Below, piece after piece: positions 1 through 64,000 of a DNA stretch of 64,000 nucleotides (positions are counted from its first letter, which is position 1; the number at the start of each line of letters is the position of its first letter). Source of the DNA: Ignavibacteria bacterium. GTDB lineage: Bacteria > Bacteroidota > Ignavibacteria > Kapaibacteriales > UBA4661. The stretch covers positions 62,001 through 126,000 of the forward strand of contig JACVZY010000090.1 of the NCBI GenBank assembly GCA_014654705.1, read 5' to 3'. The notes below the pieces were generated by a model. It did not search any database. It saw nothing but the letters and a program-made list of their open reading frames with translations, and had not been told where the DNA came from. A program made the position numbers and the translations under genes.

Positions 1-607
1 GTCGTCCGTCATCCAGAATAATCGTCAGAAATTGCGTGGCTTTTTCCGGTGGGAGCTGCGGCGAACGCAGAAGTGTTTGCGCAAAGCCAATGATGGAAGC
101 GAGTGGCGTGCGCAGTTCGTGGGAGACCTGAGAGACGAACTCATTTTTCATGTCGTTGAGCTTATGTAGCGCCTCTGCGTGCTGCCGTTCGCGGTCTCGC
201 TCAAATTCCATGCGTTTTATGGCGGTAATATCACGCCCTTCCACGATAAAAAAATCTATTTCCCCGGCAGAGCTGAAAATGGGCTTGATGGAAAGGTCAA
301 CTACAGCCCGTGTGCCTTCCAGATTGACTATTTCGCCGGTATAGCGCACAAATTCGCCGCCAGAAGCACGGTAGAGTCCGGTTTGGAGTTTGGAGCGAGC
401 AGCTTCGTCAGCCCAACATTCTAAGTCCCACAGCGTTTTGCCGAGCGCTTCGGGTGCGGCAACGCCGGTGAAATTGACGGCTGCTTGGTTAATTTCCAAA
501 ATAACACCGTCAACACTCACCAGAAAAATGAACTGGAACGTGTTGTGAAAAATAGCTTGGAAGCGTTTGCGGAGGTCTGTTTCTGTGGGTGCGTCGTGAA
601 GCGCCAT
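1..607 (-). CDS. PAS-domain sensor histidine kinase (N-terminal part, cut by window edge)
   Basis: The minus-strand frame opens with ATG at 605-607 and stays open for 202 codons to the window edge, so the catalytic ATPase domain lies outside. Residues about 10-130 read as a PAS domain (FQAIFHNTFQFIFLVSVDG, later FFIVEGRDITAIKRMEFER, the usual PAS exit). A short charged helix follows, then a HisKA H-box, SQVSHELRTPLASIIGF, whose His is the predicted phosphoacceptor. There is no signal peptide or membrane segment before the PAS domain, so this part looks cytosolic. By family it should autophosphorylate and pass phosphate to a response regulator, but the ligand and partner cannot be seen. Confidence 0.9.
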   Translation of the reverse strand, partial: MALHDAPTETDLRKRFQAIFHNTFQFIFLVSVDGVILEINQAAVNFTGVAAPEALGKTLWDLECWADEAARSKLQTGLYRASGGEFVRYTGEIVNLEGTRAVVDLSIKPIFSSAGEIDFFIVEGRDITAIKRMEFERDRERQHAEALHKLNDMKNEFVSQVSHELRTPLASIIGFAQTLLRSPQLPPEKATQFLTIILDDGR

Positions 608-741
608 CGTGCCTACGTCATCGTATGAGAAAGCGGTTTCTAGGCGGCAAGATAGCATTTTTATCGGAAAGGATGAAAAGCGGAACGAAAGGTAACGATG
701 AGGAAGTGAGGACTAAACAAACAGGTTAGGCAAAAAAATAA

Positions 742-807
742 CGCCCAAAAAGTGTACAGGAGGGTTTGTTTGATGCAGGGTTAGTTAGGGTGTACACTTT
801 TCGGGCG
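742..807. repeat. 17-bp inverted repeat with TGTACA inner ends
   Basis: The left arm 742-758 (CGCCCAAAAAGTGTACA) and right arm 791-807 (TGTACACTTTTCGGGCG) are complementary at 16 of 17 positions, around a 32-base G/T-rich spacer. No T-run follows on either strand, so it does not look like a Rho-independent terminator. It sits about 135 bp upstream of the kinase start codon. It could be an operator, a hairpin in the kinase leader, or two facing ends of lost insertion elements; nothing in the sequence decides. Confidence 0.75.
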
Positions 808-1230
808 CAAGAGGTCGTAGATTCAGAGCCACCGGCATTCAGATGGATTCGCGGCGAGGTGAAGATACGTGCAAGGGAGGGGCAAGCGCTTACGCCAAAG
901 ATATTCTAAGGCGCTATCTCCGAAAAAAAAGCCGCGAATCCTCTGAGAGCCGAGCATCATTGCGGTGGAACAAGCAGGGGAGACGCAAATGCAACGATGC
1001 AACAGAGAGACGAATAACGAGCGATTGTCTTGAAAGAACGGTACAAGGATGTTTTTGTGAAGGTATTCATTCTCTAGTTTTGATTCTCTTTGTGCTACAC
1101 GCCTTGTGAGAACGGATACTCCAAAGGTTGTGCCAGAATATTTCAAAAATTGCAAGTTTTTATATTTCAATAATTTATTGCCTATTCTTTGTGTTCTCGC
1201 AGAATAAGCAAGCCTGTTTCAGACTGAGAA

Positions 1231-1278
1231 GATATGTCTCATCTGAATCATTGTGGAACACCTCTGTTGAGGCATATC
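1231..1278. repeat. Imperfect hairpin next to terminator
   Basis: GATATGTCTCA (1231-1241) pairs with TGAGGCATATC (1268-1278) with one mismatch around a 26-base loop. It lies just beyond the terminator of the minus-strand gene and its role is unknown. Confidence 0.4.
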
Positions 1279-1288
1279 GCAAAAACAA

Positions 1289-1320
1289 TAAAGCCCGTAA
1301 AGATTTCTTTACGGGCTTTA
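1289..1320 (-). terminator. Rho-independent terminator of the small secreted protein gene
   Basis: A perfect 14-bp stem (TAAAGCCCGTAAAG, 1289-1302, with 1307-1320) closes a 4-base loop. Read on the minus strand it is followed by TTGTTTTTGC, and it starts 21 bases past the stop of the 1342-1758 gene. Confidence 0.85.
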
Positions 1321-1341
1321 TGTTTGCACTGTGCGCAGAAA

Positions 1342-1758
1342 TTAGTGCTTGTGCTTACCAGTCTTGGTATCAACTTTGCACGCGCCGGAAATCTCATGAA
1401 AACGTTCATGGAGAGCGGTGAGCGATTTTTTTATATCGTCATCACTGCCTTTGGCGGCGATTAAATCCGTTAGGGCTTTGGATTCGGTTTTCAGTTTGCC
1501 GAGCAGTTCTTTGATTTCGGGTTTGTCGAATTGTTTCGGTGGTTTTGCGTCCGCCCATGCGATAGCTTTGTCCGATAGTTCGGAGGCACGAGTTTTAATG
1601 GGGGTTAAATTGCCTTCCTCCATCGGGTGAAAGGTTTTTGCCATCACTTCGTGGAAGGTTTCTTTTTCTTTCCATTCAGTAGATTTTGCACCTTTTTGGG
1701 CAAATGCGGGTACGGTCATACACAAAAATACCGCAGCAATCATCATATATCTCATCAT
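1342..1758 (-). CDS. Small secreted helical protein, cytochrome c'/b562-like without heme-binding CxxCH
   Basis: A protein of about 138 residues. The start is one of two adjacent ATGs (1758 or 1755) behind AAGGA; a TTG at 1770 is possible but less likely. The first 20 residues (RYMMIAAVFLCMTVPAFAQ) form a signal peptide, so it acts in the periplasm or outside. The mature part is helical and charged, with motifs FHEVMAKTFHPMEEGN and LHERFHEISGAC, and a His/Lys-rich end (KHKH). The spacing of His and aromatic residues suggests a four-helix bundle of the cytochrome c'/b562 type, but there is no CxxCH, so covalent heme is unlikely. The family assignment is tentative. It is transcribed alone, divergently from the peptidase at 1991. 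Confidence 0.75.
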   Translation of the reverse strand: MMRYMMIAAVFLCMTVPAFAQKGAKSTEWKEKETFHEVMAKTFHPMEEGNLTPIKTRASELSDKAIAWADAKPPKQFDKPEIKELLGKLKTESKALTDLIAAKGSDDDIKKSLTALHERFHEISGACKVDTKTGKHKH

Positions 1759-1990
1759 ACAATCCTTCAAAAAAATAAAAAACAGAGAAGTTAGGAACTA
1801 CTAAAATACGACTTTTCTGGTATTGGTGCGCACCCTTTTGCTGCTGATAGATGCGATGACGTTATACTCAATTATCGTAAAAATTTGATTATGACATGGG
1901 AATTGGCTAATTTTTCCGCCAATCCGCGCACTCGCACGACGAGTAGCTGCCGCACAGTTTTTCACTTCACATCTTATTTGTTTATCTAAT

Positions 1991-3457
1991 ATGCGTCTTT
2001 GTTTTATCGCTTTTGTTTTTATTCTGGGGAATATGACGTTTTTACACGCTCAGCCAAACAGAAAACCGCTTACCACACCAGCCGGAACACCTATCCTAAC
2101 AGCTTCAGGGGAACCTGTTTATGCGCCTTCCAGCAATGCTTCCACGATTCCATATACTAACGTCGCTCAAATTGATTCGGTATTTATGCAGAAATCATAT
2201 GGCGATGCTGCAAAGCGCATCATTGCTCACGCTTTGAAGGATAGTGCTGCATATTCTCGCTTGCAGTATATGTGCTATACCTTTGGCTCACGCTTATCCG
2301 GTTCTCAGAACCTTGAGCGTGCGATAGATTGGCTGCTTCAAACGATGAAAACTGACGGGCATGAAAACGTGCGCGGCGAGGACGTGAAAGTTCCCGTCTG
2401 GGTACGCGGCGAAGAATCTTGTGCAATGGTCAGCCCACGCGCTTACACAATCCCAATGCTTGGTTTGGGGGGTAGCATCGCTACTCCTGTGGGCGGTATA
2501 ACGGCTGAAGTGATGGTAGTGCGTGATTTTGCTGAACTCACACGACGTGCCGCCGAAGCAAAAGGAAAGATTGTTCTTTTCAATGCACCGTTCACACGCT
2601 ACGGCGCAACCGTGCGCTATCGTACAGAAGGTGCAGTCCGCGCTGCCGAAGTCGGTGCAGTGGCAAGTCTTATACGGTCGGTAGCATCTTATTCTATGAG
2701 GACTCCGCACACAGGCAGTATGCGCTATCAGGACAGCATCCCCAAAATTCCTCATGCAGCAATTGCAACAGAAGATGCTGATGTTATCGCCCATTTGACC
2801 GAGCGTGGCGAAAAAGTGAAAGTACGCCTTACCATGAGTGCTCAGACCATGCCTGATGCTGTTTCACGGAACGTTATTGCCGAACTGAAAGGGCGCGAAA
2901 AGCCGGAAGAAATCGTTGTCATGGGCGGGCATATTGACTCATGGGATGTCGGTACAGGCGCATTGGATGATGCGGGAGGCTGCTACGCCACATGGAAAGC
3001 GCTTCAAATATTGAAAGAATTGGGTTTGCGCCCACGCCGTACTATTCGGCTTGCGCTTTGGACAAACGAGGAAAACGGCTTGCGTGGCGGCGCGGAATAC
3101 GCAGAGCGTCATAAAAACGAGAAGCATATTTTGGCATTTGAATCCGATGGTGGCATTTTTACACCACAAGGTTTTGGATTCACCGGTGCGTCCGAACTAC
3201 TCAAAGTCTATACGGCTGCCGGAACGCTCTTGCATCCAATTCAGTCGGCGATGCTCAAAGTTGGCGGCGGCGGGGCTGATATTTCGCCACTTGTCGCGCA
3301 AAGTGTTCCTCAAATGAGCATTGAAATTGACGGCTCGAAATATTTCTGGTTCCACCATACCCAAGCCGATATGCCCGACAAAATAGACCCACTCGACCTG
3401 AATAAATGTGCGGCTGCTATTGCGGTGATGATGTATGTGGCGGCGGATTTGCCATAA
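1991..3457 (+). CDS. Secreted M28-family zinc aminopeptidase (PGCP/carboxypeptidase Q type)
   Basis: 488 residues with signal peptide 1-20 (cleavage before QPNRK). Residues about 150-290 form the PA-like insert seen in this subgroup, and 300-488 the M28 peptidase core. The zinc and catalytic residues are visible: H314 in GGHIDSWDVG, D326 in GALDDAGG, E360/E361 in WTNEENGLRG, D386 in FESDGG, and H456 in WFHHTQADMPDKID. The family cleaves N-terminal residues or dipeptides in the periplasm or outside the cell, here probably for peptide scavenging. It stands alone; the LysE gene starts 27 bases after the stop. The region upstream (1759-1990) is the shared divergent promoter region with no clear operator. 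Confidence 0.93.
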   Translation: MRLCFIAFVFILGNMTFLHAQPNRKPLTTPAGTPILTASGEPVYAPSSNASTIPYTNVAQIDSVFMQKSYGDAAKRIIAHALKDSAAYSRLQYMCYTFGSRLSGSQNLERAIDWLLQTMKTDGHENVRGEDVKVPVWVRGEESCAMVSPRAYTIPMLGLGGSIATPVGGITAEVMVVRDFAELTRRAAEAKGKIVLFNAPFTRYGATVRYRTEGAVRAAEVGAVASLIRSVASYSMRTPHTGSMRYQDSIPKIPHAAIATEDADVIAHLTERGEKVKVRLTMSAQTMPDAVSRNVIAELKGREKPEEIVVMGGHIDSWDVGTGALDDAGGCYATWKALQILKELGLRPRRTIRLALWTNEENGLRGGAEYAERHKNEKHILAFESDGGIFTPQGFGFTGASELLKVYTAAGTLLHPIQSAMLKVGGGGADISPLVAQSVPQMSIEIDGSKYFWFHHTQADMPDKIDPLDLNKCAAAIAVMMYVAADLP

Positions 3458-3483
3458 ATTTCTCAGTTTTTTTGATTATTACA

Positions 3484-4116
3484 ATGATTCCAATCAATGA
3501 ACTGCTGGTCTTTACGCTTGCCGCACTGGGACTGGTGCTTACGCCCGGACCGAATATGCTATATCTCGTCTCGCGGTCGCTTTGTCAAGGGCGTATGGCG
3601 GGCTTGATTTCTCTTGCAGGTGTGGTGGTCGGTTTTGTGTTTCACATTGTGGCGGTATCATTTGGCTTGACTGCTGTGTTCATGGCTATTCCGCTTGCTT
3701 ACGATGTGCTTAAATACCTGGGGGCAGCGTATTTGCTCTGGATGGCTTGGCAAGCTGTTCGCCCAGGGGCAGGGGCGCTTTTCGAGGCAAAAAACTTGCC
3801 CCCTGATTCGTCCGCAAAACTCTTTCAAATGGGTTTCCTGACAAATGTCCTGAATCCAAAGGTGGCAGTATTTTATCTGTCTCTTTTTCCACAATTCACG
3901 AGTCCCGAATATGGTTCGCTGCTGACGCAGAATTTTATGCTTGGTGCAACGCAAGTATTCGTAAGCGCTTCGGTGAATTTGGTCATTGTCCTGAGCGCTG
4001 CTCGTGTTGCTGCATGGTTCAAAAATAGACCCCTGTGGGCGCAAGCGCAGCGTTACGTGATGGGCAGTATTCTTGCAGGATTGGCGCTTCGTCTGGCTAT
4101 CAGCGAGCGAAAATAA
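3484..4116 (+). CDS. LysE/RhtB-family amino-acid exporter
   Basis: 210 residues starting at ATG 3484; an upstream in-frame start at 3406 lies inside the peptidase gene and would add residues not typical of the family. The N-terminus carries the LysE hallmark, LVLTPGPNMLYLVSRS, and about six hydrophobic segments follow (near residues 1-22, 38-62, 66-85, 112-135, 145-168 and 185-205). It sits in the inner membrane. Relatives export amino acids such as threonine, homoserine or lysine by proton exchange; the substrate cannot be read from sequence. It follows the M28 peptidase by 27 bases, so the two may be co-transcribed, which would fit peptide digestion followed by export of excess amino acids (inference). 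Confidence 0.9.
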   Translation: MIPINELLVFTLAALGLVLTPGPNMLYLVSRSLCQGRMAGLISLAGVVVGFVFHIVAVSFGLTAVFMAIPLAYDVLKYLGAAYLLWMAWQAVRPGAGALFEAKNLPPDSSAKLFQMGFLTNVLNPKVAVFYLSLFPQFTSPEYGSLLTQNFMLGATQVFVSASVNLVIVLSAARVAAWFKNRPLWAQAQRYVMGSILAGLALRLAISERK

Positions 4117-4117
4117 C

Positions 4118-4147
4118 TTCGTCATTCTTCATTCGTAATTCGTCATT
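4118..4147. repeat. Short ATTCGTMATTC-type repeat between genes
   Basis: The 35 bases between the LysE stop and the SDR start consist largely of near-repeats of ATTCGTAATTC/ATTCGTCATTC. They have no coding value; such pentamer-like intergenic runs may recur elsewhere in the genome. Confidence 0.4.
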
Positions 4148-4151
4148 GACT

Positions 4152-4922
4152 ATGGATTCTATCAAAGCAAAATTCGATTTGACAGGCAAAGTCGCCGTCA
4201 TTACGGGCGCAAGCAAAGGTATTGGCGAGGCTATTGCCTTCGGTCTGGCAGAACACGGTGCCAAAATCGTCCTCAGCAGTCGTAAGCAAGAAGCTGTCGA
4301 AGAAGTGGCGGCGGAATTTCGGAAAAAAGGCTTCGATGTGCTGCCTGTTGCTGCTCATGCAGGAAGCGTGGCGGATTTGGAGAATCTCGTTCAAAGCACG
4401 ATGAATGCGTACGGGCGGATTGATATTGTGGTAAATAACGCAGCCGCTAATCCTGTTTTTGGTCCGCTCACCAAATGTGGTGAGGATGCTTTTACTAAAA
4501 TCATGGAGGTCAATGTCAAAGGACCTTTTGAGCTTGGCAAACTTGTCCATCCCATCATGAAAAAGCAAGGTGGCGGCTCGGTTATCAATATCAGCAGCGT
4601 GGGTGGCATTTCGCCTGAACCGGGCTTGGGTATTTATAGCGTGAGCAAGTCCGCACTGATTATGCTTACCAAAACGATGGCTGAAGAATGGGGCAAAGAC
4701 AACATTCGCGCCAATGCTATCTGTCCGGGCTTGATAAAAACGAAGTTTAGCCAGGCAATCTGGGATAACGAGAAGCATTTGGGATATATGCTGGGTTCTG
4801 TGCCGCTTGGGCGTATCGGTTCACCGGAGGAAGTCGCAGCGCTGGCGCTGTTCCTTGCCTCTGATGCCGGTGCATATTGCACGGGTGGTGTTTATACAGT
4901 AGATGGTGGGCATACAATCTAG
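4152..4922 (+). CDS. SDR-family oxidoreductase (DHRS4/FabG-like)
   Basis: 256 residues from ATG 4152; an in-frame start at 4035 lies inside the exporter gene and gives a non-conserved extension. The classical short-chain dehydrogenase signature is complete: NAD(P)-binding TGASKGIGEA near residue 17, NNAA near 95, the catalytic Ser in NISSVGG, YSVSK (Tyr and Lys) near 162-166, and a C-terminal YCTGGVYTVDGG. SRKQ after strand 2 favours NADP. The closest general type is dehydrogenase/reductase member 4 or 3-oxoacyl-ACP reductase; the substrate is unknown. It ends 30 bases before a strong terminator that also serves the convergent gene. Confidence 0.92.
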   Translation: MDSIKAKFDLTGKVAVITGASKGIGEAIAFGLAEHGAKIVLSSRKQEAVEEVAAEFRKKGFDVLPVAAHAGSVADLENLVQSTMNAYGRIDIVVNNAAANPVFGPLTKCGEDAFTKIMEVNVKGPFELGKLVHPIMKKQGGGSVINISSVGGISPEPGLGIYSVSKSALIMLTKTMAEEWGKDNIRANAICPGLIKTKFSQAIWDNEKHLGYMLGSVPLGRIGSPEEVAALALFLASDAGAYCTGGVYTVDGGHTI

Positions 4923-4951
4923 GGTGAAAAAGAATCGAACATCAAAAAAAG

Positions 4952-4988
4952 ACAAGGGATAAAAGCTTCAAGTGCTTTTATCCCTTGT
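4952..4988. terminator. Bidirectional Rho-independent terminator
   Basis: A 15-bp stem, ACAAGGGATAAAAGC (4952-4966) with 4974-4988, surrounds a 7-base loop. A-run on the left and T-rich sequence on the right serve the SDR (plus) and the convergent 5043-5243 gene (minus). Confidence 0.85.
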
Positions 4989-5042
4989 TCGTTGTTCTGT
5001 TATAGCGACCACGTACATCGTCACGGACTCGTCGGTAAAACC

Positions 5043-5243
5043 TTATTGTTCCAGTTCTGAAAACTTGAGGAATGCCGATACCGCCAAGACCAGTACAAAA
5101 GAAATGATAATGCCCCACATAGCCTGCGAGAGGAGCTTTTTGTCTTGACCGGCATATTCAGGGCGACCAACGCGCCGAAAGAGCAGGAATGATCTGGCTA
5201 CGAGTGTGCCGCCGACAATAGCGACGAAGAGAATAGCATACAT
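5043..5243 (-). CDS. Small two-TM membrane protein of unknown function
   Basis: 66 residues, ATG at 5243. Residues 1-20 (YAILFVAIVGGTLVARSFLL) and 42-62 (MWGIIISFVLVLAVSAFL) are hydrophobic, with a basic loop between them (RRVGRPEYAGQDKKLL), so a hairpin in the inner membrane with the loop in the cytoplasm is likely. It starts 36 bases after the dienelactone-hydrolase gene and shares its direction and terminator, so it is probably co-transcribed. I do not recognise the family. Confidence 0.7.
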   Translation of the reverse strand: MYAILFVAIVGGTLVARSFLLFRRVGRPEYAGQDKKLLSQAMWGIIISFVLVLAVSAFLKFSELEQ

Positions 5244-5279
5244 GGCGTTTCAGAATTGTATGAAAAAGAGAGATGCCTT

Positions 5280-6239
5280 TTAAGCGAAACACTTCTTGAG
5301 AAAGGCGAGAACTGCTTTGTGTGCGTCTTCTGCCATTTCTTTGCCGTACTTAGGATTGCTCGGATTCGCAAAAGCATGGTCAGCGTCGTACATTTTTACT
5401 TCGATTGGTTTGCCTGCGGCTTTGACTGCGGCTTCAAATTTCGTTGCTATTTCGGGTGTAATCCATTTATCCTGCTTTGCGAAGATGCCTAGTGTTGGAG
5501 CATTCATAGCAGCAAGTTTCTTCGCGTCCATTTCAGGCATACCGTAGTAAATCACGCAGCCCACGGCTTGCTTGCCGACTGCCAGTGAAGCCTGATGCGA
5601 CCAGCCGCCGCCAAAGCACCAACCGATGGTTGCTATTTTGGCATCGTTACCAACATATTTTTGAAAGGCTTCGATAATTGCCTTGGAGCGCTCGGGCTTG
5701 TTTGCTTGCATATACTTTCCTGCATCGGCAGGTGTCGTAGCCAATTTGCCGTCGTAGAGGTCAAGAGCGATAACCCGTGCGCCTGTCTCCTCGCCAAGTT
5801 TGTCGGCTTCTTGCTTAATGTAGTCGTTCAAGCCCCACCATTCGTGGATGACGAAAATAACATTTTTGGTGTCTTTTGCGGGTTTGATTTCATAACCTGT
5901 GCACTCTGTTCCATCGGCTGCTTTTACTGTAACCGCTGTGCCTTTTGCCATAAACGCAAATGGAAGTGGCTCTTCGTGCTTGTTGACAAATGCTTGGTCG
6001 TTTGTGAACGCTGCGAATTGTGTCGTTGCGTGGTTATTTGTGGTTTCGCCGTTCAGTGCCTTGCTTTCGGAAGCACTTTCAACAGAGCAGCAGGAGTGCT
6101 GCGCTGTGGCTTTTTTTGCGGCTGCTTTTGTGGTCTTCACTTTGGGTGTTGATGCGAGTGGTGATTTGGCAAATGCGGGCTGCAAAACAATACCCATGAC
6201 AAGGGCAAACGGCAGAATGACTTTTGTAGTGCGATTCAT
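5280..6239 (-). CDS. Exported dienelactone hydrolase-family protein
   Basis: 319 residues from ATG 6239, chosen because it begins a signal peptide (MNRTTKVILPFALVMGIVLQ, cleavage near PAFA). A start further upstream would bury it. A Lys/Ala-rich linker with a Cys pair (HSCC, residues 48-51) leads to an alpha/beta-hydrolase domain at about 95-319. The dienelactone-hydrolase triad is visible: C208 in GWCFGGG, D257 in KQDKWI and H288 in DADHAFANP. The family hydrolyses lactones or esters; an exported form with a Cys nucleophile is reported in many Bacteroidota, but the natural substrate is unknown. It lies downstream of the chemotaxis receptor (52-base gap) and upstream of the small membrane protein. 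Confidence 0.88.
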   Translation of the reverse strand: MNRTTKVILPFALVMGIVLQPAFAKSPLASTPKVKTTKAAAKKATAQHSCCSVESASESKALNGETTNNHATTQFAAFTNDQAFVNKHEEPLPFAFMAKGTAVTVKAADGTECTGYEIKPAKDTKNVIFVIHEWWGLNDYIKQEADKLGEETGARVIALDLYDGKLATTPADAGKYMQANKPERSKAIIEAFQKYVGNDAKIATIGWCFGGGWSHQASLAVGKQAVGCVIYYGMPEMDAKKLAAMNAPTLGIFAKQDKWITPEIATKFEAAVKAAGKPIEVKMYDADHAFANPSNPKYGKEMAEDAHKAVLAFLKKCFA

Positions 6240-6291
6240 AGTGTGAAAGCGAAAAATGAAAAAAGCGGGTGAATTGTTTCTCGTGTGGTGT

Positions 6292-8067
6292 TTAGAAACG
6301 GCTTGATGGCAGCGGTAATGTACGGTTTTTGGCTTGTGGCAATGCACGTTGACTGTCCGTAAGCCGCAGGTCATTGGTGAGAACAAAACGGCTAATGGAA
6401 TCGCGGAGGTCGTCGGCTTGGCGCATCAGACGCTCAATGCTGCGGGCAATGTCTTGTACGCCTTCGTTCGATTCTTCCACAACCGACGACATAGCGTGCA
6501 TACTCTGTGCCATTTGCGCGCTCGTGGAGGATTGTTGGTCGCTGGCAGATGCTACTTGTGACATGACATCGGAGACTTTACTGGTGCGATTGATGATTTG
6601 CTCTAATGCTTGAGTGGTCTGCCCGACAAGTTGTGTTCCTTGCTCCACAAGTGTTGTGCCTTCGTTCATGCCTTTGACGGCAGCGCCCATCTCGCCTTGA
6701 ATGGTTTTTATCATCGTTGAAATTTCTTTCGTTGCTTTTTGCGTGCGCTCGGCGAGCTTACGAACTTCATCGGCAACAACGGCAAAGCCGCGCCCTGACT
6801 CGCCTGCACGTGCAGCTTCGATAGCAGCATTGAGCGCCAGAAGATTGGTTTGGTCGGCGATTTCATCAATGACCGATACGATTTCCCCAATTTTCTCGCT
6901 GGATTGCCCCAGTTGCTTTATTTTTGCTGCTGAATCCAGCACCACCTTGCCGACTTGCTCCACGTTGTTAATCATGCTGCGCATCACTTGTTCGCTTTGG
7001 TATGCTTCGTCGTTGGCAAGCGATGCTTCATACGCCGCAACGGAAATTTGCTGGGTGTTATTGCTGATTGTACGGGACATTTCCTCTACGGCTCCGGCAA
7101 GTTGCACGACTTGACCGCTTTGCTCTTTTGCTCCTGCGGAAAGTTCCTCTGTTGCACCGCTTATTTGAGAAACTGCATCGGCAGTGTTATTAACAGCACC
7201 GACCACTTGCGCAATCATACGGCTGACATTCTCCATGCTGCTATTGATGGCATTGAAAAGCTGCCCAATATCGTCATTCGTTTCTGCTCTTAAGCGTCCC
7301 GTCAGGTCGCCTTGAGCCATAAGGTCAATGGCGTGCATGGCAGTTGAGACGTGCGAGGCGAGATATTGCTTTTGTCCTTCGATTTGCTCTAAGTCTCGCT
7401 TTGCGCGGGCTTCATTTTCTTGCTTGAGCGCTTCGAGTGCTGCATAATCTAACGCAGAGCGAGCTTCGGATTCTTTGCGCGTTGTCTCAAGTTCTTCAAG
7501 GGTTGTATTTTTGCTTCGTTCATAGATTTGCCCTAAAAGAAAAACCAGAAGCGCAATACCTGCAATACCCAAAAAGCCTTGTAATTGTTTTTGCATCGGC
7601 GAAATTTGGACGCTCGGCACTTCTATTCCGCTTAGTTTGATAACAAACAATGTGGTTAAAACAAAAAGTGTTGCCAAAAGCCAGCGCAAGCCGCCGCGAA
7701 GTCCTGTGAACATTACTGCCAGAAGTGGTACGATGGCTATCCAGATGCGGGTGATGGAATCATGCCCGCCTTCGTTCATGACCAATCCCGTGCTGACAAC
7801 AAGAAACGATCCCACAAGTATGTGGCAAAGACCATTCAGTCCTGCTCCGCCGCGCAGCAAAAAAGGCATGGCAAAGAGTAATGCTGCTGCTCCCAGAAGC
7901 AGTACGCCACTAGTAATAATCTGCGTCGCAAAAAAGTACTGGAGCGCATAGAAAGCGGCTATAAACGTTGTGGAAAAGGACGTTGCTACTAATAGCCGTG
8001 CCCGCCGAAACGTGTCCGGGTCGTTGCGCAATGCCGTAGGAACAAAACTGAGGATAAACTCTTGCAT
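6292..8067 (-). CDS. Methyl-accepting chemotaxis protein with six-TM N-terminal domain
   Basis: 591 residues from ATG 8067; a TTG at 8103 would add 12 residues. Residues about 30-185 hold six hydrophobic segments with very short loops, so there is no periplasmic ligand-binding domain; it resembles integral-membrane sensor modules. A coiled coil (190-240) and a HAMP-like stretch (about 240-300) follow. The signalling domain is at about 340-560, with the hairpin tip [20 protein letters not shown] and [18 protein letters not shown]. By family it controls a CheA kinase through CheW; no che genes lie in the window. Methylation sites cannot be assigned confidently. Confidence 0.92.
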
Positions 8068-8230
8068 GGCAAACAATGATGATGAAAGGAAGAAAGTTCG
8101 CAAAACCTTGCGTACGCCTGAACGCGTATCGCCGATTGGGTGTAACGTTACAACAGCGTAAAATTACAACATTTTTGGCAAATCGTCAGGGAAAACACGA
8201 AGGGCAAACAAACACCTGTGGGCATGAAAT

Positions 8231-9187
8231 TTAGACAAATGGTAGTAAGGCAGGTAGAATCTCAATAGTAAGCGGTAGTTTTCCCGGAAATTCTCCGTCG
8301 GCATCAATCCATACTATTTCATCGGTAGTGGCTGTGATGCGTGTTCCTCGCACAACGCGCACAGCGGCATCGCTTAAGTGCGAACCGGTATAGATTTTTT
8401 GAAATTTAATGGCGGTTTCTATGGAATTAAGCCGATCCACAATCACAACATCAAATACGCCGTCGTTGGGGGCGGCATTGGGCGCAATAATCATCCCGCC
8501 GCCGAAGAAGCGCCCGTTGGCAACCGCTATTAACCTCGTATCAATTATGTCATCAAGCACAATTCGCCCTTCATTCTCAATACGAAGCTGTATAGATTTA
8601 TTGGAGTATTGCCCCAAAGCTATCATTGAGGCTAGATAGAATGCCACTTTGCCGCCGAATCGTTTTAAGAAGGAAGCACGATTAATATGCCGAACAACAT
8701 TTCCGCTCATGCCGAAACTGGCAACATTCAGGAAGTAGCCCGTAAAGTCGCTGTTGTCAAGACGTTTGTGGGTGATTTTGCCAACATCCAGCATTTGACG
8801 ACCGTTATCGGTCAGTAGGCTTGCGATGCGCTGAATAGCTTTTTCTTTCTGTGCTGGAATGCCCAGTGTTTTCGCAACGTCGCTTCCGGTGCCGGAAGGA
8901 ATATAGGAAAGCGCCGCACGGGGCATGACAGCACGGTCATTCACAAAGAAGCCGTTGACGACTTCGTTGAGCGTCCCGTCGCCACCGACAGCGATAATAT
9001 GGTCGTAGCGGCCTTCGCGGAGTGCTTGCGTAGTAAGCATTGTCGCATCTTTGACGGCACGGGTAAAGGAAACGTCGGCGTCTCCGAGTGTTTTGCGGAG
9101 ATAGCGTTCGGTTTCATGCCATGTTTTGCCTGTGCGTCCGTTGCCGGAAGCCGGATTGACAATTACTTTGCGTTTGTGAGAAGCCAT
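8231..9187 (-). CDS. Diacylglycerol/sphingosine kinase-family lipid kinase (YegS/BmrU-like)
   Basis: 318 residues, ATG at 9187. The N-terminus VIVNPASGNGRTGKTW and the nucleotide-binding loop GGDGTLNEVVNGF (about residues 69-81) define the DAGK catalytic family, supported by SYIPSGTGSDVAKTLGIP and by NDGVFDVVIVD in the C-terminal half. It phosphorylates a lipid, by family diacylglycerol or a related polyisoprenoid or sphingoid lipid; the substrate cannot be decided. It lies divergent from atpD with 175 bases between the starts. Confidence 0.92.
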   Translation of the reverse strand: MASHKRKVIVNPASGNGRTGKTWHETERYLRKTLGDADVSFTRAVKDATMLTTQALREGRYDHIIAVGGDGTLNEVVNGFFVNDRAVMPRAALSYIPSGTGSDVAKTLGIPAQKEKAIQRIASLLTDNGRQMLDVGKITHKRLDNSDFTGYFLNVASFGMSGNVVRHINRASFLKRFGGKVAFYLASMIALGQYSNKSIQLRIENEGRIVLDDIIDTRLIAVANGRFFGGGMIIAPNAAPNDGVFDVVIVDRLNSIETAIKFQKIYTGSHLSDAAVRVVRGTRITATTDEIVWIDADGEFPGKLPLTIEILPALLPFV

Positions 9188-9222
9188 TTAATGAAGTGCT
9201 TTGATAGACTGAAGAATTTATT

Positions 9223-9253
9223 TTGCCAAAATGACACTTATTCCGTACTTTTG
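9223..9253 (+). promoter_or_regulatory. Predicted Bacteroidota-type promoter of atpD
   Basis: TTG (9223-9225), 20 bases, then TACTTTTG (9246-9253) matches the TTG-N19/20-TAnnTTTG form used by Bacteroidota sigma-ABfr. It predicts an atpD leader of about 100 bases. Confidence 0.5.
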
Positions 9254-9293
9254 GAGGCTATACGTCCTAGCCGTTCTCAGGTGTACGGCTTGA

Positions 9294-10772
<1,479 letters not shown>

Positions 10773-10786
10773 GCAAGGATTTGATG

Positions 10787-10838
10787 TGAGGCTCTCGGAA
10801 AGGTATTGCTTTTTGCAGAGCCTCACCGTTCCTTTTTT
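10787..10838 (+). terminator. Probable terminator or attenuator after atpD
   Basis: TGAGGCTCT (10787-10795) pairs with AGAGCCTCA (10817-10825) around a 21-base loop, followed by CCGTTCCTTTTTT. It lies between atpD and the Uma2 gene, so the epsilon gene may need read-through or its own promoter. Confidence 0.6.
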
Positions 10839-10852
10839 GTAGGGAAGTAAGT

Positions 10853-11431
10853 ATGGTCGAAACAGCACACAAATACACACTCGCTGATTATGAAGCACTT
10901 CCGGAAGGCGCTCCGTATCAGCTTATTGCAGGAGAATTTGTGATGTCGCCAGCACCAAAGCCACTCCATCAAAATTCTGCTCTTCGTCTTGCACGAAAAA
11001 TGGCAGCCTTTGCAGACATATCTGAGGCGGGCGAGGTTATCATGTCGCCGATTGATGTGTATTTTGACGATGTTGATGCCTACCAACCCGATATTATATT
11101 CATTGCAACAGAGCATCTCGGCATTATTGGCGAGAAAAATATCCAAGGCGCACCGGATATTATCGTTGAGGTACTTTCAAGTAATGCCAAGCATGATTTA
11201 GTTGAAAAGAAAGATGTTTATGAGGCTTCAGGCGTGAAGGAGTATTGGATTGTTGATCCCGATCGCAAGAGTATTGATGTCCTCGAAAACGTGCAGGGTA
11301 AATACGGCAACGAATTTCGTGTGTTTTCGCGCGGGCGCAATGGCACGGGTAGTGTAGAGTCAAAGGTATTGGATGGTCTTTCGATTGAACTAGCGTATGT
11401 GTTTGCACCATTCAGAAAACAACATTTCTGA
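10853..11431 (+). CDS. Uma2-family putative restriction-endonuclease-fold protein
   Basis: 192 residues, ATG 10853 behind AGGGAAG. The fold motifs of Uma2/DUF820 are present: N-terminal LADYEALPEGAPYQLIAGE, then YQPDIIFIA, APDIIVEVLS and YWIVDPDRKSIDVLE, which carry the Asp, Asp/Glu and Lys positions of a PD-(D/E)XK nuclease. The family is expanded in cyanobacteria, Chloroflexi and some Chlorobi; its biological role is not settled. It sits between atpD and atpC, probably as an insertion of a mobile or expanding gene family into the beta-epsilon pair. Confidence 0.9.
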   Translation: MVETAHKYTLADYEALPEGAPYQLIAGEFVMSPAPKPLHQNSALRLARKMAAFADISEAGEVIMSPIDVYFDDVDAYQPDIIFIATEHLGIIGEKNIQGAPDIIVEVLSSNAKHDLVEKKDVYEASGVKEYWIVDPDRKSIDVLENVQGKYGNEFRVFSRGRNGTGSVESKVLDGLSIELAYVFAPFRKQHF

Positions 11432-11458
11432 AAGACGATAACCAGAAATAACAGCGAT

Positions 11459-11836
11459 ATGACAGCTCAGCACGCAAGAATCGCGGAAAAGTTCGGCTTG
11501 TTTACTGAAACATGGACACCGAAAATCATTGGCGATTTGAACGAAAATTTCGTCAAAATTGCACGACTCCGAGATGATTTTGTCTGGCATAGCCACGAAA
11601 ACGAAGATGAGCTTTTTGTCGTATTCAAAGGAACATTGCTTATGGATTTCCGCGACGGAACGACAGCAGCCGTCCAATCCGGCGAAATTTTGATTGTCCC
11701 CAAAGGCGTGGAGCACCGCCCGTACACGAATGGCGAAGAAGTCTGGGTAATGCTTGTCGAGCCGAAAACCACGCTCCACACAGGCAACGAGCAAACAAGT
11801 CAGACCGTAGCAATAGAAACACAAGTACGAATTTGA
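11459..11836 (+). CDS. Cupin-domain protein
   Basis: 125 residues, ATG 11459, 27 bases after the Uma2 stop. A single cupin_2 barrel: motif 1 is HSHENEDELFVVFKG with metal ligands H44, H46 and probably E51, and motif 2 is PKGVEHRPYTN with H86. It should bind a divalent metal in the cytoplasm. Cupins of this size include isomerases, dioxygenases and sugar-binding regulators; nothing here fixes the role. It ends 26 bases before atpC. Confidence 0.9.
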   Translation: MTAQHARIAEKFGLFTETWTPKIIGDLNENFVKIARLRDDFVWHSHENEDELFVVFKGTLLMDFRDGTTAAVQSGEILIVPKGVEHRPYTNGEEVWVMLVEPKTTLHTGNEQTSQTVAIETQVRI

Positions 11837-11862
11837 ATCATCTTTTCATTTCTCAGTAACGT

Positions 11863-12270
11863 ATGACCACAGGAAAACCCTTCGACCTCGAAATTATCAC
11901 TCCTTCGGGGCTTGCCTTTGAGGGTAAAGTCGAGGCAGTAACCGTTCCGGCAAAAGACAAGCCGTTTCAAGTGCTTGCCAACCACGCACCGATTATGGCA
12001 GAACTTGGTATTGGCGCAATCAAATTCAACGATAGTGCTAATAAGACAACACTTTTTGCTACAAGCGGTGGCTTTGTGCAGGTGCTAAAGAACAAGGTTT
12101 CATGCGTCGTCGAGACAGCAGAAGAATCTTTGGCTATTGATGCGGCTCGTGCTTTGGAAGCAAAAAAGCGGGCAGAAGAGCGCCTTGCAAAGCGGCAAGA
12201 ACACGACGCGCTCCGCGCGGAAATGTCATTGGCGCGGGCAATTAACCGACTCAATATCGCCGGAAAATAA
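11863..12270 (+). CDS. atpC: F-type ATP synthase subunit epsilon
   Basis: 135 residues, ATG 11863. Central-stalk subunit that couples and inhibits F1. The N-terminal beta-sandwich (FDLEIITPSGLAFEGKV, and PFQVLANHAPIMAELGIG) and a C-terminal two-helix domain (AARALEAKKRAEERLAKRQ) are both present, so the protein is of full type. It is separated from its usual neighbour atpD by two unrelated genes, and followed by a strong terminator. Confidence 0.96.
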   Translation: MTTGKPFDLEIITPSGLAFEGKVEAVTVPAKDKPFQVLANHAPIMAELGIGAIKFNDSANKTTLFATSGGFVQVLKNKVSCVVETAEESLAIDAARALEAKKRAEERLAKRQEHDALRAEMSLARAINRLNIAGK

Positions 12271-12288
12271 CTATATGAGTTTTTGTGA

Positions 12289-12343
12289 AGCGAAGTTCTC
12301 CGAAACGTGTCTTAGTGCGCCTTCGGGGAACTTCGCTTTTTTT
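12289..12343 (+). terminator. Rho-independent terminator after atpC
   Basis: AGCGAAGTTCTCCGAA (12289-12304) pairs with TTCGGGGAACTTCGCT (12322-12337), with one wobble pair, and runs into TTTTTTT. It closes the atpD-Uma2-cupin-atpC unit. Confidence 0.9.
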
Positions 12344-12372
12344 ATTTCCCATCACCTATCTCTATATCTGCG

Positions 12373-13521
12373 ATGATGCGTTTTTTCGTTGTTGTTTGCT
12401 GTGCATTGTGGAGTACGATATTTGGGAATGCAGAAATATTTGCTTGCACCGAAGACAGTACAATCGCAATAGAAGCCTCCCGTGCCAAAGCGTTTGAATT
12501 GATACGCTTGCAGCGTTTTGAAGAGGCACTTGCCGTTGCAAAACAAGAAGTGGTAAAATTTCCACGCCATGCCTCAACGCAGCTGACAATGGCTCAAATA
12601 TATCTTAGTGTACAAGGATATGGCGCGCGACTTGCTGATAGTGCTGGGTTTAAAGCCCAGCAAGCAGTCGCACAAGCACTTCAATTCAGCGACACCAGCA
12701 ACATTGTTGATGAACTAGTAAATTGGGTACTCACTGATCCCAATACCGGCTGTCAGTTGAGTGTACGTATCGGTAAGCTCTTCTATGCAATGGATATGCC
12801 GATGACTGCTATCATTTTTCTTAATAATGCGCTCACCGAGTGTACAGCAGATAGTAATGCTGCATATTCACGATATTTACTTGGTCAGTGCCTTCTCAAT
12901 ACTACATGGCAAAAATCTTCCGCCAATTTTAATGCTGCCAGTTTTATTCGCCCTCCAGATGTAATACGGCAGAATCTTCTTACAGCCCTACGGCTATTGA
13001 AAGAAGGGATGACAATGCAAACGACAGCTACATACTTTTACAGTTTGCTAGGCGACATTCATACGGAACTGGCAATATTAAACGATAGCAATAAAACGGA
13101 ACACGAGGCAATAGCAACGTCTGCGTACAAAGCTGCTATTATTGCTGCTATCAATCGAAAAGCAGCACGTGGGTTTATAGAGGATACAGCAAAAACTGAT
13201 GGGAAACTGCGCCGAACAGCACGTTTTGATGACTTTGCACTCCAAGATACCGAACCGAATGTAGATATAAAAGCATTAGCGCGAAAAGTTGTGTACCCAT
13301 CAGAAGCAAAAAGCATGGGAATGGCTGGTAAGATAATGACAATGGTCTATGTTAATCGCTATGGAGACATAAAAGCGCTTATCGTTTACACCAAAGATGC
13401 TGAATCCTTCGAGCCCACTATTACGAATGCTATTATGAACACTCCATTTACGCCCGCTAAAGAGGGTCGTATTCCAGTTGGTAGTTTAGTAACAATTCCA
13501 TTCATCTTTCGCATTCGATAA
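12373..13521 (+). CDS. Secreted protein with helical repeats and TonB C-terminal-like domain
   Basis: 382 residues, ATG 12373. Residues 1-24 are a signal peptide. Residues about 30-280 look helical and TPR-like (FELIRLQRFEEALAVAK, YLLGQCLLN, YFYSLLGDIH). The end (about 300-382) resembles the TonB C-terminal fold: VVYPSEAKSMGMAGKIM, then VYVNRYGDIKALIVY and a final TIPFIFRIR. No transmembrane anchor follows the signal peptide, so unlike true TonB it probably does not span from the inner membrane; such proteins are common in Bacteroidota and their role is unclear. It is 36 bases upstream of the metallo-beta-lactamase and may share its transcript. Confidence 0.8.
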   Translation: MMRFFVVVCCALWSTIFGNAEIFACTEDSTIAIEASRAKAFELIRLQRFEEALAVAKQEVVKFPRHASTQLTMAQIYLSVQGYGARLADSAGFKAQQAVAQALQFSDTSNIVDELVNWVLTDPNTGCQLSVRIGKLFYAMDMPMTAIIFLNNALTECTADSNAAYSRYLLGQCLLNTTWQKSSANFNAASFIRPPDVIRQNLLTALRLLKEGMTMQTTATYFYSLLGDIHTELAILNDSNKTEHEAIATSAYKAAIIAAINRKAARGFIEDTAKTDGKLRRTARFDDFALQDTEPNVDIKALARKVVYPSEAKSMGMAGKIMTMVYVNRYGDIKALIVYTKDAESFEPTITNAIMNTPFTPAKEGRIPVGSLVTIPFIFRIR

Positions 13522-13557
13522 TTTTTCTGTACCACAAATATACTCTATCAAGAAGAT

Positions 13558-14331
13558 ATGAAAAATTACATCCTCATCTCTGTTTGCTGCATCATCTTTT
13601 GCTTTTCTATTTCACCTCTGTTTGCACAGAAGCCAGATTCCGCCACTGTAGCACGGAGTGTGGATTTCGTCAAAATGACCGACGGCGTGTGGCGGCATAT
13701 CTCACACGTCTGGTACATGGGCGAGCCTGTGCCGTCAAACGGTCTCATTATCGAAGCGGACAACGAACTTTTGATGGTAGATACGCCTTGTAACGACCAG
13801 CAGACCGACAGTCTGCTTCGGTGGGCAGACAAAACCTTGCACAAACCCTTTCGCAAGGTCATTGCCACACACGCCCACGGAGACCGCGTCGGAGGACTGG
13901 CAACGCTTCAGAAGCATGGAATTGATGTATGGACGACACCGCTCACGGGCGAATGGTCTGTGAAACGTGGCTATGGTGCACCCAGCAAAGCAATCCTTCC
14001 GAACGACACGACATTTCGTTTCGGTAAGTTTACGCTTCGCGTGTTCTTCCCCGGAGCAGGTCATACGGTGGATAATATCGTGGTTGGGATAGCTGAACCG
14101 CGTATTGTGGTGGGTGGTTGCCTTATTAAGACTGCCGAAACGCAGAGTGTCGGTTTCATCGGAGATGCTGTCTTGAACGAATGGTCGAACAGTGTGCGCA
14201 AGGTCGAGGAACAGTTCAGCACGGCTTCGGTGGTCGTGCCGGGGCACGGTGAGCCAGGTGATAAAGGGCTGTTTCAGCATACCATCAGTATTATCGAGAA
14301 ACATTTGAAACAGCGCCCTGCTAAAAAGTAA
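13558..14331 (+). CDS. Subclass B1-type metallo-beta-lactamase
   Basis: 257 residues with signal peptide 1-23 (cleavage before QKPDS), so periplasmic. The B1 zinc ligands are all present and in order: H105, H107 and D109 in THAHGDRVGG, H169 in GAGHTVDN, C188 in VGGCLIK with the carboxylate-binding K191 three residues on, and H230 in VPGHGEPGD. The Cys plus Lys pattern separates B1 from B2, B3 and from ordinary MBL-fold hydrolases. By family it hydrolyses penicillins, cephalosporins and carbapenems with one or two zinc ions; activity is not shown here. The stop codon abuts the start of the class D gene. Confidence 0.9.
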   Translation: MKNYILISVCCIIFCFSISPLFAQKPDSATVARSVDFVKMTDGVWRHISHVWYMGEPVPSNGLIIEADNELLMVDTPCNDQQTDSLLRWADKTLHKPFRKVIATHAHGDRVGGLATLQKHGIDVWTTPLTGEWSVKRGYGAPSKAILPNDTTFRFGKFTLRVFFPGAGHTVDNIVVGIAEPRIVVGGCLIKTAETQSVGFIGDAVLNEWSNSVRKVEEQFSTASVVVPGHGEPGDKGLFQHTISIIEKHLKQRPAKK

Positions 14332-15183
14332 ATGAAAAGTAGCCGCTCATTTTTTTTATTCTGTTTGTATAATGCTATGGTACGCCGACTCTTGGCTCTT
14401 TCTTGCTTTGTAATGATTTGGTTTGGATTTTTATTTCAGGTAACGGCACAAAAACAGCCTTCCGCGAGGCAACGTCCCGAATGGCAGCATTTCTTCGACA
14501 GCGCAGGGGTAAAAGGTTGCTTTCTTCTATATGACGCAAAAGCCGGACAATATCACGCCTACAACCCGAAGCGCTGCAAAGTGTCGTTTCTTCCTGCTTC
14601 CACATTCAAAATTCCGAATTCCATTATTGGCTTAGAAACGGGCGTTATCACTGATGCGGAATACGTTATCAAATGGGATGGTGTGAAGCGCAGTCGAGAT
14701 GAATGGAACCGCGACCACACCTTGTGGTCGGCAATCGCTGTTTCGTGTGTACCGTACTATCAGGAATTAGCACGGCGTGTGGGCGCAAAGCGCATGAAAG
14801 CATACGTGGACGCGCTACAGTATGGTAATAGAAATATCGGTGATGAAATTGATAGCTTTTGGCTTCGCGGGCGGCTTCGTATCACCTGTTTCGAGCAAAT
14901 TGACTTTCTGCGCCGTTTTCAAGCCGAAACACTTCCTGTTTCCAAGCGGTCTATGGGCATTGTGAAGGATATTATGCGTCTGGATTCCACAGATAGATAT
15001 GTCCTTCGTGGAAAAACTGGCTGGACGGACACACAGCGCGTAGGCTGGTTTGTTGGGTGGGTGGAAACCAAGGATAACACATACTTCTTTGCCTGCAATA
15101 TTGATATGCCCGACAACAACCCCAAACCAGCAGCCCGACGAGCAATCACAGAGCAGATTCTGCGCTCACTCAAGGTAATGTAA
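14332..15183 (+). CDS. Class D (OXA-type) beta-lactamase
   Basis: 283 residues from ATG 14332, directly after the TAA of the metallo-beta-lactamase; a second in-frame ATG at 14377 gives a more typical signal peptide (MVRRLLALSCFVMIWFGFL, cleavage near TAQ). Class D motifs are complete: S90-TFK (catalytic Ser, Lys93 expected to be carboxylated), SCV at 138-140, YGN at 164-166, FW at 176-177, and KTG at 228-230. It hydrolyses beta-lactams through an acyl-serine. Spacing indicates translational coupling with the upstream metallo-enzyme. Confidence 0.93.
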   Translation: MKSSRSFFLFCLYNAMVRRLLALSCFVMIWFGFLFQVTAQKQPSARQRPEWQHFFDSAGVKGCFLLYDAKAGQYHAYNPKRCKVSFLPASTFKIPNSIIGLETGVITDAEYVIKWDGVKRSRDEWNRDHTLWSAIAVSCVPYYQELARRVGAKRMKAYVDALQYGNRNIGDEIDSFWLRGRLRITCFEQIDFLRRFQAETLPVSKRSMGIVKDIMRLDSTDRYVLRGKTGWTDTQRVGWFVGWVETKDNTYFFACNIDMPDNNPKPAARRAITEQILRSLKVM

Positions 15184-15216
15184 CAATTCTTCGCAAGCAT
15201 TCACCATAGAAAGACT

Positions 15217-15942
15217 ATGAAACCAATAGCCATTATCGCCGCCGCATCCAAAGGTATGGGCGCAGCAACCGCACAAGAACTTGCTGCACGCGGGTACAAT
15301 CTCGTTTTGATGAGTCGCTCGGCAGATATTCACAGCGTTGTCGAAACGCTTGCAGACAAAACAAGTGTTCATAACACAAGCGTTCACGCCGTACAGGGAT
15401 CTGTAACGGACGAGCAAGATTTGAAGCGACTTGTGGAAACAGCGATAGACAAATTTGGACGTATTGACGTGCTGGTAAATAATACGGGGCATCCGCCAAA
15501 AGGCAAGGCGCTTGCGCTTTCCGACGATGATTGGCGCACGGGATTTGACCTTATTTTCATGAGCGTTATTCGACTCATGCGCCTTGTCACGCCTGTCATG
15601 GAAAAACAACAAAAGGGCGCTATTGTCAATATCTCCTCGTTTGCAGCTCTGGAACCAAGTGTGGAGCGTCCGGTATCGTCCACCATGCGTGCGGCGCTAG
15701 CAAACTTTACCAAACTCTACGCCCGCGAATATGCCCACGCCAACATCCGCATGAACAGCCTTCTGCCAGGGTACGTGGATAGCTACAACGTAACACAAGA
15801 AACGCTGGCGACAATCCCAATGGGACGCGTCGGCACGGTGGAGGAAGTTGCAAAAACGATTGCTTTCTTGCTTTCGGATGATGCGGCTTTCATTACGGGG
15901 CAGAATATTGTTTTTGATGGCGGAATGACGCAGCGGATGTAA
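15217..15942 (+). CDS. Atypical SDR protein lacking the YxxxK catalytic pair
   Basis: 241 residues, ATG 15217, 33 bases after the class D gene. The Rossmann part is intact: AAASKGMGAATAQELA, NNTGHPPKG, and the Ser-bearing NISSFAA. Where Tyr and Lys belong the sequence reads VSSTMRAALANF, so Tyr is replaced by Ser and Lys by Arg. The C-terminus keeps FITGQNIVFDGG. It belongs to the FabG-like part of the SDR family, in a subgroup without the usual proton donor, so its reaction, if any, is uncertain. Its place behind the lactamase genes may be chance. Confidence 0.85.
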   Translation: MKPIAIIAAASKGMGAATAQELAARGYNLVLMSRSADIHSVVETLADKTSVHNTSVHAVQGSVTDEQDLKRLVETAIDKFGRIDVLVNNTGHPPKGKALALSDDDWRTGFDLIFMSVIRLMRLVTPVMEKQQKGAIVNISSFAALEPSVERPVSSTMRAALANFTKLYAREYAHANIRMNSLLPGYVDSYNVTQETLATIPMGRVGTVEEVAKTIAFLLSDDAAFITGQNIVFDGGMTQRM

Positions 15943-15994
15943 GCAAATATCCGCCATTAACTGACATTTTGAATAATAAATTATTGATAAATAA

Positions 15995-17479
<1,485 letters not shown>

Positions 17480-17536
17480 GTTTGACCTTGAGCTGAAAAT
17501 TGCCCTCTTCAAACTCTTTGACTATTCTTTGGTTTT

Positions 17537-18421
17537 ATGCGCATACTTCTCACAGGTACAGCTGGGCGTATCGGACGGGCGATTCACGTCCGTTTGTCGC
17601 CAGTGTACGATATCATCGGTTTGGACAGGTCGCCCGCCTCGACGGTAGATATCGTCGGTGATGTTACAAACAGCGCACTACTGAGTAGTTTGTGTGCGGG
17701 AGTAAATGCAATCGTTCATACGGCGGCTCTTCATGCTCCGCACGTAGGGATTGTTTCTGACGCAGAGTTTGAGCGCATCAATGTTGAAGCTACACAGAAA
17801 TTGATTGAAACGGCGATTGCCTGCCGTGTGCCGCGTATTATCTTTACCAGCACAACAGCGCTCTACGGCTCTTCCGCTCGTGCGTCGGATTCGGCTGTAT
17901 GGGTTGATGAAAACACACACGCCCATCCTCTCACCATTTACCACCGCACGAAACTTGCTGCCGAGGCATTGTTGCAAACCGCAGCGAAGGAGTATGGGTT
18001 GGCGGTGCGAATCCTCCGAATGTCGCGCTGTTTTCCAGAGCCTGCACCCCAAATGGCGGTGTACCGTTTGTATCGCGGTGTTGATGCACGTGATGTGGCG
18101 GATGCACACGCATTGGCGTTGGAGGATGTCGGTGAAGGCTGTAACACTTATATTATCTCTGGCACGACACCATTTCAGAGAGATGATTGCTCTGCGCTCT
18201 GGCACAGTGCCCCAACAGTTCTGGCGCGGTGTGTACCGGAACTTGTGCGGGATTTTGCCCGTCGTGGGTGGGAACTTCCCGCACGGATTGACCGCGTATA
18301 TGACTCTTCAAAGGCACAAAGGGAGCTTGGCTGGGAGCCACGTTTCGGATATAGCAATGTACTTTCACTCTTTGACCAATGTCTGTCGGAAGTTCTCCCA
18401 GCAGTACGATTGCGCCCTTGA
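17537..18421 (+). CDS. NAD-dependent epimerase/dehydratase family protein
   Basis: 294 residues, ATG 17537. An extended SDR with the nucleotide loop TGTAGRIGRAIH at residues 6-17, HTAALHAPHVG, the active-site Thr/Ser in FTSTTALYG, and YHRTK carrying the catalytic Tyr and Lys. It likely acts on a nucleotide sugar, but the substrate cannot be read. The C-terminal half (RVYDSSKAQRELGWEP) is typical of UDP-sugar epimerases. No sugar-pathway neighbours. Confidence 0.9.
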   Translation: MRILLTGTAGRIGRAIHVRLSPVYDIIGLDRSPASTVDIVGDVTNSALLSSLCAGVNAIVHTAALHAPHVGIVSDAEFERINVEATQKLIETAIACRVPRIIFTSTTALYGSSARASDSAVWVDENTHAHPLTIYHRTKLAAEALLQTAAKEYGLAVRILRMSRCFPEPAPQMAVYRLYRGVDARDVADAHALALEDVGEGCNTYIISGTTPFQRDDCSALWHSAPTVLARCVPELVRDFARRGWELPARIDRVYDSSKAQRELGWEPRFGYSNVLSLFDQCLSEVLPAVRLRP

Positions 18422-18545
18422 AGTTGCCGGACAAATCTCTTCCTTTGCAGACAAATTCTCCGTGTTTGCCGATTCGTTTTTCCCGTCTCTACTTTTTTTT
18501 CGTTCTTTGTGAAGTTTACAATTCTCCCACGTCACTTCACATGCA

Positions 18546-19472
18546 ATGTACGCAGTAGAAACTAACGGTTTAACGTATAGCTTCAGAGCTGGCTTCGCAA
18601 AGCGCACGGGTTCTGTGACTCCTGTGTTGCACAATATTTGCCTCCAAGTTCCGAAAGGCTCTATTTACGGATTTTTGGGGCAAAACGGGGCAGGAAAAAC
18701 CACCACACTCCGCCTCATTCTGGGGTTGCTCAGGCGGCAGCAAGGAAGCATTACCATTTTGGGTAAATCCTTCGAGGAAAATCGCATAGCTATTCTTCGT
18801 GATATCGGTTCGCTCATTGAATCACCGTCGCTGTATGCACATTTGACCGCGGCGGAGAATCTTACCATTTTTCAAAAAATCCATCAGGTGCCGATAAAAC
18901 GTATTGGAGAAGTGCTGGATTTGGTTGGGCTTGTCGGTACGGGCAAGAAGAAAGCCGGGCAGTTTTCGCTTGGTATGAAGCAGCGCTTGGGGCTGGCTAT
19001 CGCGCTTCTCAATAATCCCACACTCCTTATCTTGGACGAACCCACGAATGGGCTTGACCCGAATGGCATTATCGAAATGCGTGAGCTTTTGAAGCATCTC
19101 CATCGTGAACAGGGCATTAGTATCTTGATTTCAAGTCATCTTCTGGCGGAAATTGAGCGTCTCGTAACGCACGTCGGCATCATCCACAAAGGAGAACTAG
19201 TCTTTCAAGGGACGCTTCCGGAACTCATGATGCGCCGTGACCAAAACTCTGCACTTGTCCTCGAAACCAGCGACAAGCAATCTACAATGCGCCTTCTGGA
19301 ACAAATGCACCTCAGCCCGGTACTGGAAGCAAATGCGGTCGTGCTGCCTTTTTTACCAAAGGAAATCGTTGCTGACGTAGCACGTACTCTGGTTCAGAAC
19401 AATATTTCTGTGTACGGTATCGCACGGCGAAATGATGATTTGGAAACGATTTTTATGAATGTCATCAAGTAA
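18546..19472 (+). CDS. ABC transporter ATP-binding protein (NatA/CcmA-like)
   Basis: 308 residues, ATG 18546. Walker A GQNGAGKTTT near 44-53, signature FSLGMKQRLGLA near 139-150, and Walker B LLILDEPTNGLDPNG near 159-173 are complete, with an H-loop His in SSHLL. The C-terminal extension of about 90 residues is typical of ATPases that pair with ABC-2 permeases. It drives the permease encoded 130 bases downstream. The neighbouring LytS/LytTR genes suggest a bacitracin- or NatAB-like stress export unit (inference). Confidence 0.95.
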   Translation: MYAVETNGLTYSFRAGFAKRTGSVTPVLHNICLQVPKGSIYGFLGQNGAGKTTTLRLILGLLRRQQGSITILGKSFEENRIAILRDIGSLIESPSLYAHLTAAENLTIFQKIHQVPIKRIGEVLDLVGLVGTGKKKAGQFSLGMKQRLGLAIALLNNPTLLILDEPTNGLDPNGIIEMRELLKHLHREQGISILISSHLLAEIERLVTHVGIIHKGELVFQGTLPELMMRRDQNSALVLETSDKQSTMRLLEQMHLSPVLEANAVVLPFLPKEIVADVARTLVQNNISVYGIARRNDDLETIFMNVIK

Positions 19473-19477
19473 GAAAG

Positions 19478-19590
19478 CGTTGAGTTTTGAGTGCTGATTG
19501 TTGAGTTTTAGGAACTTGCAACACGAGCATTCGTCGAACTCATAGCATTTTTTTCGCACGCTCAAAATTCAGCACTCAACACTCAAAACT
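19478..19590. repeat. Inverted GAGTTTTGAGTGCTGA-type repeats between ATPase and permease
   Basis: TTTTGAGTGCTGATTGTTGAG (19485-19505) recurs as an inverted, imperfect copy at 19561-19590. The bases between may form a long hairpin or be remnants of an intergenic repeat. It could modulate ATPase to permease read-through. Confidence 0.5.
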
Positions 19591-19602
19591 ATCTTAAAAA
19601 AT

Positions 19603-20376
19603 ATGCATCTTCTTTCTGTCTTTCAAAGCGAATGGCTGAAAACGAGGCGTAGTCTTGCTTCGTGGTTGGTTATTGTGGGTGGATTGTTTACTCCCACTAT
19701 AATTTTCCTTGCCAGAATGCGGCAACCGAAAGCGCTGCCGACCGTGTACCAAACGCCACACTTCTGGCAAACTGTTTGGAATCAATCATGGGAATCTATG
19801 GCGATGTTTATGTTTCCAATGGGAATCATCATGGCGACGGGCTTAATTACCCAACTAGAGTTCAAAAACAATACGTGGAAACAGCTTCATACCACACCAC
19901 AGAGATTCTCAGTCATTTATTGTATGAAACTCTTTATTGTGCTTCTCATGCTTCTGCAGGTATTTGTCGCGTTCAATGCTTGTTTGTATATTTTCACGGT
20001 CTTACCCGTTCTTCTGGTGAAGGAAGTTGCATACCCCGCAGCAGCACTTGACTGGATGCTCTTTCTACGTGGCAATGTCAGTTATTTTATAGACTGTCTG
20101 CCGATTGTAGGGTTGCAGTTTTTGCTCGGAATGCACTTCAAAAACTTCCTCGTACCGCTAGGTTTAGGTTTTTTGCTGTGGATAGTTGCACTGACGGGAA
20201 TGCAATGGGAATACAACTACATTCTGCCATACAGTTACGCAATGCTGGATTATTTAGTTAATACGGGACGCAAAATCACCGTTAATGCGGATATACACAC
20301 GTTTTCGATGCTATACTTTGTAGCGTTCGCATTGGTAGGATACGCGATGTATATTTGGAAAAACGACAAAGGTTGA
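19603..20376 (+). CDS. ABC-2-type transporter permease
   Basis: 257 residues, ATG 19603. Six hydrophobic segments are visible (near 18-36, 62-82, 105-130, 145-165, 185-205 and 232-252). The N-terminal motif SVFQSEWLKTRRSLASW and the loop EFKNNTWKQLHTTPQ resemble lantibiotic-immunity and NatB-like ABC-2 permeases. It sits in the inner membrane and probably pairs with the ATPase at 18546. Confidence 0.88.
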   Translation: MHLLSVFQSEWLKTRRSLASWLVIVGGLFTPTIIFLARMRQPKALPTVYQTPHFWQTVWNQSWESMAMFMFPMGIIMATGLITQLEFKNNTWKQLHTTPQRFSVIYCMKLFIVLLMLLQVFVAFNACLYIFTVLPVLLVKEVAYPAAALDWMLFLRGNVSYFIDCLPIVGLQFLLGMHFKNFLVPLGLGFLLWIVALTGMQWEYNYILPYSYAMLDYLVNTGRKITVNADIHTFSMLYFVAFALVGYAMYIWKNDKG

Positions 20377-20430
20377 TAAAATAAAGCCAGAAGCCGCATC
20401 GGACTGAGCAATCCCCATTCTTCGCGCACT

Positions 20431-21486
20431 ATGAAAAAACAATTTATTGTCGCATTGCACTTTGCCTATTGGTTGTGTTATGTGCTGCTCTTGGCAGTTA
20501 TCCTGATGTTGGTGTTTATGCAAATAGCATTTAAGGGAAAAGGTCTCTCGCCGCAACATATCATGTTTATAGAGTTGTTTTGTGTTATGACCTGTCTTCC
20601 TGCGGTGTTGTCGTTCTATGGAGCGTACGCAATGCTTATGCCTAGGTTTTTAGCCAGAAAAAAGTTTTTGCGCTTGGGCATTGCCGGGTTTGGAATGGTT
20701 ATGTTTATTAGCCTGTTGACCGCATTATTGATAGCGCTTTTTTTTGGTCAGCATTTTGTGTTTGTCGGAACGATGAAAGGAGTGCTGGAGCAGATGGTTT
20801 TGCCCGCTCTGCTTGCCTGTATTCACAGTGTTTTGGGATTAGTCCTGAGCGGCTTTGTCAAGTGGTTCGATGAAAACCGTACTAAAACTGCATTGCTGGA
20901 GAAAAATTTTCAAATGGAACTTGCACTCATCAAAGCACAACTCGACCCGCATTTTCTCTTCAATACGCTCAACAACATTGACATTCTCATCGAAAAAGAC
21001 AGTGTGCGAGCTTCTGCCTACCTGAACAAACTCTCCGACATTATGCGGTTTATGCTCTACGAAACTAAAGCCGCCACAATTCCTCTCCCGTCCGAACTGG
21101 CATACATTGAAAAATATATTGACCTCCAAAAAATACGTACTGCGAACCCAGATTTTGTTCGTTTCGAGGTTGTGGGTAATGCAGTCGCGTGGAATATCGC
21201 ACCGATGTTATTTATGCCCTTTATCGAAAATGCGTTCAAGTTTGCCGAACATAAAAAGACAGGTACAGCTATCAGCATTTCCTTTCATCTTCGGGCAGAA
21301 CAATGTCAATTTGAATGTAGTAATGCTTATACGGACAATATCTCTGCTCTTGAGGGGCAAAGCGGCTTAGGCAGCAACTTGATACGGAGGCGATTAGAAT
21401 TGCTGTACCCGAAAGCACATGAACTCAGTATTAGCACTGAAAACAACATTTACCGTGTTCGATTGATGCTAAGACTGATACCTTGA
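20431..21486 (+). CDS. LytS/YehU-type sensor histidine kinase
   Basis: 351 residues, ATG 20431. Four hydrophobic segments (about 8-30, 44-72, 82-106 and 120-142) are followed by the His_kinase domain: the phosphoacceptor H174 in QLDPHFLFNTLNN, then an ATPase domain with MPFIENAFKFAEH and GLGSNLIRRRLELLYP. There is no large periplasmic sensor domain, so it probably senses in the membrane, as in kinases that watch an ABC transporter. It lies 54 bases after the permease and upstream of the cognate LytTR regulator. Confidence 0.94.
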   Translation: MKKQFIVALHFAYWLCYVLLLAVILMLVFMQIAFKGKGLSPQHIMFIELFCVMTCLPAVLSFYGAYAMLMPRFLARKKFLRLGIAGFGMVMFISLLTALLIALFFGQHFVFVGTMKGVLEQMVLPALLACIHSVLGLVLSGFVKWFDENRTKTALLEKNFQMELALIKAQLDPHFLFNTLNNIDILIEKDSVRASAYLNKLSDIMRFMLYETKAATIPLPSELAYIEKYIDLQKIRTANPDFVRFEVVGNAVAWNIAPMLFMPFIENAFKFAEHKKTGTAISISFHLRAEQCQFECSNAYTDNISALEGQSGLGSNLIRRRLELLYPKAHELSISTENNIYRVRLMLRLIP

Positions 21487-21505
21487 AATTGATCCGAAGA
21501 CAGAG

Positions 21506-21543
21506 AGTCTGAGTGTTTCTAGTGGAGGTGCTCAGACTTTTTT
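21506..21543 (+). terminator. Terminator between kinase and regulator genes
   Basis: AGTCTGAG (21506-21513) pairs with CTCAGACT (21531-21538) around a 17-base loop and runs into TTTTTT. It would make regulator expression partly independent of the kinase. Confidence 0.75.
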
Positions 21544-21570
21544 CATTGCTAAATACCGTATATTTGCCGA

Positions 21571-22263
21571 ATGAAAACAACCTGTATCATCGTCGAGGAT
21601 GAACCTCTTGCAATGGAGCGCACCGCAGGCTATGTGGCAAAAATCCCAACGCTGCATTTGCTCGCCACATTTGATAATGCGCTTGATGCCTTTGTGTTTC
21701 TGAAGGCGAACGCTGTAGATGTTCTCTTTTTGGATATCAACCTCGGCGAACTTTCGGGGCTGCAACTGCTTGAATCTATGCGTTTGCAGTGTCGTGTCGT
21801 TCTCACAACAGCGTACTCGGAATATGCGCTCAAAGGGTTCGACCTGAACGTTACCGATTATCTCCTGAAGCCCTTCACCTTTGAACGTTTCTTGCAGGCT
21901 GTGGACAAGGCGCAACACCTCAAGCCGCAGAAACACGAAGCAGAGCAAAAAACGTTTGCTTTTGTCAAAACCGAAAATCGCTTGGAAAAAGTTGTTTTCA
22001 CCGATTTGCTCTACATTGAGGGAATGCGTGATTATCGCAAAATTCACCTGGTAGGAAAAACGATACTGACGCTTCAAACCTTCAGCGAGTTAGAACAAGC
22101 AATTCCACCAAGCGTAGCTTGCAGAGTGCATAAATCCTATATGGTTGCACTGGATACCATTGAAACCATAGAGCGAGATCGGATTCGACTCAGGGGCGTG
22201 GAGAATCTGCTGATTCCGATTTCAGAGACATATAAGCAACATTTTTTTTCGAGGATTCATTGA
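21571..22263 (+). CDS. LytTR-family response regulator
   Basis: 230 residues, ATG 21571. The receiver domain (1-115) keeps the acidic pocket ED at 9-11, phosphoacceptor D55 in LFLDINLG, and K100 in YLLKPF. Residues about 135-230 are the LytTR DNA-binding domain (ENRLEKVVFTDLLYIEGMRD, VHKSYMVAL, and the C-terminal LLIPISETYKQHF). It binds DNA as a regulator, probably of the ABC transporter genes (inference). Confidence 0.95.
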   Translation: MKTTCIIVEDEPLAMERTAGYVAKIPTLHLLATFDNALDAFVFLKANAVDVLFLDINLGELSGLQLLESMRLQCRVVLTTAYSEYALKGFDLNVTDYLLKPFTFERFLQAVDKAQHLKPQKHEAEQKTFAFVKTENRLEKVVFTDLLYIEGMRDYRKIHLVGKTILTLQTFSELEQAIPPSVACRVHKSYMVALDTIETIERDRIRLRGVENLLIPISETYKQHFFSRIH

Positions 22264-22294
22264 AAACTCATTAAAAAACTTATTGAAAAGCATT

Positions 22295-22828
22295 ATGACC
22301 AACGTTTTTATCCTTCCCGGACTCGGTAACTCTGGTGAGCAGCACTGGCAGACAATCTGGCAAACCTTGTATCCTGAATGGCAACGTATTATGCAAGACG
22401 ACTGGGAGACGCCATTATGCGCCGATTGGGTGCGTCGTATTGACGAAACCCTTGCAGCAGTGTCAGAGGGAACGTCTGTTTTGGTGGCGCATAGCTCCTC
22501 ATGTGTGGCAGTGGCGCATCTGGCGAAAATGACCACACACCGCATCAAAGGCGCTCTTCTTGTTGCACCGTCCGACCCGCTTGGCGCTGCCTATCCACCC
22601 GGACCGCAGGGCTTCGCGCCTGTGCCGCTTGTGCGTCTGCCGTTTCCGAGTATTGTTGTTGCATCGGAAGATGATGAGTACATTGCACTCGAACAGGCAC
22701 GTCAGTATGCCGAAGCGTGGGGAAGCCGCTTTGTGAATATCGGCGCCAAGGGGCATATCAACTCCACATCTGGGCTTGGTGAGTGGCGTGAGGGCTTGGC
22801 GTTGCTGGAAACGCTCATTGCTTTATGA
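22295..22828 (+). CDS. RBBP9/YdeN-family alpha/beta hydrolase
   Basis: 177 residues from ATG 22295; a TTG at 22283 would add four residues. The order FILPGLGNSGEQHWQTIW, the nucleophile Ser in VAHSSSCVAV, the acid in ASEDDEY and the His in KGHINSTSGLGEW is the RBBP9 triad. Serine hydrolases of this family act on small esters or peptides, and the bacterial substrate is unknown. It is cytosolic. Confidence 0.92.
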   Translation: MTNVFILPGLGNSGEQHWQTIWQTLYPEWQRIMQDDWETPLCADWVRRIDETLAAVSEGTSVLVAHSSSCVAVAHLAKMTTHRIKGALLVAPSDPLGAAYPPGPQGFAPVPLVRLPFPSIVVASEDDEYIALEQARQYAEAWGSRFVNIGAKGHINSTSGLGEWREGLALLETLIAL

Positions 22829-23156
22829 AATCGGTGTGGTTCCTATCAAGAAAAATGGTAATCACGCCCCGCAAAATTATTGTCGTGGCAAGAGCGCAAC
22901 ACGCTTCTGAGGTCGCGCAAAGAAGTTTTCTGCAATCCGTGTCAGTTTTTTTGGTTGGATGCTACAAAATATCTATATTTGCAACCTGTGTTTTTTACTG
23001 TGCATCGGCGCACGTAAACGATGAAACACCAAATTGTTATATTATGCGTTTTGCAGGCAACTGTCCGCAATCAAGCGCCCTCTGTGTAGCAATGCCTCTC
23101 TAGCCGAATCTGTTTTAACCCATTAAGTTTTGTACGTTTTTTCGTTTCGTGTTGAT
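22829..23156 (+). other. Long leader and promoter region of rpsA
   Basis: 328 bases without a supported gene; a 92-codon frame at 22825-23103 has no family resemblance. It contains the predicted rpsA promoter and a leader of about 170 bases. Ribosomal protein S1 often regulates its own mRNA, so the leader may be a site of autogenous control (inference). Confidence 0.5.
22951..22981 (+). promoter_or_regulatory. Predicted Bacteroidota-type promoter of rpsA
   Basis: TTG (22951-22953), 20 bases, then TATATTTG (22974-22981): a full match to the Bacteroidota consensus TTG-N19/20-TAnnTTTG. Confidence 0.6.
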
Positions 23157-24581
23157 ATGACTGACGAACAACAAGTAGAAATCGCTAGCGAAGCCGCAGT
23201 AGAAGCCCCCGCAACAGAAACCCCTGTCGTGGAAGTTCCCGCAGCCGTAGCTCAGGAAGCCGCTCCAGTAGCCGCATCCACACAAGAAGCAACCACGCCG
23301 TCGTCGGATGCCCCACAGGCAGAAGCAGCGGTGCCGGAAGCACCCAAGCAGCCGGAGTACGATGTTGAACAACTCTATCCCGAAATCGTTGCCGCTAAAA
23401 ACGGCAAAACGACGCTTGAGGTAACGGGCTTGCGCCGTGTACGTGGTGGTATTTTGGTGGGATACAAAGGTATGCCGCTCTTTTTACCGACCTCGCATCT
23501 GTCGCTCAAGGCAAACCCTAGTGAAAACGAGCTTCTTGGCTTAATTCAGCAAACATTTCCCGTCCATGTTCACGAACTGAACGACGAGGACAGGACAAAA
23601 GTGATTGTAACGCGCCGTAAAATTCTCCGCGTTGACCATATGAAAGATTTTCAGGTTGGTCAAATCGTCGAGGGCAAAGTGGTTTCGTTCACCGATTTTG
23701 GCGCTTTCGTCAATCTTGGTGGCGTGGACGGCATGGTACACGTCTCGGCAATTTCCCGCCGCCGTATCAATCACCCCTCCGAAGTGCTGAAAAAAGGCGA
23801 CACCGTTCGTGCGGTTATCAAAGACATCAACGAATCCGGTCAGCGTTTGTCTCTTTCCATGCGAGAATTGGAAGCAGACCCGTGGCAAGGTGCCGCCGCA
23901 GAATTTACTCCCGGCTCACGCCACAAAGGAAAAGTGAAAAGTCTGACAGCTTTCGGTGTGTATGTAGAACTCAAAGCCGGAGTAGAAGGCTTGGTTCACA
24001 TCTCCGAAATGTCGTGGGCGCGCCGTATCAAGCACCCGTCCGAAATTTTCCAAGCCGGACAAGAAATCGAAGTACAAGTCCTCGAAATTTCTGAGGAAAA
24101 ACAAAAAGTATCTCTTGGCTACAAACAAACGCAGCCGAATCCATGGGCGACAATTGCCGAGCGCTTCAAAGTAGGTGACAAAATCGAAGGTGTTGTTCGC
24201 GAAGCAATTGAGCGTGGCGTGGTGGTTAATATCGCCGATGATATTGATGCTTTTATGCCGAAGGGCAAAATGCATCCGTCTCTTCGTGGTAAAACGCAGC
24301 CATTCCAAGTAGGCGACAAAATCGAAGGCTTATTTGTCATGGACGTTGTACCGGATAACCACTCGCTTATTCTTGGTATGGAAGGTTTCGACCAAGGTGC
24401 TAATAAGCCTGAGCGCAGCGACCGTCCTGAGCGTGGCGACAGAGGCGAACGCGGTGAGCGTCGTCCGCGCCAGCAACAGCAAGAGCAAGTCGTGATTCCT
24501 GAGCAAAAGCAAGAAGTCAGCCTTGCTGACTTGCTTTCCGACGATGAAAAACGCAAACTCTTTGGTGGTGGCGAGAACTAA
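23157..24581 (+). CDS. rpsA: 30S ribosomal protein S1 (four S1 domains)
   Basis: 474 residues from ATG 23157; a TTG at 23130 would add nine. An acidic Ala/Glu/Pro-rich N-terminus (1-65) precedes about four S1 RNA-binding domains: 70-155 (degenerate), 160-235, 245-320 and 330-410. The hallmark is VGQIVEGKVVSFTDFGAFVN and VEGLVHISEMSW. It is shorter than the six-domain proteobacterial S1. The C-terminus is an Arg/Glu/Gly-rich stretch (about 420-450) followed by SLADLLSDDEKRKLFGG. It helps mRNA bind the 30S subunit. A strong terminator follows. Confidence 0.92.
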   Translation: MTDEQQVEIASEAAVEAPATETPVVEVPAAVAQEAAPVAASTQEATTPSSDAPQAEAAVPEAPKQPEYDVEQLYPEIVAAKNGKTTLEVTGLRRVRGGILVGYKGMPLFLPTSHLSLKANPSENELLGLIQQTFPVHVHELNDEDRTKVIVTRRKILRVDHMKDFQVGQIVEGKVVSFTDFGAFVNLGGVDGMVHVSAISRRRINHPSEVLKKGDTVRAVIKDINESGQRLSLSMRELEADPWQGAAAEFTPGSRHKGKVKSLTAFGVYVELKAGVEGLVHISEMSWARRIKHPSEIFQAGQEIEVQVLEISEEKQKVSLGYKQTQPNPWATIAERFKVGDKIEGVVREAIERGVVVNIADDIDAFMPKGKMHPSLRGKTQPFQVGDKIEGLFVMDVVPDNHSLILGMEGFDQGANKPERSDRPERGDRGERGERRPRQQQQEQVVIPEQKQEVSLADLLSDDEKRKLFGGGEN

Positions 24582-24625
24582 AGTTCTGCGCTCACAAGAG
24601 CGTTAAAAAATGTTAGCAAATAGAC

Positions 24626-24662
24626 AAAAAAGCCGGACTGCCCACAGTAGCTCGGCTTTTTT
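24626..24662 (+). terminator. Rho-independent terminator after rpsA
   Basis: AAAAAAGCCG (24626-24635) pairs with CGGCTTTTTT (24653-24662), with an inner ACTG/CAGT extension. Confidence 0.85.
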
Positions 24663-24746
24663 GCGTATATTGCACTCGTTATTGCATCACCCTGACTTGC
24701 ACGCTTTTCTTTGTGCTCTCTTGTCCCATCATAGCCCCTATTTACT

Positions 24747-25637
24747 ATGCCCGTTCTCAAAAGCATCACGACAGCACGATTGTTCCTGACCGTGATCATC
24801 GTTGGAGCGCTTGTTGCCTTGCCCCTAGCGGCACAAAAGACGGAAATCAATAAGCCAAGCGGTAAGAAAACGCCGGAGACAGCATCAGAAAAGCAATCAG
24901 ACAAATCTTCTGAGAAATCTTCTTCGCGTCCAATACTTGAAAAACCGAGAGAATTTACACCCCAGCAGATTCTCACTGCCGATACGACGTCCATACCTGT
25001 TCAGGATTCGACGGTGCTCGGTACTACCCCTCCCGGAGAGTACCCGTTCTCGCCCGAGCAAGACCGTGCTTTTTATGAAGCGCTTCGCTTTGATATTTCA
25101 CCACGCACACGGTTCCAATTCGCAGCACGGCAATTCTCGCTTATGTGGCTTGCAGCGCAAGAGGCACAAAAATACACGCCGCAAGAATCTGCCATTGCAG
25201 CTATGAATTCGATAGACCCACGTGCTTTTGTCCCCACACCCAAAGAACAAACCTTTTACAATTACGGCATCGCCCAATCCTTCACCATTCCGGGCGTATT
25301 TGACCCCTTTGGGCGTTATGGTGGGCTTCCGGGCGTGGGCGGCTCAGGCATCAGTATTCCGCTCTCTCTTATCGGCTCCTTGCTCGGGCTGACCGAAGAC
25401 GTAACACCGACCATTCGCTATACTGTCGAGCAGCCATGCGAGGTAGAAGTGGTCATTTATTCTATTCAAGCTATTGCGATTACACGTATTCTCAAAGCAC
25501 CGCACAACGCCGGTGGATACTCAGTAACGTGGAACCTCAAAAATGACGCAGGTATGCGAGTTCCAACGGGCGATTACATTGCCGAGGTGCGTATTGGCAA
25601 CTCATCCTATATCCGCAAGCGGATTCGTATTGGATAA
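24747..25637 (+). CDS. Secreted protein with C-terminal FlgD-Ig-like domain
   Basis: 296 residues, ATG 24747, with a signal peptide (cleavage near LPLAAQ, residue 28). A Lys/Ser/Glu-rich low-complexity stretch (30-65) leads to a part I do not recognise (about 100-210, with a Gly/Pro-rich segment GRYGGLPGVGGSGIS), then a C-terminal immunoglobulin-like domain, about 220-296: VEVVIYSIQAIAITRIL, GYSVTWNLKNDAGMRVPTGDY. That domain resembles FlgD-Ig and some T9SS C-terminal domains but lacks a clear sorting motif. Likely periplasmic or surface. Confidence 0.78.
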   Translation: MPVLKSITTARLFLTVIIVGALVALPLAAQKTEINKPSGKKTPETASEKQSDKSSEKSSSRPILEKPREFTPQQILTADTTSIPVQDSTVLGTTPPGEYPFSPEQDRAFYEALRFDISPRTRFQFAARQFSLMWLAAQEAQKYTPQESAIAAMNSIDPRAFVPTPKEQTFYNYGIAQSFTIPGVFDPFGRYGGLPGVGGSGISIPLSLIGSLLGLTEDVTPTIRYTVEQPCEVEVVIYSIQAIAITRILKAPHNAGGYSVTWNLKNDAGMRVPTGDYIAEVRIGNSSYIRKRIRIG

Positions 25638-25668
25638 TTCGCGTAGAATAAAAATCGAAAGAAAGCGA

Positions 25669-25706
25669 AAAAAGACTTCCTCTGCAAATGCGGGGGAAGT
25701 CTTTTT
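25669..25706. terminator. Bidirectional terminator between convergent genes
   Basis: AAAAAGACTTCC (25669-25680) pairs perfectly with GGAAGTCTTTTT (25695-25706). It serves the 24747 gene (plus) and the acyl-CoA dehydrogenase (minus). Confidence 0.85.
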
Positions 25707-25739
25707 GATGTTGATATTGTAGGAAAATCTGTCGGTCTC

Positions 25740-26909
25740 TTATGCCAAGACATTTCGTGCAATCACCATACGCTGCACTTCGCTTGTGCCCTCGCCGATG
25801 GTGAGCAGTTTGGAATCGCGCCAGAGTTTTTCAACGGGATAATCTTTGGTGTAGCCATAGCCGCCGTGAATCTGAATGGAATCTTCGGCAATAGCGACCG
25901 AGGCTTCGCTGGCAAACATTTTCGCTTGTGCCGCCTCGAGCGTGACCTTCATGCCATTGTCTTTCATCCAGGCCGCTTTGAAGGTGAGAAGCCGCGCGGC
26001 TTCGATTTTCATAGACATCTCGGCAATTTTGAACTGAATCGCCTGCATATCCGAAAGTGCTTTGCCGAATTGCTTGCGGGATTGTGCGTATTTGACCGAA
26101 TGGCTCATTGCTGCTTCCGCCAAGCCAAGTGACAGCGCAGCAATAGAAATACGTCCGCCGTCCAAGATTTGAAGCGCCTGAATGAAGCCCTCGCCTTCGT
26201 TGCCAATCAAATTTTCCGCCGGGACGCGCACGTTTTCCAGTGTCAGCCCCGCCGTGTCGCTGCATCGCATCCCAACTTTATTTTCTTTTTTCGAGCCGTA
26301 AAAGCCCTTCATGCTTTTGTCCACCACAAATGCGGTGATGCCCTTGCTACCTTTGCTACGGTCGGTAATGGCAAGCATCACGCAGATATTACCGACATTG
26401 CCGTGTGTGATGAAATTTTTCGAGCCGTTCAGAATCCAATCGTTGCCGTCGCGGACGGCAGTGGTGAGCATACCACTTGCATCCGAGCCGGAGCCGGGTT
26501 CAGTCAGCCCCCATGCGCCCATCGTGGAGCCGCTTGCAAGCTGCGGAATATATTTTTGCTTTAGTGCCTCGCTGCCAAAATTGAGAATATGCCCTGTTCC
26601 CAAGCCATTATGCGCCGCTACGCCGAGCGCAATCGCAGGGCAGGCTTTGGCGATTTCTTCCACAATAAGAGCATACTCAACATATCCCATGCCGCTGCCG
26701 CCCAATTCTGGGGGAACCATAATACCCAAAAAGCCCAAATCGCCAAGTTTTTTGAAAATTTCGTGTGGGAATTCCTGCGTTTCGTCGAAGTGAAGCGCGT
26801 GGGGAGCGATTTCATTTTGCGCAAACGAGCGGGCAGTGTCGCGGATAGCTTCTTGCTCGGGGGTGAGAGAAAAGTCTAAACCTGCCGTCGTTTCAAGCGT
26901 TGCAGTCAT
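25740..26909 (-). CDS. Acyl-CoA dehydrogenase
   Basis: 389 residues from ATG 26909, preceded by AAAGG; a GTG at 26948 is less likely. Flavin enzyme that makes the alpha,beta double bond in acyl-CoA for beta-oxidation and hands electrons to ETF. Motifs: FSLTPEQEAIRDTARSF, GAWGLTEPGSGSDASGM (FAD/substrate site), CSDTAGLTLENVRVP, and the catalytic Glu at E373 in IGEGTSEVQR. The overall type is short-/medium-chain or butyryl-CoA dehydrogenase. It is alone; the chemotaxis receptor gene lies 192 bases upstream on the same strand. Confidence 0.95.
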   Translation of the reverse strand: MTATLETTAGLDFSLTPEQEAIRDTARSFAQNEIAPHALHFDETQEFPHEIFKKLGDLGFLGIMVPPELGGSGMGYVEYALIVEEIAKACPAIALGVAAHNGLGTGHILNFGSEALKQKYIPQLASGSTMGAWGLTEPGSGSDASGMLTTAVRDGNDWILNGSKNFITHGNVGNICVMLAITDRSKGSKGITAFVVDKSMKGFYGSKKENKVGMRCSDTAGLTLENVRVPAENLIGNEGEGFIQALQILDGGRISIAALSLGLAEAAMSHSVKYAQSRKQFGKALSDMQAIQFKIAEMSMKIEAARLLTFKAAWMKDNGMKVTLEAAQAKMFASEASVAIAEDSIQIHGGYGYTKDYPVEKLWRDSKLLTIGEGTSEVQRMVIARNVLA

Positions 26910-27101
26910 AGCAAACCTTTGGTAAAAACAAGTGAGAAAGCCCGTCACAAAAAACGGATGAACACAACAAATGCGTTACAAAAATACGACGGCGAGAGGG
27001 TCAAATTCAAAGTATTTTTCGCCGTGAGCGAAAATATTGTGCTTTATCAATAAGCCGGACAAAATAAGGGCGTATAAAATCAGGAGGCACACTATAAAAA
27101 A

Positions 27102-28523
27102 TTACCCGTCAAACTTGAAAAAATCTACTGACTCTTTGAGGTTATCATTCATATACATCAGGCTCTCGGCAAAGCTTGAAATCTCGCTGATTTTGATATT
27201 GGCTTCTTTTGCTTGTGCTGCCAAATGGTTGATTTGGCGTATAATTGCCTGTACGGTTGCATATTGTTCTTCGGTCGCGTCGGCAACCTCGGAGATATTG
27301 GCAACAACGCTTTTAATTGTTTCCAAAATCTGAGTGAACGTGTTTTCTACCTGAGTGTTCAGGTGTGCTCCCTGCTGCACAGCGCTGAGCGAGGCTTTCA
27401 TGGCATTGGTTGCATCAAGTGAGTCTTGGCGGACAGTTTTAATCTTGCCGGAAATTTCCTTTGTTGCCTGTGTGGTGCGCTCGGCGAGCTTGCGCACTTC
27501 ATCGGCAACGACTGCAAAGCCACGTCCCTGCTCACCCGCACGAGCCGCTTCGATGGCGGCATTCAGCGCAAGTAAGTTCGTTTGGTCTGCAATTTCGTTA
27601 ATTGTTTCGGTAATGGTGCTAATATCCTCAATGTTCAGAGCGAGTGAGTTCAGGACTTCGCCGCTTCGGTGTGCGGCACTGACGATATTATCGTTGCTCC
27701 GTTTGGTTTCCGCTAGTTTTCCTGCACCTTCTTGTACCATTGTCATCGCCTGCTTGGCTATTTCTGCTGTTTGAGTAGTGCTTTGGGTCGTACTTGCGAC
27801 GATTGCTCCCACCTGTTGGGCGGCTTCGGCTACTACGCCGGACAACTCTTCTTGTGCTTTTGATACTGCCAGCACATCCTGCGACGAGCGGGAAATATCA
27901 TCACTCATCAATACGCTCCCCGACACAGACTCAAAAATCCTGAGTACCATGCTGCGGATGGTTTCGAGAGAGGTATTGTAGTCCACAAATAATTGCTTGG
28001 CAATTCCACCTTGTTCGGGGTCAACATCCACATTAAGTGTACCGTTGGATAGCAAGTGCATGGAATCACTCAAGATATTGAATGTTTCGATAAGCTGGCG
28101 CTGATGCTTTTTTTCTCGTGCAATGACATCGTTGAGTAAGTCTGCTGTCTCGGCGACTTCGGAGCGACGTTGTGCAAATACGGTATTGATGCGCTCCACC
28201 GCACCAATAAGGGCTTCGCTCAAGTCTTGAATTGGGCTTCCCACAGACTGTTGGCATGCAAGTGTCGGCAATTCGGGCGGAATAGTCAAATCTTCATGTT
28301 CAAGGGCTACCTGACGGGCTGTGTGGGTAAGTTGGACGAGGTATTGCCGTTCTTTTGCTGTATGTCGAAGAAGAAAAAAGGCAGCAATAGTATTGACCAC
28401 GAGGATGACGACAAGAGCTATTGTACTTGGTACGATAGCAAATATGCCGCCAATGCTGAAGAGAAACGTCAGAAAAAGAGCCGTCCCAATAACAGATAAC
28501 TCAAATGAGCGAGATAATTTCAT
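27102..28523 (-). CDS. Methyl-accepting chemotaxis protein with minimal N-terminus
   Basis: 473 residues from ATG 28523; a TTG at 28550 is possible. Two adjacent hydrophobic segments (about 8-30 and 33-50) with no periplasmic domain between them lead to a cytosolic part and the MCP signalling domain at about 250-445: [38 protein letters not shown]. Together with the six-TM receptor at 6292, this makes two receptors without a classical ligand-binding domain. No che genes lie nearby. Confidence 0.92.
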
Positions 28524-28634
28524 AGCCGGAATAAAAACGCTGGCAAGCAAAGTGAGTGAAATTACGGGGCAGTATAAACACGGAACAATATAGCAAAAAT
28601 TGGGCTAAAAGATCATCCCCCCGCATCGCGAACA

Positions 28635-29948
28635 TTACGCGGGATTGTCTGCCGACCGAAGTGCATCTTTGCGTACCGTAACCGCGTAACGGTGCGCTGC
28701 CAAGCCTTCTGCCTCCGCCATTATTTCCACTGTGCTGCCAATAGACCTAATTCCTTCGTGTGTCAGGCGCTGGAAAGTGATTTTTTTTACAAAACTATCC
28801 ACTGATACACCGCTATATGCTCGTGCATAGCCATTCGTGGGCAGCGTGTGGTTTGTGCCGGAAGCATAATCCCCCGCAGATTCAGGAGAATAATGCCCCA
28901 GAAAAATTGACCCAGCGTTTACAATACGTTCTGCAATCGTGTCTGCATCATCGGTGGCAATGATAAGGTGCTCGGCGGCATATTCGTTGGCAAAATCAAT
29001 CGCTTCGTCCATCGTTGTAAAAAGCACAGCACGGCTGTTTGCGAGCGCTTTTTCGGCAACTGCACCACGCGGCAGAAGAAGTAATTGCCGGTCAATTTCT
29101 GTCAATACCGCTTGAATACTTGCTTCTGAAGTAGTAATAAAAACAACCTGACTGTCCTGACCGTGCTCTGCTTGCGAAAGAAGGTCGGCGGCAACAAAAG
29201 CGGGGTGACAGGTGTGGTCTGCGAGCACAGCCACTTCCGACGGTCCGGCGGGCATATCAATGGCAACACCGCTTCGCTGCGCAAGCTGCTTGGCAACGGT
29301 GACGTACTGATTCCCCGGACCGAAGATTTTATCAACCTTTGGGACTGTTTCGGTGCCGTAGGTAAGCGCAGCGATTGCCTGTGCACCACCAGTTTTGATG
29401 ACGCGGCGCACACCGACGAGATTCGCCGTGTACAAAATGGCAGGATGAATTGAATTGTCTGCTTGCGGTGGCGTACACAGCACGCGCTCCGGCACACCGA
29501 CAAGCGCTGAGGGTACACCAAGCATCAAAATCGTTGAGAAAAGTGGAGCCGTGCCGCCGGGAATATACAAGCCTACGCGCTGAATGGGTACGGATTTGCG
29601 CCAGCAAAAAACGCCCGGCTGTGTTTCGATGCGCTCGGTGCGGTAGCCTGCTTCGTGAAGTTGGGCTTCATGGAAACGCTCAATATTGCCTTTTGCAAGA
29701 CGAATTGCATCCTTGAGTTCGTTGCTGACGTGCTTTTCCGCTTCGGCAAACTCCGTCTCTGTTACAAGTAATGACGGATGCTCCACACGGTCAAATTCTT
29801 TGTTGTAGTCCAAAAGCGCTGCGTCGCCACGCTTGCGGACGGCTTCCATAATAGGTGCTACGCGGCTTTCCATATCGTCAAGGGCAAGCGTGGGACGTTG
29901 GACAAGGCTCGACCATTCCGAGCGTGGTGGTTGGTGAAGAATGTGCAT
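28635..29948 (-). CDS. hisD: Histidinol dehydrogenase
   Basis: 437 residues from ATG 29948; an upstream in-frame start at 30017 overlaps the T9SS-protein gene. Catalyses the last two steps of histidine synthesis, histidinol to histidine with 2 NAD+. The zinc and catalytic residues are at the same numbers as in E. coli: Q259 and H262 (SQAEHG), E326 and H327 (AAEHL), D360 (GDYASG), H419. No other his genes are in the window. It begins 28 bases after the stop of the T9SS-sorted protein and may be co-transcribed with it. Confidence 0.97.
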   Translation of the reverse strand: MHILHQPPRSEWSSLVQRPTLALDDMESRVAPIMEAVRKRGDAALLDYNKEFDRVEHPSLLVTETEFAEAEKHVSNELKDAIRLAKGNIERFHEAQLHEAGYRTERIETQPGVFCWRKSVPIQRVGLYIPGGTAPLFSTILMLGVPSALVGVPERVLCTPPQADNSIHPAILYTANLVGVRRVIKTGGAQAIAALTYGTETVPKVDKIFGPGNQYVTVAKQLAQRSGVAIDMPAGPSEVAVLADHTCHPAFVAADLLSQAEHGQDSQVVFITTSEASIQAVLTEIDRQLLLLPRGAVAEKALANSRAVLFTTMDEAIDFANEYAAEHLIIATDDADTIAERIVNAGSIFLGHYSPESAGDYASGTNHTLPTNGYARAYSGVSVDSFVKKITFQRLTHEGIRSIGSTVEIMAEAEGLAAHRYAVTVRKDALRSADNPA

Positions 29949-29976
29949 ACGATAAATTTGTGATTGAGGGGAATTA

Positions 29977-31155
29977 TTAGTATTTGACGACCTTCTGCAC
30001 CCATCGCCCGCCCGCACCGTCGCTCATTTCCAGCAGATATACGCCGTTAGCGAGTGTGCTCACATCCAGCGTCGCGGTAAAACGCCCCGAAGCGATAGTG
30101 TGGTGCTCTTGCAACACGGCTTCGCCCAAGATGTTTCGCAACGTGAGTGTGAGTGTAGTTGCGCGGTCGAGCGTGGTTTCGAGCGTGAGGGCTGTGGTGA
30201 CGGGGTTGGGGGAGATGGTGGTGGCAGAAATAAGATTACTAACACCAATAGGATTAAAGATAGTAGTCACAGCAGATTGCCCACTGGGATTAGTGACCGA
30301 TAGCAAGTAGCCGTTTAACGGTAAGTTCGGTGGAATAATTACAGCAATACGATCAGAGGAAATACTCACAATAGCTAGTGTAGTGTTGCCAAGCCTTACT
30401 GTTGCTTGAGAAGAAAAATTTAACCCTACGATTATCACGTTTCCGCCGCTTGGAAGAAAGTAAGGCGGTGAAATTCTTGTAACTACTGGCGCTGTAAGAG
30501 TATCGAGAGCAGGAAGGATGGTAAATGGTTTTATTTTCGCACAGCCCCCTTCCCACTGCACACGTACAAAATAGGAACCCGGAACATTCAGGTATGCAGG
30601 TACTTCTGCCAGAAGGAACGTTGCATTGGTGCTGCGTGGGTCAAACCTAATTGGTACACCGTTAAATTCAACACGAGTTTTCAGAGAAAATCCAGCGCCT
30701 GCAATTCTTAGCGTAAATGCCTGCATTGTGGCATTGGTTGTAATAGGTTGCGCAATAGCAAAATCAGCAAAAACATCAATTGCCGGTCCGGGAAAACAAG
30801 CATCAAATATTCTAACCCGCATCCCAATTTTCGTCTCATCAGGATTCTCCACCAGCAAGACCGCCACATCAGCGTTGACCGTTAGTTCTCCCGGAATGAC
30901 AACCACTATCACCGAATCTCCGTCAATGCGCACGTTTGTTAGCTTGCGGGCATTGAAATAGACTGCCGCGCCACGCTGGAAACGTTTGCCGTTTATCGTC
31001 AGCACAGTAGAATCTGCGCCCGTGAGTAGGCTTTGCGGGAAAATGCTCGTGATGTAAGGGCGTAAGACTGTTGCCGTCGTCATACTCTGCGCGTGAAGAC
31101 TAACGAAGGAAGCGCACGAAAATAGCGCACAAAAGAGAAGTCGTGTGAATCGCAT
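29977..31155 (-). CDS. Secreted IPT/TIG-domain protein with T9SS type A sorting domain
   Basis: 392 residues, ATG 31155. Signal peptide 1-22 (cleavage before QSMTT). Three IPT/TIG-like Ig domains follow: ITSIFPQSLLTGADSTVLTI (about 35-115), a middle one, and RISPPYFLPSGGNVIIVGLN (about 220-300). The last about 80 residues are a T9SS C-terminal domain: ISPNPVTTALTLE, LRNILGEAVLQ, and LANGVYLLEMSDG, ending WVQKVVKY. It should cross the outer membrane by T9SS and be released or anchored at the surface; its function is unknown. This is the clearest T9SS cargo in the window. Confidence 0.9.
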   Translation of the reverse strand: MRFTRLLFCALFSCASFVSLHAQSMTTATVLRPYITSIFPQSLLTGADSTVLTINGKRFQRGAAVYFNARKLTNVRIDGDSVIVVVIPGELTVNADVAVLLVENPDETKIGMRVRIFDACFPGPAIDVFADFAIAQPITTNATMQAFTLRIAGAGFSLKTRVEFNGVPIRFDPRSTNATFLLAEVPAYLNVPGSYFVRVQWEGGCAKIKPFTILPALDTLTAPVVTRISPPYFLPSGGNVIIVGLNFSSQATVRLGNTTLAIVSISSDRIAVIIPPNLPLNGYLLSVTNPSGQSAVTTIFNPIGVSNLISATTISPNPVTTALTLETTLDRATTLTLTLRNILGEAVLQEHHTIASGRFTATLDVSTLANGVYLLEMSDGAGGRWVQKVVKY

Positions 31156-31332
31156 AGTTACTTGTGGTTGAGGGATTGCACAGAATCGTCATTGCGCATT
31201 GATCTGGGTTTCTTTTACCGAAAGCACAATCTTGCATTTATCTCTTATTGCTCGAAATGCGAGACTGCGTACCTTTGGCAGCGGACACAAAGATATTGAA
31301 AATGACGGGATTCGACAAGTTCCCTAACCGAA

Positions 31333-32031
31333 TTATTTCCCCGCTTTCGGTTGTAATTTTGCCCCGTCACCCCCGCGCAAGAGAGAGAGTTCCTTCTTCA
31401 ATGAGTCCACATCGCGCCGAAGCGTTTGAACGGCTTCTTTGCTGATACTTGCCAGAAGTTCGCTTTGTGTGGTGAGTTCTTTGCGCTTGAACTCAAGATC
31501 GCTTTTGAGAGCGATGATATATTCATTTTTGATAGCGAGGTCTTTTTGCGTGGCAGTGAGTTCCATGCGGAGACCATCAGCATCATAGGTGCGGTCTTGT
31601 ACATCCTTGTTCAGTGCGGCAATGGAAGCCTTTTGTGCTGCGATGATGCTATCGCGCTGCTGAATCTCCGTGCGTCGTAGGGCAAGCGTGGCAGTGAGTG
31701 TGTTCGCCGTGTTCGTGAGTGTGGCAAAATCAACTTTGCGAGCGGCGAGGTCTGCTATCAGCGAATCAATTTGTTTTTCACGGTCAGTAAGGGTTGCTTT
31801 GAGGCGCTTGAGCGTGCGGTCTTGTTCGGCATTTTCTTTCTTGAAATTGTCAAGGTCTTTTGCTGATTTGTTGACCAAATCGGTCATTCGATTGAGTTGG
31901 CTTTGGCAATCCTGCGCCCGAAGGCGGACGAAAGAACCAACAAGCAGAAGCAATAGTGCCAGAGCAGTTGTTCTGCTTGGCAAAGCGTTCCACATCCGGC
32001 TGTTGAACAAGATTGTGAATGATCGTTGCAT
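31333..32031 (-). CDS. Exported coiled-coil protein
   Basis: About 232 residues from ATG 32031; in-frame ATGs at 32043 and 31995 are alternatives, the last giving a compact signal peptide (MWNALPSRTTALALLLLLVG). After cleavage near LRAQD, nearly the whole protein (about 45-220) is a heptad-rich, Lys/Asp/Leu-rich coiled coil, and the end is basic. It is probably periplasmic. It lies 178 bases upstream of, and in the same direction as, the T9SS-sorted gene, and diverges from the amylase. The family is not recognised. Confidence 0.7.
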   Translation of the reverse strand: MQRSFTILFNSRMWNALPSRTTALALLLLLVGSFVRLRAQDCQSQLNRMTDLVNKSAKDLDNFKKENAEQDRTLKRLKATLTDREKQIDSLIADLAARKVDFATLTNTANTLTATLALRRTEIQQRDSIIAAQKASIAALNKDVQDRTYDADGLRMELTATQKDLAIKNEYIIALKSDLEFKRKELTTQSELLASISKEAVQTLRRDVDSLKKELSLLRGGDGAKLQPKAGK

Positions 32032-32213
32032 GATGGTAAACATTATGATAACAGTAATAAAATTTGAGACAAATACCAAGGTTTTGGGTCTTTGTACATG
32101 AACTGTGCAAAAATCGTACCTAAAGCAGAAAAAAAATCGTATTATTGAGACCACACTTTTGAAGTTCATGCAGACATTTCTTGTTTGCACGAGCGCAAAC
32201 TTCTTGTTTCATC

Positions 32214-34157
32214 ATGTTTTTCGTCTGTGCTATGCCCTTGCCCATTGCTATTGTCCGCCGTCTCGCCGTTGTCGGCGTACCCATCGTCTGTTTTTTTCTG
32301 ATGTTCTCTGCTCATGTTGTTGCGCAAACCGCATCAAATCTTCTCCCGCTTGAGCGCATTGACCCACCGTTTTGGTGGGTGGGCATGAAAAATTCCTCTC
32401 TAGAATTGCTACTCTATGGCAAAGATATTAGCAAAGCAAGCGTTACAATGAAGTACGACGGCGTAAAAATTCTCAGACGTGAGACAACAGCAAATCCGAA
32501 CTATCTTTTCCTCACCTTGGAAATTAGCCCCAAGGCGAAGCCGGGAAATTTTATACTTACCTTGCGCAATGGTGCATCGGTGATTGTGCGTAGCTATACG
32601 CTCCTTGCACGGCAAAAAGGGCTAAAGGAAGCTCAAGGATTCAGCAGTGCCGATGCGGTCTATATGCTCATGCCCGACCGCTTTTCTAATGGCGACCCGA
32701 CGAATGATGTTGTGGAAGGCTTCCCCGACAAAATGCACCGCGATTCGCTTAACTACCGTCATGGCGGTGATTTGCAAGGGATTATCAATCATTTGGACTA
32801 TATCAGTGACCTCGGTATGACTGCTCTTTGGTGTACGCCGCTCGCGGAGAACAATATGAGCAAATACTCCTATCACGGCTATGCATTTACCGACTTTTAT
32901 GCCGTCGATAGGCGCTTCGGAACGAATGACGATTATCGTCGTCTTGTGGATTCATGCCACAAGCACGGTTTGAAAGTGATTCAAGACGTTGTGCTGAACC
33001 ATATGGGCGACAATAATTATCTTGCCAAAGACCCGCCTTCAAGTGCATGGATAAACGACCTTGCCGCCTCCAAAGCCAGTACTAATTGGAAAAAAGATTT
33101 CCAGCGCCCGAACTACCGCTCCTCTACTCACTCCGATCCATATGCCTCAGACTACGACAAGCGTGGCTTGACCGAGCGTTGGTTCGACTGGATGATGCCG
33201 GATATGAATGGCAACGAACAACACCTCGCAACATATCTTATCCAAAACAGTTTGTGGTGGATTGAATTTGCTGGCTTGGATGGCTTGCGAGTAGATACGT
33301 ACCCCTATCCGGCAAAAGAATTTACCGCCAAATGGACGAAAGCGGTGTTGGACGAGTACCCGCGCTTGGGTATGGTGGGCGAGGTGTGGATTACCGAAAG
33401 CGTGGGAATGTCGGCGTATTGGCAGGCTGGAGCACGCAACGCCGATGGATTCAACGCGCATTTGCCTTCCATTACCGATTTCCCCGTGAATGGTGCGCTT
33501 GGCGCTATTTTCAATGAAAAAGAGGAGTGGATGGGTGGTATGGTGAAGCTCTACAATGTGCTGGCACAAGATTTTCTCTATCCCGATGCCTCTAAAAACC
33601 TCGTTTTTCTGGATAATCACGACCTTTCGCGGTATCTGTCTATTGTCAACGAAGATGTACGCAAGCTCAAAATGGCACTTTCTGTGTTGCTGACCATGCG
33701 AGGGACACCGCAAATTTACTACGGCACAGAAATTGGCATGACGGGCTACAAAGACCCTGACCCGCTTGTACGCAAAGATTTTCCGGGCGGCTGGAAGGAA
33801 GACACCGTGAGCGCATTCACGGCGGCGGGGCGAGCACCAAAGCAAAATGAGATTTTTACTCACGTAAAGACCCTTGCTACATGGCGCAAAAACAAGCCTG
33901 TCGTCCAATCCGGCAAACTCATGCAGTTTGTACCTTCTGAAGGGATTTATGTCTATTTTCGCTATAATGCAAACGAGTCCGTGATGGTGGTGGTGAACAA
34001 CAACGAATCCGAAAGTGTTGTCAAGACCAGCCGCTATGCCGAGCGCATGAATGGCTTTACAAAGGCACGTAATGTCCTGACAGGCGAAATGCTCTCTTCC
34101 GTCGAAAAGCTCACCCTTCCCGCAAAAACAGCCCTTGTGCTGGAGTTGCAGAAGTAA
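32214..34157 (+). CDS. Secreted GH13 alpha-amylase/neopullulanase (SusA-like)
   Basis: About 647 residues from ATG 32214; ATG 32232 is an alternative. A signal peptide ends near VVAQ. An N-terminal Ig-like domain (about 45-130) like that of cyclomaltodextrinases precedes the GH13 barrel. The conserved regions are DVVLNH, GLRVDTYP with nucleophile D361, GEVW with acid/base E390, and FLDNHD with D470, numbered from 32214. By family it cuts alpha-1,4 glucans in the periplasm, releasing maltose or panose. It most resembles Bacteroides SusA, but no SusC/SusD genes lie here. A conserved C-terminal beta-domain ends the protein. Confidence 0.93.
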   Translation: MFFVCAMPLPIAIVRRLAVVGVPIVCFFLMFSAHVVAQTASNLLPLERIDPPFWWVGMKNSSLELLLYGKDISKASVTMKYDGVKILRRETTANPNYLFLTLEISPKAKPGNFILTLRNGASVIVRSYTLLARQKGLKEAQGFSSADAVYMLMPDRFSNGDPTNDVVEGFPDKMHRDSLNYRHGGDLQGIINHLDYISDLGMTALWCTPLAENNMSKYSYHGYAFTDFYAVDRRFGTNDDYRRLVDSCHKHGLKVIQDVVLNHMGDNNYLAKDPPSSAWINDLAASKASTNWKKDFQRPNYRSSTHSDPYASDYDKRGLTERWFDWMMPDMNGNEQHLATYLIQNSLWWIEFAGLDGLRVDTYPYPAKEFTAKWTKAVLDEYPRLGMVGEVWITESVGMSAYWQAGARNADGFNAHLPSITDFPVNGALGAIFNEKEEWMGGMVKLYNVLAQDFLYPDASKNLVFLDNHDLSRYLSIVNEDVRKLKMALSVLLTMRGTPQIYYGTEIGMTGYKDPDPLVRKDFPGGWKEDTVSAFTAAGRAPKQNEIFTHVKTLATWRKNKPVVQSGKLMQFVPSEGIYVYFRYNANESVMVVVNNNESESVVKTSRYAERMNGFTKARNVLTGEMLSSVEKLTLPAKTALVLELQK

Positions 34158-34200
34158 TTGTAACTGTATTTTTTATCATTGTCTTAACGCACACCGCTCA

Positions 34201-36426
34201 ATGCAGCACTTGTACCGTCTTTGTTTCATCTTTTGCATAATTCTCTGCACAGCTCTTTTTGCCTCGCCCGCGAGCGTATCGGCACAGTCACTCATGCAAG
34301 CATTAGAGCGGGTGAATTGGGCAAAAAGCAATAAGGGTCTGCCCGATACGAACACGATTGTTCGCACCTTTGCCGTGAGTGGCAAGAATCTTTACGTCGG
34401 GGTTTTTGGTGCCGGTGTGTTTCGCTCAACAGATAATGGCGCAACGTGGAAAGCCTCAAACAAAGGACTCAAAAACTTTGATATTTGGTCACTCACTGTC
34501 CGAGGTTCAATTCTCTATGCCGCGACGACGAAGGGCTTGTTTGTTTCCCTTGACAACGCTCAATCATGGCGTAAAACAGACGTTGTGGCAGATATTCACT
34601 CCATCGCGTTTCTGGATAAAACCATTGTGCTGGGGTCGCTTGACAGCATTCTGATTTCGGGTAATAATCAAACGACGTGGCAGGCATCGTATCGGAACAA
34701 CAAAAATTGGTTTGTGAAAGCATTAGTGGCAAACGGAGGTTCGATTTTTGCCGGAACGCCGGGCGGGATATTACGTTCGGTAGATGCAGGCGCTACATGG
34801 CAGTCTGCGAATGGTGGTTTCCGTTATCCGCTTGATGTGTGGGCGCTTGTTGCCAATAACGGCATTCTTTTCGCTGCCACTGCTGATGGCATTTATCAAT
34901 CTACCAATAACGGCGACCTCTGGACAGCAACCGCAAACCGCGAAAACACTCGCTCGCTCATAGCCGTGAATGGTACGTTATATGCGGGTGCTATCGGCGC
35001 TGTTCTGCGCTCGACCGACAATGGTGCATCATGGCGGGTTTCTCACGAAGGCTTGCCAAACTTGAATGTATGGACTTTGGCTGTACTGGGTAAATCAGTT
35101 TTTGCCGGAACGACCGATGGTGTCTATGAGGCAGAAGAAGCGCTTGCCTTCGGAGGGCGCAAGGTTACCGTCGGAAGCGACCGCGTTATTGTCGAGCCGT
35201 TGCTCCGTGCGACTGCCATCACGCCCACGCCGGATGACGATGCCGTAGAAGAGCCGCTCACAAAAATTACAATTGAAGAATTTCCCAGCGATAAAATTCA
35301 CTCGCTGCTGAACTATATCTTTTTTGATGAAAATTCCGCGTATGTTCCCCTTCGCTACAAGCAATTAAGCAGCAATAAAGATACCAAAGATTTTGTACCG
35401 GAGCGCTTGGTGAACCGAGAAACGCTGGAAGTGTATTATGATGTATTGAACGTGATTGGCTACCGTATGCAGCAAAGTACCAAAGGCACTATCACGATAA
35501 CGGGCTGCAATGCGCAGACCGGCTTTGAAGCACAGAATAGCGAGATTGCTTTTCGTCGTGCTCAGGCTGTACAGCAGTATCTATCTGCTGTTTGGCATAT
35601 TCCCGCCACGCGGATATTGGTGGAAGCACGTGATTTACCGGAAAAGCCCTCCAAGCAAGGGGATGCGAATGGCGACCAAGAAAACCGACGCGTAGAACTC
35701 TATGCTTCGTGGGATATTATGAAACCTGTGGTGCTGACCGATACACTCCGCGATGCCGCACCCGCCGTTGTCCGCCTTCGTCCGCAAATTCTTGATACGA
35801 CAGGAGTGCTGCGCTGGCGAGTCTTCATAGAGCAATCGGGAAAAGTGCTCAAGCGCTGGGCAGGTACGGGAAATTCATCTCTGCCGCACTATTTAGACTG
35901 GTACATCAGCAAAAAGCAAAGTGTTGTGCCGCTTGATACAAGCGTCGTTATCTGCCAGTTAGAAGTGGTGTACAAATACCAGTCGAAGCCAGTTTCTTCG
36001 CGCTTGCTCACGATTCCGATTGAGCGGGTCTCTATTGCCGAAAAGCGTTCAAAAAAAGCAAACGACTTTGCGAAAAATCGTTACAACCTTATTCTTTTCG
36101 ATGTCGGCTCAGACAGGCTGTCGGGGGTGAACGAGCGGATTGTTTCGTCTATTCGGAACACGACGCTTTTTTCGACCACGTCCTCAGTGCGCATTCTGGG
36201 TTATACCGATGCTGTTGGTGCTGAGGATGTGAATTCATTGCTCTCGCAGCGCCGTGCTGAATCTGCCGCACAGACTCTCGCTGTTACGCCTCAAATGGTG
36301 CGAGAACTCATCATCAAAGGACGCGGAGAGGCGCTACCACTGTTGTATGAAAATGAAACTCCGGAAGGGCGCTTTTACTGCCGTGCGGTGGTAATTGAAA
36401 TTGATACTCCTGTCAAATATGATTAA
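34201..36426 (+). CDS. BNR/Ycf48-type propeller protein with duplicated OmpA-like domains
   Basis: 741 residues from ATG 34201; an upstream frame overlaps the amylase gene. Signal peptide 1-29. Residues about 50-310 carry six or seven blades of a sialidase/Ycf48-type propeller: FRSTDNGATW, LRSVDAGATW, LRSTDNGASW. Then a first OmpA-like domain (about 365-520: LLNYIFFDENSAYVPLRY, later RILVEARDLP), an Ig-like linker (about 530-640), and a second OmpA-like domain (about 645-741: LILFDVGSDRLS, VRILGYTDAVGAEDVN, IKGRGEA). OmpA domains bind peptidoglycan. This tail also occurs in the genes at 42385, 43556 and 52018. It is followed by an outer-membrane barrel gene. Confidence 0.85.
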   Translation: MQHLYRLCFIFCIILCTALFASPASVSAQSLMQALERVNWAKSNKGLPDTNTIVRTFAVSGKNLYVGVFGAGVFRSTDNGATWKASNKGLKNFDIWSLTVRGSILYAATTKGLFVSLDNAQSWRKTDVVADIHSIAFLDKTIVLGSLDSILISGNNQTTWQASYRNNKNWFVKALVANGGSIFAGTPGGILRSVDAGATWQSANGGFRYPLDVWALVANNGILFAATADGIYQSTNNGDLWTATANRENTRSLIAVNGTLYAGAIGAVLRSTDNGASWRVSHEGLPNLNVWTLAVLGKSVFAGTTDGVYEAEEALAFGGRKVTVGSDRVIVEPLLRATAITPTPDDDAVEEPLTKITIEEFPSDKIHSLLNYIFFDENSAYVPLRYKQLSSNKDTKDFVPERLVNRETLEVYYDVLNVIGYRMQQSTKGTITITGCNAQTGFEAQNSEIAFRRAQAVQQYLSAVWHIPATRILVEARDLPEKPSKQGDANGDQENRRVELYASWDIMKPVVLTDTLRDAAPAVVRLRPQILDTTGVLRWRVFIEQSGKVLKRWAGTGNSSLPHYLDWYISKKQSVVPLDTSVVICQLEVVYKYQSKPVSSRLLTIPIERVSIAEKRSKKANDFAKNRYNLILFDVGSDRLSGVNERIVSSIRNTTLFSTTSSVRILGYTDAVGAEDVNSLLSQRRAESAAQTLAVTPQMVRELIIKGRGEALPLLYENETPEGRFYCRAVVIEIDTPVKYD

Positions 36427-36457
36427 CTAAAACCTTTACCGTTCGTTGCTATTTCCT

Positions 36458-37696
36458 ATGGTCTCTTTGCTTGTTCTTTGCCGCCTGTTGACTTTTCTCG
36501 GCTTCTGCCTTACCGCAATACAACTTATGGCGCAAACCGATACCACGCTTGTGGATTCGCGTGGCGATACGCTCCTGCTCCGCAAAACAGCGTCTGCGTG
36601 GAATGTTGGCATCGCGGGGGGTGCGGCAATCGGCATAAACACAGGCGCACTTTCGCTTATTGCGGACATCAATAAAGAAACCGTCCGTGCCGGATTCACG
36701 GGGCAGAACCTTGGCGATGCCCGTGCATGGATGCTTGGTGCAGAACTGGCGTGGTTGCCGGAACAAGGTGGTATGCGCTATGGTGGACGCATTGGTTTTG
36801 TGCAGCAAGCGGGTTTCTTTTCTCACACTACTTCCGGCGGCGATAGTCTCCTCCAAAGTACCGCTGATGCAAGAATAATCGCTACCGAGTTTTTTGCGGA
36901 AACCGCACTTTCGGCTTTACCGAGATGTGCTATTTTCGGCGGTGTGGGCGCACTATGGTCGCTTGAGGCAAAGGCAAAAACGACGTACTCTCGTGCGCCG
37001 CGCTTTGACATCGTTGTGTCTGCCTATCCTGAAGTCGTACCGCTCCAAACACCCGCAATTAGCCTCAACGCAGGCATCAGATACTCATTGCACGAGCGAG
37101 ACCTTGGGAGCGCAAAAATCTATACCACGCCTTTTGTAGAAGGCGTGTGGCAGCCTCTTCTTTCGGGAGCAAATGCCTCCTCGTGGGGCGCAGTCATGCT
37201 GCGCGTAGGCTTGTCGGTGCGTATGGAGCCAATTCGCATAGATACGCTGTCGGCACAGCCACGTATTCGGTGGCTGCCGATTGCGCAGCTTCCCGAAACG
37301 CCCCTTGCAAGCATTATCAGCGAGGAGCAAGCTGTGACGGGGCGTATTGCCACCGCACGTGAGAACAACGATGCTGTTTTGGAAGAGCGAGTTGTGGTGT
37401 ATCGTCCCAATGATAAAGAATTGCTCCATGGTGTTCCTGCAGGAGCGCTGGAGATTTTACGCGCTGCTGTGCCGCTTTTACGTTCACGAGCGCGTTGCCG
37501 CTTGGTCTTGACGATTCCGACATCTTCCGGCAATGCAAGTTCGGCACAGGCGGAGACCGCTCTTCGCTTACTGGTGGATTATTTGTTGCGGCGGGGCGTG
37601 GAGGAGGCAAGTATTGAAGCGGGTATTGGAGAAAGTCGCTTTTTGAGCGGAGAGGCACTTCAGTTGCGGATTCGTGTTGCGCGGGATGTACGGTAG
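36458..37696 (+). CDS. Outer-membrane beta-barrel protein with degenerate OmpA-like tail
   Basis: 412 residues from ATG 36458; a TTG at 36446 would add four. Signal peptide about 1-25 (cleavage near LMAQ). Residues about 40-250 have alternating hydrophobic strands, aromatic girdles and Gly-rich hairpins typical of a PorT/OmpX-like barrel (WNVGIAGGAAIGINTGALS; MRYGGRIGFVQQAGFF). The C-terminal 110 residues (VVVYRPNDKELLH onwards, with SSAQAETALRLLVDYLLRRGVEEASIEAG) follow the OmpA secondary-structure pattern but lack a clear NxxLxxxR motif. It is 31 bases after the propeller-OmpA gene, so they are probably one transcript and perhaps one complex. Confidence 0.75.
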   Translation: MVSLLVLCRLLTFLGFCLTAIQLMAQTDTTLVDSRGDTLLLRKTASAWNVGIAGGAAIGINTGALSLIADINKETVRAGFTGQNLGDARAWMLGAELAWLPEQGGMRYGGRIGFVQQAGFFSHTTSGGDSLLQSTADARIIATEFFAETALSALPRCAIFGGVGALWSLEAKAKTTYSRAPRFDIVVSAYPEVVPLQTPAISLNAGIRYSLHERDLGSAKIYTTPFVEGVWQPLLSGANASSWGAVMLRVGLSVRMEPIRIDTLSAQPRIRWLPIAQLPETPLASIISEEQAVTGRIATARENNDAVLEERVVVYRPNDKELLHGVPAGALEILRAAVPLLRSRARCRLVLTIPTSSGNASSAQAETALRLLVDYLLRRGVEEASIEAGIGESRFLSGEALQLRIRVARDVR

Positions 37697-37740
37697 GAGC
37701 TATCTTTATCGCCAAAGCAGCATTGTTATTGTGCTTGCTC

Positions 37741-38126
37741 TCAACCCAGCCAGATAAGCAAAGCAATCGCTAAAAGTATAATCCATCCGAGATGTTTGCC
37801 CTTCGTTCCAATGAGGACAAGAAATGAACTACTCAAAAAAGCAATCGTGGCTGCATTCTTTACAAGCACCTGAAGAGTATCTTCCTGTATTGGTGAGGCA
37901 AGACCAAACCAAACAAGATACTTCCAAAAGCCCATGCCAGCACTGTTGCCAAATGCCATGTAGCCCAAAGAATTCCAATATGCTGCTTTTTCAGAGGCGG
38001 TACGCTAATTATCCGTACCACTTCTTTACGACGTAGGTAGCGGAATATCAAGAGTTCGCCGAATACGGAATGCGCAGTACCAAGAATAACGGTCAGAAAT
38101 CCCACTACAAGCATAGAAAGATTCAT
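37741..38126 (-). pseudogene. Small polytopic membrane protein gene, broken by a frameshift
   Basis: Two overlapping minus-strand frames together make one sensible protein. The first (from ATG 38126) encodes MNLSMLVVGFLTVILGTA, then FGELLIFRYLRRKEVVRIIS and WATWHLATVLAWAFGSILFG. It then runs off into LVLPHQYRK and stops near 37860. The second frame continues with GLASPIQEDTLQVLVKNAAT and LGWIILLAIALLIWLG, ending at 37741. A one-base change between about 37900 and 37925 joins them into a 4-TM protein of about 128 residues. It may be a real disruption or an assembly error. A programmed shift is less likely, because there is no slippery heptamer. The family is unknown. Confidence 0.6.
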
Positions 38127-38170
38127 CAGTATTTTCTCAAAGGCGTTTTGAAGGTCATTTGAAAATAAAA

Positions 38171-38198
38171 AAAGCCACTTCAAAATTGAAGCGGCTTT
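38171..38198 (-). terminator. Terminator of tRNA-Glu
   Basis: AAAGCCACTTCAA (38171-38183) pairs with TTGAAGCGGCTTT (38186-38198) with one mismatch. On the minus strand it runs into TTTTTTTATTTTC. Confidence 0.85.
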
Positions 38199-38212
38199 GC
38201 GGTATATTGTTG

Positions 38213-38284
38213 TGACCCCAACGGGATTTGAACCCGTACAGCCACCTTGAAAGGGTGGTGACCTAACCGTTAGTCGATGGGGCC
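38213..38284 (-). tRNA. tRNA-Glu (anticodon UUC)
   Basis: On the minus strand a 72-nt cloverleaf runs from GGCCCCA to TGGGGTC plus discriminator A. The D-arm is GACTAACGGTTAGGTC, the anticodon stem CCACC/GGTGG encloses loop CTTTCAA with anticodon UUC, and the T-arm reads CGGGTTCAAATCCCG. The 3' CCA is not encoded, so it must be added after transcription. Confidence 0.97.
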
Positions 38285-38319
38285 GTTTTTCATCGGCAGA
38301 ATTTTTGAGCCAAGAATTA

Positions 38320-38350
38320 CAAATTTATGTGCTTTTTATGACACATCCAA
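38320..38350 (-). promoter_or_regulatory. Predicted promoter of tRNA-Glu
   Basis: On the minus strand TTG (at 38348-38350) is followed after 20 bases by TAAATTTG (38320-38327), matching the Bacteroidota consensus, about 35 bases upstream of the tRNA. Confidence 0.55.
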
Positions 38351-38574
38351 AAGAAAAATACATTTGTTGTAAAAAAAAGCATCCAATCGGTTTTTTTTTC
38401 AAGGTTATCGTGCTTGCTTTCAGTGATTTATGCTAAAAATTGACCACTGGGAATTAACAACTCCGCGAAGCCTTCTTGCGTCAAAACACAGAAACCATTT
38501 GGCAGAATAATGACTTTTAGCGAACTTCGCAGTCCGCAAAGCCCGACCCTCTCACCTCAAGAAACAATATCATT

Positions 38575-39402
38575 ATGACCTTACAAGAACAAATCGAACT
38601 TTTGAGCGCCGAAGCTGCGCCATCAGAACAAGAAGTCATGCCTGTTGTTACTGAATTGTTGCATTTGCTTAATGCGGGAAAAGTCCGCGCTGCCGAACAA
38701 GATATGCAAAAGCACTGGCGAGCAAATACGTGGGTAAAAAAAGGCATCTTGCTTTGCTTCAAGTACGGCAGAATGTCTGATATGTCCACCGGCGCATTCC
38801 GCTTCTTCGATAAACATACTATTCCGATGAAGTCTATGAATCTTGATAGCGGTGTACGTGTGGTGCCAGGCGGCTCTGCTATACGGTCGGGAGCGTATGT
38901 AGCACGGGGCGTAATTTGTATGCCGCCAATGTACATAAATATTGGTGCATATGTGGACGAAGGCACAATGGTAGATTCTCATGCACTTGTGGGAACGTGT
39001 GCGCAGATTGGCAAGCGTGTTCATCTCTCGGCGGCGGCGCAAATTGGCGGCGTACTGGAACCTGCCGGAGCGCGTCCGGTCATTATTGAGGACGATGTAT
39101 TTGTCGGTGGCAACTGTGGAGTATATGAAGGTGTGATTGTCCGCAGCCGTGCCGTCCTCAGTTCAGGCGTCATACTGAACGGTTCTATTAAAGTATATGA
39201 TGCCGTCAACGGCACTGTTCTTCAATCCACATCGGACACGCCTCTGGAAATTCCCGAAGGCGCGGTGCTTATTAGTGGTTCACGTCCGCTTGATACGCCA
39301 TTTGGCAAAGAAAAGGCGTTGTCAGTTTACACGCCCATTATTGTAAAATACCGCGATCCCAAAACCGATGCGAAGACCGCATTGGAGGATGCTTTGCGCT
39401 AG
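38575..39402 (+). CDS. dapD: 2,3,4,5-tetrahydropyridine-2,6-dicarboxylate N-succinyltransferase
   Basis: 275 residues, ATG 38575. Uses succinyl-CoA to succinylate tetrahydrodipicolinate in the diaminopimelate/lysine pathway, in the cytosol. An N-terminal helical domain (1-95) precedes a left-handed parallel beta-helix of hexapeptide repeats, about 100-240: [60 protein letters not shown]. It stands 31 bases before the PhzF gene; no other dap genes lie here. Confidence 0.97.
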
Positions 39403-39433
39403 CACACGCACAAAATAACAACATCCTTCATTT

Positions 39434-40276
39434 TTGCCAGATACCTTGACTCTTCCAATCTATCAAATTGATGCCTTTGCTCGACAACGCTTTAGCGGCA
39501 ACCCGGCAGCTGTCGTCCCACTGGAATCATGGCTGCCTGACGAGATGATGCAAGCTATTGCAATGGAAAACAACCTTGCAGAAACGGCGTATGTTGTGCG
39601 TCGCGAGGATGGCACTTACGATTTGCGCTGGTTTACGCCCGAACTAGAAATTCCTCTTTGTGGTCATGCCACACTTGCCGCAGCATTTGTACTCTTTACC
39701 TACTATGGCTTTACGGGCAATACCATCTGCTTTCACACCCAAAGCGGCAAGTTGTTTGTAAATAAAGCTGGCGATAACCGCCTTGTCCTTGACTTTCCCG
39801 CCAGACCACTTATTCGCTTATCCGCCCCTGAAGAGCATGCACTTAGCCTACAGCTAACGACAATTCTAGGAAAAACACCACTTGAAATATTTCACAGCGT
39901 CAATAATTACCTCGCCATCTATCAATGCGAAGAAGATGTGCGCAGTATCAATCCTAATATTTCGGCACTCAATGAATTAGCAGATGTCATTGGAGTCATC
40001 GTTACAGCGCAAGGGAGCGGCGAGTATGACTGTGTTTCGCGCTATTTCTGCCCGAATACGACTATTCCGGAAGATCCCGTTACGGGTTCGGCGCATTGCT
40101 CTCTTGTGCCGTATTGGGCGGAAAAACTCAGTAAAACTACGCTGTTCGCTTATCAAGCCTCAGCACGAGGCGGAGAAATCTCCTGTGAGCTTATTACGGA
40201 AGCTACCACACAGAATCAGCGCGTTCGCATGGGCGGGTATGCCGCGCCGTACCTTCAAGGGACGATTGAGGTATAA
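39434..40276 (+). CDS. PhzF-family isomerase/epimerase with TTG start
   Basis: 280 residues from TTG 39434. No ATG occurs before residue 38, and the conserved N-terminus (PIYQIDAFARQRFSGNPAAV) must be included, so TTG is the likely start. The catalytic Glu is E50 in NNLAETAYVV, followed by PLCGHATLAAAFVLF. The second half has the matching GSGEYDCVSRYFCPN and PEDPVTGSAHC. The family includes PhzF, diaminopimelate-epimerase-like folds and many housekeeping members of unknown substrate. It lies directly behind dapD, perhaps in one transcript. Confidence 0.92.
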   Translation: MPDTLTLPIYQIDAFARQRFSGNPAAVVPLESWLPDEMMQAIAMENNLAETAYVVRREDGTYDLRWFTPELEIPLCGHATLAAAFVLFTYYGFTGNTICFHTQSGKLFVNKAGDNRLVLDFPARPLIRLSAPEEHALSLQLTTILGKTPLEIFHSVNNYLAIYQCEEDVRSINPNISALNELADVIGVIVTAQGSGEYDCVSRYFCPNTTIPEDPVTGSAHCSLVPYWAEKLSKTTLFAYQASARGGEISCELITEATTQNQRVRMGGYAAPYLQGTIEV

Positions 40277-40283
40277 AAAAACA

Positions 40284-40312
40284 GCAGAAGAATTTGTGCC
40301 ATATTCTTCTGC
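40284..40312 (-). terminator. Terminator for the anti-sigma gene
   Basis: GCAGAAGAAT (40284-40293) pairs with ATTCTTCTGC (40303-40312). On the minus strand it is followed by a T-run (TTTTTTTATACC), so it mainly serves the 40446-41564 gene and may also stop the PhzF transcript. Confidence 0.7.
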
Positions 40313-40445
40313 CGTTAGTGGTGGAGGTTTTTTGATTGGTGATAGTAGTTGGTAGTCCGTTGTGCCTAGCCGGCTACCTTGGTTCCCCACGAGAGATGCC
40401 AATCATCATCAGTATTCATGCGCCTTACCATACATCATCAGGCGC

Positions 40446-41564
40446 TTATTTTCCGTTCAGTTTATCCAATTCTTTTTGCCAGCGAGTGAAACTTGTGCTT
40501 TTGGCTGCATTGAGAATGCCAAGTGCTTCTTGAAGTCCTTGTACTGCCCGTGCCTTTTTACCTTCGGCAGCATCAAGGAGTGCAAGTTCTGCGCGTGCTT
40601 CGCCTTCTAGTTCTTGCAAGCCAAGCTTTTGTGCGGCTTTTGAAGCATTACCCAGATGTACACGGCTTTCGGCTGCGTTGCCTGCTTGCCGCAGTAGAGC
40701 GCCAAGTGATTTTTCCACGAAAGCAGCGCCTGTGCGGTCGTTTGAGGCTTCCTTTGCGTGGAGTTGCTTTTCGTAATCTGCAATCGTTGCCGCATACCGT
40801 CCCTGCATACCGCCGCCGCTAATACGCGCTGTGTATTCACGGGGCTTGGCGTTTGCGGTTTGTTCTGGCTCGCTCGCAAGAGCAGACGCACCATTCTGTG
40901 CGTCTGCTTGGCGCTGTGCGGTGATGTCGGGTGTATGGTCTGCCGTGCTTGCTGTCGGCGGTATACTCTGTGCTTCCGCGTTTTGTGGCGTTCCTTGCGG
41001 GACGCTTGTGCTGCGCTCTGCGGTTTCACTTCCTTGTTTTTCAGTTGCTTGGTTAGAGACAGCTTGATTATCAGCAGTGTACTGCTCAAGGCTATTCTTT
41101 TTCATCACGTAGCTGACAGCTGCCGTACCACCCGCAATCGTGGCGATGCCTATTCCTGCGCTTACGACCATTGAAGTAGTAGATGCAAAGACTGTGGAGA
41201 GCAATGATGATGCCCACGATGCTGTGCCAGCGCTTACTGTGCCCGTACTTGCCGCGCTTGCCGCCGTGCTGGCGGTCGAAGTCGAAAGGGCGGTCTTCCC
41301 GACAGCAGTGGTAATTGCTCCTGCTGTGGTAGCTGCACCGGCTGCGATGACAGCGTTTGCAAGGTTGTCCTCAACCGTGCGTAAAAATGCGGTTGTGCGC
41401 TCGTCGCCAAGCGATGGTTCAAAAAGCATATCCTGAATGGTCAGGATTTCGCGGACTTCTTCTGCAAAAGCCGGCGAAGTTGTCAGAAGGCGGTCAAAGT
41501 CGGCTCGCTGCCCCTCCGAGAGCGTGCCGTCCAGATACAGCGCCAAAAGTTCGTCGTTATTCAT
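40446..41564 (-). CDS. Membrane protein partner of ECF sigma factor (anti-sigma-like), TPR tail
   Basis: 372 residues from ATG 41564; a GTG at 41591 is less likely. The N-terminus (MNNDELLALYLDGTLSEGQR) is typical of anti-sigma factors, but the HxxxCxxC zinc site is missing. Residues about 68-135 are a striking Ala/Ser/Thr/Gly-only stretch, which leads to one TM (SMVVSAGIGIATIAGGTAAV). After a Gln/Ala/Ser-rich periplasmic linker (165-240), residues about 250-372 look like TPR helices (RTGAAFVEKSLGALLRQAGN). It follows the sigma gene and should hold it at the membrane (inference). Confidence 0.75.
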   Translation of the reverse strand: MNNDELLALYLDGTLSEGQRADFDRLLTTSPAFAEEVREILTIQDMLFEPSLGDERTTAFLRTVEDNLANAVIAAGAATTAGAITTAVGKTALSTSTASTAASAASTGTVSAGTASWASSLLSTVFASTTSMVVSAGIGIATIAGGTAAVSYVMKKNSLEQYTADNQAVSNQATEKQGSETAERSTSVPQGTPQNAEAQSIPPTASTADHTPDITAQRQADAQNGASALASEPEQTANAKPREYTARISGGGMQGRYAATIADYEKQLHAKEASNDRTGAAFVEKSLGALLRQAGNAAESRVHLGNASKAAQKLGLQELEGEARAELALLDAAEGKKARAVQGLQEALGILNAAKSTSFTRWQKELDKLNGK

Positions 41565-41677
41565 GGTTTTTCGATAATGTGCCGCGCGCACCCTGCTTGC
41601 ACGCGCTGCGTGGAGAATCTACAATGTACAAACTATCAATACAGTCTTGAATGTTGGGTTTTTGAAAGTTGAGTTTG

Positions 41678-42316
41678 TCACTCATCTTGCGTCTCGTCGT
41701 CTTCGGGTTTTAGTTCCCGCAGATATGGCTTCAGTGCTGTGTGCAGCATTTTTTTTGCTCTAAAGACGCGCACTTTGGCAAGAGAAAGTGAAATTTTGAG
41801 CATATCAGCAATTTCTTCGTACTGGAAGCCATCGAAATGCTTGAGTTCAAGCGGTTCACGGAATTCTTCCGGCAGTGAAGCGATTGCTTTTTTGAGTGCA
41901 TCTGAGAGCAATACGTCCTCGCCCGTACGGTCGTCGGGGTCGTCAATGGAATAGGCGATGTCGTCTATGTCCGTCGTAATACGTTGCTTTTGCTTGTGAT
42001 TGAGCGTTTGATTGCGGGCAATAGTAAAGAGCCATGCCGCAAAACTGCCGCCCAAAAACGATGCGCGTTTTTCAAAGACCAATGTCATAACGCTTTGGAA
42101 CACATCTTCCGCAGACTCGCGAGTTTTCATTGCCCGAAGACAATAGGCGAAGAGCCGCTTATCGTAACGCCTATACAGCGCTCGAAACGCCTGTTCATCG
42201 GCTTTTTCGCGGACAAGAGCAAAGAGGTCTTCGTCCGTCGTGTCGGCAACATGGTCTTTGGCAACCGTCATTTTTTCTGCTGATTGTGGCTCTCGCGTCG
42301 GATATAAAAGTCTCAT
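41678..42316 (-). CDS. ECF-type RNA polymerase sigma factor
   Basis: 212 residues, ATG 42316; ATG 42271 is a possible shorter start. Region 2 (RALYRRYDKRLFAYCLRAM, then ESAEDVFQSVMTLVFEK, SFAAWLFTIARNQTLNHKQ) and region 4 (ALKKAIASLPEEFREPLELKH and YEEIADMLKISLSLAKVRVFRAKK as the helix-turn-helix) are complete. It lies 113 bases upstream of the anti-sigma-like gene and 68 bases downstream of the OmpA-module gene on the same strand, so it might control envelope genes (inference). Confidence 0.95.
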   Translation of the reverse strand: MRLLYPTREPQSAEKMTVAKDHVADTTDEDLFALVREKADEQAFRALYRRYDKRLFAYCLRAMKTRESAEDVFQSVMTLVFEKRASFLGGSFAAWLFTIARNQTLNHKQKQRITTDIDDIAYSIDDPDDRTGEDVLLSDALKKAIASLPEEFREPLELKHFDGFQYEEIADMLKISLSLAKVRVFRAKKMLHTALKPYLRELKPEDDETQDE

Positions 42317-42384
42317 TTGCTATCCTGCATCTTTGAATAATAACATGGAAGAATTGAAAAAGTTACACGAAGCGTGGTATTTTT

Positions 42385-43566
42385 TTACGGTATGGGGTTT
42401 TCTATCCGAATAATGATACAATTTCTCGGCTCTGGTGTGTATCCTGTCAGGTTCGGGGCGATTTCTGTTTTGTATGCGCTTTTCTGCAAGTCACCGCCAA
42501 ACGCTTTTTCTATTGCTTTCAAGCGCTGCGCTATGATAACGCGCTGCTTTTCACCAAATTCTTTAGTCGGTGCGTCTGCAACTGGTACATCACCAAAACA
42601 TTGCACCGTTACTTTCGATGCCGCTTGCAACCACCCTTTTTCGCGGATGAGCGCCAGTGCTACATTGTGCGAGGCGTTCAGAGTGGTTTCTGTTGGTTGA
42701 AATGGTAACAGAGTTTCGTAGCAATACGATTGAATTAGTTTAGCAACGCGCACCGGAATTTCAATCGTTTCGGAGCGCTGGATTGGTAACATCGGATACC
42801 GAACTTCGAGATTCACCTTTAGCGGTGAATTGGTCAAGGGAATCGTATTTTTTTCTTTGTTTATTTTCCAATCTACCACAGGTTTCACCCTGCCTGCTCC
42901 AGAAATGGGAGAACGAAGCGCTTTATTATCTTGCTTCAGGTGAATACTCCATTGTGCAGGATTCTCGTCACTGGATGGGACAGTTGAGTAAAAACGGATA
43001 ATCGCCGGTGTAGCTGTTGCAGTTGTATCGGCTATGACCACAGGCTTCAAAAGCGCAGTGGCACTCAGTTCTACGCAATTACAGTTTTTTGGGAGCTGCT
43101 TGTTTACTTTTGTTGTGATACGCGCAGCAGCAATTCCCCAGACCGTGCGCAGGTACTCACTGACAGTTGCAGCCCGCTTGAGTGCGGGGTCGCTTTCGGA
43201 AAGTGTGAGTGTTTCTGCGGGTGCGGTCGTCATACGTTTTCCGATGATGTTCAGTACCTCACTAGAAATGGTCAGCAATTCAGACAAACGCTCCATCGCA
43301 AAACTTGATGCCGATGCTTTCGTTATTTGCGACACCCATTGTGGAAGTGCTGTTGAATTTTCCTGAAACGTGACAATTGCCGGAATAGCATACAAGCGGG
43401 TCTCAGGTGTTTGTATTACTTCAATAGTCAGTGGCTTTGGGATTTCAATACCGTTCGTATCCACACCAACAGGTCGTATTTCCGGCTTTTGGGCAAAACT
43501 TGGTGCAACAGCACACAGCGCAACTAGAACAAAAATATGTAATATTTTCACAACATTATTTTTCAT
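42385..43566 (-). CDS. Exported protein with duplicated OmpA-like module, no propeller
   Basis: 393 residues, ATG 43566. Signal peptide 1-25 (cleavage near PSFAQ). The rest matches only the tail shared with the 34201 and 43556 proteins. The first OmpA-like part (about 60-180) has VTFQENSTALPQW, SSEVLNIIGKRM and SEYLRTVWGIAAARIT. An Ig-like linker follows (WSIHLKQDNKALRSP), then a second OmpA-like part (about 285-393) with VTVQCFGDVPVADAPTKEFG. The peptidoglycan-binding residues look eroded. Its start overlaps the end of the 43556 gene by 11 bases, so translation is probably coupled. Confidence 0.8.
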   Translation of the reverse strand: MKNNVVKILHIFVLVALCAVAPSFAQKPEIRPVGVDTNGIEIPKPLTIEVIQTPETRLYAIPAIVTFQENSTALPQWVSQITKASASSFAMERLSELLTISSEVLNIIGKRMTTAPAETLTLSESDPALKRAATVSEYLRTVWGIAAARITTKVNKQLPKNCNCVELSATALLKPVVIADTTATATPAIIRFYSTVPSSDENPAQWSIHLKQDNKALRSPISGAGRVKPVVDWKINKEKNTIPLTNSPLKVNLEVRYPMLPIQRSETIEIPVRVAKLIQSYCYETLLPFQPTETTLNASHNVALALIREKGWLQAASKVTVQCFGDVPVADAPTKEFGEKQRVIIAQRLKAIEKAFGGDLQKSAYKTEIAPNLTGYTPEPRNCIIIRIENPIP

Positions 43567-46249
43567 TTTCTACCTCACTAACGGGAGTTTCGATAATAAC
43601 TTGCACCGTGCGATTGTAAAACCGCCCTTCCGGCAGCGTGTTATCGAAAAGCGGGTCGGCTTCACCAACACCCTTGGAATCAAGCGACTTGTATCTTGAT
43701 TGTGCCAGCGAAGCCAATTCGTCCTTCGCTTTTGCGCCCCGTGCGCCGGAGAGTTTCAGATTATATTCATCCGAACCAATGATGTCCGTATGCCCGACGA
43801 CCATTGCATCGGACGTAGCGAAGAGCCGTGGCAGCACATACTCCTTCAAAATACGACTATTCATCGAACCAACATCGGATTTATCGAAAGGAAACATGAT
43901 GAGGTTGTATCGCTCAAGCGTCTTGTCAGCAATGTGGTCGCGTTTTTTGTCGTCGGTGGTAATGCGCTTCACAGGAATCGTTGCCGCTTCTGAAAAACAC
44001 TCACGCCCTGATCTGTCCTTGACGGAAAAAACAACCGTGAGTGGTTCGGTGCCGGAGGGGAAGTCCTCCGCGTCATTTTTCCAATTCCACGTGATTGTTC
44101 CACTCGTTGCTACGTTGTCAAAGCGTTTCCAGACTTTATTTCCTTGCAGTATTGTCAGCGTGCGCACAGTCGAGGGTGGTGCGGGCGGCGGCGGTGGCTG
44201 TCGATACACGGTCTTGCCGTTGATGACGACCTTTTCCAGTTGCTGCGATTGGGGCGGCGGCGCTACGGCACGCTCCAGTGTTTGCGGCGAACTGACGGTA
44301 AATTGTACGGCTTGCGAAGAAGCGCTGATGACGGGCGTTCTGTCCACTACGGGCTTGACAATATCCCAATCATCACAAAGAATTTCTACACGTCTATTTT
44401 CTGCCAAGCCCAGGCTATCATCGCGATTGGAGGGCACGGCGGGCAAATCCCGCGCCGTGAGTTTCATGCGTTTTTCGCTAATGCCCCAGATGTCGCGCAA
44501 ATACGCCAGCACCGTCGTAGCGCGGGCTTTGGACAAACCGTTCTTTTTCTCGGCGGGGCTGGCTTGGTCATTGCAACCGACGATGGTGATAGTAGATTTT
44601 GGAAATTTGCGGAGGCGCGTTCCGAAGATATTCAGCGTGTGATAGTATTTGTCCAGCGTCTCGCCGCGCAGCTTTTCTTCATCGAAAGCGTCTGCTTCTT
44701 GCGTGGTTTTGAGCAGTTTATATCGGCTCGGTATCTCGCTTGAGCCTTCATCGAAAAAGACATAATTCAAAATACGATTCACGCTCACACTCACCACCTC
44801 TTCCATTGCCAAGCCCTGAAAGCCTGATTTTATCAGCTTTGCAGCTGTGGGGCGGAGAAGTGCTGTATTGACGGCTTGCATAACAGAGGTAAGGCTTGGG
44901 CGCTCGCCGAATACCAACGTCAAGGGCGCAATATCCGGCATTGTCTCATAGACACCACTTGCGTTCTTTTTCGGGCGAATAATGTCCAGCGTTTGCGTAA
45001 GCGAACCGTATTGCGCACTCTGCGCTGTGATGGCGAGACGCAAGGTATCAACGGGCTTGTCGAGCGGTCCAAAATCAAAATCGGTGAGAACTGTTTCAAA
45101 GGTAAAGCGCTTTTTGCCGTTCAAGGTATCGCGGAAGGTGCGCTTTGTGACGGGGTTGTAAATACTTACTGTCGCGGCTGTATTGAGCATAGAACACCCG
45201 TCTACAACGCGCCCCGAAATCGGAATTGCCACCGAGAGTGAGCTTTGCGGCACAAACGCCATAAAAATATCGTACTTACCCTGTGCATTCGGAATATCGG
45301 TGCGCTGCGAAGCAAAATAGAGAACGTCGCGTGAGGCAGGAGTACAGATAAATGCTTCTTTTGAGGCAGTGTTGATAGGCTGCCCCAGATTGCGCGGTAA
45401 CGACCATTGGTCTTTCTGATTCCGCACGGAAATATAAAAGTCTGTTTCGCCATAGTTGGGTTGATGCCAATCGGACGAAAAGAATAACTCGCGATTATTG
45501 GCGGCTATAAACGGCGACCAATCGAATCCGGGAGTGTTAATCGTATTTCCCGCATTTTTTGGTGGAAGCCATGTTTTGCGGACTGCATCGTAATCGGAGT
45601 ACCAAATATCAGCCAGACCATACCCACCCGGGCGATTCGAGGCGAAGTACAAACGCATACCGTCCGGGCTTATGGACGGCTGCCCGTCCCACCACTCAGA
45701 GTTCACCGCCAAGCCCAGATTATGTGGTATTCCCCATTCGCCATTATCGTTGAGTTCTACAACATAAATATCACAATCTTCATTTTCAACTTTTTCACCG
45801 TTGAGCGGTTTTTTGCGCCGAATCACATCCGGTCGGTCACAACCGGTGAAATACATCGTTCGGCGGTTTGCAGCAATGGATGGTACTCCTTCATTGCGAG
45901 AAGTGTTCAAGCCATTATTTCCCGGCAGTGTAATCGTGTCCATGCTCTGGGGCACAGAAAAAACTGTATCCAATCGGTTTTGCTTTGTGCTGTACCAGAA
46001 ATCATGCGACCGTGCGCCGAAACGAAGAGTCATTTTGCTGCCCGTTCGGCTGGAAACGAAATAGAGTGTTTTACCATCAGGGCTGATTGTGGGTGCATAA
46101 TCGAGCGTATCGCTATTCAGTGGTGCGCCTGGGTTAATAATGCGAACATTTTTGCCCGTGAAAACATCTTGTGCCGGAAGCACACTCGCCGCTACCAGCA
46201 TTGGTAAAAGAAGGCAAGTAATAAAGCGGAAATACTGAGAAAATATCAT
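43556..46249 (-). CDS. PD40-propeller protein with duplicated OmpA-like domains
   Basis: 897 residues from ATG 46249; a TTG at 46258 is possible. Signal peptide about 1-27. Residues about 40-350 form a PD40/WD40-like propeller: APTISPDGKTLYFVSSR, GQPSISPDGMRLYFASNRPG, FSSDWHQP. A linker (about 355-490) is followed by the first OmpA-like domain (about 495-650: LNYVFFDEGSSEIPSRYKLL, TITIVGCNDQ), a Pro-rich Ig-like linker with a PPPPPAPPS run, and a second OmpA-like domain (about 790-897: LIMFPFDKSDVGSMN, VVGHTDIIGSDEYN). PorE of T9SS has a similar PD40-OmpA order. Confidence 0.88.
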   Translation of the reverse strand: MIFSQYFRFITCLLLPMLVAASVLPAQDVFTGKNVRIINPGAPLNSDTLDYAPTISPDGKTLYFVSSRTGSKMTLRFGARSHDFWYSTKQNRLDTVFSVPQSMDTITLPGNNGLNTSRNEGVPSIAANRRTMYFTGCDRPDVIRRKKPLNGEKVENEDCDIYVVELNDNGEWGIPHNLGLAVNSEWWDGQPSISPDGMRLYFASNRPGGYGLADIWYSDYDAVRKTWLPPKNAGNTINTPGFDWSPFIAANNRELFFSSDWHQPNYGETDFYISVRNQKDQWSLPRNLGQPINTASKEAFICTPASRDVLYFASQRTDIPNAQGKYDIFMAFVPQSSLSVAIPISGRVVDGCSMLNTAATVSIYNPVTKRTFRDTLNGKKRFTFETVLTDFDFGPLDKPVDTLRLAITAQSAQYGSLTQTLDIIRPKKNASGVYETMPDIAPLTLVFGERPSLTSVMQAVNTALLRPTAAKLIKSGFQGLAMEEVVSVSVNRILNYVFFDEGSSEIPSRYKLLKTTQEADAFDEEKLRGETLDKYYHTLNIFGTRLRKFPKSTITIVGCNDQASPAEKKNGLSKARATTVLAYLRDIWGISEKRMKLTARDLPAVPSNRDDSLGLAENRRVEILCDDWDIVKPVVDRTPVISASSQAVQFTVSSPQTLERAVAPPPQSQQLEKVVINGKTVYRQPPPPPAPPSTVRTLTILQGNKVWKRFDNVATSGTITWNWKNDAEDFPSGTEPLTVVFSVKDRSGRECFSEAATIPVKRITTDDKKRDHIADKTLERYNLIMFPFDKSDVGSMNSRILKEYVLPRLFATSDAMVVGHTDIIGSDEYNLKLSGARGAKAKDELASLAQSRYKSLDSKGVGEADPLFDNTLPEGRFYNRTVQVIIETPVSEVENEK

Positions 46250-46346
46250 GGTATCCAACTAAAAATGGAACATCCTGCTCTCATTGGAGACGAAAGAGCG
46301 AGGAAAAAGTTTAGCAAACCTGATAAAAACTGGCTATTCAACAAAG

Positions 46347-47441
46347 CTACTCCACGATGACAAGGTGCTTCGGTGTGGCATCAGTCAAGACTTCGCAGCC
46401 CGTTTCAGTCAGCCATACATCGTCCTCAATCCGTACGCCGCAGCGCTCTGCCAAATACACACCAGGCTCAATCGTTACGACGGCACCAACGGGCGCAATA
46501 TCGTCGGGAAAACGATACGAAACGCTTGGTTTCTCGTGAACCTCGCGTCCCAAACCGTGACCAAGCCCGTGCGCAAAGTCCTCACCATAGCCCGCTTCTT
46601 TGATAATGTCCCGTGCCACAGCATCCAGTTCCGCCACTTTCATACCGCCTTTTGCAACGTCAATAGCCGCCTCATTTGCACGAAGCACCAACTCGAAAAT
46701 TGCGCGGTCAAAAAGGCTTGGCTCTCCGACAGCAAAGGTGCGCGTCATGTCGCTATAAAAGCCGCGAGAACGGCAGCCGAAATCCAGCGTTACCAGTTCG
46801 CCGTGCTGTATGACTTTATTCGTAGCGCGTCCGTGCGGCAAAGCGCCGCGCACACCGCTTGCCACAATCGTTTCAAAGCCTTCACCTTCCGAACCTAGTT
46901 TTTTAGAAACGTAGGCAACTTCAGCCGCAACGTCATTTTCCGTCATTCCGGCTTTGGTGGTGCGGAGCACGTGGTCATAGACTTTTGCCGCAATGCCCGC
47001 CGCTTCGCGTATCGCATCGGCTTCATCGCGGGTTTTGACCATCACGACGGCTTCGACCATACCCACAAGCGGCTGCCACTCACGCCCTTCGACGGTTTTC
47101 TTCATCACTTCTGCCGCAGCCACCGATAGGTGCGAAGCCTCAAAGCCCACATTCCGTGCGTCTTCCAAAAGCTGTTTTTCGTGAACAAACTTCCACCATT
47201 CGCGTTCAATGTGAATGGTCAGATTTGGCAGCGCAACGACTTCCTGACGTGCCTGCTCGGTATAGCGCCCGTCGGTGAGAAAATGTACTGCCGAGCGCGT
47301 CAGCACAAGCATTGCGCTCGACCCAGTGAAGCCCGTCAAATACGCCACGTGCGGGACGTGCGAAATGATGAGCGCATCAATTTTGCGCTTGTCGAATTCG
47401 CTGCGCAGTGTGCTAATGCGGTGTTCGTGTATGGTCTGCAT
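46347..47441 (-). CDS. M24-family aminopeptidase P/Xaa-Pro dipeptidase
   Basis: 364 residues, ATG 47441. A creatinase-like N-domain (1-130) precedes the pita-bread M24 domain. The five metal ligands are present: D220 in VTLDFGC, D231 in FYSDMTRTF, H295 in HGLGHGLG, E325 in TIEPGVYL and E339 in VRIEDD. It removes N-terminal residues before proline in the cytosol using Mn or Co. The gene follows panB by three bases and so is probably co-transcribed. Confidence 0.96.
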   Translation of the reverse strand: MQTIHEHRISTLRSEFDKRKIDALIISHVPHVAYLTGFTGSSAMLVLTRSAVHFLTDGRYTEQARQEVVALPNLTIHIEREWWKFVHEKQLLEDARNVGFEASHLSVAAAEVMKKTVEGREWQPLVGMVEAVVMVKTRDEADAIREAAGIAAKVYDHVLRTTKAGMTENDVAAEVAYVSKKLGSEGEGFETIVASGVRGALPHGRATNKVIQHGELVTLDFGCRSRGFYSDMTRTFAVGEPSLFDRAIFELVLRANEAAIDVAKGGMKVAELDAVARDIIKEAGYGEDFAHGLGHGLGREVHEKPSVSYRFPDDIAPVGAVVTIEPGVYLAERCGVRIEDDVWLTETGCEVLTDATPKHLVIVE

Positions 47442-47444
47442 ACG

Positions 47445-48341
47445 TCAATAACTCTCCTCGTCCGACGGAAATGTCGAAGTCCGCACGTCGTTGATGTACT
47501 GACCGACCGCTTCCAGCATCCGCTCGCGCATTACGTCGTAGCGACGCACAAAGCGTGGCTGGAAGTCATTCGTAATGCCAAGCATATCGGTATAAACGAG
47601 TATTTGCCCGTCGCAGTGAACGCCTGCGCCAATGCCGATGGTCGGTATCGTCAGTGCTTCGGTGATTTGCCGTGCCAATTCAGACGGGATTTTTTCCAAC
47701 ACAATAGCAAAGCAGCCCGCTCGCTCCAAATCTTTCGCATCGCGCAAAATCTGGTCAGCTTCTTTTTTCTCTGTACCGCGCGTGCGATACGAACCAAACT
47801 GATGAATACTCTGCGGCGTAAGCCCCAGATGCCCCATCACCGGAATTCCCGCTTCGCTGATATGTGCTACAATTTCCAATACCCGATGCCCGCCCTCCAG
47901 TTTCACTGCGCTTGCACCGGCTTCTTTCATTAGCCTTCCTGCGTTGCGGAATGCTTCTTCGGGCGAGATTTGGTAGGACATAAATGGCATATCTGCTACG
48001 ACCATTGAGCGCAAAACGCCGCGCAAAACTGCTTTGGTGTGATAAATAATTTCGTCGAGTGTAACCGGAATCGTGGTTTCGTGTCCTTGTACGACGTTGG
48101 CAACGGAATCACCAACGAGCAGCAAATCAATGCCTGCTTCGTCGAAAATTTGTGCCATCGTTGCATCATATGCCGTGAGGCAGGAAAAACGCTCGCCGCG
48201 TTTTTTGCGTTCTAGCAATGTTTGCCGAGTGACGCGCTTGGTGCGCCGAACAGCAGGTGCACCGTAAATGGGGGTATCGGACTCAGTTTTTTGCTGTTGC
48301 AACGAGGCTTTCGTGCCGAATTGTTTTGTGGGGTCGCTCAT
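47445..48341 (-). CDS. panB: 3-methyl-2-oxobutanoate hydroxymethyltransferase
   Basis: 298 residues, ATG 48341. First step of pantothenate synthesis: transfers the methylene group of methylene-THF to ketoisovalerate. The family block is clear: [40 protein letters not shown] (metal-binding Asp), [27 protein letters not shown] and [20 protein letters not shown]. The first about 30 residues are an extension beyond the usual start and may be dispensable. The remaining pan genes are not here. Confidence 0.97.
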
Positions 48342-48413
48342 AAATGCTGTAAAATCTTGTGGTAGAATCTCGTGGTAAATGTGGTATGAGATATATGGTC
48401 ACAATTCAATTAC

Positions 48414-48444
48414 GCTGCAGCCCGCTTTCGCAGTGGGCTGCAGC
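48414..48444. terminator. GC-rich hairpin between convergent or tandem units
   Basis: GCTGCAGCCC (48414-48423) pairs perfectly with GGGCTGCAGC (48435-48444) around an 11-base loop. A T-run lies on the plus-strand side (TTTTTT from 48451), while the genes around it read minus, so its role as a terminator for the SDR gene is not certain. Confidence 0.55.
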
Positions 48445-48464
48445 GTGTCGTTTTTTCTCCGTGC

Positions 48465-49322
48465 TTATTTCTTCGGTTTCATCGCGTGGAACATTTGTTT
48501 CAGTGGCTTACGGTCGAATCCGCTCACAAAGAGATTGAATTCACCGCCCGCCAAGCGTTCGCCGCCGTCAATGGTAACGCACTCGCCAGTGATGTAGCCC
48601 GCCATATCAGACATGAGAAACACTGCCAAATTTGCCAATTCCTCGTGCTTGCCCACGCGCCCCAGCGCCACACGTTTGATGTACATTTCCTGAAGTTCTT
48701 TGGTGGGCATAAGCCGTGACCATGCGCCTTCGGTGGGAAAAGGTCCGGGCGCAATAGAATTGACGCGGATGCCGTATGTCCCCCATTCGTACGCGAGGGT
48801 CGTGGTGAGAGCATACACGCCCGCTTTGGCGCACGCTGAAGGCAGTACAAATGCTGAACCCGTCTCGGTGTAGGTCGTTACGATGCTCAAGATAGAGCCT
48901 TGACGCTCGTTGTTGATAAGGTAATTACCAAAGTGCTGTGTGCAATTAAACGTGCCGTGCAGAACAATATCCACTACTGATTTGAAGCCATTAGGCGAAA
49001 TATCTTCCGATGGCGAAAGGAAATTACCGGCAGCATTATTGACCAAGCCTTCCAGCGAGCCAAATTCTTCCACAAGGCGCTTTATCATTACCCCGACAGC
49101 ATCGAAATCGCGGACGTCCACAGAGTGCGTGAGCACTTTTACGTGGGGCTGCTTTACTGCCTCAATTTCTTTTGCTGCCTCGCGGAGTTTGTCCTCCGTG
49201 CGCCCGCAAATAGCTACGTTTGCGCCATGCGCCGCGAAGTGCTTTGCCATCGAAAGCCCCAAGCCGCTTCCGCCGCCGGTGATGAGAATACTTTTACCAT
49301 TAAGTGTGTCGGGTGTAAACAT
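48465..49322 (-). CDS. SDR oxidoreductase of the 2,4-dienoyl-CoA reductase type
   Basis: 285 residues from ATG 49322 with GAGGAA upstream; a GTG at 49367 is less likely. Rossmann motif GGGSGLGLSMAKHFA near 15, VNNAAGNFLSP near 94-104. The active-site Lys lies in PSACAKAGVYALT and the usual Tyr is absent, as in dienoyl-CoA reductases. C-terminal GYITGECVTIDGG. It would reduce 2,4-dienoyl-CoA with NADPH in oxidation of unsaturated fatty acids, which fits the acyl-CoA dehydrogenase at 25740. The subfamily call is from motifs only. Confidence 0.88.
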   Translation of the reverse strand: MFTPDTLNGKSILITGGGSGLGLSMAKHFAAHGANVAICGRTEDKLREAAKEIEAVKQPHVKVLTHSVDVRDFDAVGVMIKRLVEEFGSLEGLVNNAAGNFLSPSEDISPNGFKSVVDIVLHGTFNCTQHFGNYLINNERQGSILSIVTTYTETGSAFVLPSACAKAGVYALTTTLAYEWGTYGIRVNSIAPGPFPTEGAWSRLMPTKELQEMYIKRVALGRVGKHEELANLAVFLMSDMAGYITGECVTIDGGERLAGGEFNLFVSGFDRKPLKQMFHAMKPKK

Positions 49323-49413
49323 GATAATTCCTCGAAGAAGTGAGATAAAAAAGAGTTGTGGGTTCACTATAAAAATTCACGTTGTCCTGTGCAATCCGCG
49401 CCAAAACAGGAGT

Positions 49414-51954
49414 TCACGCCGCATCATCTAAAAGACGGTCTTTGAAGCGTTGGTACAAATACGATACCAAAAGCAAAACCACGCCCAGCCCAATAAACGA
49501 GCCAATACGATATGGCGTGGTGAGGAACGATAAATCGTAGAGAAATATCTTCAGCACCGACACGCCTGCCAAACCAAGCGCGACGAGGCGTAATGCCCTC
49601 ACGCGACGCACAAAACCGCCAATCATCATTGCTGCCGCATACAGGAGCCAGACCGTAGAGATAGCAAGCTGTTGTGCATATTCGAGCGCTGTGATTTTTT
49701 CGCCAATGGTTGCGTTCTGCTGTACTGCCGCAGGAAGTGCATAGAGCCGCATGACTTGGCTATGGAAGTAGTCAGAGGCTTCGCCCGTGAGGACAGTAAA
49801 AAGCAGCATGAGCGCAATTCCGCCAACCACAGGACGAATGGAAGGAGCGAAGATTGCGGGAAGTGTTGAATTTGTTTTGTCAAAAATTTTCCACAGCCCA
49901 AGCGTTGCGCCAAACGCTACAAGTAGAGCCACGACGCGGTGATTGAGCAGAAATGTCCACTCAATAGCAGGCTCATAAACGAAGCCGCGTAGTATCAACA
50001 TTCCAAAGGTTAGTACCCCAATCAGGAGCGCCATCCACGTTACTTCTTTCCACGATAGTTTGCGTCCTAGCCATGCCAGTATGACGACGAATACCGTAAA
50101 TGCAATGCCCATAATCTGAAACTGACGGTACTCGCCGTGTACTACGGGATACAAGGTAGAGTACGACTGCTCCAGAAGAAAAATATGGCTGAATTTATAG
50201 ATAATGGCGTTTGCTCCCACGATGACCCACGCAAAATGGAATACATTCACAAGGCGGAGCTTCCCGACGCGCTCATCCTGCTTGACAAGGCGAGGAAAGA
50301 GCGCCCCAACGGCAATAAACGCCACCATGCCCACCGTGTACATCAAAAGCGGCAAATCCACAAGCGACAAAAGCGTAGGTTCTTTCTGCGATTGCAGAAG
50401 CGCTTGAAACGGGCTTATCATGTTGTGAAGCGTTTGCCAAAAGAGAAGAAAGAAAAAGACCACCAAGGACAATACCGTTCCTGAAAGGCTCACAAACGTA
50501 TAGCGCCAGCGTATTCCCGCCCAAAAAAGAAAGGCAAACTCGACCGACCACGCAATAATCGTCCATTCTTTATCAAGTAGCTGCGACGTGGCGACAATCA
50601 TTTGGATAATCGCCGTCAGGGTGTAGCGCATAAACGCAAAGCGGTGCTCCGGCTGCTGCACACGAACAAGCTGCGAAGCAAGGAAATAAGCGGTTCCGTA
50701 GAACAGGCTAAAAACAGGCATCCAGCGCGGATGTGCGTCGTAGATAATCGCAAAAAAGGCTGCGTACGAAATACTTGAATTGAGAAAAGAATCTATTCGT
50801 CGCCAGGCGGCATCAGATGTGGAGCGTCCGCTTGCTGCACGGTACAAATCCACCGTAAAAAACATTATCCAGAAAAGCAGCGCAAAGCCAAGCGTCATCC
50901 AGAAATGTTCCAGCGTGGTATAAGCATTCGCATACCAAATTCCGCATACGCCGTAGGTGGCTATAAAACTGAGCGGCTTAAGCACAAACCAATCATCACG
51001 CCTGAGCACCAGTGCCAACATTCCCAGCGACAAAATCGTGAGATAGCTCATCAAACCAAATGGGTTTGGCTGTTCGCTGTGAATGAGTAGTGGTGTGAGG
51101 TAGCCGCCAAACCACGCCAAAAGCGCAATAGAAAGAGCATTATACCGCAGAGCCAGCACAAAACCTATCACCGTAACGCCTATCATACCTGCAAATGCTT
51201 GTACAACGGGCATGAGATGGTAGAAATTATAGGCAGCATAGACCGATAAATACAGCGTGCCAATGCCTGCGCCTGTCAGCCCTTGCGCGAAAATAGGAAG
51301 TTTTTTGCGCTGCATCCGTTCGGCTCCGCCAATAAAAGCAGCGCCCAAGAGTACACCTATCAAAATACGCAACGGCTCACTAATGATGTCGTTATCAAAC
51401 GCATATTTCAGAAAAAAGCCAATGCCAATCACAATCGCCGCCGCACCAATGCGATTAAATAAACGTCCGCCGATGAGCGCTTCCCACTCGGTGTTGGTGC
51501 GTGGCGGCTTGACCGAATGTGGCTTTACGGGAGCCTTGGGTGCTTCGGTGCTTGGTTGCGTTTTGCTGTCGTTGGTGGTTCCTTTCGGTGCAAGTGTGGG
51601 AGGAACAGGTATTGGCGGGGGGGGAGGATGGGCGGTGTCTCGTGCAGCGTCGAAAGAACTTGCTTCCGATGCTGTTTCTTGCTTGAGTGTTTCCAGATCA
51701 ATGAGCGTCGCAAGCTGGTGCGGCTGGATGGTGTGCGACGCGCCCGATGGGTTTGCCAGAGAAGATACTTGTCCGGCACTTATGCCGCCTGGCAAGGAAG
51801 ATTGTTCTACATTGCGCTCCAGAGCACTTAAACGTTTCCGCAAATCCCAAACTTCACGTTCCAAAAAACGTGTTTTGCGCATTGTCGTAAAAAGCATGAT
51901 GAGCGGCAAGAAAAAGACTGCCAAGCCGAGCAGTATGTAAAAAACATCTTCCAT
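49414..51954 (-). CDS. DUF2339-family giant membrane protein
   Basis: 846 residues, ATG 51954. The N-terminal TM (about 3-24) is followed by a coiled coil (MRKTRFLEREVWDLRKRLSAL), a Pro-rich linker (PPPPPIPVPPTLAP, about 105-155), then WEALIGGRLFNRIGAAAIVI, which marks the DUF2339 start, and about 20 hydrophobic segments to the end. It lies in the inner membrane. The family is widespread and its function unknown. The gene lies 63 bases downstream of the PD40/OmpA gene at 52018 on the same strand, suggesting a link to the envelope module. Confidence 0.9.
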   Translation of the reverse strand: MEDVFYILLGLAVFFLPLIMLFTTMRKTRFLEREVWDLRKRLSALERNVEQSSLPGGISAGQVSSLANPSGASHTIQPHQLATLIDLETLKQETASEASSFDAARDTAHPPPPPIPVPPTLAPKGTTNDSKTQPSTEAPKAPVKPHSVKPPRTNTEWEALIGGRLFNRIGAAAIVIGIGFFLKYAFDNDIISEPLRILIGVLLGAAFIGGAERMQRKKLPIFAQGLTGAGIGTLYLSVYAAYNFYHLMPVVQAFAGMIGVTVIGFVLALRYNALSIALLAWFGGYLTPLLIHSEQPNPFGLMSYLTILSLGMLALVLRRDDWFVLKPLSFIATYGVCGIWYANAYTTLEHFWMTLGFALLFWIMFFTVDLYRAASGRSTSDAAWRRIDSFLNSSISYAAFFAIIYDAHPRWMPVFSLFYGTAYFLASQLVRVQQPEHRFAFMRYTLTAIIQMIVATSQLLDKEWTIIAWSVEFAFLFWAGIRWRYTFVSLSGTVLSLVVFFFLLFWQTLHNMISPFQALLQSQKEPTLLSLVDLPLLMYTVGMVAFIAVGALFPRLVKQDERVGKLRLVNVFHFAWVIVGANAIIYKFSHIFLLEQSYSTLYPVVHGEYRQFQIMGIAFTVFVVILAWLGRKLSWKEVTWMALLIGVLTFGMLILRGFVYEPAIEWTFLLNHRVVALLVAFGATLGLWKIFDKTNSTLPAIFAPSIRPVVGGIALMLLFTVLTGEASDYFHSQVMRLYALPAAVQQNATIGEKITALEYAQQLAISTVWLLYAAAMMIGGFVRRVRALRLVALGLAGVSVLKIFLYDLSFLTTPYRIGSFIGLGVVLLLVSYLYQRFKDRLLDDAA

Positions 51955-52017
51955 AGCCGTACTTTCTGTGGATAGTAAAAGCTGTTGTCCTCAACAATAC
52001 TCCGCAAAGCGTGAAGT

Positions 52018-54138
52018 CTAGCGACCGCGTCGCTCTTGGGGAGTCTGCGGGATGGGACGCTCAATCGTTAGCACCAAAGCCCGCCTCAGAATACGTTCTT
52101 GTGGGGTTTCGGGTGCAATAAGCTCAGTCGTGGGTTCGATTTGAATTGCCTGCGTGAGCATCATCGGGGCTTGGCGCTTGAGTTCATCGGCGAGAAATCG
52201 TGCATAGCGCTCAGACTGAGCGCTCATGGCTTTATCACCGAAACTATACGGCGCAATACTCAAATTTGCACCCGAAGCCGATGCGCCTGTCAGCGCAGAT
52301 GCTATCTCGCGCAAAAGTGTTTGCTGTTCGGGTAATAATGTTGGGGTTTCATTACCCTGTGGAACAAGAAAGCGGTAGCGGTCAATAATTTTATCCAGCA
52401 CCCTTTGTGCGCGTTTTTGCTCCAATGGCAGCCGATAAACTGTCAGAATAAGGTCGCGTTTGCCCGCACGCCCTAGCGAGTCTGTGCCGGAGACGCGAGC
52501 TTGCAACTCATCCGGCAGTGCCAACCACGAACTCGGCTCTATGGGAATCGTTGTCGAAAAAGGTAGTGCTACTCCTGCGGTGCGGAAAATTGTATCTCGT
52601 TCGCCGGAGCGTCCTTCAGCCGTCAACGAAAAATTCCACGAACGCAGCAGTATGCGCGGACGCATATCAAGCGCAAGGTCAAGTTTACGAGGCTTGGCAA
52701 TCATGTTCACACCCGCAATCCGCACAGAAGCCGTAATGCGCGGGTCGTTGCTCGATATTTCTACACATCGCACGGCATCTTCACCGGCAAACATCGTAAT
52801 TCGTCGCCGAACAGCATTGGCATCGGAGGCATTGGGTTTTGCCAGAATCCGTCTGCCGTCAATGTTCCAGACGTTTTGCAGATAGGAGCGTACCGCCTCC
52901 ACACGCTGCCGCGCCAGGTCGCTATTGCTGCCTTCGATAGTATTGAGCGTGAGCGTGGCATCGTTAAACTCCGCCATACGTTTGCCCACGATGTTCAGTG
53001 TTTCGGTATAAATGGCAAGTGGGTCAGGGCGAAGATTTTGGGGTGAAAAAGTGCTAATTTCATCGCTAGTGTATTGCTTCAGGTCGCGAGGAAGTACTCC
53101 TGAGTTTGCCTCAAAAACAAGGCACGGCACGAGCGGAATGACATCGGTCATAGAAAATTCTTCCGCCGTGATAAACGCTGTTTGCGTCGCAATTTTGTAT
53201 TCGACCGAAGAGGTAAGTTGCGAAATTGGTACGAGACGTGCCACGTATAAATCAAGTCCTCCCCGTGAACCGGTGCGGTTCGAGGCGAACACGCCGACAT
53301 TACCGGGGAGCATCGCAAAATCGGAATCGTCGTATTCGCTGTTCAGTTCCACTAATGGTACTGGTGGCTGCCATCTGCCTTCGGAGCGCACGGTTAGAAA
53401 AATCTCAAAACCGCCTTTGCCACCGAAACCGTTAGAAGCGAAATACAATGAATCCTCCGACGCAAAGCACGGTGTAATCTCGTCATCCGATGAATTGAGT
53501 ACATCGCTCATATTCACGGGCGGTTGCCATGTACCGCTTTCATCGCGGTTTGCCGTCCAGAGATCAATCCCCCCACGCCCACCCGAACGGTTCGATGCGA
53601 AGACAACGCTTTTTCCCGAAGGCGACAGCGCCGGATGAGCATTGAAGCCATCGGTATTCAGGGCATCCACGGGGTCGGGTTTGACAAAAATGGTGCTGTT
53701 TTGAGCAGCCTGAAAAATGTTGAGAAAAGGACGACGTTGCGTCATGCGAAATGTCGAAAGGAGCGCACTTCCGTCTTTGGCAAAGGTTATGTACGCCTGA
53801 TTATTGCGGGGTTGATTGAGTGAGGTGGTGATACGCTCCGCAAGGGCAAAGCGTGGGCGGGATTCGCCCGTAGTGGCGTCGCGCCGCGCATCGTAGCGGC
53901 TGGTGTAGAGTTCCGCATAACCACTTTGGGCGGACGTGAAGTAAAGCAATTTTTCCAGAAAGGAGTATGCGGGGGCAAAGTCGTCGGCGGTGGTATTGAG
54001 CGCTGCCAAGTTCTGTGGCTCTTCCCATTTGCGGCGCTCCTGAGCGCAAAGTTCTTGTGCGGAAAATATCCCGCACAAGAACTGCACAGCGAATAGTGCC
54101 GCACAATATACCATACCATAGACAAAATCAAGGCGCAT
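52018..54138 (-). CDS. PD40-propeller protein with duplicated OmpA-like domains (second copy)
   Basis: 706 residues, ATG 54138. Signal peptide about 1-32. Propeller blades at about 40-310 read APAYSFLEKLLYFTSAQSGY, HPALSPSGKSVVFASNRSGG, TPCFASEDSLYFASNGFGG and FAMLPGNVGVFASNRTGS. The first OmpA-like part follows (about 330-470: LVFEANSGVLP, ETLNIVGKRM, VRSYLQNVWNIDGRRI), then an Ig-like linker and a second, weaker OmpA-like part (about 600-706). It matches the 43556 protein in order but is more diverged, and the OmpA core motifs are eroded. Confidence 0.85.
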   Translation of the reverse strand: MRLDFVYGMVYCAALFAVQFLCGIFSAQELCAQERRKWEEPQNLAALNTTADDFAPAYSFLEKLLYFTSAQSGYAELYTSRYDARRDATTGESRPRFALAERITTSLNQPRNNQAYITFAKDGSALLSTFRMTQRRPFLNIFQAAQNSTIFVKPDPVDALNTDGFNAHPALSPSGKSVVFASNRSGGRGGIDLWTANRDESGTWQPPVNMSDVLNSSDDEITPCFASEDSLYFASNGFGGKGGFEIFLTVRSEGRWQPPVPLVELNSEYDDSDFAMLPGNVGVFASNRTGSRGGLDLYVARLVPISQLTSSVEYKIATQTAFITAEEFSMTDVIPLVPCLVFEANSGVLPRDLKQYTSDEISTFSPQNLRPDPLAIYTETLNIVGKRMAEFNDATLTLNTIEGSNSDLARQRVEAVRSYLQNVWNIDGRRILAKPNASDANAVRRRITMFAGEDAVRCVEISSNDPRITASVRIAGVNMIAKPRKLDLALDMRPRILLRSWNFSLTAEGRSGERDTIFRTAGVALPFSTTIPIEPSSWLALPDELQARVSGTDSLGRAGKRDLILTVYRLPLEQKRAQRVLDKIIDRYRFLVPQGNETPTLLPEQQTLLREIASALTGASASGANLSIAPYSFGDKAMSAQSERYARFLADELKRQAPMMLTQAIQIEPTTELIAPETPQERILRRALVLTIERPIPQTPQERRGR

Positions 54139-54175
54139 AGCCGTTTGGGATACGTCTCACGTGGTAAAGCGGGAA

Positions 54176-55423
54176 TTATGCGGAAACAGGTTCTTCCGCA
54201 GGAATATCAAGCACACCTTCCCACCGCGCCATGACTGCCGAGGCGAGGCAATTACCAATCAAATTCACGGTCGTCCGTGCCATATCCATGAACGCATCCA
54301 CACCGAGAATAATGGCTATGCCCTCGAGCGGCAAACCAAACTGCACGAGCGTTCCCGATAAAATGACGAGGGAAGCTCGCGCGACGGCTGCCACGCCTTT
54401 ACTGGTAATCATCAGTGACAGCATCATCGTCATTTGCGTTCCGAAGGACAGTTCGACACCTGCGGCTTGCGCCACAAAGATAGAAGCGACAGCGAGATAG
54501 AGCGTCGAGCCATCAAGGTTAAACGAATAGCCCGTAGGCAGTACAAACGAGACAATACGCTGCGGAACACCAAATTTTTCCATGTTTTGCATCGCGAGCG
54601 GCAATGCCGCTTCGCTGGAAGAGGTGGTGAAGGCGATAACTGCCGGTTCTTTGATCGCACGGATAAAACGCAGAAGCGGTATGCGAGCCACGAGTGCAAT
54701 AGGAATCAATACGCCAAGGATAAAGACTGCAAGTGCTCCATAGAGCGTCAGAACGAGCTTGCCAAGATTCCAGAGTACGCCGAGTCCGCTTTGCCCGACC
54801 ACATAACCAATCGCTGCCCCGATGCCGATGGGCGCATAGTTCATGATGATACCGGTGAACTTGAACATCGTTTGCGACAAGCCTTCACAGAAATTCAGAA
54901 CTGTTTCTTTTGCCGGACCGGGCTTTACTTGCGTGAGTGCAATAGCAAAAATGACGGCAAAAAAGACGACTTGCAGTACCTCATTGTGCGCGGCTGCCTC
55001 AAAGAAACTCTGCGGAATCATATGCTCCAGCACACCACTAAAGGTTACTTGCGAGGATTTGGAGGCAAATTCTTTGGCTTCGTTCACCGAACCCGTCAGC
55101 GCAATACCCACCCCGGGCTGCACCAGATGTGCGGCTCCAAGTCCAACAAATAGTGCAATTGTCGTGGCGAGTTCAAAATAGAGAAAGGAGCGCCATGCCA
55201 AGCGCCCTATGCGCCGCACGTCGTCGCCGTGTCCGGCAATTCCCACCACCAGCGTTCCGAAAATCATCGGCGCGACGATGGATTTAATCATTCGTAGAAA
55301 AATTGTCGAGAGGATTTTCAGATTGGATGCTGCTTCGGGAAAATTTGCCCCAAAAGCAATTCCGGCAATGAGTGCCACGAAAATCCATTGTACCAGTGAA
55401 ATACGGCGAATAAAACTCCACAT
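54176..55423 (-). CDS. Dicarboxylate/glutamate:cation symporter (DAACS family)
   Basis: 415 residues from ATG 55423; a longer frame to 55501 exists. About eight TM segments plus re-entrant hairpins. Motifs: FLRMIKSIVAPMIFGTLVVG in TM2-3, TSSSEAALPLAMQNM (the SSS-containing HP1), SFNLDGSTLYLAVAS (TM7), and TSKGVAAVARASLVILSGTL (HP2) leading to DAFMDMARTTVNLIGN in TM8. It imports C4-dicarboxylates or glutamate/aspartate with Na+ or H+. The substrate is not fixed by the motifs I can read. It diverges from ddl. Confidence 0.95.
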   Translation of the reverse strand: MWSFIRRISLVQWIFVALIAGIAFGANFPEAASNLKILSTIFLRMIKSIVAPMIFGTLVVGIAGHGDDVRRIGRLAWRSFLYFELATTIALFVGLGAAHLVQPGVGIALTGSVNEAKEFASKSSQVTFSGVLEHMIPQSFFEAAAHNEVLQVVFFAVIFAIALTQVKPGPAKETVLNFCEGLSQTMFKFTGIIMNYAPIGIGAAIGYVVGQSGLGVLWNLGKLVLTLYGALAVFILGVLIPIALVARIPLLRFIRAIKEPAVIAFTTSSSEAALPLAMQNMEKFGVPQRIVSFVLPTGYSFNLDGSTLYLAVASIFVAQAAGVELSFGTQMTMMLSLMITSKGVAAVARASLVILSGTLVQFGLPLEGIAIILGVDAFMDMARTTVNLIGNCLASAVMARWEGVLDIPAEEPVSA

Positions 55424-55669
55424 AGAGAAAGTCCTGAACAAGAACAGTGTGGGAAAGGAAAGAGAGTTGGTGCGCTTCGCGGGTATGCTTGCAGGGCGCA
55501 TTATATTGAGGGCGAAAGATACGGCATTTTCGGCGTTTTTTGCAAATTATTCTTCGTTCTTCGCGAAATTCCTGTGCGAAATTCGTGTACATATTTCCGC
55601 CGTAATTTCCGTATTTTGAGAATACAAAAACAGATTTCTATTCCACAAACTTTTTTGCCGTCAATCCTG

Positions 55670-56692
55670 ATGAATATTGCCGTACTTATGGGCGGAATTT
55701 CCGCCGAGCGAAACGTTTCTTTTGCCAGTGGAAAAGCTATCGCCGAAGCTCTGCAATCACGCGGGCATCGCGTCGTTGCCCTCGACCCCGCGCTGGGTGC
55801 AAATGGTGTCATTGACCTTGCTACCTTCCAAGCCGATGCCGGACGCGAGCCAACAGCACAAGAGCTTGCCGCATTTTCGCCGAAAAGTTTGCTGGACTGC
55901 GCCCATTCCCCGCACTTGAAAGACGTAGATATTGTCTTTCTAGCGCTGCACGGCAAATACGGTGAAGACGGCTACATTCAGGCGTTGCTGGATATGCAAG
56001 GGATTCGATACACCGGCAGTGCGATGCTTTCAAGTACGCTTGCCATGAGCAAACTCATGTCCAAACGTATTTTTCAAAGTGCCGGCATACCCACACCGCT
56101 ATTTTTGGCGCTTTCCAGCAAAAGTATTCTTGAGAAGGGTGCCGATTACGACCTTGTGGATGAACTCCGCTCCGAACTTGGGGACGGGCTGGTTATTAAG
56201 CCCGATAGCGAGGGTTCGACTGTCGGGATAACGATTGTGCCAAATGGAAATGTTGATGAAATCAAGCGCGGCATCGAATTGGCGGCAACACTTGGCGAGA
56301 TTATTCTTGTTGAGCAGTTCATAGAAGGACGCGAATTGACGGTGGCGGTGCTGGGCGATGAAACATTGCCCATTATCGAAATCCGCACCGATACAGGCTT
56401 CTACGACTACGCCCACAAGTACACCAAAGGTCGCACTGAATATATCTGTCCCGCAGACGTACCGCCGGATGTGGAAGATTTTGTCTCGCAACTTGCTCTC
56501 TCTGCCCACGAAGCGCTTGGGTGCAGAGCATACAGCCGCGTGGACTTTCGCTTGAATGACGAATTTCAGGCATTTTGCCTTGAAGTCAATACGCTGCCGG
56601 GCATGACTGGGACAAGTCTTGTACCAAAGTCAGCCGCTGCCGCCGGAATTGAGTTTGGCGAGTTATGCGAAAAAATTATTGGGTTGTCGTGA
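55670..56692 (+). CDS. ddl: D-alanine--D-alanine ligase
   Basis: 340 residues from ATG 55670, chosen because the family starts NIAVLMGGISAERNVSFASG; the upstream frame adds a non-family tail. Makes the D-Ala-D-Ala dipeptide for peptidoglycan in the cytosol. ATP-grasp fold with ALHGKYGEDG, GIRYTGSAMLSSTLAMSK, the serine loop in EGSTVGIT and the C-terminal FRLNDEFQAFCLEVNTLPGM. The propeller kinase start overlaps its end by 28 bases unless that gene starts at 56719. Confidence 0.96.
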   Translation: MNIAVLMGGISAERNVSFASGKAIAEALQSRGHRVVALDPALGANGVIDLATFQADAGREPTAQELAAFSPKSLLDCAHSPHLKDVDIVFLALHGKYGEDGYIQALLDMQGIRYTGSAMLSSTLAMSKLMSKRIFQSAGIPTPLFLALSSKSILEKGADYDLVDELRSELGDGLVIKPDSEGSTVGITIVPNGNVDEIKRGIELAATLGEIILVEQFIEGRELTVAVLGDETLPIIEIRTDTGFYDYAHKYTKGRTEYICPADVPPDVEDFVSQLALSAHEALGCRAYSRVDFRLNDEFQAFCLEVNTLPGMTGTSLVPKSAAAAGIEFGELCEKIIGLS

Positions 56693-59600
56693 AGCGGAAG
56701 CAAATTGCCGTCGTGAGGATGCCGTACGCCATTCTCTGGTTCTGTTTTGCTATGCTTGCGTTTGTGCAGATTGCGGCACAAGATTTTCAGCGTCTTGCTG
56801 CTCATGCCGAAGCGCCGCAAAGTGCTATTACGGCTATTCTGCAAGACAAGCGAGGTTTCCTATGGTTTGCTGACGAAAATGGTCTTCACCGTTACGACGG
56901 GCGGAATTTTGTCGGCTATCGTATCAATGCCGAAAAAAGCAGCCTTGAGAATGCCGTGAGTGCTTTGGCGGAAGATTCGAGCGGGACGCTCTGGCTGGCG
57001 CTGGGCGAGAAATTATGCCGCTTTGACCGACGGAGCGAACGGATTATTTTCCATGCACCTAATCCATCAGCAGTCGGGGTAGCAGCATTGGGAGCGTCGG
57101 CAAGAGAATCTATCACAGCAATCATCGCCGATAAGCAAGGTGGACTATGGCTTGCACGAGAGTCTGCGTTAGAATACCACGCTTTGACCTCTTCTCGTGC
57201 TATTCAAATATTTGCTCACCCGCACAGCCGCATCAATACGCTTGCTCTCGGCGTAAACGGTACACTCTGGGTTGGCACGGCACAAGGATTAGAGCAATTC
57301 AACAAAGCTACGGGCGGCTTTGTGTCTATACCTCTCGGAAGTGTTACAAAACCGAACACTAAGACCATAGATGACGATGATTCAATGCCTGATATTTCCG
57401 TACTTTCGATTGGTACTGATGCTACGTTTGTAGAAACAATCGTAGTCGGCAGTACTTCCGGCAAAGTCTGGCGCGTTGCCGAGGGGAAAAGAGCGATAGA
57501 AGTTTTGGCTGTCGGTCATCGTGTTCTTGCGGCAATGCGCGAGTCCGGCGGGCAGATGTGGTGCGCTACCGCGGGTGGTGGCTTGTTTGCTGCGAGTGCT
57601 GATTCTATGCCGATGCGCCCTTTTCTTCATCGCTTTGGTGGCGGGCGCTTTTTTACGGCTATTTTTGAGGATAAGCAAGGTATTATCTGGCTTGGAGCAA
57701 CGGATGGTTCTATTTACAAACTTGACCGCGCCCTTCGCAAGTTCGTACCTTTCAAGCCCTCTATTGCTGCATTGCCGGACGGAAAGAATTTTCTGACGCT
57801 TTGCATATACGAGGATTCCGAGCACGCGGTCTGGCTTGGCACCGAAAGTGGTCTTCTTTGCTACACCCCACACAATGGCGCGTGGCGGCTTTTTCGTCAT
57901 GACAAAAACGATAAAAACAGCCTTTCCAGCGACAATATCTCATGCCTCTATGAAGACAGTGAGGGAACCCTGTGGATAGGCACAACGGCGGGCGGTCTAA
58001 ACACCTTTGACCGTAAAACGCGGCGCTTTCACGCTTTCCGTCATCAGTCCAACGATTCGACCACGCTTGGGAGCGACAATATCTCGTGCATCTATGAGGA
58101 CGGGCGCAAACGCTTGTGGATAGGAACGTGGATAAACGGACTCAATCTCTTCGACCGCAGCACGCAAACGTTTACGCAGTATCGCTCGAACCCGCAGAAA
58201 ATCTCAACCCTGAGTAGCAACAGTATTAGTTGTATCACCGAAGACCGCGCACTGGCAGACGGCACGCTCTGGATAGGAACATACGAAGACGGCTTGAATG
58301 CTTTTCACCCGACTATTCAGGCGTTCACGCGGCATCTGCACGACCCGGCGAATGTCCGTTCGCTCAGTAGCAACGCGGTCTCTAGCGTTGCCGAGCTTTC
58401 CGACGGCACGCTCTGGATTACTACCGACGCGGGCTTGGATAAATTCGACCGCCGCAGTCAGGTCTTTACGCGCTATGGCGTACAGCAGGGGTTGCCGAAT
58501 GAGGTTTTATCGGCTGTGGTGGGCGATAAGCGTGGGAATTTGTGGATAATGAGCGCCGGAGCTATCACCAAATTTACACCGAACACTGCCAAAGCGCATA
58601 CCTACGATGCAAGCGACGGTTTGGGCAAAATCGCTATGAAGAACGATGCTGAACCGGAGCAATTCAGTTCGCGGGCGTACTTCACGGCACGCGACGGAGC
58701 AATTTATTTCGGTACGGCATCAGGTTTTGTGCGGTTTCATCCTGATTCTGTTCGTGATAATTCCTACATCCCGCCGGTGGTGATAACGGTGCTAAAAAAA
58801 TTCAACGCCGTTGCTACGCTTCCTGTTGCTATTGCGGAGGCAGATACCATCGAACTTTCGTACACGGATAATTTTATTTCATTTGAATTTGCGGCGCTCA
58901 ATTATTCAGCATCCGAAAAAAATCGCTACAAATACAAGCTGGATAATTTTGATAACGCATGGATTGATGCAGGCTTCAAGAACGAAGCAGTCTATACCAA
59001 TCTGGACGGCGGCGAATACACGTTCCGCGTCATTGCTTCCAACAACGACGGGCTTTGGAATGAACGCGGGTGCTCGCTGACGGTGATTGTCCATCCACCA
59101 TTTTGGCGGATGCGCTGGTTTTATGCGCTTGCTGCACTCTTCGTGGTCAGCGGCACGTGGGGCGGCTTTCGCTGGCGTGTGCGAAGACTTAGGGCGCGAA
59201 CCGAAGAGCTGAAGCGCCTTGTGGAGCAGCGTACAGCGCAATTAACGGCATCGCTCCAAGACGTAGCCACCGAAAAACAGCGCACCGAAAATCATGCCCG
59301 CGAAGTTGAACGTCTCAACGAGGTGCTAAACGCCCACAACGCTGAGCTTGCTGCGCAAACACGCACCGCGCAGCTTGAAATGCTCCGCTACCAACTCAAC
59401 CCGCATTTTCTTTTCAATGCACTTATTTCCATTGCCGACCTTGTGCAGGAAGATGCAAAGCAAGCGGTTCGGGCACTCCGAACACTCATGGCGTATTTGC
59501 GCTATGCCTTGCAGCCCGCAGGACTGCCCACGGTGCCGCTTTCGGAGGAAGTGAAAGCAGTTCAAAGCTACTTAGAAATTGAAAAAGTGCGTTTTGAAGA

Positions 59601-59952
59601 GCGTTTGCAAATGAGTATCGACACTACGCCCGAAGCTGATTCTTACTACGTTCCAGGCTTTATGCTTCAGCCTCTGGTCGAAAATGCCGTCAAGTATGGT
59701 ATGCGTACCAGTCCAATGCCGCTTGCGATTGCGATTACGGCAGGCGTGAACGAGCACGGCGCACTGCACCTCGAAGTAAGCAATACCGGCTCGCTGATAA
59801 TTCCTGAGCATACGACCAAGCCCGAAGGCACAGGCACGGGACTTCGCAATATCCGTGAGCGGCTTCAGGTCTTGTTTCCGGAGCGTCATGAAATTTCCCT
59901 TTTAGAAGAAAACGGAAAAGTGTATGTTCGTATTGTTCTCCGTCCGTCGTAA
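56665..59952 (+). CDS. Two-component-propeller sensor kinase (LytS-type His kinase)
   Basis: 1095 residues from ATG 56665, overlapping ddl; ATG 56719 is an alternative that gives a classical signal peptide (MPYAILWFCFAMLAFVQIAA). Residues about 45-700 are Reg_prop/propeller blades (repeats such as DKRGFLWFADENGL, EGTLWIGTTAGGLNTFDRKT, EDGRKRLWIGTWINGLNLFD). A Y_Y_Y Ig-like domain follows (about 715-805), then a TM at about 818-835, a coiled coil, and a His_kinase domain with H914 in QLNPHFLFNAL and an ATPase domain (FMLQPLVENAVKYGM). Such kinases sense extracellular ligands, often glycans. There is no response regulator beside it and no receiver or DNA-binding domain, so its partner is elsewhere. 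Confidence 0.94.
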   Translation: MRKNYWVVVKRKQIAVVRMPYAILWFCFAMLAFVQIAAQDFQRLAAHAEAPQSAITAILQDKRGFLWFADENGLHRYDGRNFVGYRINAEKSSLENAVSALAEDSSGTLWLALGEKLCRFDRRSERIIFHAPNPSAVGVAALGASARESITAIIADKQGGLWLARESALEYHALTSSRAIQIFAHPHSRINTLALGVNGTLWVGTAQGLEQFNKATGGFVSIPLGSVTKPNTKTIDDDDSMPDISVLSIGTDATFVETIVVGSTSGKVWRVAEGKRAIEVLAVGHRVLAAMRESGGQMWCATAGGGLFAASADSMPMRPFLHRFGGGRFFTAIFEDKQGIIWLGATDGSIYKLDRALRKFVPFKPSIAALPDGKNFLTLCIYEDSEHAVWLGTESGLLCYTPHNGAWRLFRHDKNDKNSLSSDNISCLYEDSEGTLWIGTTAGGLNTFDRKTRRFHAFRHQSNDSTTLGSDNISCIYEDGRKRLWIGTWINGLNLFDRSTQTFTQYRSNPQKISTLSSNSISCITEDRALADGTLWIGTYEDGLNAFHPTIQAFTRHLHDPANVRSLSSNAVSSVAELSDGTLWITTDAGLDKFDRRSQVFTRYGVQQGLPNEVLSAVVGDKRGNLWIMSAGAITKFTPNTAKAHTYDASDGLGKIAMKNDAEPEQFSSRAYFTARDGAIYFGTASGFVRFHPDSVRDNSYIPPVVITVLKKFNAVATLPVAIAEADTIELSYTDNFISFEFAALNYSASEKNRYKYKLDNFDNAWIDAGFKNEAVYTNLDGGEYTFRVIASNNDGLWNERGCSLTVIVHPPFWRMRWFYALAALFVVSGTWGGFRWRVRRLRARTEELKRLVEQRTAQLTASLQDVATEKQRTENHAREVERLNEVLNAHNAELAAQTRTAQLEMLRYQLNPHFLFNALISIADLVQEDAKQAVRALRTLMAYLRYALQPAGLPTVPLSEEVKAVQSYLEIEKVRFEERLQMSIDTTPEADSYYVPGFMLQPLVENAVKYGMRTSPMPLAIAITAGVNEHGALHLEVSNTGSLIIPEHTTKPEGTGTGLRNIRERLQVLFPERHEISLLEENGKVYVRIVLRPS

Positions 59953-60029
59953 TCACTTCTTGTGACAATGCCATCGGTCGCTTAATTATCATTTGTCGTC
60001 GTTGTACCCAGAATTCAAGGTCAATCACT

Positions 60030-63000
60030 ATGCCGATACTCGCTATGCAGATATTACGTCGCTATGCCGTTTTCTGTCTAATCATTTTTTCATTCGGACT
60101 ATCCGTGCTTCATGCGCAAACCACCTTTTACAGCCGCCAAAATGGAAACTGGAGCGCTCTCACGTCGTGGTCAACCGTTTCTCATTCGGGTGCGGCGGCA
60201 GCTTCGTTGCCAACGGCTGCCGATATTGTGTTCATCGGAGTCGGACACACTATCACGCTTGACCAAACAACTGCTGTCGGTATGCTCAATGTTACCCTCG
60301 GCACACTGCAATACGACAACGTTGCGGCACGAGACCTTACGGTGAATGGGAACCTGCGTATTGAAGCGGGTGGGACGTTGACGGTGAATCAAGTAGGCGC
60401 AGGGCTGCCCAACAATTTACTTTTGCAGGGCAATGTCCTGTGCAATGGCACGTGGACAATGCGTCCGAACCCTGCTTCCGATAACTTTCGGGCAACGGTT
60501 GTATTTCTGACGCCCGCACTGCAAACTATCACCGGAACGCCACTTCAAGTCTCACTCTACCGTGTCTTACTCAATAAAGCCTCCCGTGCGGGTGTAGTAG
60601 ATTGTGCTGTGAGCCTCAGCATCGGCGACAATGCGGCAACACTTGAAAATATCGATTATTCCACGCCAACCTTTGGCGTAAACGGCGGCACGTGGCGGCA
60701 AAGCGCAGGAACACTCAGCTTTGGCACGGCAGGGCAGCGAATTGAAGTCGCGGGCGCGTTGCATATCGTGGGTACGGCAACGATGCTCTTTGGGCAGACC
60801 GGAGCCGGTGCGACGCTCACGGTGGACGGCGGCGAACTCCTCTTCAATACAAGTGGTGCAGACAGTCGCATCGGGCTAACGGCGGGTAATTCGCTGCTAT
60901 ATACCGGAAGCGTTGACCGCAGCACAATTATTCTTCAACAAGGAACTGTACTTGTGTCGGGGCGTTTCGCACGAAATAATGCCGGTAATATCGTGTCGTA
61001 TCAGCAATCGGGCGGAACGATGATGGTCGGTACTGCGGGTAGCCCCAACATTGCATCACGAGGCGTGTTTGAGGTGGTGAATGCAGCATCGGCGTTTTCA
61101 ATGTCCGGCGGAACAATCATTATTCGCAATGCAAATGCCTCTGCTTCAATGACGCGCCCTGCCGATTTTTTTCTTGGGCTTGGCGCAAGTGCAACCATTT
61201 CCGGCGGCACAATCCAATTCGCCGACGCAAGCAGCCTTGCGAACCAGCGCTTCGATTGGAATACGCCGACTCCGCTTGTGTGGTCGAATGTCGTTATTAG
61301 TAGTCCTTCGGCACGATTACTCCCGTTTGATGCCTTGCAAAACCTCCGCCTGAGCGGAAACCTGACGGCAAACGGAACCTTCGACGGCACACAAACCCGT
61401 GCGGGCGCAGCCGTTGCTTCTACCCTGACGTTGCAAGGCGCAAACGCTGCCAATCAGACACTATCAGGCTCGGGGGCAATTATTGCACAGAACCTCACGT
61501 TAAACCGTCAAGGCGCAGGCAGTGGCGTTGCGTTTGCCTTGCTGCCAATCACCGTGCGCGGTGTGCTGGACTTGCAGGAAGCAACAAATGCAGCTCCCCA
61601 AACGCTGGAACTTGGCGCAAATGCTGACCTCACGCTCACAAGCACAGCCGTAAGCGCCGTTGCTGATGCTGACGAAACGCGCTCAGTGCGCATAAGCGCA
61701 AGCGGCGGTCGGCTCGTGCGCTCGCTTTCGGGAGCAGGCGATTATCTTTTTCCCGTCAGTTCATCGGGAAGCAGCCTCAATACTGCATTCACCTATACAC
61801 CGCTCACAGTGCGGTCTTCGGGCGCTTCCGGGCAATTCGGTGTGCGTGTGTCTGCCGGCTCAAGCACCACGCAAACGGGCGCTCACCGCCAAACACCACC
61901 CACAGCCAGCAGTTATGCGCGGCGCGTCTGGTCGTGCGTGAGCGCGAGTGCAGGCGGCGCGGCGCAAATTATCCCCACGCTGACGAGCAGTTTTTCCGAT
62001 GTTGCCGGAAGCATTGCCGCTCTGCGGCTTGCGCGGTATCGTCCGGACGAGAACACAAGCGGAAGCGCATGGTTGTATTCGGACACTGCAACGGCACAGT
62101 CCGCAAGCGACTGGAGCGGCGATTGGGTGCTGATGGAAGGGCTGAACCGTCTCTTTTTTAGCCGTACAAGCGGCGCGTGGACGGATGCAAGCACGTGGTC
62201 GTTTGCGTCGCACATAGGCGCTGCTGTTCCGCCCGGCATATTTCCGTCGCGCTTGACCGATTCGGTCGTTGTGGGCGGTGGAGTGAGCGGGAACGGAAAC
62301 CATATTGTTGTGCTGGCGGCTTCGGCGGTAGCAGGTGCACTCACGCTTGGCACGGGAATTGCAAACACAGGAACATTGGAAGTTCAGCAAGAAGCCTCGC
62401 TGGGCGGGCGTTTGTTTTGGCTTCATGACCGCTCCACGCTGAGAATTGGCACAAGGAACGGCATCGAAGCAGTGCCCTTGCAAGAAGGTGCGGTGCGCTC
62501 TACGCAGGAACGGCGCTTTTCGCAAAATGCTGTCTATGAATACATCGGTGCAAGCGAACAAACGTTTGGCTCGGCGCTGCCTGCAAGCGTCTATGCGCTG
62601 ACGGTGAACAAACCCGTGGGTACATCGCTCAGAGCAACACGGAATTGCGGCATTTGGCAAAATCTCACGCTCCGAAGCGGCACTCTGGACGCGCAAGGCT
62701 TTATGCTGTGGAACACTACGTCAGCTAATACATCTGCCACGACCTTCATGCTGGATTCGGCGGGGACGCTGCGCATCGGTGCGAGTAATGGTTTTGCCGA
62801 TGCCACAAGCGGCACAGTGCGCGGCTTTGGCGCATACACACTCCATGAGCGCAGCGTGGTGGAGTTCTACGGCACAAACCAAGCTATTGAGCCAATTCCA
62901 ACGGGTAGCTTTTATGGCAATGTCAGCATTCGCAGCGCCGGCGCAAAGACCGTCTGGAACCCGCTCATTGTGCGGGGCGACGTGCTGGTGCAGGACGGCG

Positions 63001-63107
63001 CAATCTTCACAAACAACAGTCGTGGAGCGGGATTGCAGATATTTGGCTCGTTTTTCAATAGCAATGCTTCTTCGCGGAATAACGGTGTGATGGATGTAGG
63101 TCGGTAA
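60030..63107 (+). CDS. Large secreted beta-strand-repeat protein
   Basis: 1025 residues, ATG 60030 (60045 is possible). Signal peptide ends near VLHAQ. The mature protein is Gly/Ala/Ser/Thr/Asn-rich and resembles a right-handed beta-helix: TFYSRQNGNWSALTSWS, then repeats such as LTVNGNLRIEAGGTLTVNQ, LTVDGGELLFNTSG, GGTMMVGTAGSPN, and a second NRLFFSRTSGAWTDASTWSF unit near residue 705, so the protein seems to be built of two similar halves. It ends at GSFFNSNASSRNNGVMDVGR without a T9SS sorting domain. It is likely surface or extracellular, perhaps an adhesin; the export route is not visible. It follows the propeller kinase by 77 bases. Confidence 0.85.
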   Translation: MPILAMQILRRYAVFCLIIFSFGLSVLHAQTTFYSRQNGNWSALTSWSTVSHSGAAAASLPTAADIVFIGVGHTITLDQTTAVGMLNVTLGTLQYDNVAARDLTVNGNLRIEAGGTLTVNQVGAGLPNNLLLQGNVLCNGTWTMRPNPASDNFRATVVFLTPALQTITGTPLQVSLYRVLLNKASRAGVVDCAVSLSIGDNAATLENIDYSTPTFGVNGGTWRQSAGTLSFGTAGQRIEVAGALHIVGTATMLFGQTGAGATLTVDGGELLFNTSGADSRIGLTAGNSLLYTGSVDRSTIILQQGTVLVSGRFARNNAGNIVSYQQSGGTMMVGTAGSPNIASRGVFEVVNAASAFSMSGGTIIIRNANASASMTRPADFFLGLGASATISGGTIQFADASSLANQRFDWNTPTPLVWSNVVISSPSARLLPFDALQNLRLSGNLTANGTFDGTQTRAGAAVASTLTLQGANAANQTLSGSGAIIAQNLTLNRQGAGSGVAFALLPITVRGVLDLQEATNAAPQTLELGANADLTLTSTAVSAVADADETRSVRISASGGRLVRSLSGAGDYLFPVSSSGSSLNTAFTYTPLTVRSSGASGQFGVRVSAGSSTTQTGAHRQTPPTASSYARRVWSCVSASAGGAAQIIPTLTSSFSDVAGSIAALRLARYRPDENTSGSAWLYSDTATAQSASDWSGDWVLMEGLNRLFFSRTSGAWTDASTWSFASHIGAAVPPGIFPSRLTDSVVVGGGVSGNGNHIVVLAASAVAGALTLGTGIANTGTLEVQQEASLGGRLFWLHDRSTLRIGTRNGIEAVPLQEGAVRSTQERRFSQNAVYEYIGASEQTFGSALPASVYALTVNKPVGTSLRATRNCGIWQNLTLRSGTLDAQGFMLWNTTSANTSATTFMLDSAGTLRIGASNGFADATSGTVRGFGAYTLHERSVVEFYGTNQAIEPIPTGSFYGNVSIRSAGAKTVWNPLIVRGDVLVQDGAIFTNNSRGAGLQIFGSFFNSNASSRNNGVMDVGR

Positions 63108-63198
63108 TTTTTTTGTAGATTGCGCTTTGACATCGGGCAGGATTTTCGCCGTGCCATCGTTCAATTCAACTCTTTTAGCCATTGTGAAGGGCTTCAAT

Positions 63199-64000
63199 AT
63201 GCAACCTTTTCGTACTATTCGCTCCCGCTCTTGTGCGGTTACAGTTCTGCTTGCAGCCGTCTTTTTTTGTATCGGCAGCTACTCCGTTATTCTGGCACAA
63301 ACGCCGGAAGTTCCTCCTGCCGTTGCGCCGTCTTTTCTGCGGTATGGGCTTTTGGGTGGGGTGGTGGTGAATAATCATTCTCCGAATTTCAGTGATTTTG
63401 CAAATGCCACAAATAGCCCAAGCATCGTGCCGAGCGGTTTTGGCCCCACATTCGGTATGATATCTTCTTATGTGGGCGGCTTAGTAGAAGTGCCTGTTAT
63501 AGAGCGCTTCGGCGTATCATTGCGGGCAAGCGTAACGAATGTGGGTGGATTTACATTGGTTGGGCGAGAAAACTTGGCGGCTCCTAATCCCACAGGTTCA
63601 GGCTTGTATAATTTTCAAATATCCCATGCTCTCACGGTCAATAATTTACTCATGTTCTCTGGTGAACCTTATTTGACATACCGCGTTCTGGGTGGTTTGA
63701 CGCTTTACGCCGGAGCACGTTTTGGGTTCATGTCTAACCCGACGTACGCATATATGCAAACAATCCCAGATGACAGCCCGATAAAATTTCTACTACCGAA
63801 TGGGCAGTTGACCTCAGTATGGAATTCTCAAAGTGGAACTATCCCCCAAGTCAATTCGGTTAACACTGCGCTTTCGGGCGGTGTCAATCTTGAAACACCC
63901 ATAGACCAACAAGGGCACTGGTTTCTGGCAGTCGAAGCCTTCTATATGCACGGGCTGACACAAGTAGCAAATGGCTTGGTGTTGCGCCGTCCCCTTGCTA
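63199..64000 (+). CDS. Outer-membrane beta-barrel protein (N-terminal part, cut by window edge)
   Basis: The frame opens with ATG 63199, eight bases behind GAAGGG, and remains open for 267 codons to the window edge. Signal peptide about 1-35 (MQPFRTIRSRSCAVTVLLAA, cleavage near ILAQ). The mature part has amphipathic beta-strands and Gly/aromatic turns (FLRYGLLGGVVVNNHSPNFS, GPTFGMISSYVGGLVEVP, LYAGARFGFMSNPTYAY), like OmpX/PorT-type barrels. The barrel at 36458 has an OmpA-like tail; whether this one has too lies beyond the window. Confidence 0.8.
   Translation, partial: MQPFRTIRSRSCAVTVLLAAVFFCIGSYSVILAQTPEVPPAVAPSFLRYGLLGGVVVNNHSPNFSDFANATNSPSIVPSGFGPTFGMISSYVGGLVEVPVIERFGVSLRASVTNVGGFTLVGRENLAAPNPTGSGLYNFQISHALTVNNLLMFSGEPYLTYRVLGGLTLYAGARFGFMSNPTYAYMQTIPDDSPIKFLLPNGQLTSVWNSQSGTIPQVNSVNTALSGGVNLETPIDQQGHWFLAVEAFYMHGLTQVANGLVLRRPLA

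Follow-up and report, generated by a model that had tools for sequence, protein, structure and literature searches.

NatKR of Bacillus subtilis consists of a LytS-type kinase and a LytTR regulator, LanFEG has two permease subunits, LanE and LanG, and BceAB-type permeases contain a large extracellular domain. A large extracellular domain has also been described for NatAB, in which it is attributed to NatB (PMC11466899). BtsSR-btsT and YpdAB-yhjX are described as systems in which a LytS-type kinase and a LytTR regulator have a transporter gene as target (PMC5552118, PMC10653868); of these, BtsS is reported to be a pyruvate receptor with seven transmembrane (TM) segments (PMC5552118). The repeats of LytTR Regulatory Systems (LRS), some of which are linked to ABC genes, are described as mostly 9-bp units with 12-bp spacers located just upstream of the -35 box (PMC6193735). 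In these systems the partner of the LytTR regulator is a membrane inhibitor instead of a kinase (PMC6193735). Our literature search, which lacked most subscription journals, found nothing on LytTR, LytS and Bacteroidetes jointly. Searches for LytTR with ABC transporter, natAB and histidine kinase, and for LytTR direct-repeat binding sites in Bacteroidetes, gave no literature either.

The locus studied here lies in a window of 64,000 nucleotides (the whole stretch of DNA that was analysed) and encodes a membrane exporter of an ordinary but well-conserved bacterial type, next to the sensor and the switch by which it is probably turned on and the DNA site to which the switch most likely binds (Table 1). 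As predicted, the genes are arranged in the order ATPase, permease, LytS kinase and LytTR regulator; all four ORFs are supported by Pfam, and the label LytS fits the class of the kinase. The locus thus shares its gene classes with NatAB-NatKR, and its LytS-type kinase, LytTR regulator and transporter gene with BtsSR-btsT and YpdAB-yhjX, but the kinase has four TM segments instead of the seven of BtsS and the target would be an ABC-2 transporter. We consider it likely that this is a signal-responsive, most likely LytTR-activated, exporter operon.

Table 1. Features of the exporter locus, with positions in the window.
Feature	Position	Strand	Details
Putative LytTR binding site, three repeats	18423-18473	+	GTTGCCGGA (18423), TTTGCAGAC (18444), TTTGCCGAT (18465); start-to-start 21 bp
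Tentative -7-like element of ABC promoter	18502-18509	+	GTTCTTTG, 28 bp after last repeat; read by eye
ABC transporter ATPase (abcA), 308 aa	18546-19472	+	PF00005 (ABC_tran), 1.4e-30
Inverted pair of heptad (TTGAGTN) arrays, strong hairpin without T tract	19470-19596		Repeat search and RNA folding
ABC-2 permease, 257 aa, about six TM segments	19603-20376	+	PF12730 (ABC2_membrane_4), 8.2e-15
LytS-type sensor kinase, 351 aa, four TM segments	20431-21486	+	PF06580 (His_kinase), 6.7e-23
Intrinsic terminator-like hairpin and T run	21506-21544	+	Folding
-7-like element of regulator	21559-21566	+	TATATTTG, 4 nt before regulator ATG
LytTR response regulator, 230 aa	21571-22263	+	Pfam Response_reg, 2.1e-16, and LytTR, 2.2e-14
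Serine hydrolase, possibly last gene of the unit	22295-22828	+	PF06821, 5.7e-54

The kinase had been described as a four-TM protein without a periplasmic domain. In agreement with this, it contains four hydrophobic segments (residues ~15-33, 44-69, 87-105 and 122-140) connected by loops of about 10-17 residues, and the Pfam scan detected neither an extra domain nor a separate sensor domain. Its structure model shows four long N-terminal helices (mean pLDDT 66.4). The phospho-acceptor His174 and the N-box Asn267 are invariant in all seven aligned sequences, as are residues E9, D10, D55, T80 and K100 of the regulator receiver domain in all eight aligned sequences. The pair therefore has the composition of a LytS/LytTR two-component system (TCS), i.e., a PF06580 kinase with the His and the N box, and a receiver with the Asp together with a LytTR domain. 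LRS were rejected as an assignment, because the regulator here carries a receiver domain and is paired with a histidine kinase instead of a membrane inhibitor.

A search for LytTR direct repeats upstream of abcA had been suggested, and three LytTR-like repeats 21 bp apart are indeed present there. The first unit, GTTGCCGGA, was spotted by eye, and no other 21-bp pair in the window scores as high as the one in this region (24.9 versus 18.3 for the next). Judged by sequence, the units are 9 bp long, are separated by 12 bp and lie close to the target promoter, and the 21-bp start-to-start spacing is the one published for LytTR sites, with the repeats upstream of the promoter as in LRS (PMC6193735). 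The repeats are conserved in three congeners and in the distant relative G307. Over a 40-nt footprint (18444-18483) in four genomes, 91/120 identities were found versus a shuffle maximum of 68 (500 shuffles, which ignore common descent). In G307, 21 bp ranks first among 36 spacings and none of 400 shuffles was as good, a semi-independent test in that G307 was outside the training of the half-site matrix, although its repeats had already been seen by eye. A model built from five sites scored the four orthologous sites at 33.6-37.1 bits, values that are high by construction as these are training data; among the other places listed from ten genomes, none exceeded 17.7 bits. Neither BLAST nor the sequence model (150 of 1376 candidates scored) found a second copy of the site in the window's own genome. 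By eye, a putative (G/T)TNTTTG element can be recognized 17-18 nt after the footprint in all four genus members.

In G004, the period that dominates by plain self-similarity is 12 bp rather than 21 bp. The motif is weak in the acidobacterial locus, where 20 of 400 shuffles were as good and 21 bp ranked third, and it is absent upstream of abcA in all nine other distant loci (L088-L096), seven of which have a TCS nearby. Five distant loci have a divergent TCS; in three of them abcA is faced by a 21-bp repeat with a different core (GTTCATC/GTTGGTC). This core was picked after reading the sequences, and its strict pattern missed two of the five.

Of 15 homologous loci, the window included, 13 carry a LytS/LytTR pair close to the ABC pair. 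The order ATPase-permease-kinase-regulator is kept in G007, G008, G004, an acidobacterial MAG and G307. The contig of G003 ends 34 bases upstream of the kinase gene, and this genome was therefore left out of the ABC-pair count. At E <= 1e-60 the ATPase had no match in six family genomes including G003, a set that held no known-positive genome, and a search of the window's genome at 1e-10, run without a positive control, gave no match to the AraC-type protein of G007. Together, the pairing and the upstream repeats support the original prediction that the regulator acts on the ABC genes, which, on these sequence grounds, it very probably controls.

The window's genome is rich in such proteins, with 22 His_kinase and 36 LytTR matches, and another regulator could therefore bind the site. 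The same abundance would suit a reading in which the kinase and the regulator act elsewhere and are mere neighbours of the ABC genes; we consider this very unlikely, because the pairing is kept in so many loci and a conserved site lies upstream of abcA. A second rival, also highly improbable, is a sodium or uncoupler stress module of the NatAB-NatKR kind. It would account for the gene classes (ABC ATPase, ABC-2 permease, LytS-type kinase and LytTR regulator), but the 257-aa permease belongs to PF12730 and, according to hydropathy, has short loops and no large extracellular domain such as that described for NatB (PMC11466899). Its AlphaFold model is all-helical and likewise shows no such domain, at a mean pLDDT of only 52.6, and its profile matched no solved structure up to E = 1. 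The suggested resemblance to NatAB was therefore rejected on permease architecture. The locus was likewise not assigned to BceRS-BceAB, as its permease lacks a large extracellular domain.

A refinement of the exporter reading, in which the transporter serves immunity to or detoxification of lantibiotics or other peptide antibiotics (LanFEG/BcrAB-like) and is induced by the peptide, is possible and we put it forward tentatively. The nearest NCBIfam family of the ATPase is TIGR03740 (lantibiotic protection), which is also the best NCBIfam match of all six relatives' ATPases scanned (244.0-260.2 bits); in addition, the permease weakly matches the MutE and MutG models (3.7e-05 and 7.2e-04) and the kinase is of the intramembrane type. 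However, all scores are below the curated cut-offs (253.7 versus 309.75 bits for the ATPase; 23.2 versus 145.2 and 19 versus 117.2 for the permease). Moreover, unlike in LanFEG, a single permease gene and not two is located between the ATPase and kinase genes, and a Pfam scan of six neighbours revealed no gene for the biosynthesis of a lantibiotic or another peptide.

For the favoured reading, a LytTR-activated exporter operon, we propose the following circuit. The four-TM kinase would sense a membrane-borne or membrane-perturbing signal and, given the conserved residues, would phosphorylate the regulator at Asp55. The phosphorylated regulator would bind the 21-bp direct repeats, delineated by sequence comparison, just upstream of the ABC promoter, and then, as the gene order suggests, activate the ATPase, the permease and, via read-through, the kinase. 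If the nearest ATPase family is a guide, the ABC-2 transporter may most likely export a lipophilic or peptidic compound or clear it from the membrane. What was a guess from gene order becomes a testable circuit in which both site and regulator are named and the target is conserved, in a lineage for which we know of no genetic system. As the genome has 22 such kinases, confirmation of the site and its spacing would also help to assign targets to the others. It is conceivable, but in our opinion doubtful, that the permease is the partner of the sensor, i.e., that a four-TM kinase without an extracytoplasmic domain uses its membrane helices to monitor the activity state of a small ABC-2 transporter. 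If so, flux sensing would not need a large extracellular domain like that of Bce-type transporters. The module itself occurs across the phylum and in at least one MAG labelled Acidobacteria.

A terminator between kinase and regulator and an inverted repeat between ATPase and permease had been taken to suggest separate dosing of the parts. Both structures are present. The former is a terminator-like hairpin ending in six Ts (-21.2 kcal/mol, a value reached by none of 200 shuffles). A simple terminator scan, which yielded three terminator-like matches in the region, below the shuffle mean of 4.5, did not list it, because its loop is longer than the scan allows. By eye, a similar stem and T run precede the regulator gene in G007, where the arrangement TATATTTG-N4-ATG is also identical. 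We take TATATTTG to resemble the Bacteroidota -7 element, and given its position the regulator mRNA would be near-leaderless. Here and in G007 the regulator gene is probably served, in addition, by a promoter of its own downstream of the terminator, so that the regulator would stay at a basal level while the exporter and the kinase are induced. In G008, G004 and G003, however, the kinase and regulator genes overlap by 4 bases, which leaves no room for a terminator. Separate dosing is therefore only partly supported: for the regulator by features common to the window and G007, but not by these overlaps, nor by the ATPase-permease hairpin, which is missing in three congeners.

The latter hairpin has 36-nt arms that are 83% complementary and folds at -42.3 kcal/mol (z -5.1; none of 200 shuffles folded as well). 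Its stability, and the inverted heptad arrays that also flank the same gap in the acidobacterial locus, would fit a purpose-built dosing element. We regard this as unlikely, because G007, G008 and G004, the three congeners with a readable gap, have no such hairpin, and because short pieces related to the heptads occur elsewhere in the genome, one of them within, and in frame with, a class I tRNA synthetase gene. It also lacks a T tract and is therefore not an intrinsic terminator. The gap itself is 130 nt here versus 43, 31 and 5 nt in G007, G008 and G004, respectively.

A known RNA element was rejected, as Rfam at the gathering score finds only a tRNA in the window and nothing in the loci of four relatives. 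Anti-phage defence was also rejected: for the ABC protein, PADLOC gave thirteen matches, which were partial and mostly confined to the ATPase domain, and it gave none for the other four proteins.

The serine hydrolase gene, which was not found in the 15 kb taken from G004, is located directly 3' of the regulator gene in G007 and G008, and ~2.9 kb downstream of it in G003.

The predicted order of ATPase, permease, LytS-type kinase and LytTR regulator genes was borne out by the positions of the open reading frames and by Pfam. A permease match is present in four of the ten family genomes, namely the window's own (5.72 Mb, 118 contigs) and those of the genus members G007, G008 and G004, which keep the ATPase-permease-kinase-regulator order. 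In another genus member, G003, the kinase and regulator are 62% and 70% identical to those of the window, and 34 bases of contig precede the kinase gene. The permease match is absent from the remaining five family genomes, where the kinase matches are at most 34% identical among the best matches listed. In the phylum sample, 13 of 395 genomes contain a permease match (1e-20); the ten loci fetched from it are all from outside the genus. The named permease relatives are MAGs titled Candidatus Kapaibacterium (79% identity), Ignavibacteria bacterium (67% and 55%) and Acidobacteria bacterium (49%).

The kinase has four transmembrane helices, and a sensor domain known to Pfam was not found in it; it therefore probably perceives its signal within the membrane or at its surface. 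The nearest family of the ATPase is lantibiotic protection, with scores below the cut-off in the window and in all six relatives scanned. On the basis of this ATPase family and the membrane type of the kinase, we read the locus as an exporter with a membrane-active compound as its tentative substrate class; as judged from sequence, it is quite likely to be activated via the LytTR regulator.

LytTR-like direct repeats, which were to be sought upstream of 18546, were indeed found there as a 9-bp unit recurring after 21 bp. The next gene upstream, for an epimerase, stops at 18421. When the 220 nt upstream of the ATPase were compared among four genus members, the top 40-nt block, which includes the unit repeated at 21 bp, gave 91/120 identities versus 62.2 on average and 68 at most for 500 dinucleotide shuffles, which do not model shared descent. 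By self-similarity, 21 bp was the top of 31 spacings in three of the four species (21, 22 and 2 of 1000 shuffles were as good); in G004 the leading spacing is 12 bp, and at 21 bp 11.3% of shuffles do as well. With a half-site matrix from the same four members, 21 bp ranked first of 36 spacings in each (0/400 shuffles), a result that is partly circular. The distant relative G307 (ATPase 52% identical) lies outside the matrix and also had 21 bp first (0/400 shuffles); as its repeats had been seen by eye beforehand, this is a semi-independent test of the spacing. The matrix gave a weak result for the acidobacterial locus L055 (20/400 shuffles, 21 bp at rank 3). No such motif was found upstream of the ATPase in the nine loci L088-L096, and scanning L088-L091 whole gave nothing above threshold.

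The putative site is the best 21-bp pair of the whole window on both strands (24.9 versus 18.3 for the next). A five-site sequence-only model scores the four orthologous places at 33.6-37.1 bits, as follows from its construction; among the places listed elsewhere in ten genomes, no score exceeds 17.7 bits (150 candidates scored per genome, out of up to 1748 from the first look). A BLAST search of the own genome with this region gave no further copy below E 0.23.

According to PMC6193735, most repeats in LytTR regulatory systems have 12 bp between them and often lie 10 bp upstream of the -35, a geometry that the putative site fits; PMC4227749 describes AgrA as binding a pair of direct repeats immediately upstream of its promoters. 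In L092-L096, the five loci whose two-component system is divergent, another core, GTTCATC/GTTGGTC, recurs at 21 bp, towards abcA, the ATPase gene, in three and towards the kinase in two. Five of their eight same-strand GTTNRTC pairs 9-44 bp apart are at 21 bp, the pattern having been picked once the sequences had been read. Just upstream of abcA, all five share a small conserved ORF of 57-68 codons with an MKKL start, which possibly encodes a small membrane or signal peptide.

A LytS/LytTR pair lies within about 5 kb of the ABC locus in 13 of 15 loci (the window, G007, G008, G004, L055 and ten from outside the genus). Five of the 13 are not independent, coming from a single family, f22, not counting L090, which is likewise f22. 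No pair was found near the ABC genes of L088, nor nearby in L089, which is cut at a contig end. The chance expectation, calculated for the own genome alone, is about 0.04 His_kinase per 10 kb (22 matches in 5.72 Mb).

Features of the window and of related loci
Feature	Location	Remarks
Third, weaker repeat unit GTTGCCGGA	18423	21 bp further upstream
Top conserved block	18444-18483	
Inverted heptad arrays, TTGAGTN	window 19479-19506 and 19561-19590	bordering ATPase-permease gap
Inverted heptad arrays, AGTCTTG	L055 5475-5527 and 5951-5984	bordering ATPase-permease gap
PF06821 serine hydrolase	22295-22828	after regulator in window, G007, G008; ~2.9 kb downstream in G003
AraC-type and 143-aa genes	L031 (G007) 8480-9882	
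XRE-IrrE and PIN-domain genes	L050 (G003) 1772-5934, minus strand	between regulator and hydrolase
In-frame heptad piece	L051 within 1-1599; G000:C51 154813-154851	own genome

The original prediction of separate dosing of the parts held in part. The predicted terminator, as a terminator-like hairpin with a T run, is present behind the window kinase and is followed by TATATTTG, four bases before the regulator ATG. By comparison with Bacteroidota promoters we take TATATTTG to be a candidate promoter; it occurs five times in the window, counting both strands. G007 has a similar arrangement, whereas the kinase and regulator genes share 4 bases in G008, G003 and G004 and 32 in G307; separate control of the regulator would thus be a trait of the window's sub-lineage. 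The 1571-nt kinase-regulator gap of G007 also contains a gene of AraC type (HTH_18, DUF6597) and an ORF of 143 aa that has no Pfam match, both just ahead of the terminator-like sequence resembling the window's. In G003, the XRE-IrrE gene encodes HTH_3 and Peptidase_M78, and a fragment resembling the regulator C-terminus (residues 203-230) lies immediately before the hydrolase; the stretch looks as after an insertion.

The inverted repeat predicted between ATPase and permease proved to be a hairpin of inverted heptad arrays. Gap-bordering arrays are absent from three congeners; the gap of L055 has inverted arrays of a related unit (AGTCTTG/AAGACTC). This coincidence may reflect a preference of such arrays for the gap, or it may be chance, because L055 holds further heptad arrays. 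Intergenic heptad repeats are known in other bacteria (PMC4679880). Similar short pieces occur elsewhere in the own genome, and the heptad pair pattern has 16 occurrences versus 7 for the reversed control pattern. One piece lies in frame in a class I aminoacyl-tRNA synthetase gene, within a 533-codon open frame with the domains tRNA-synt_1 and Anticodon_1.
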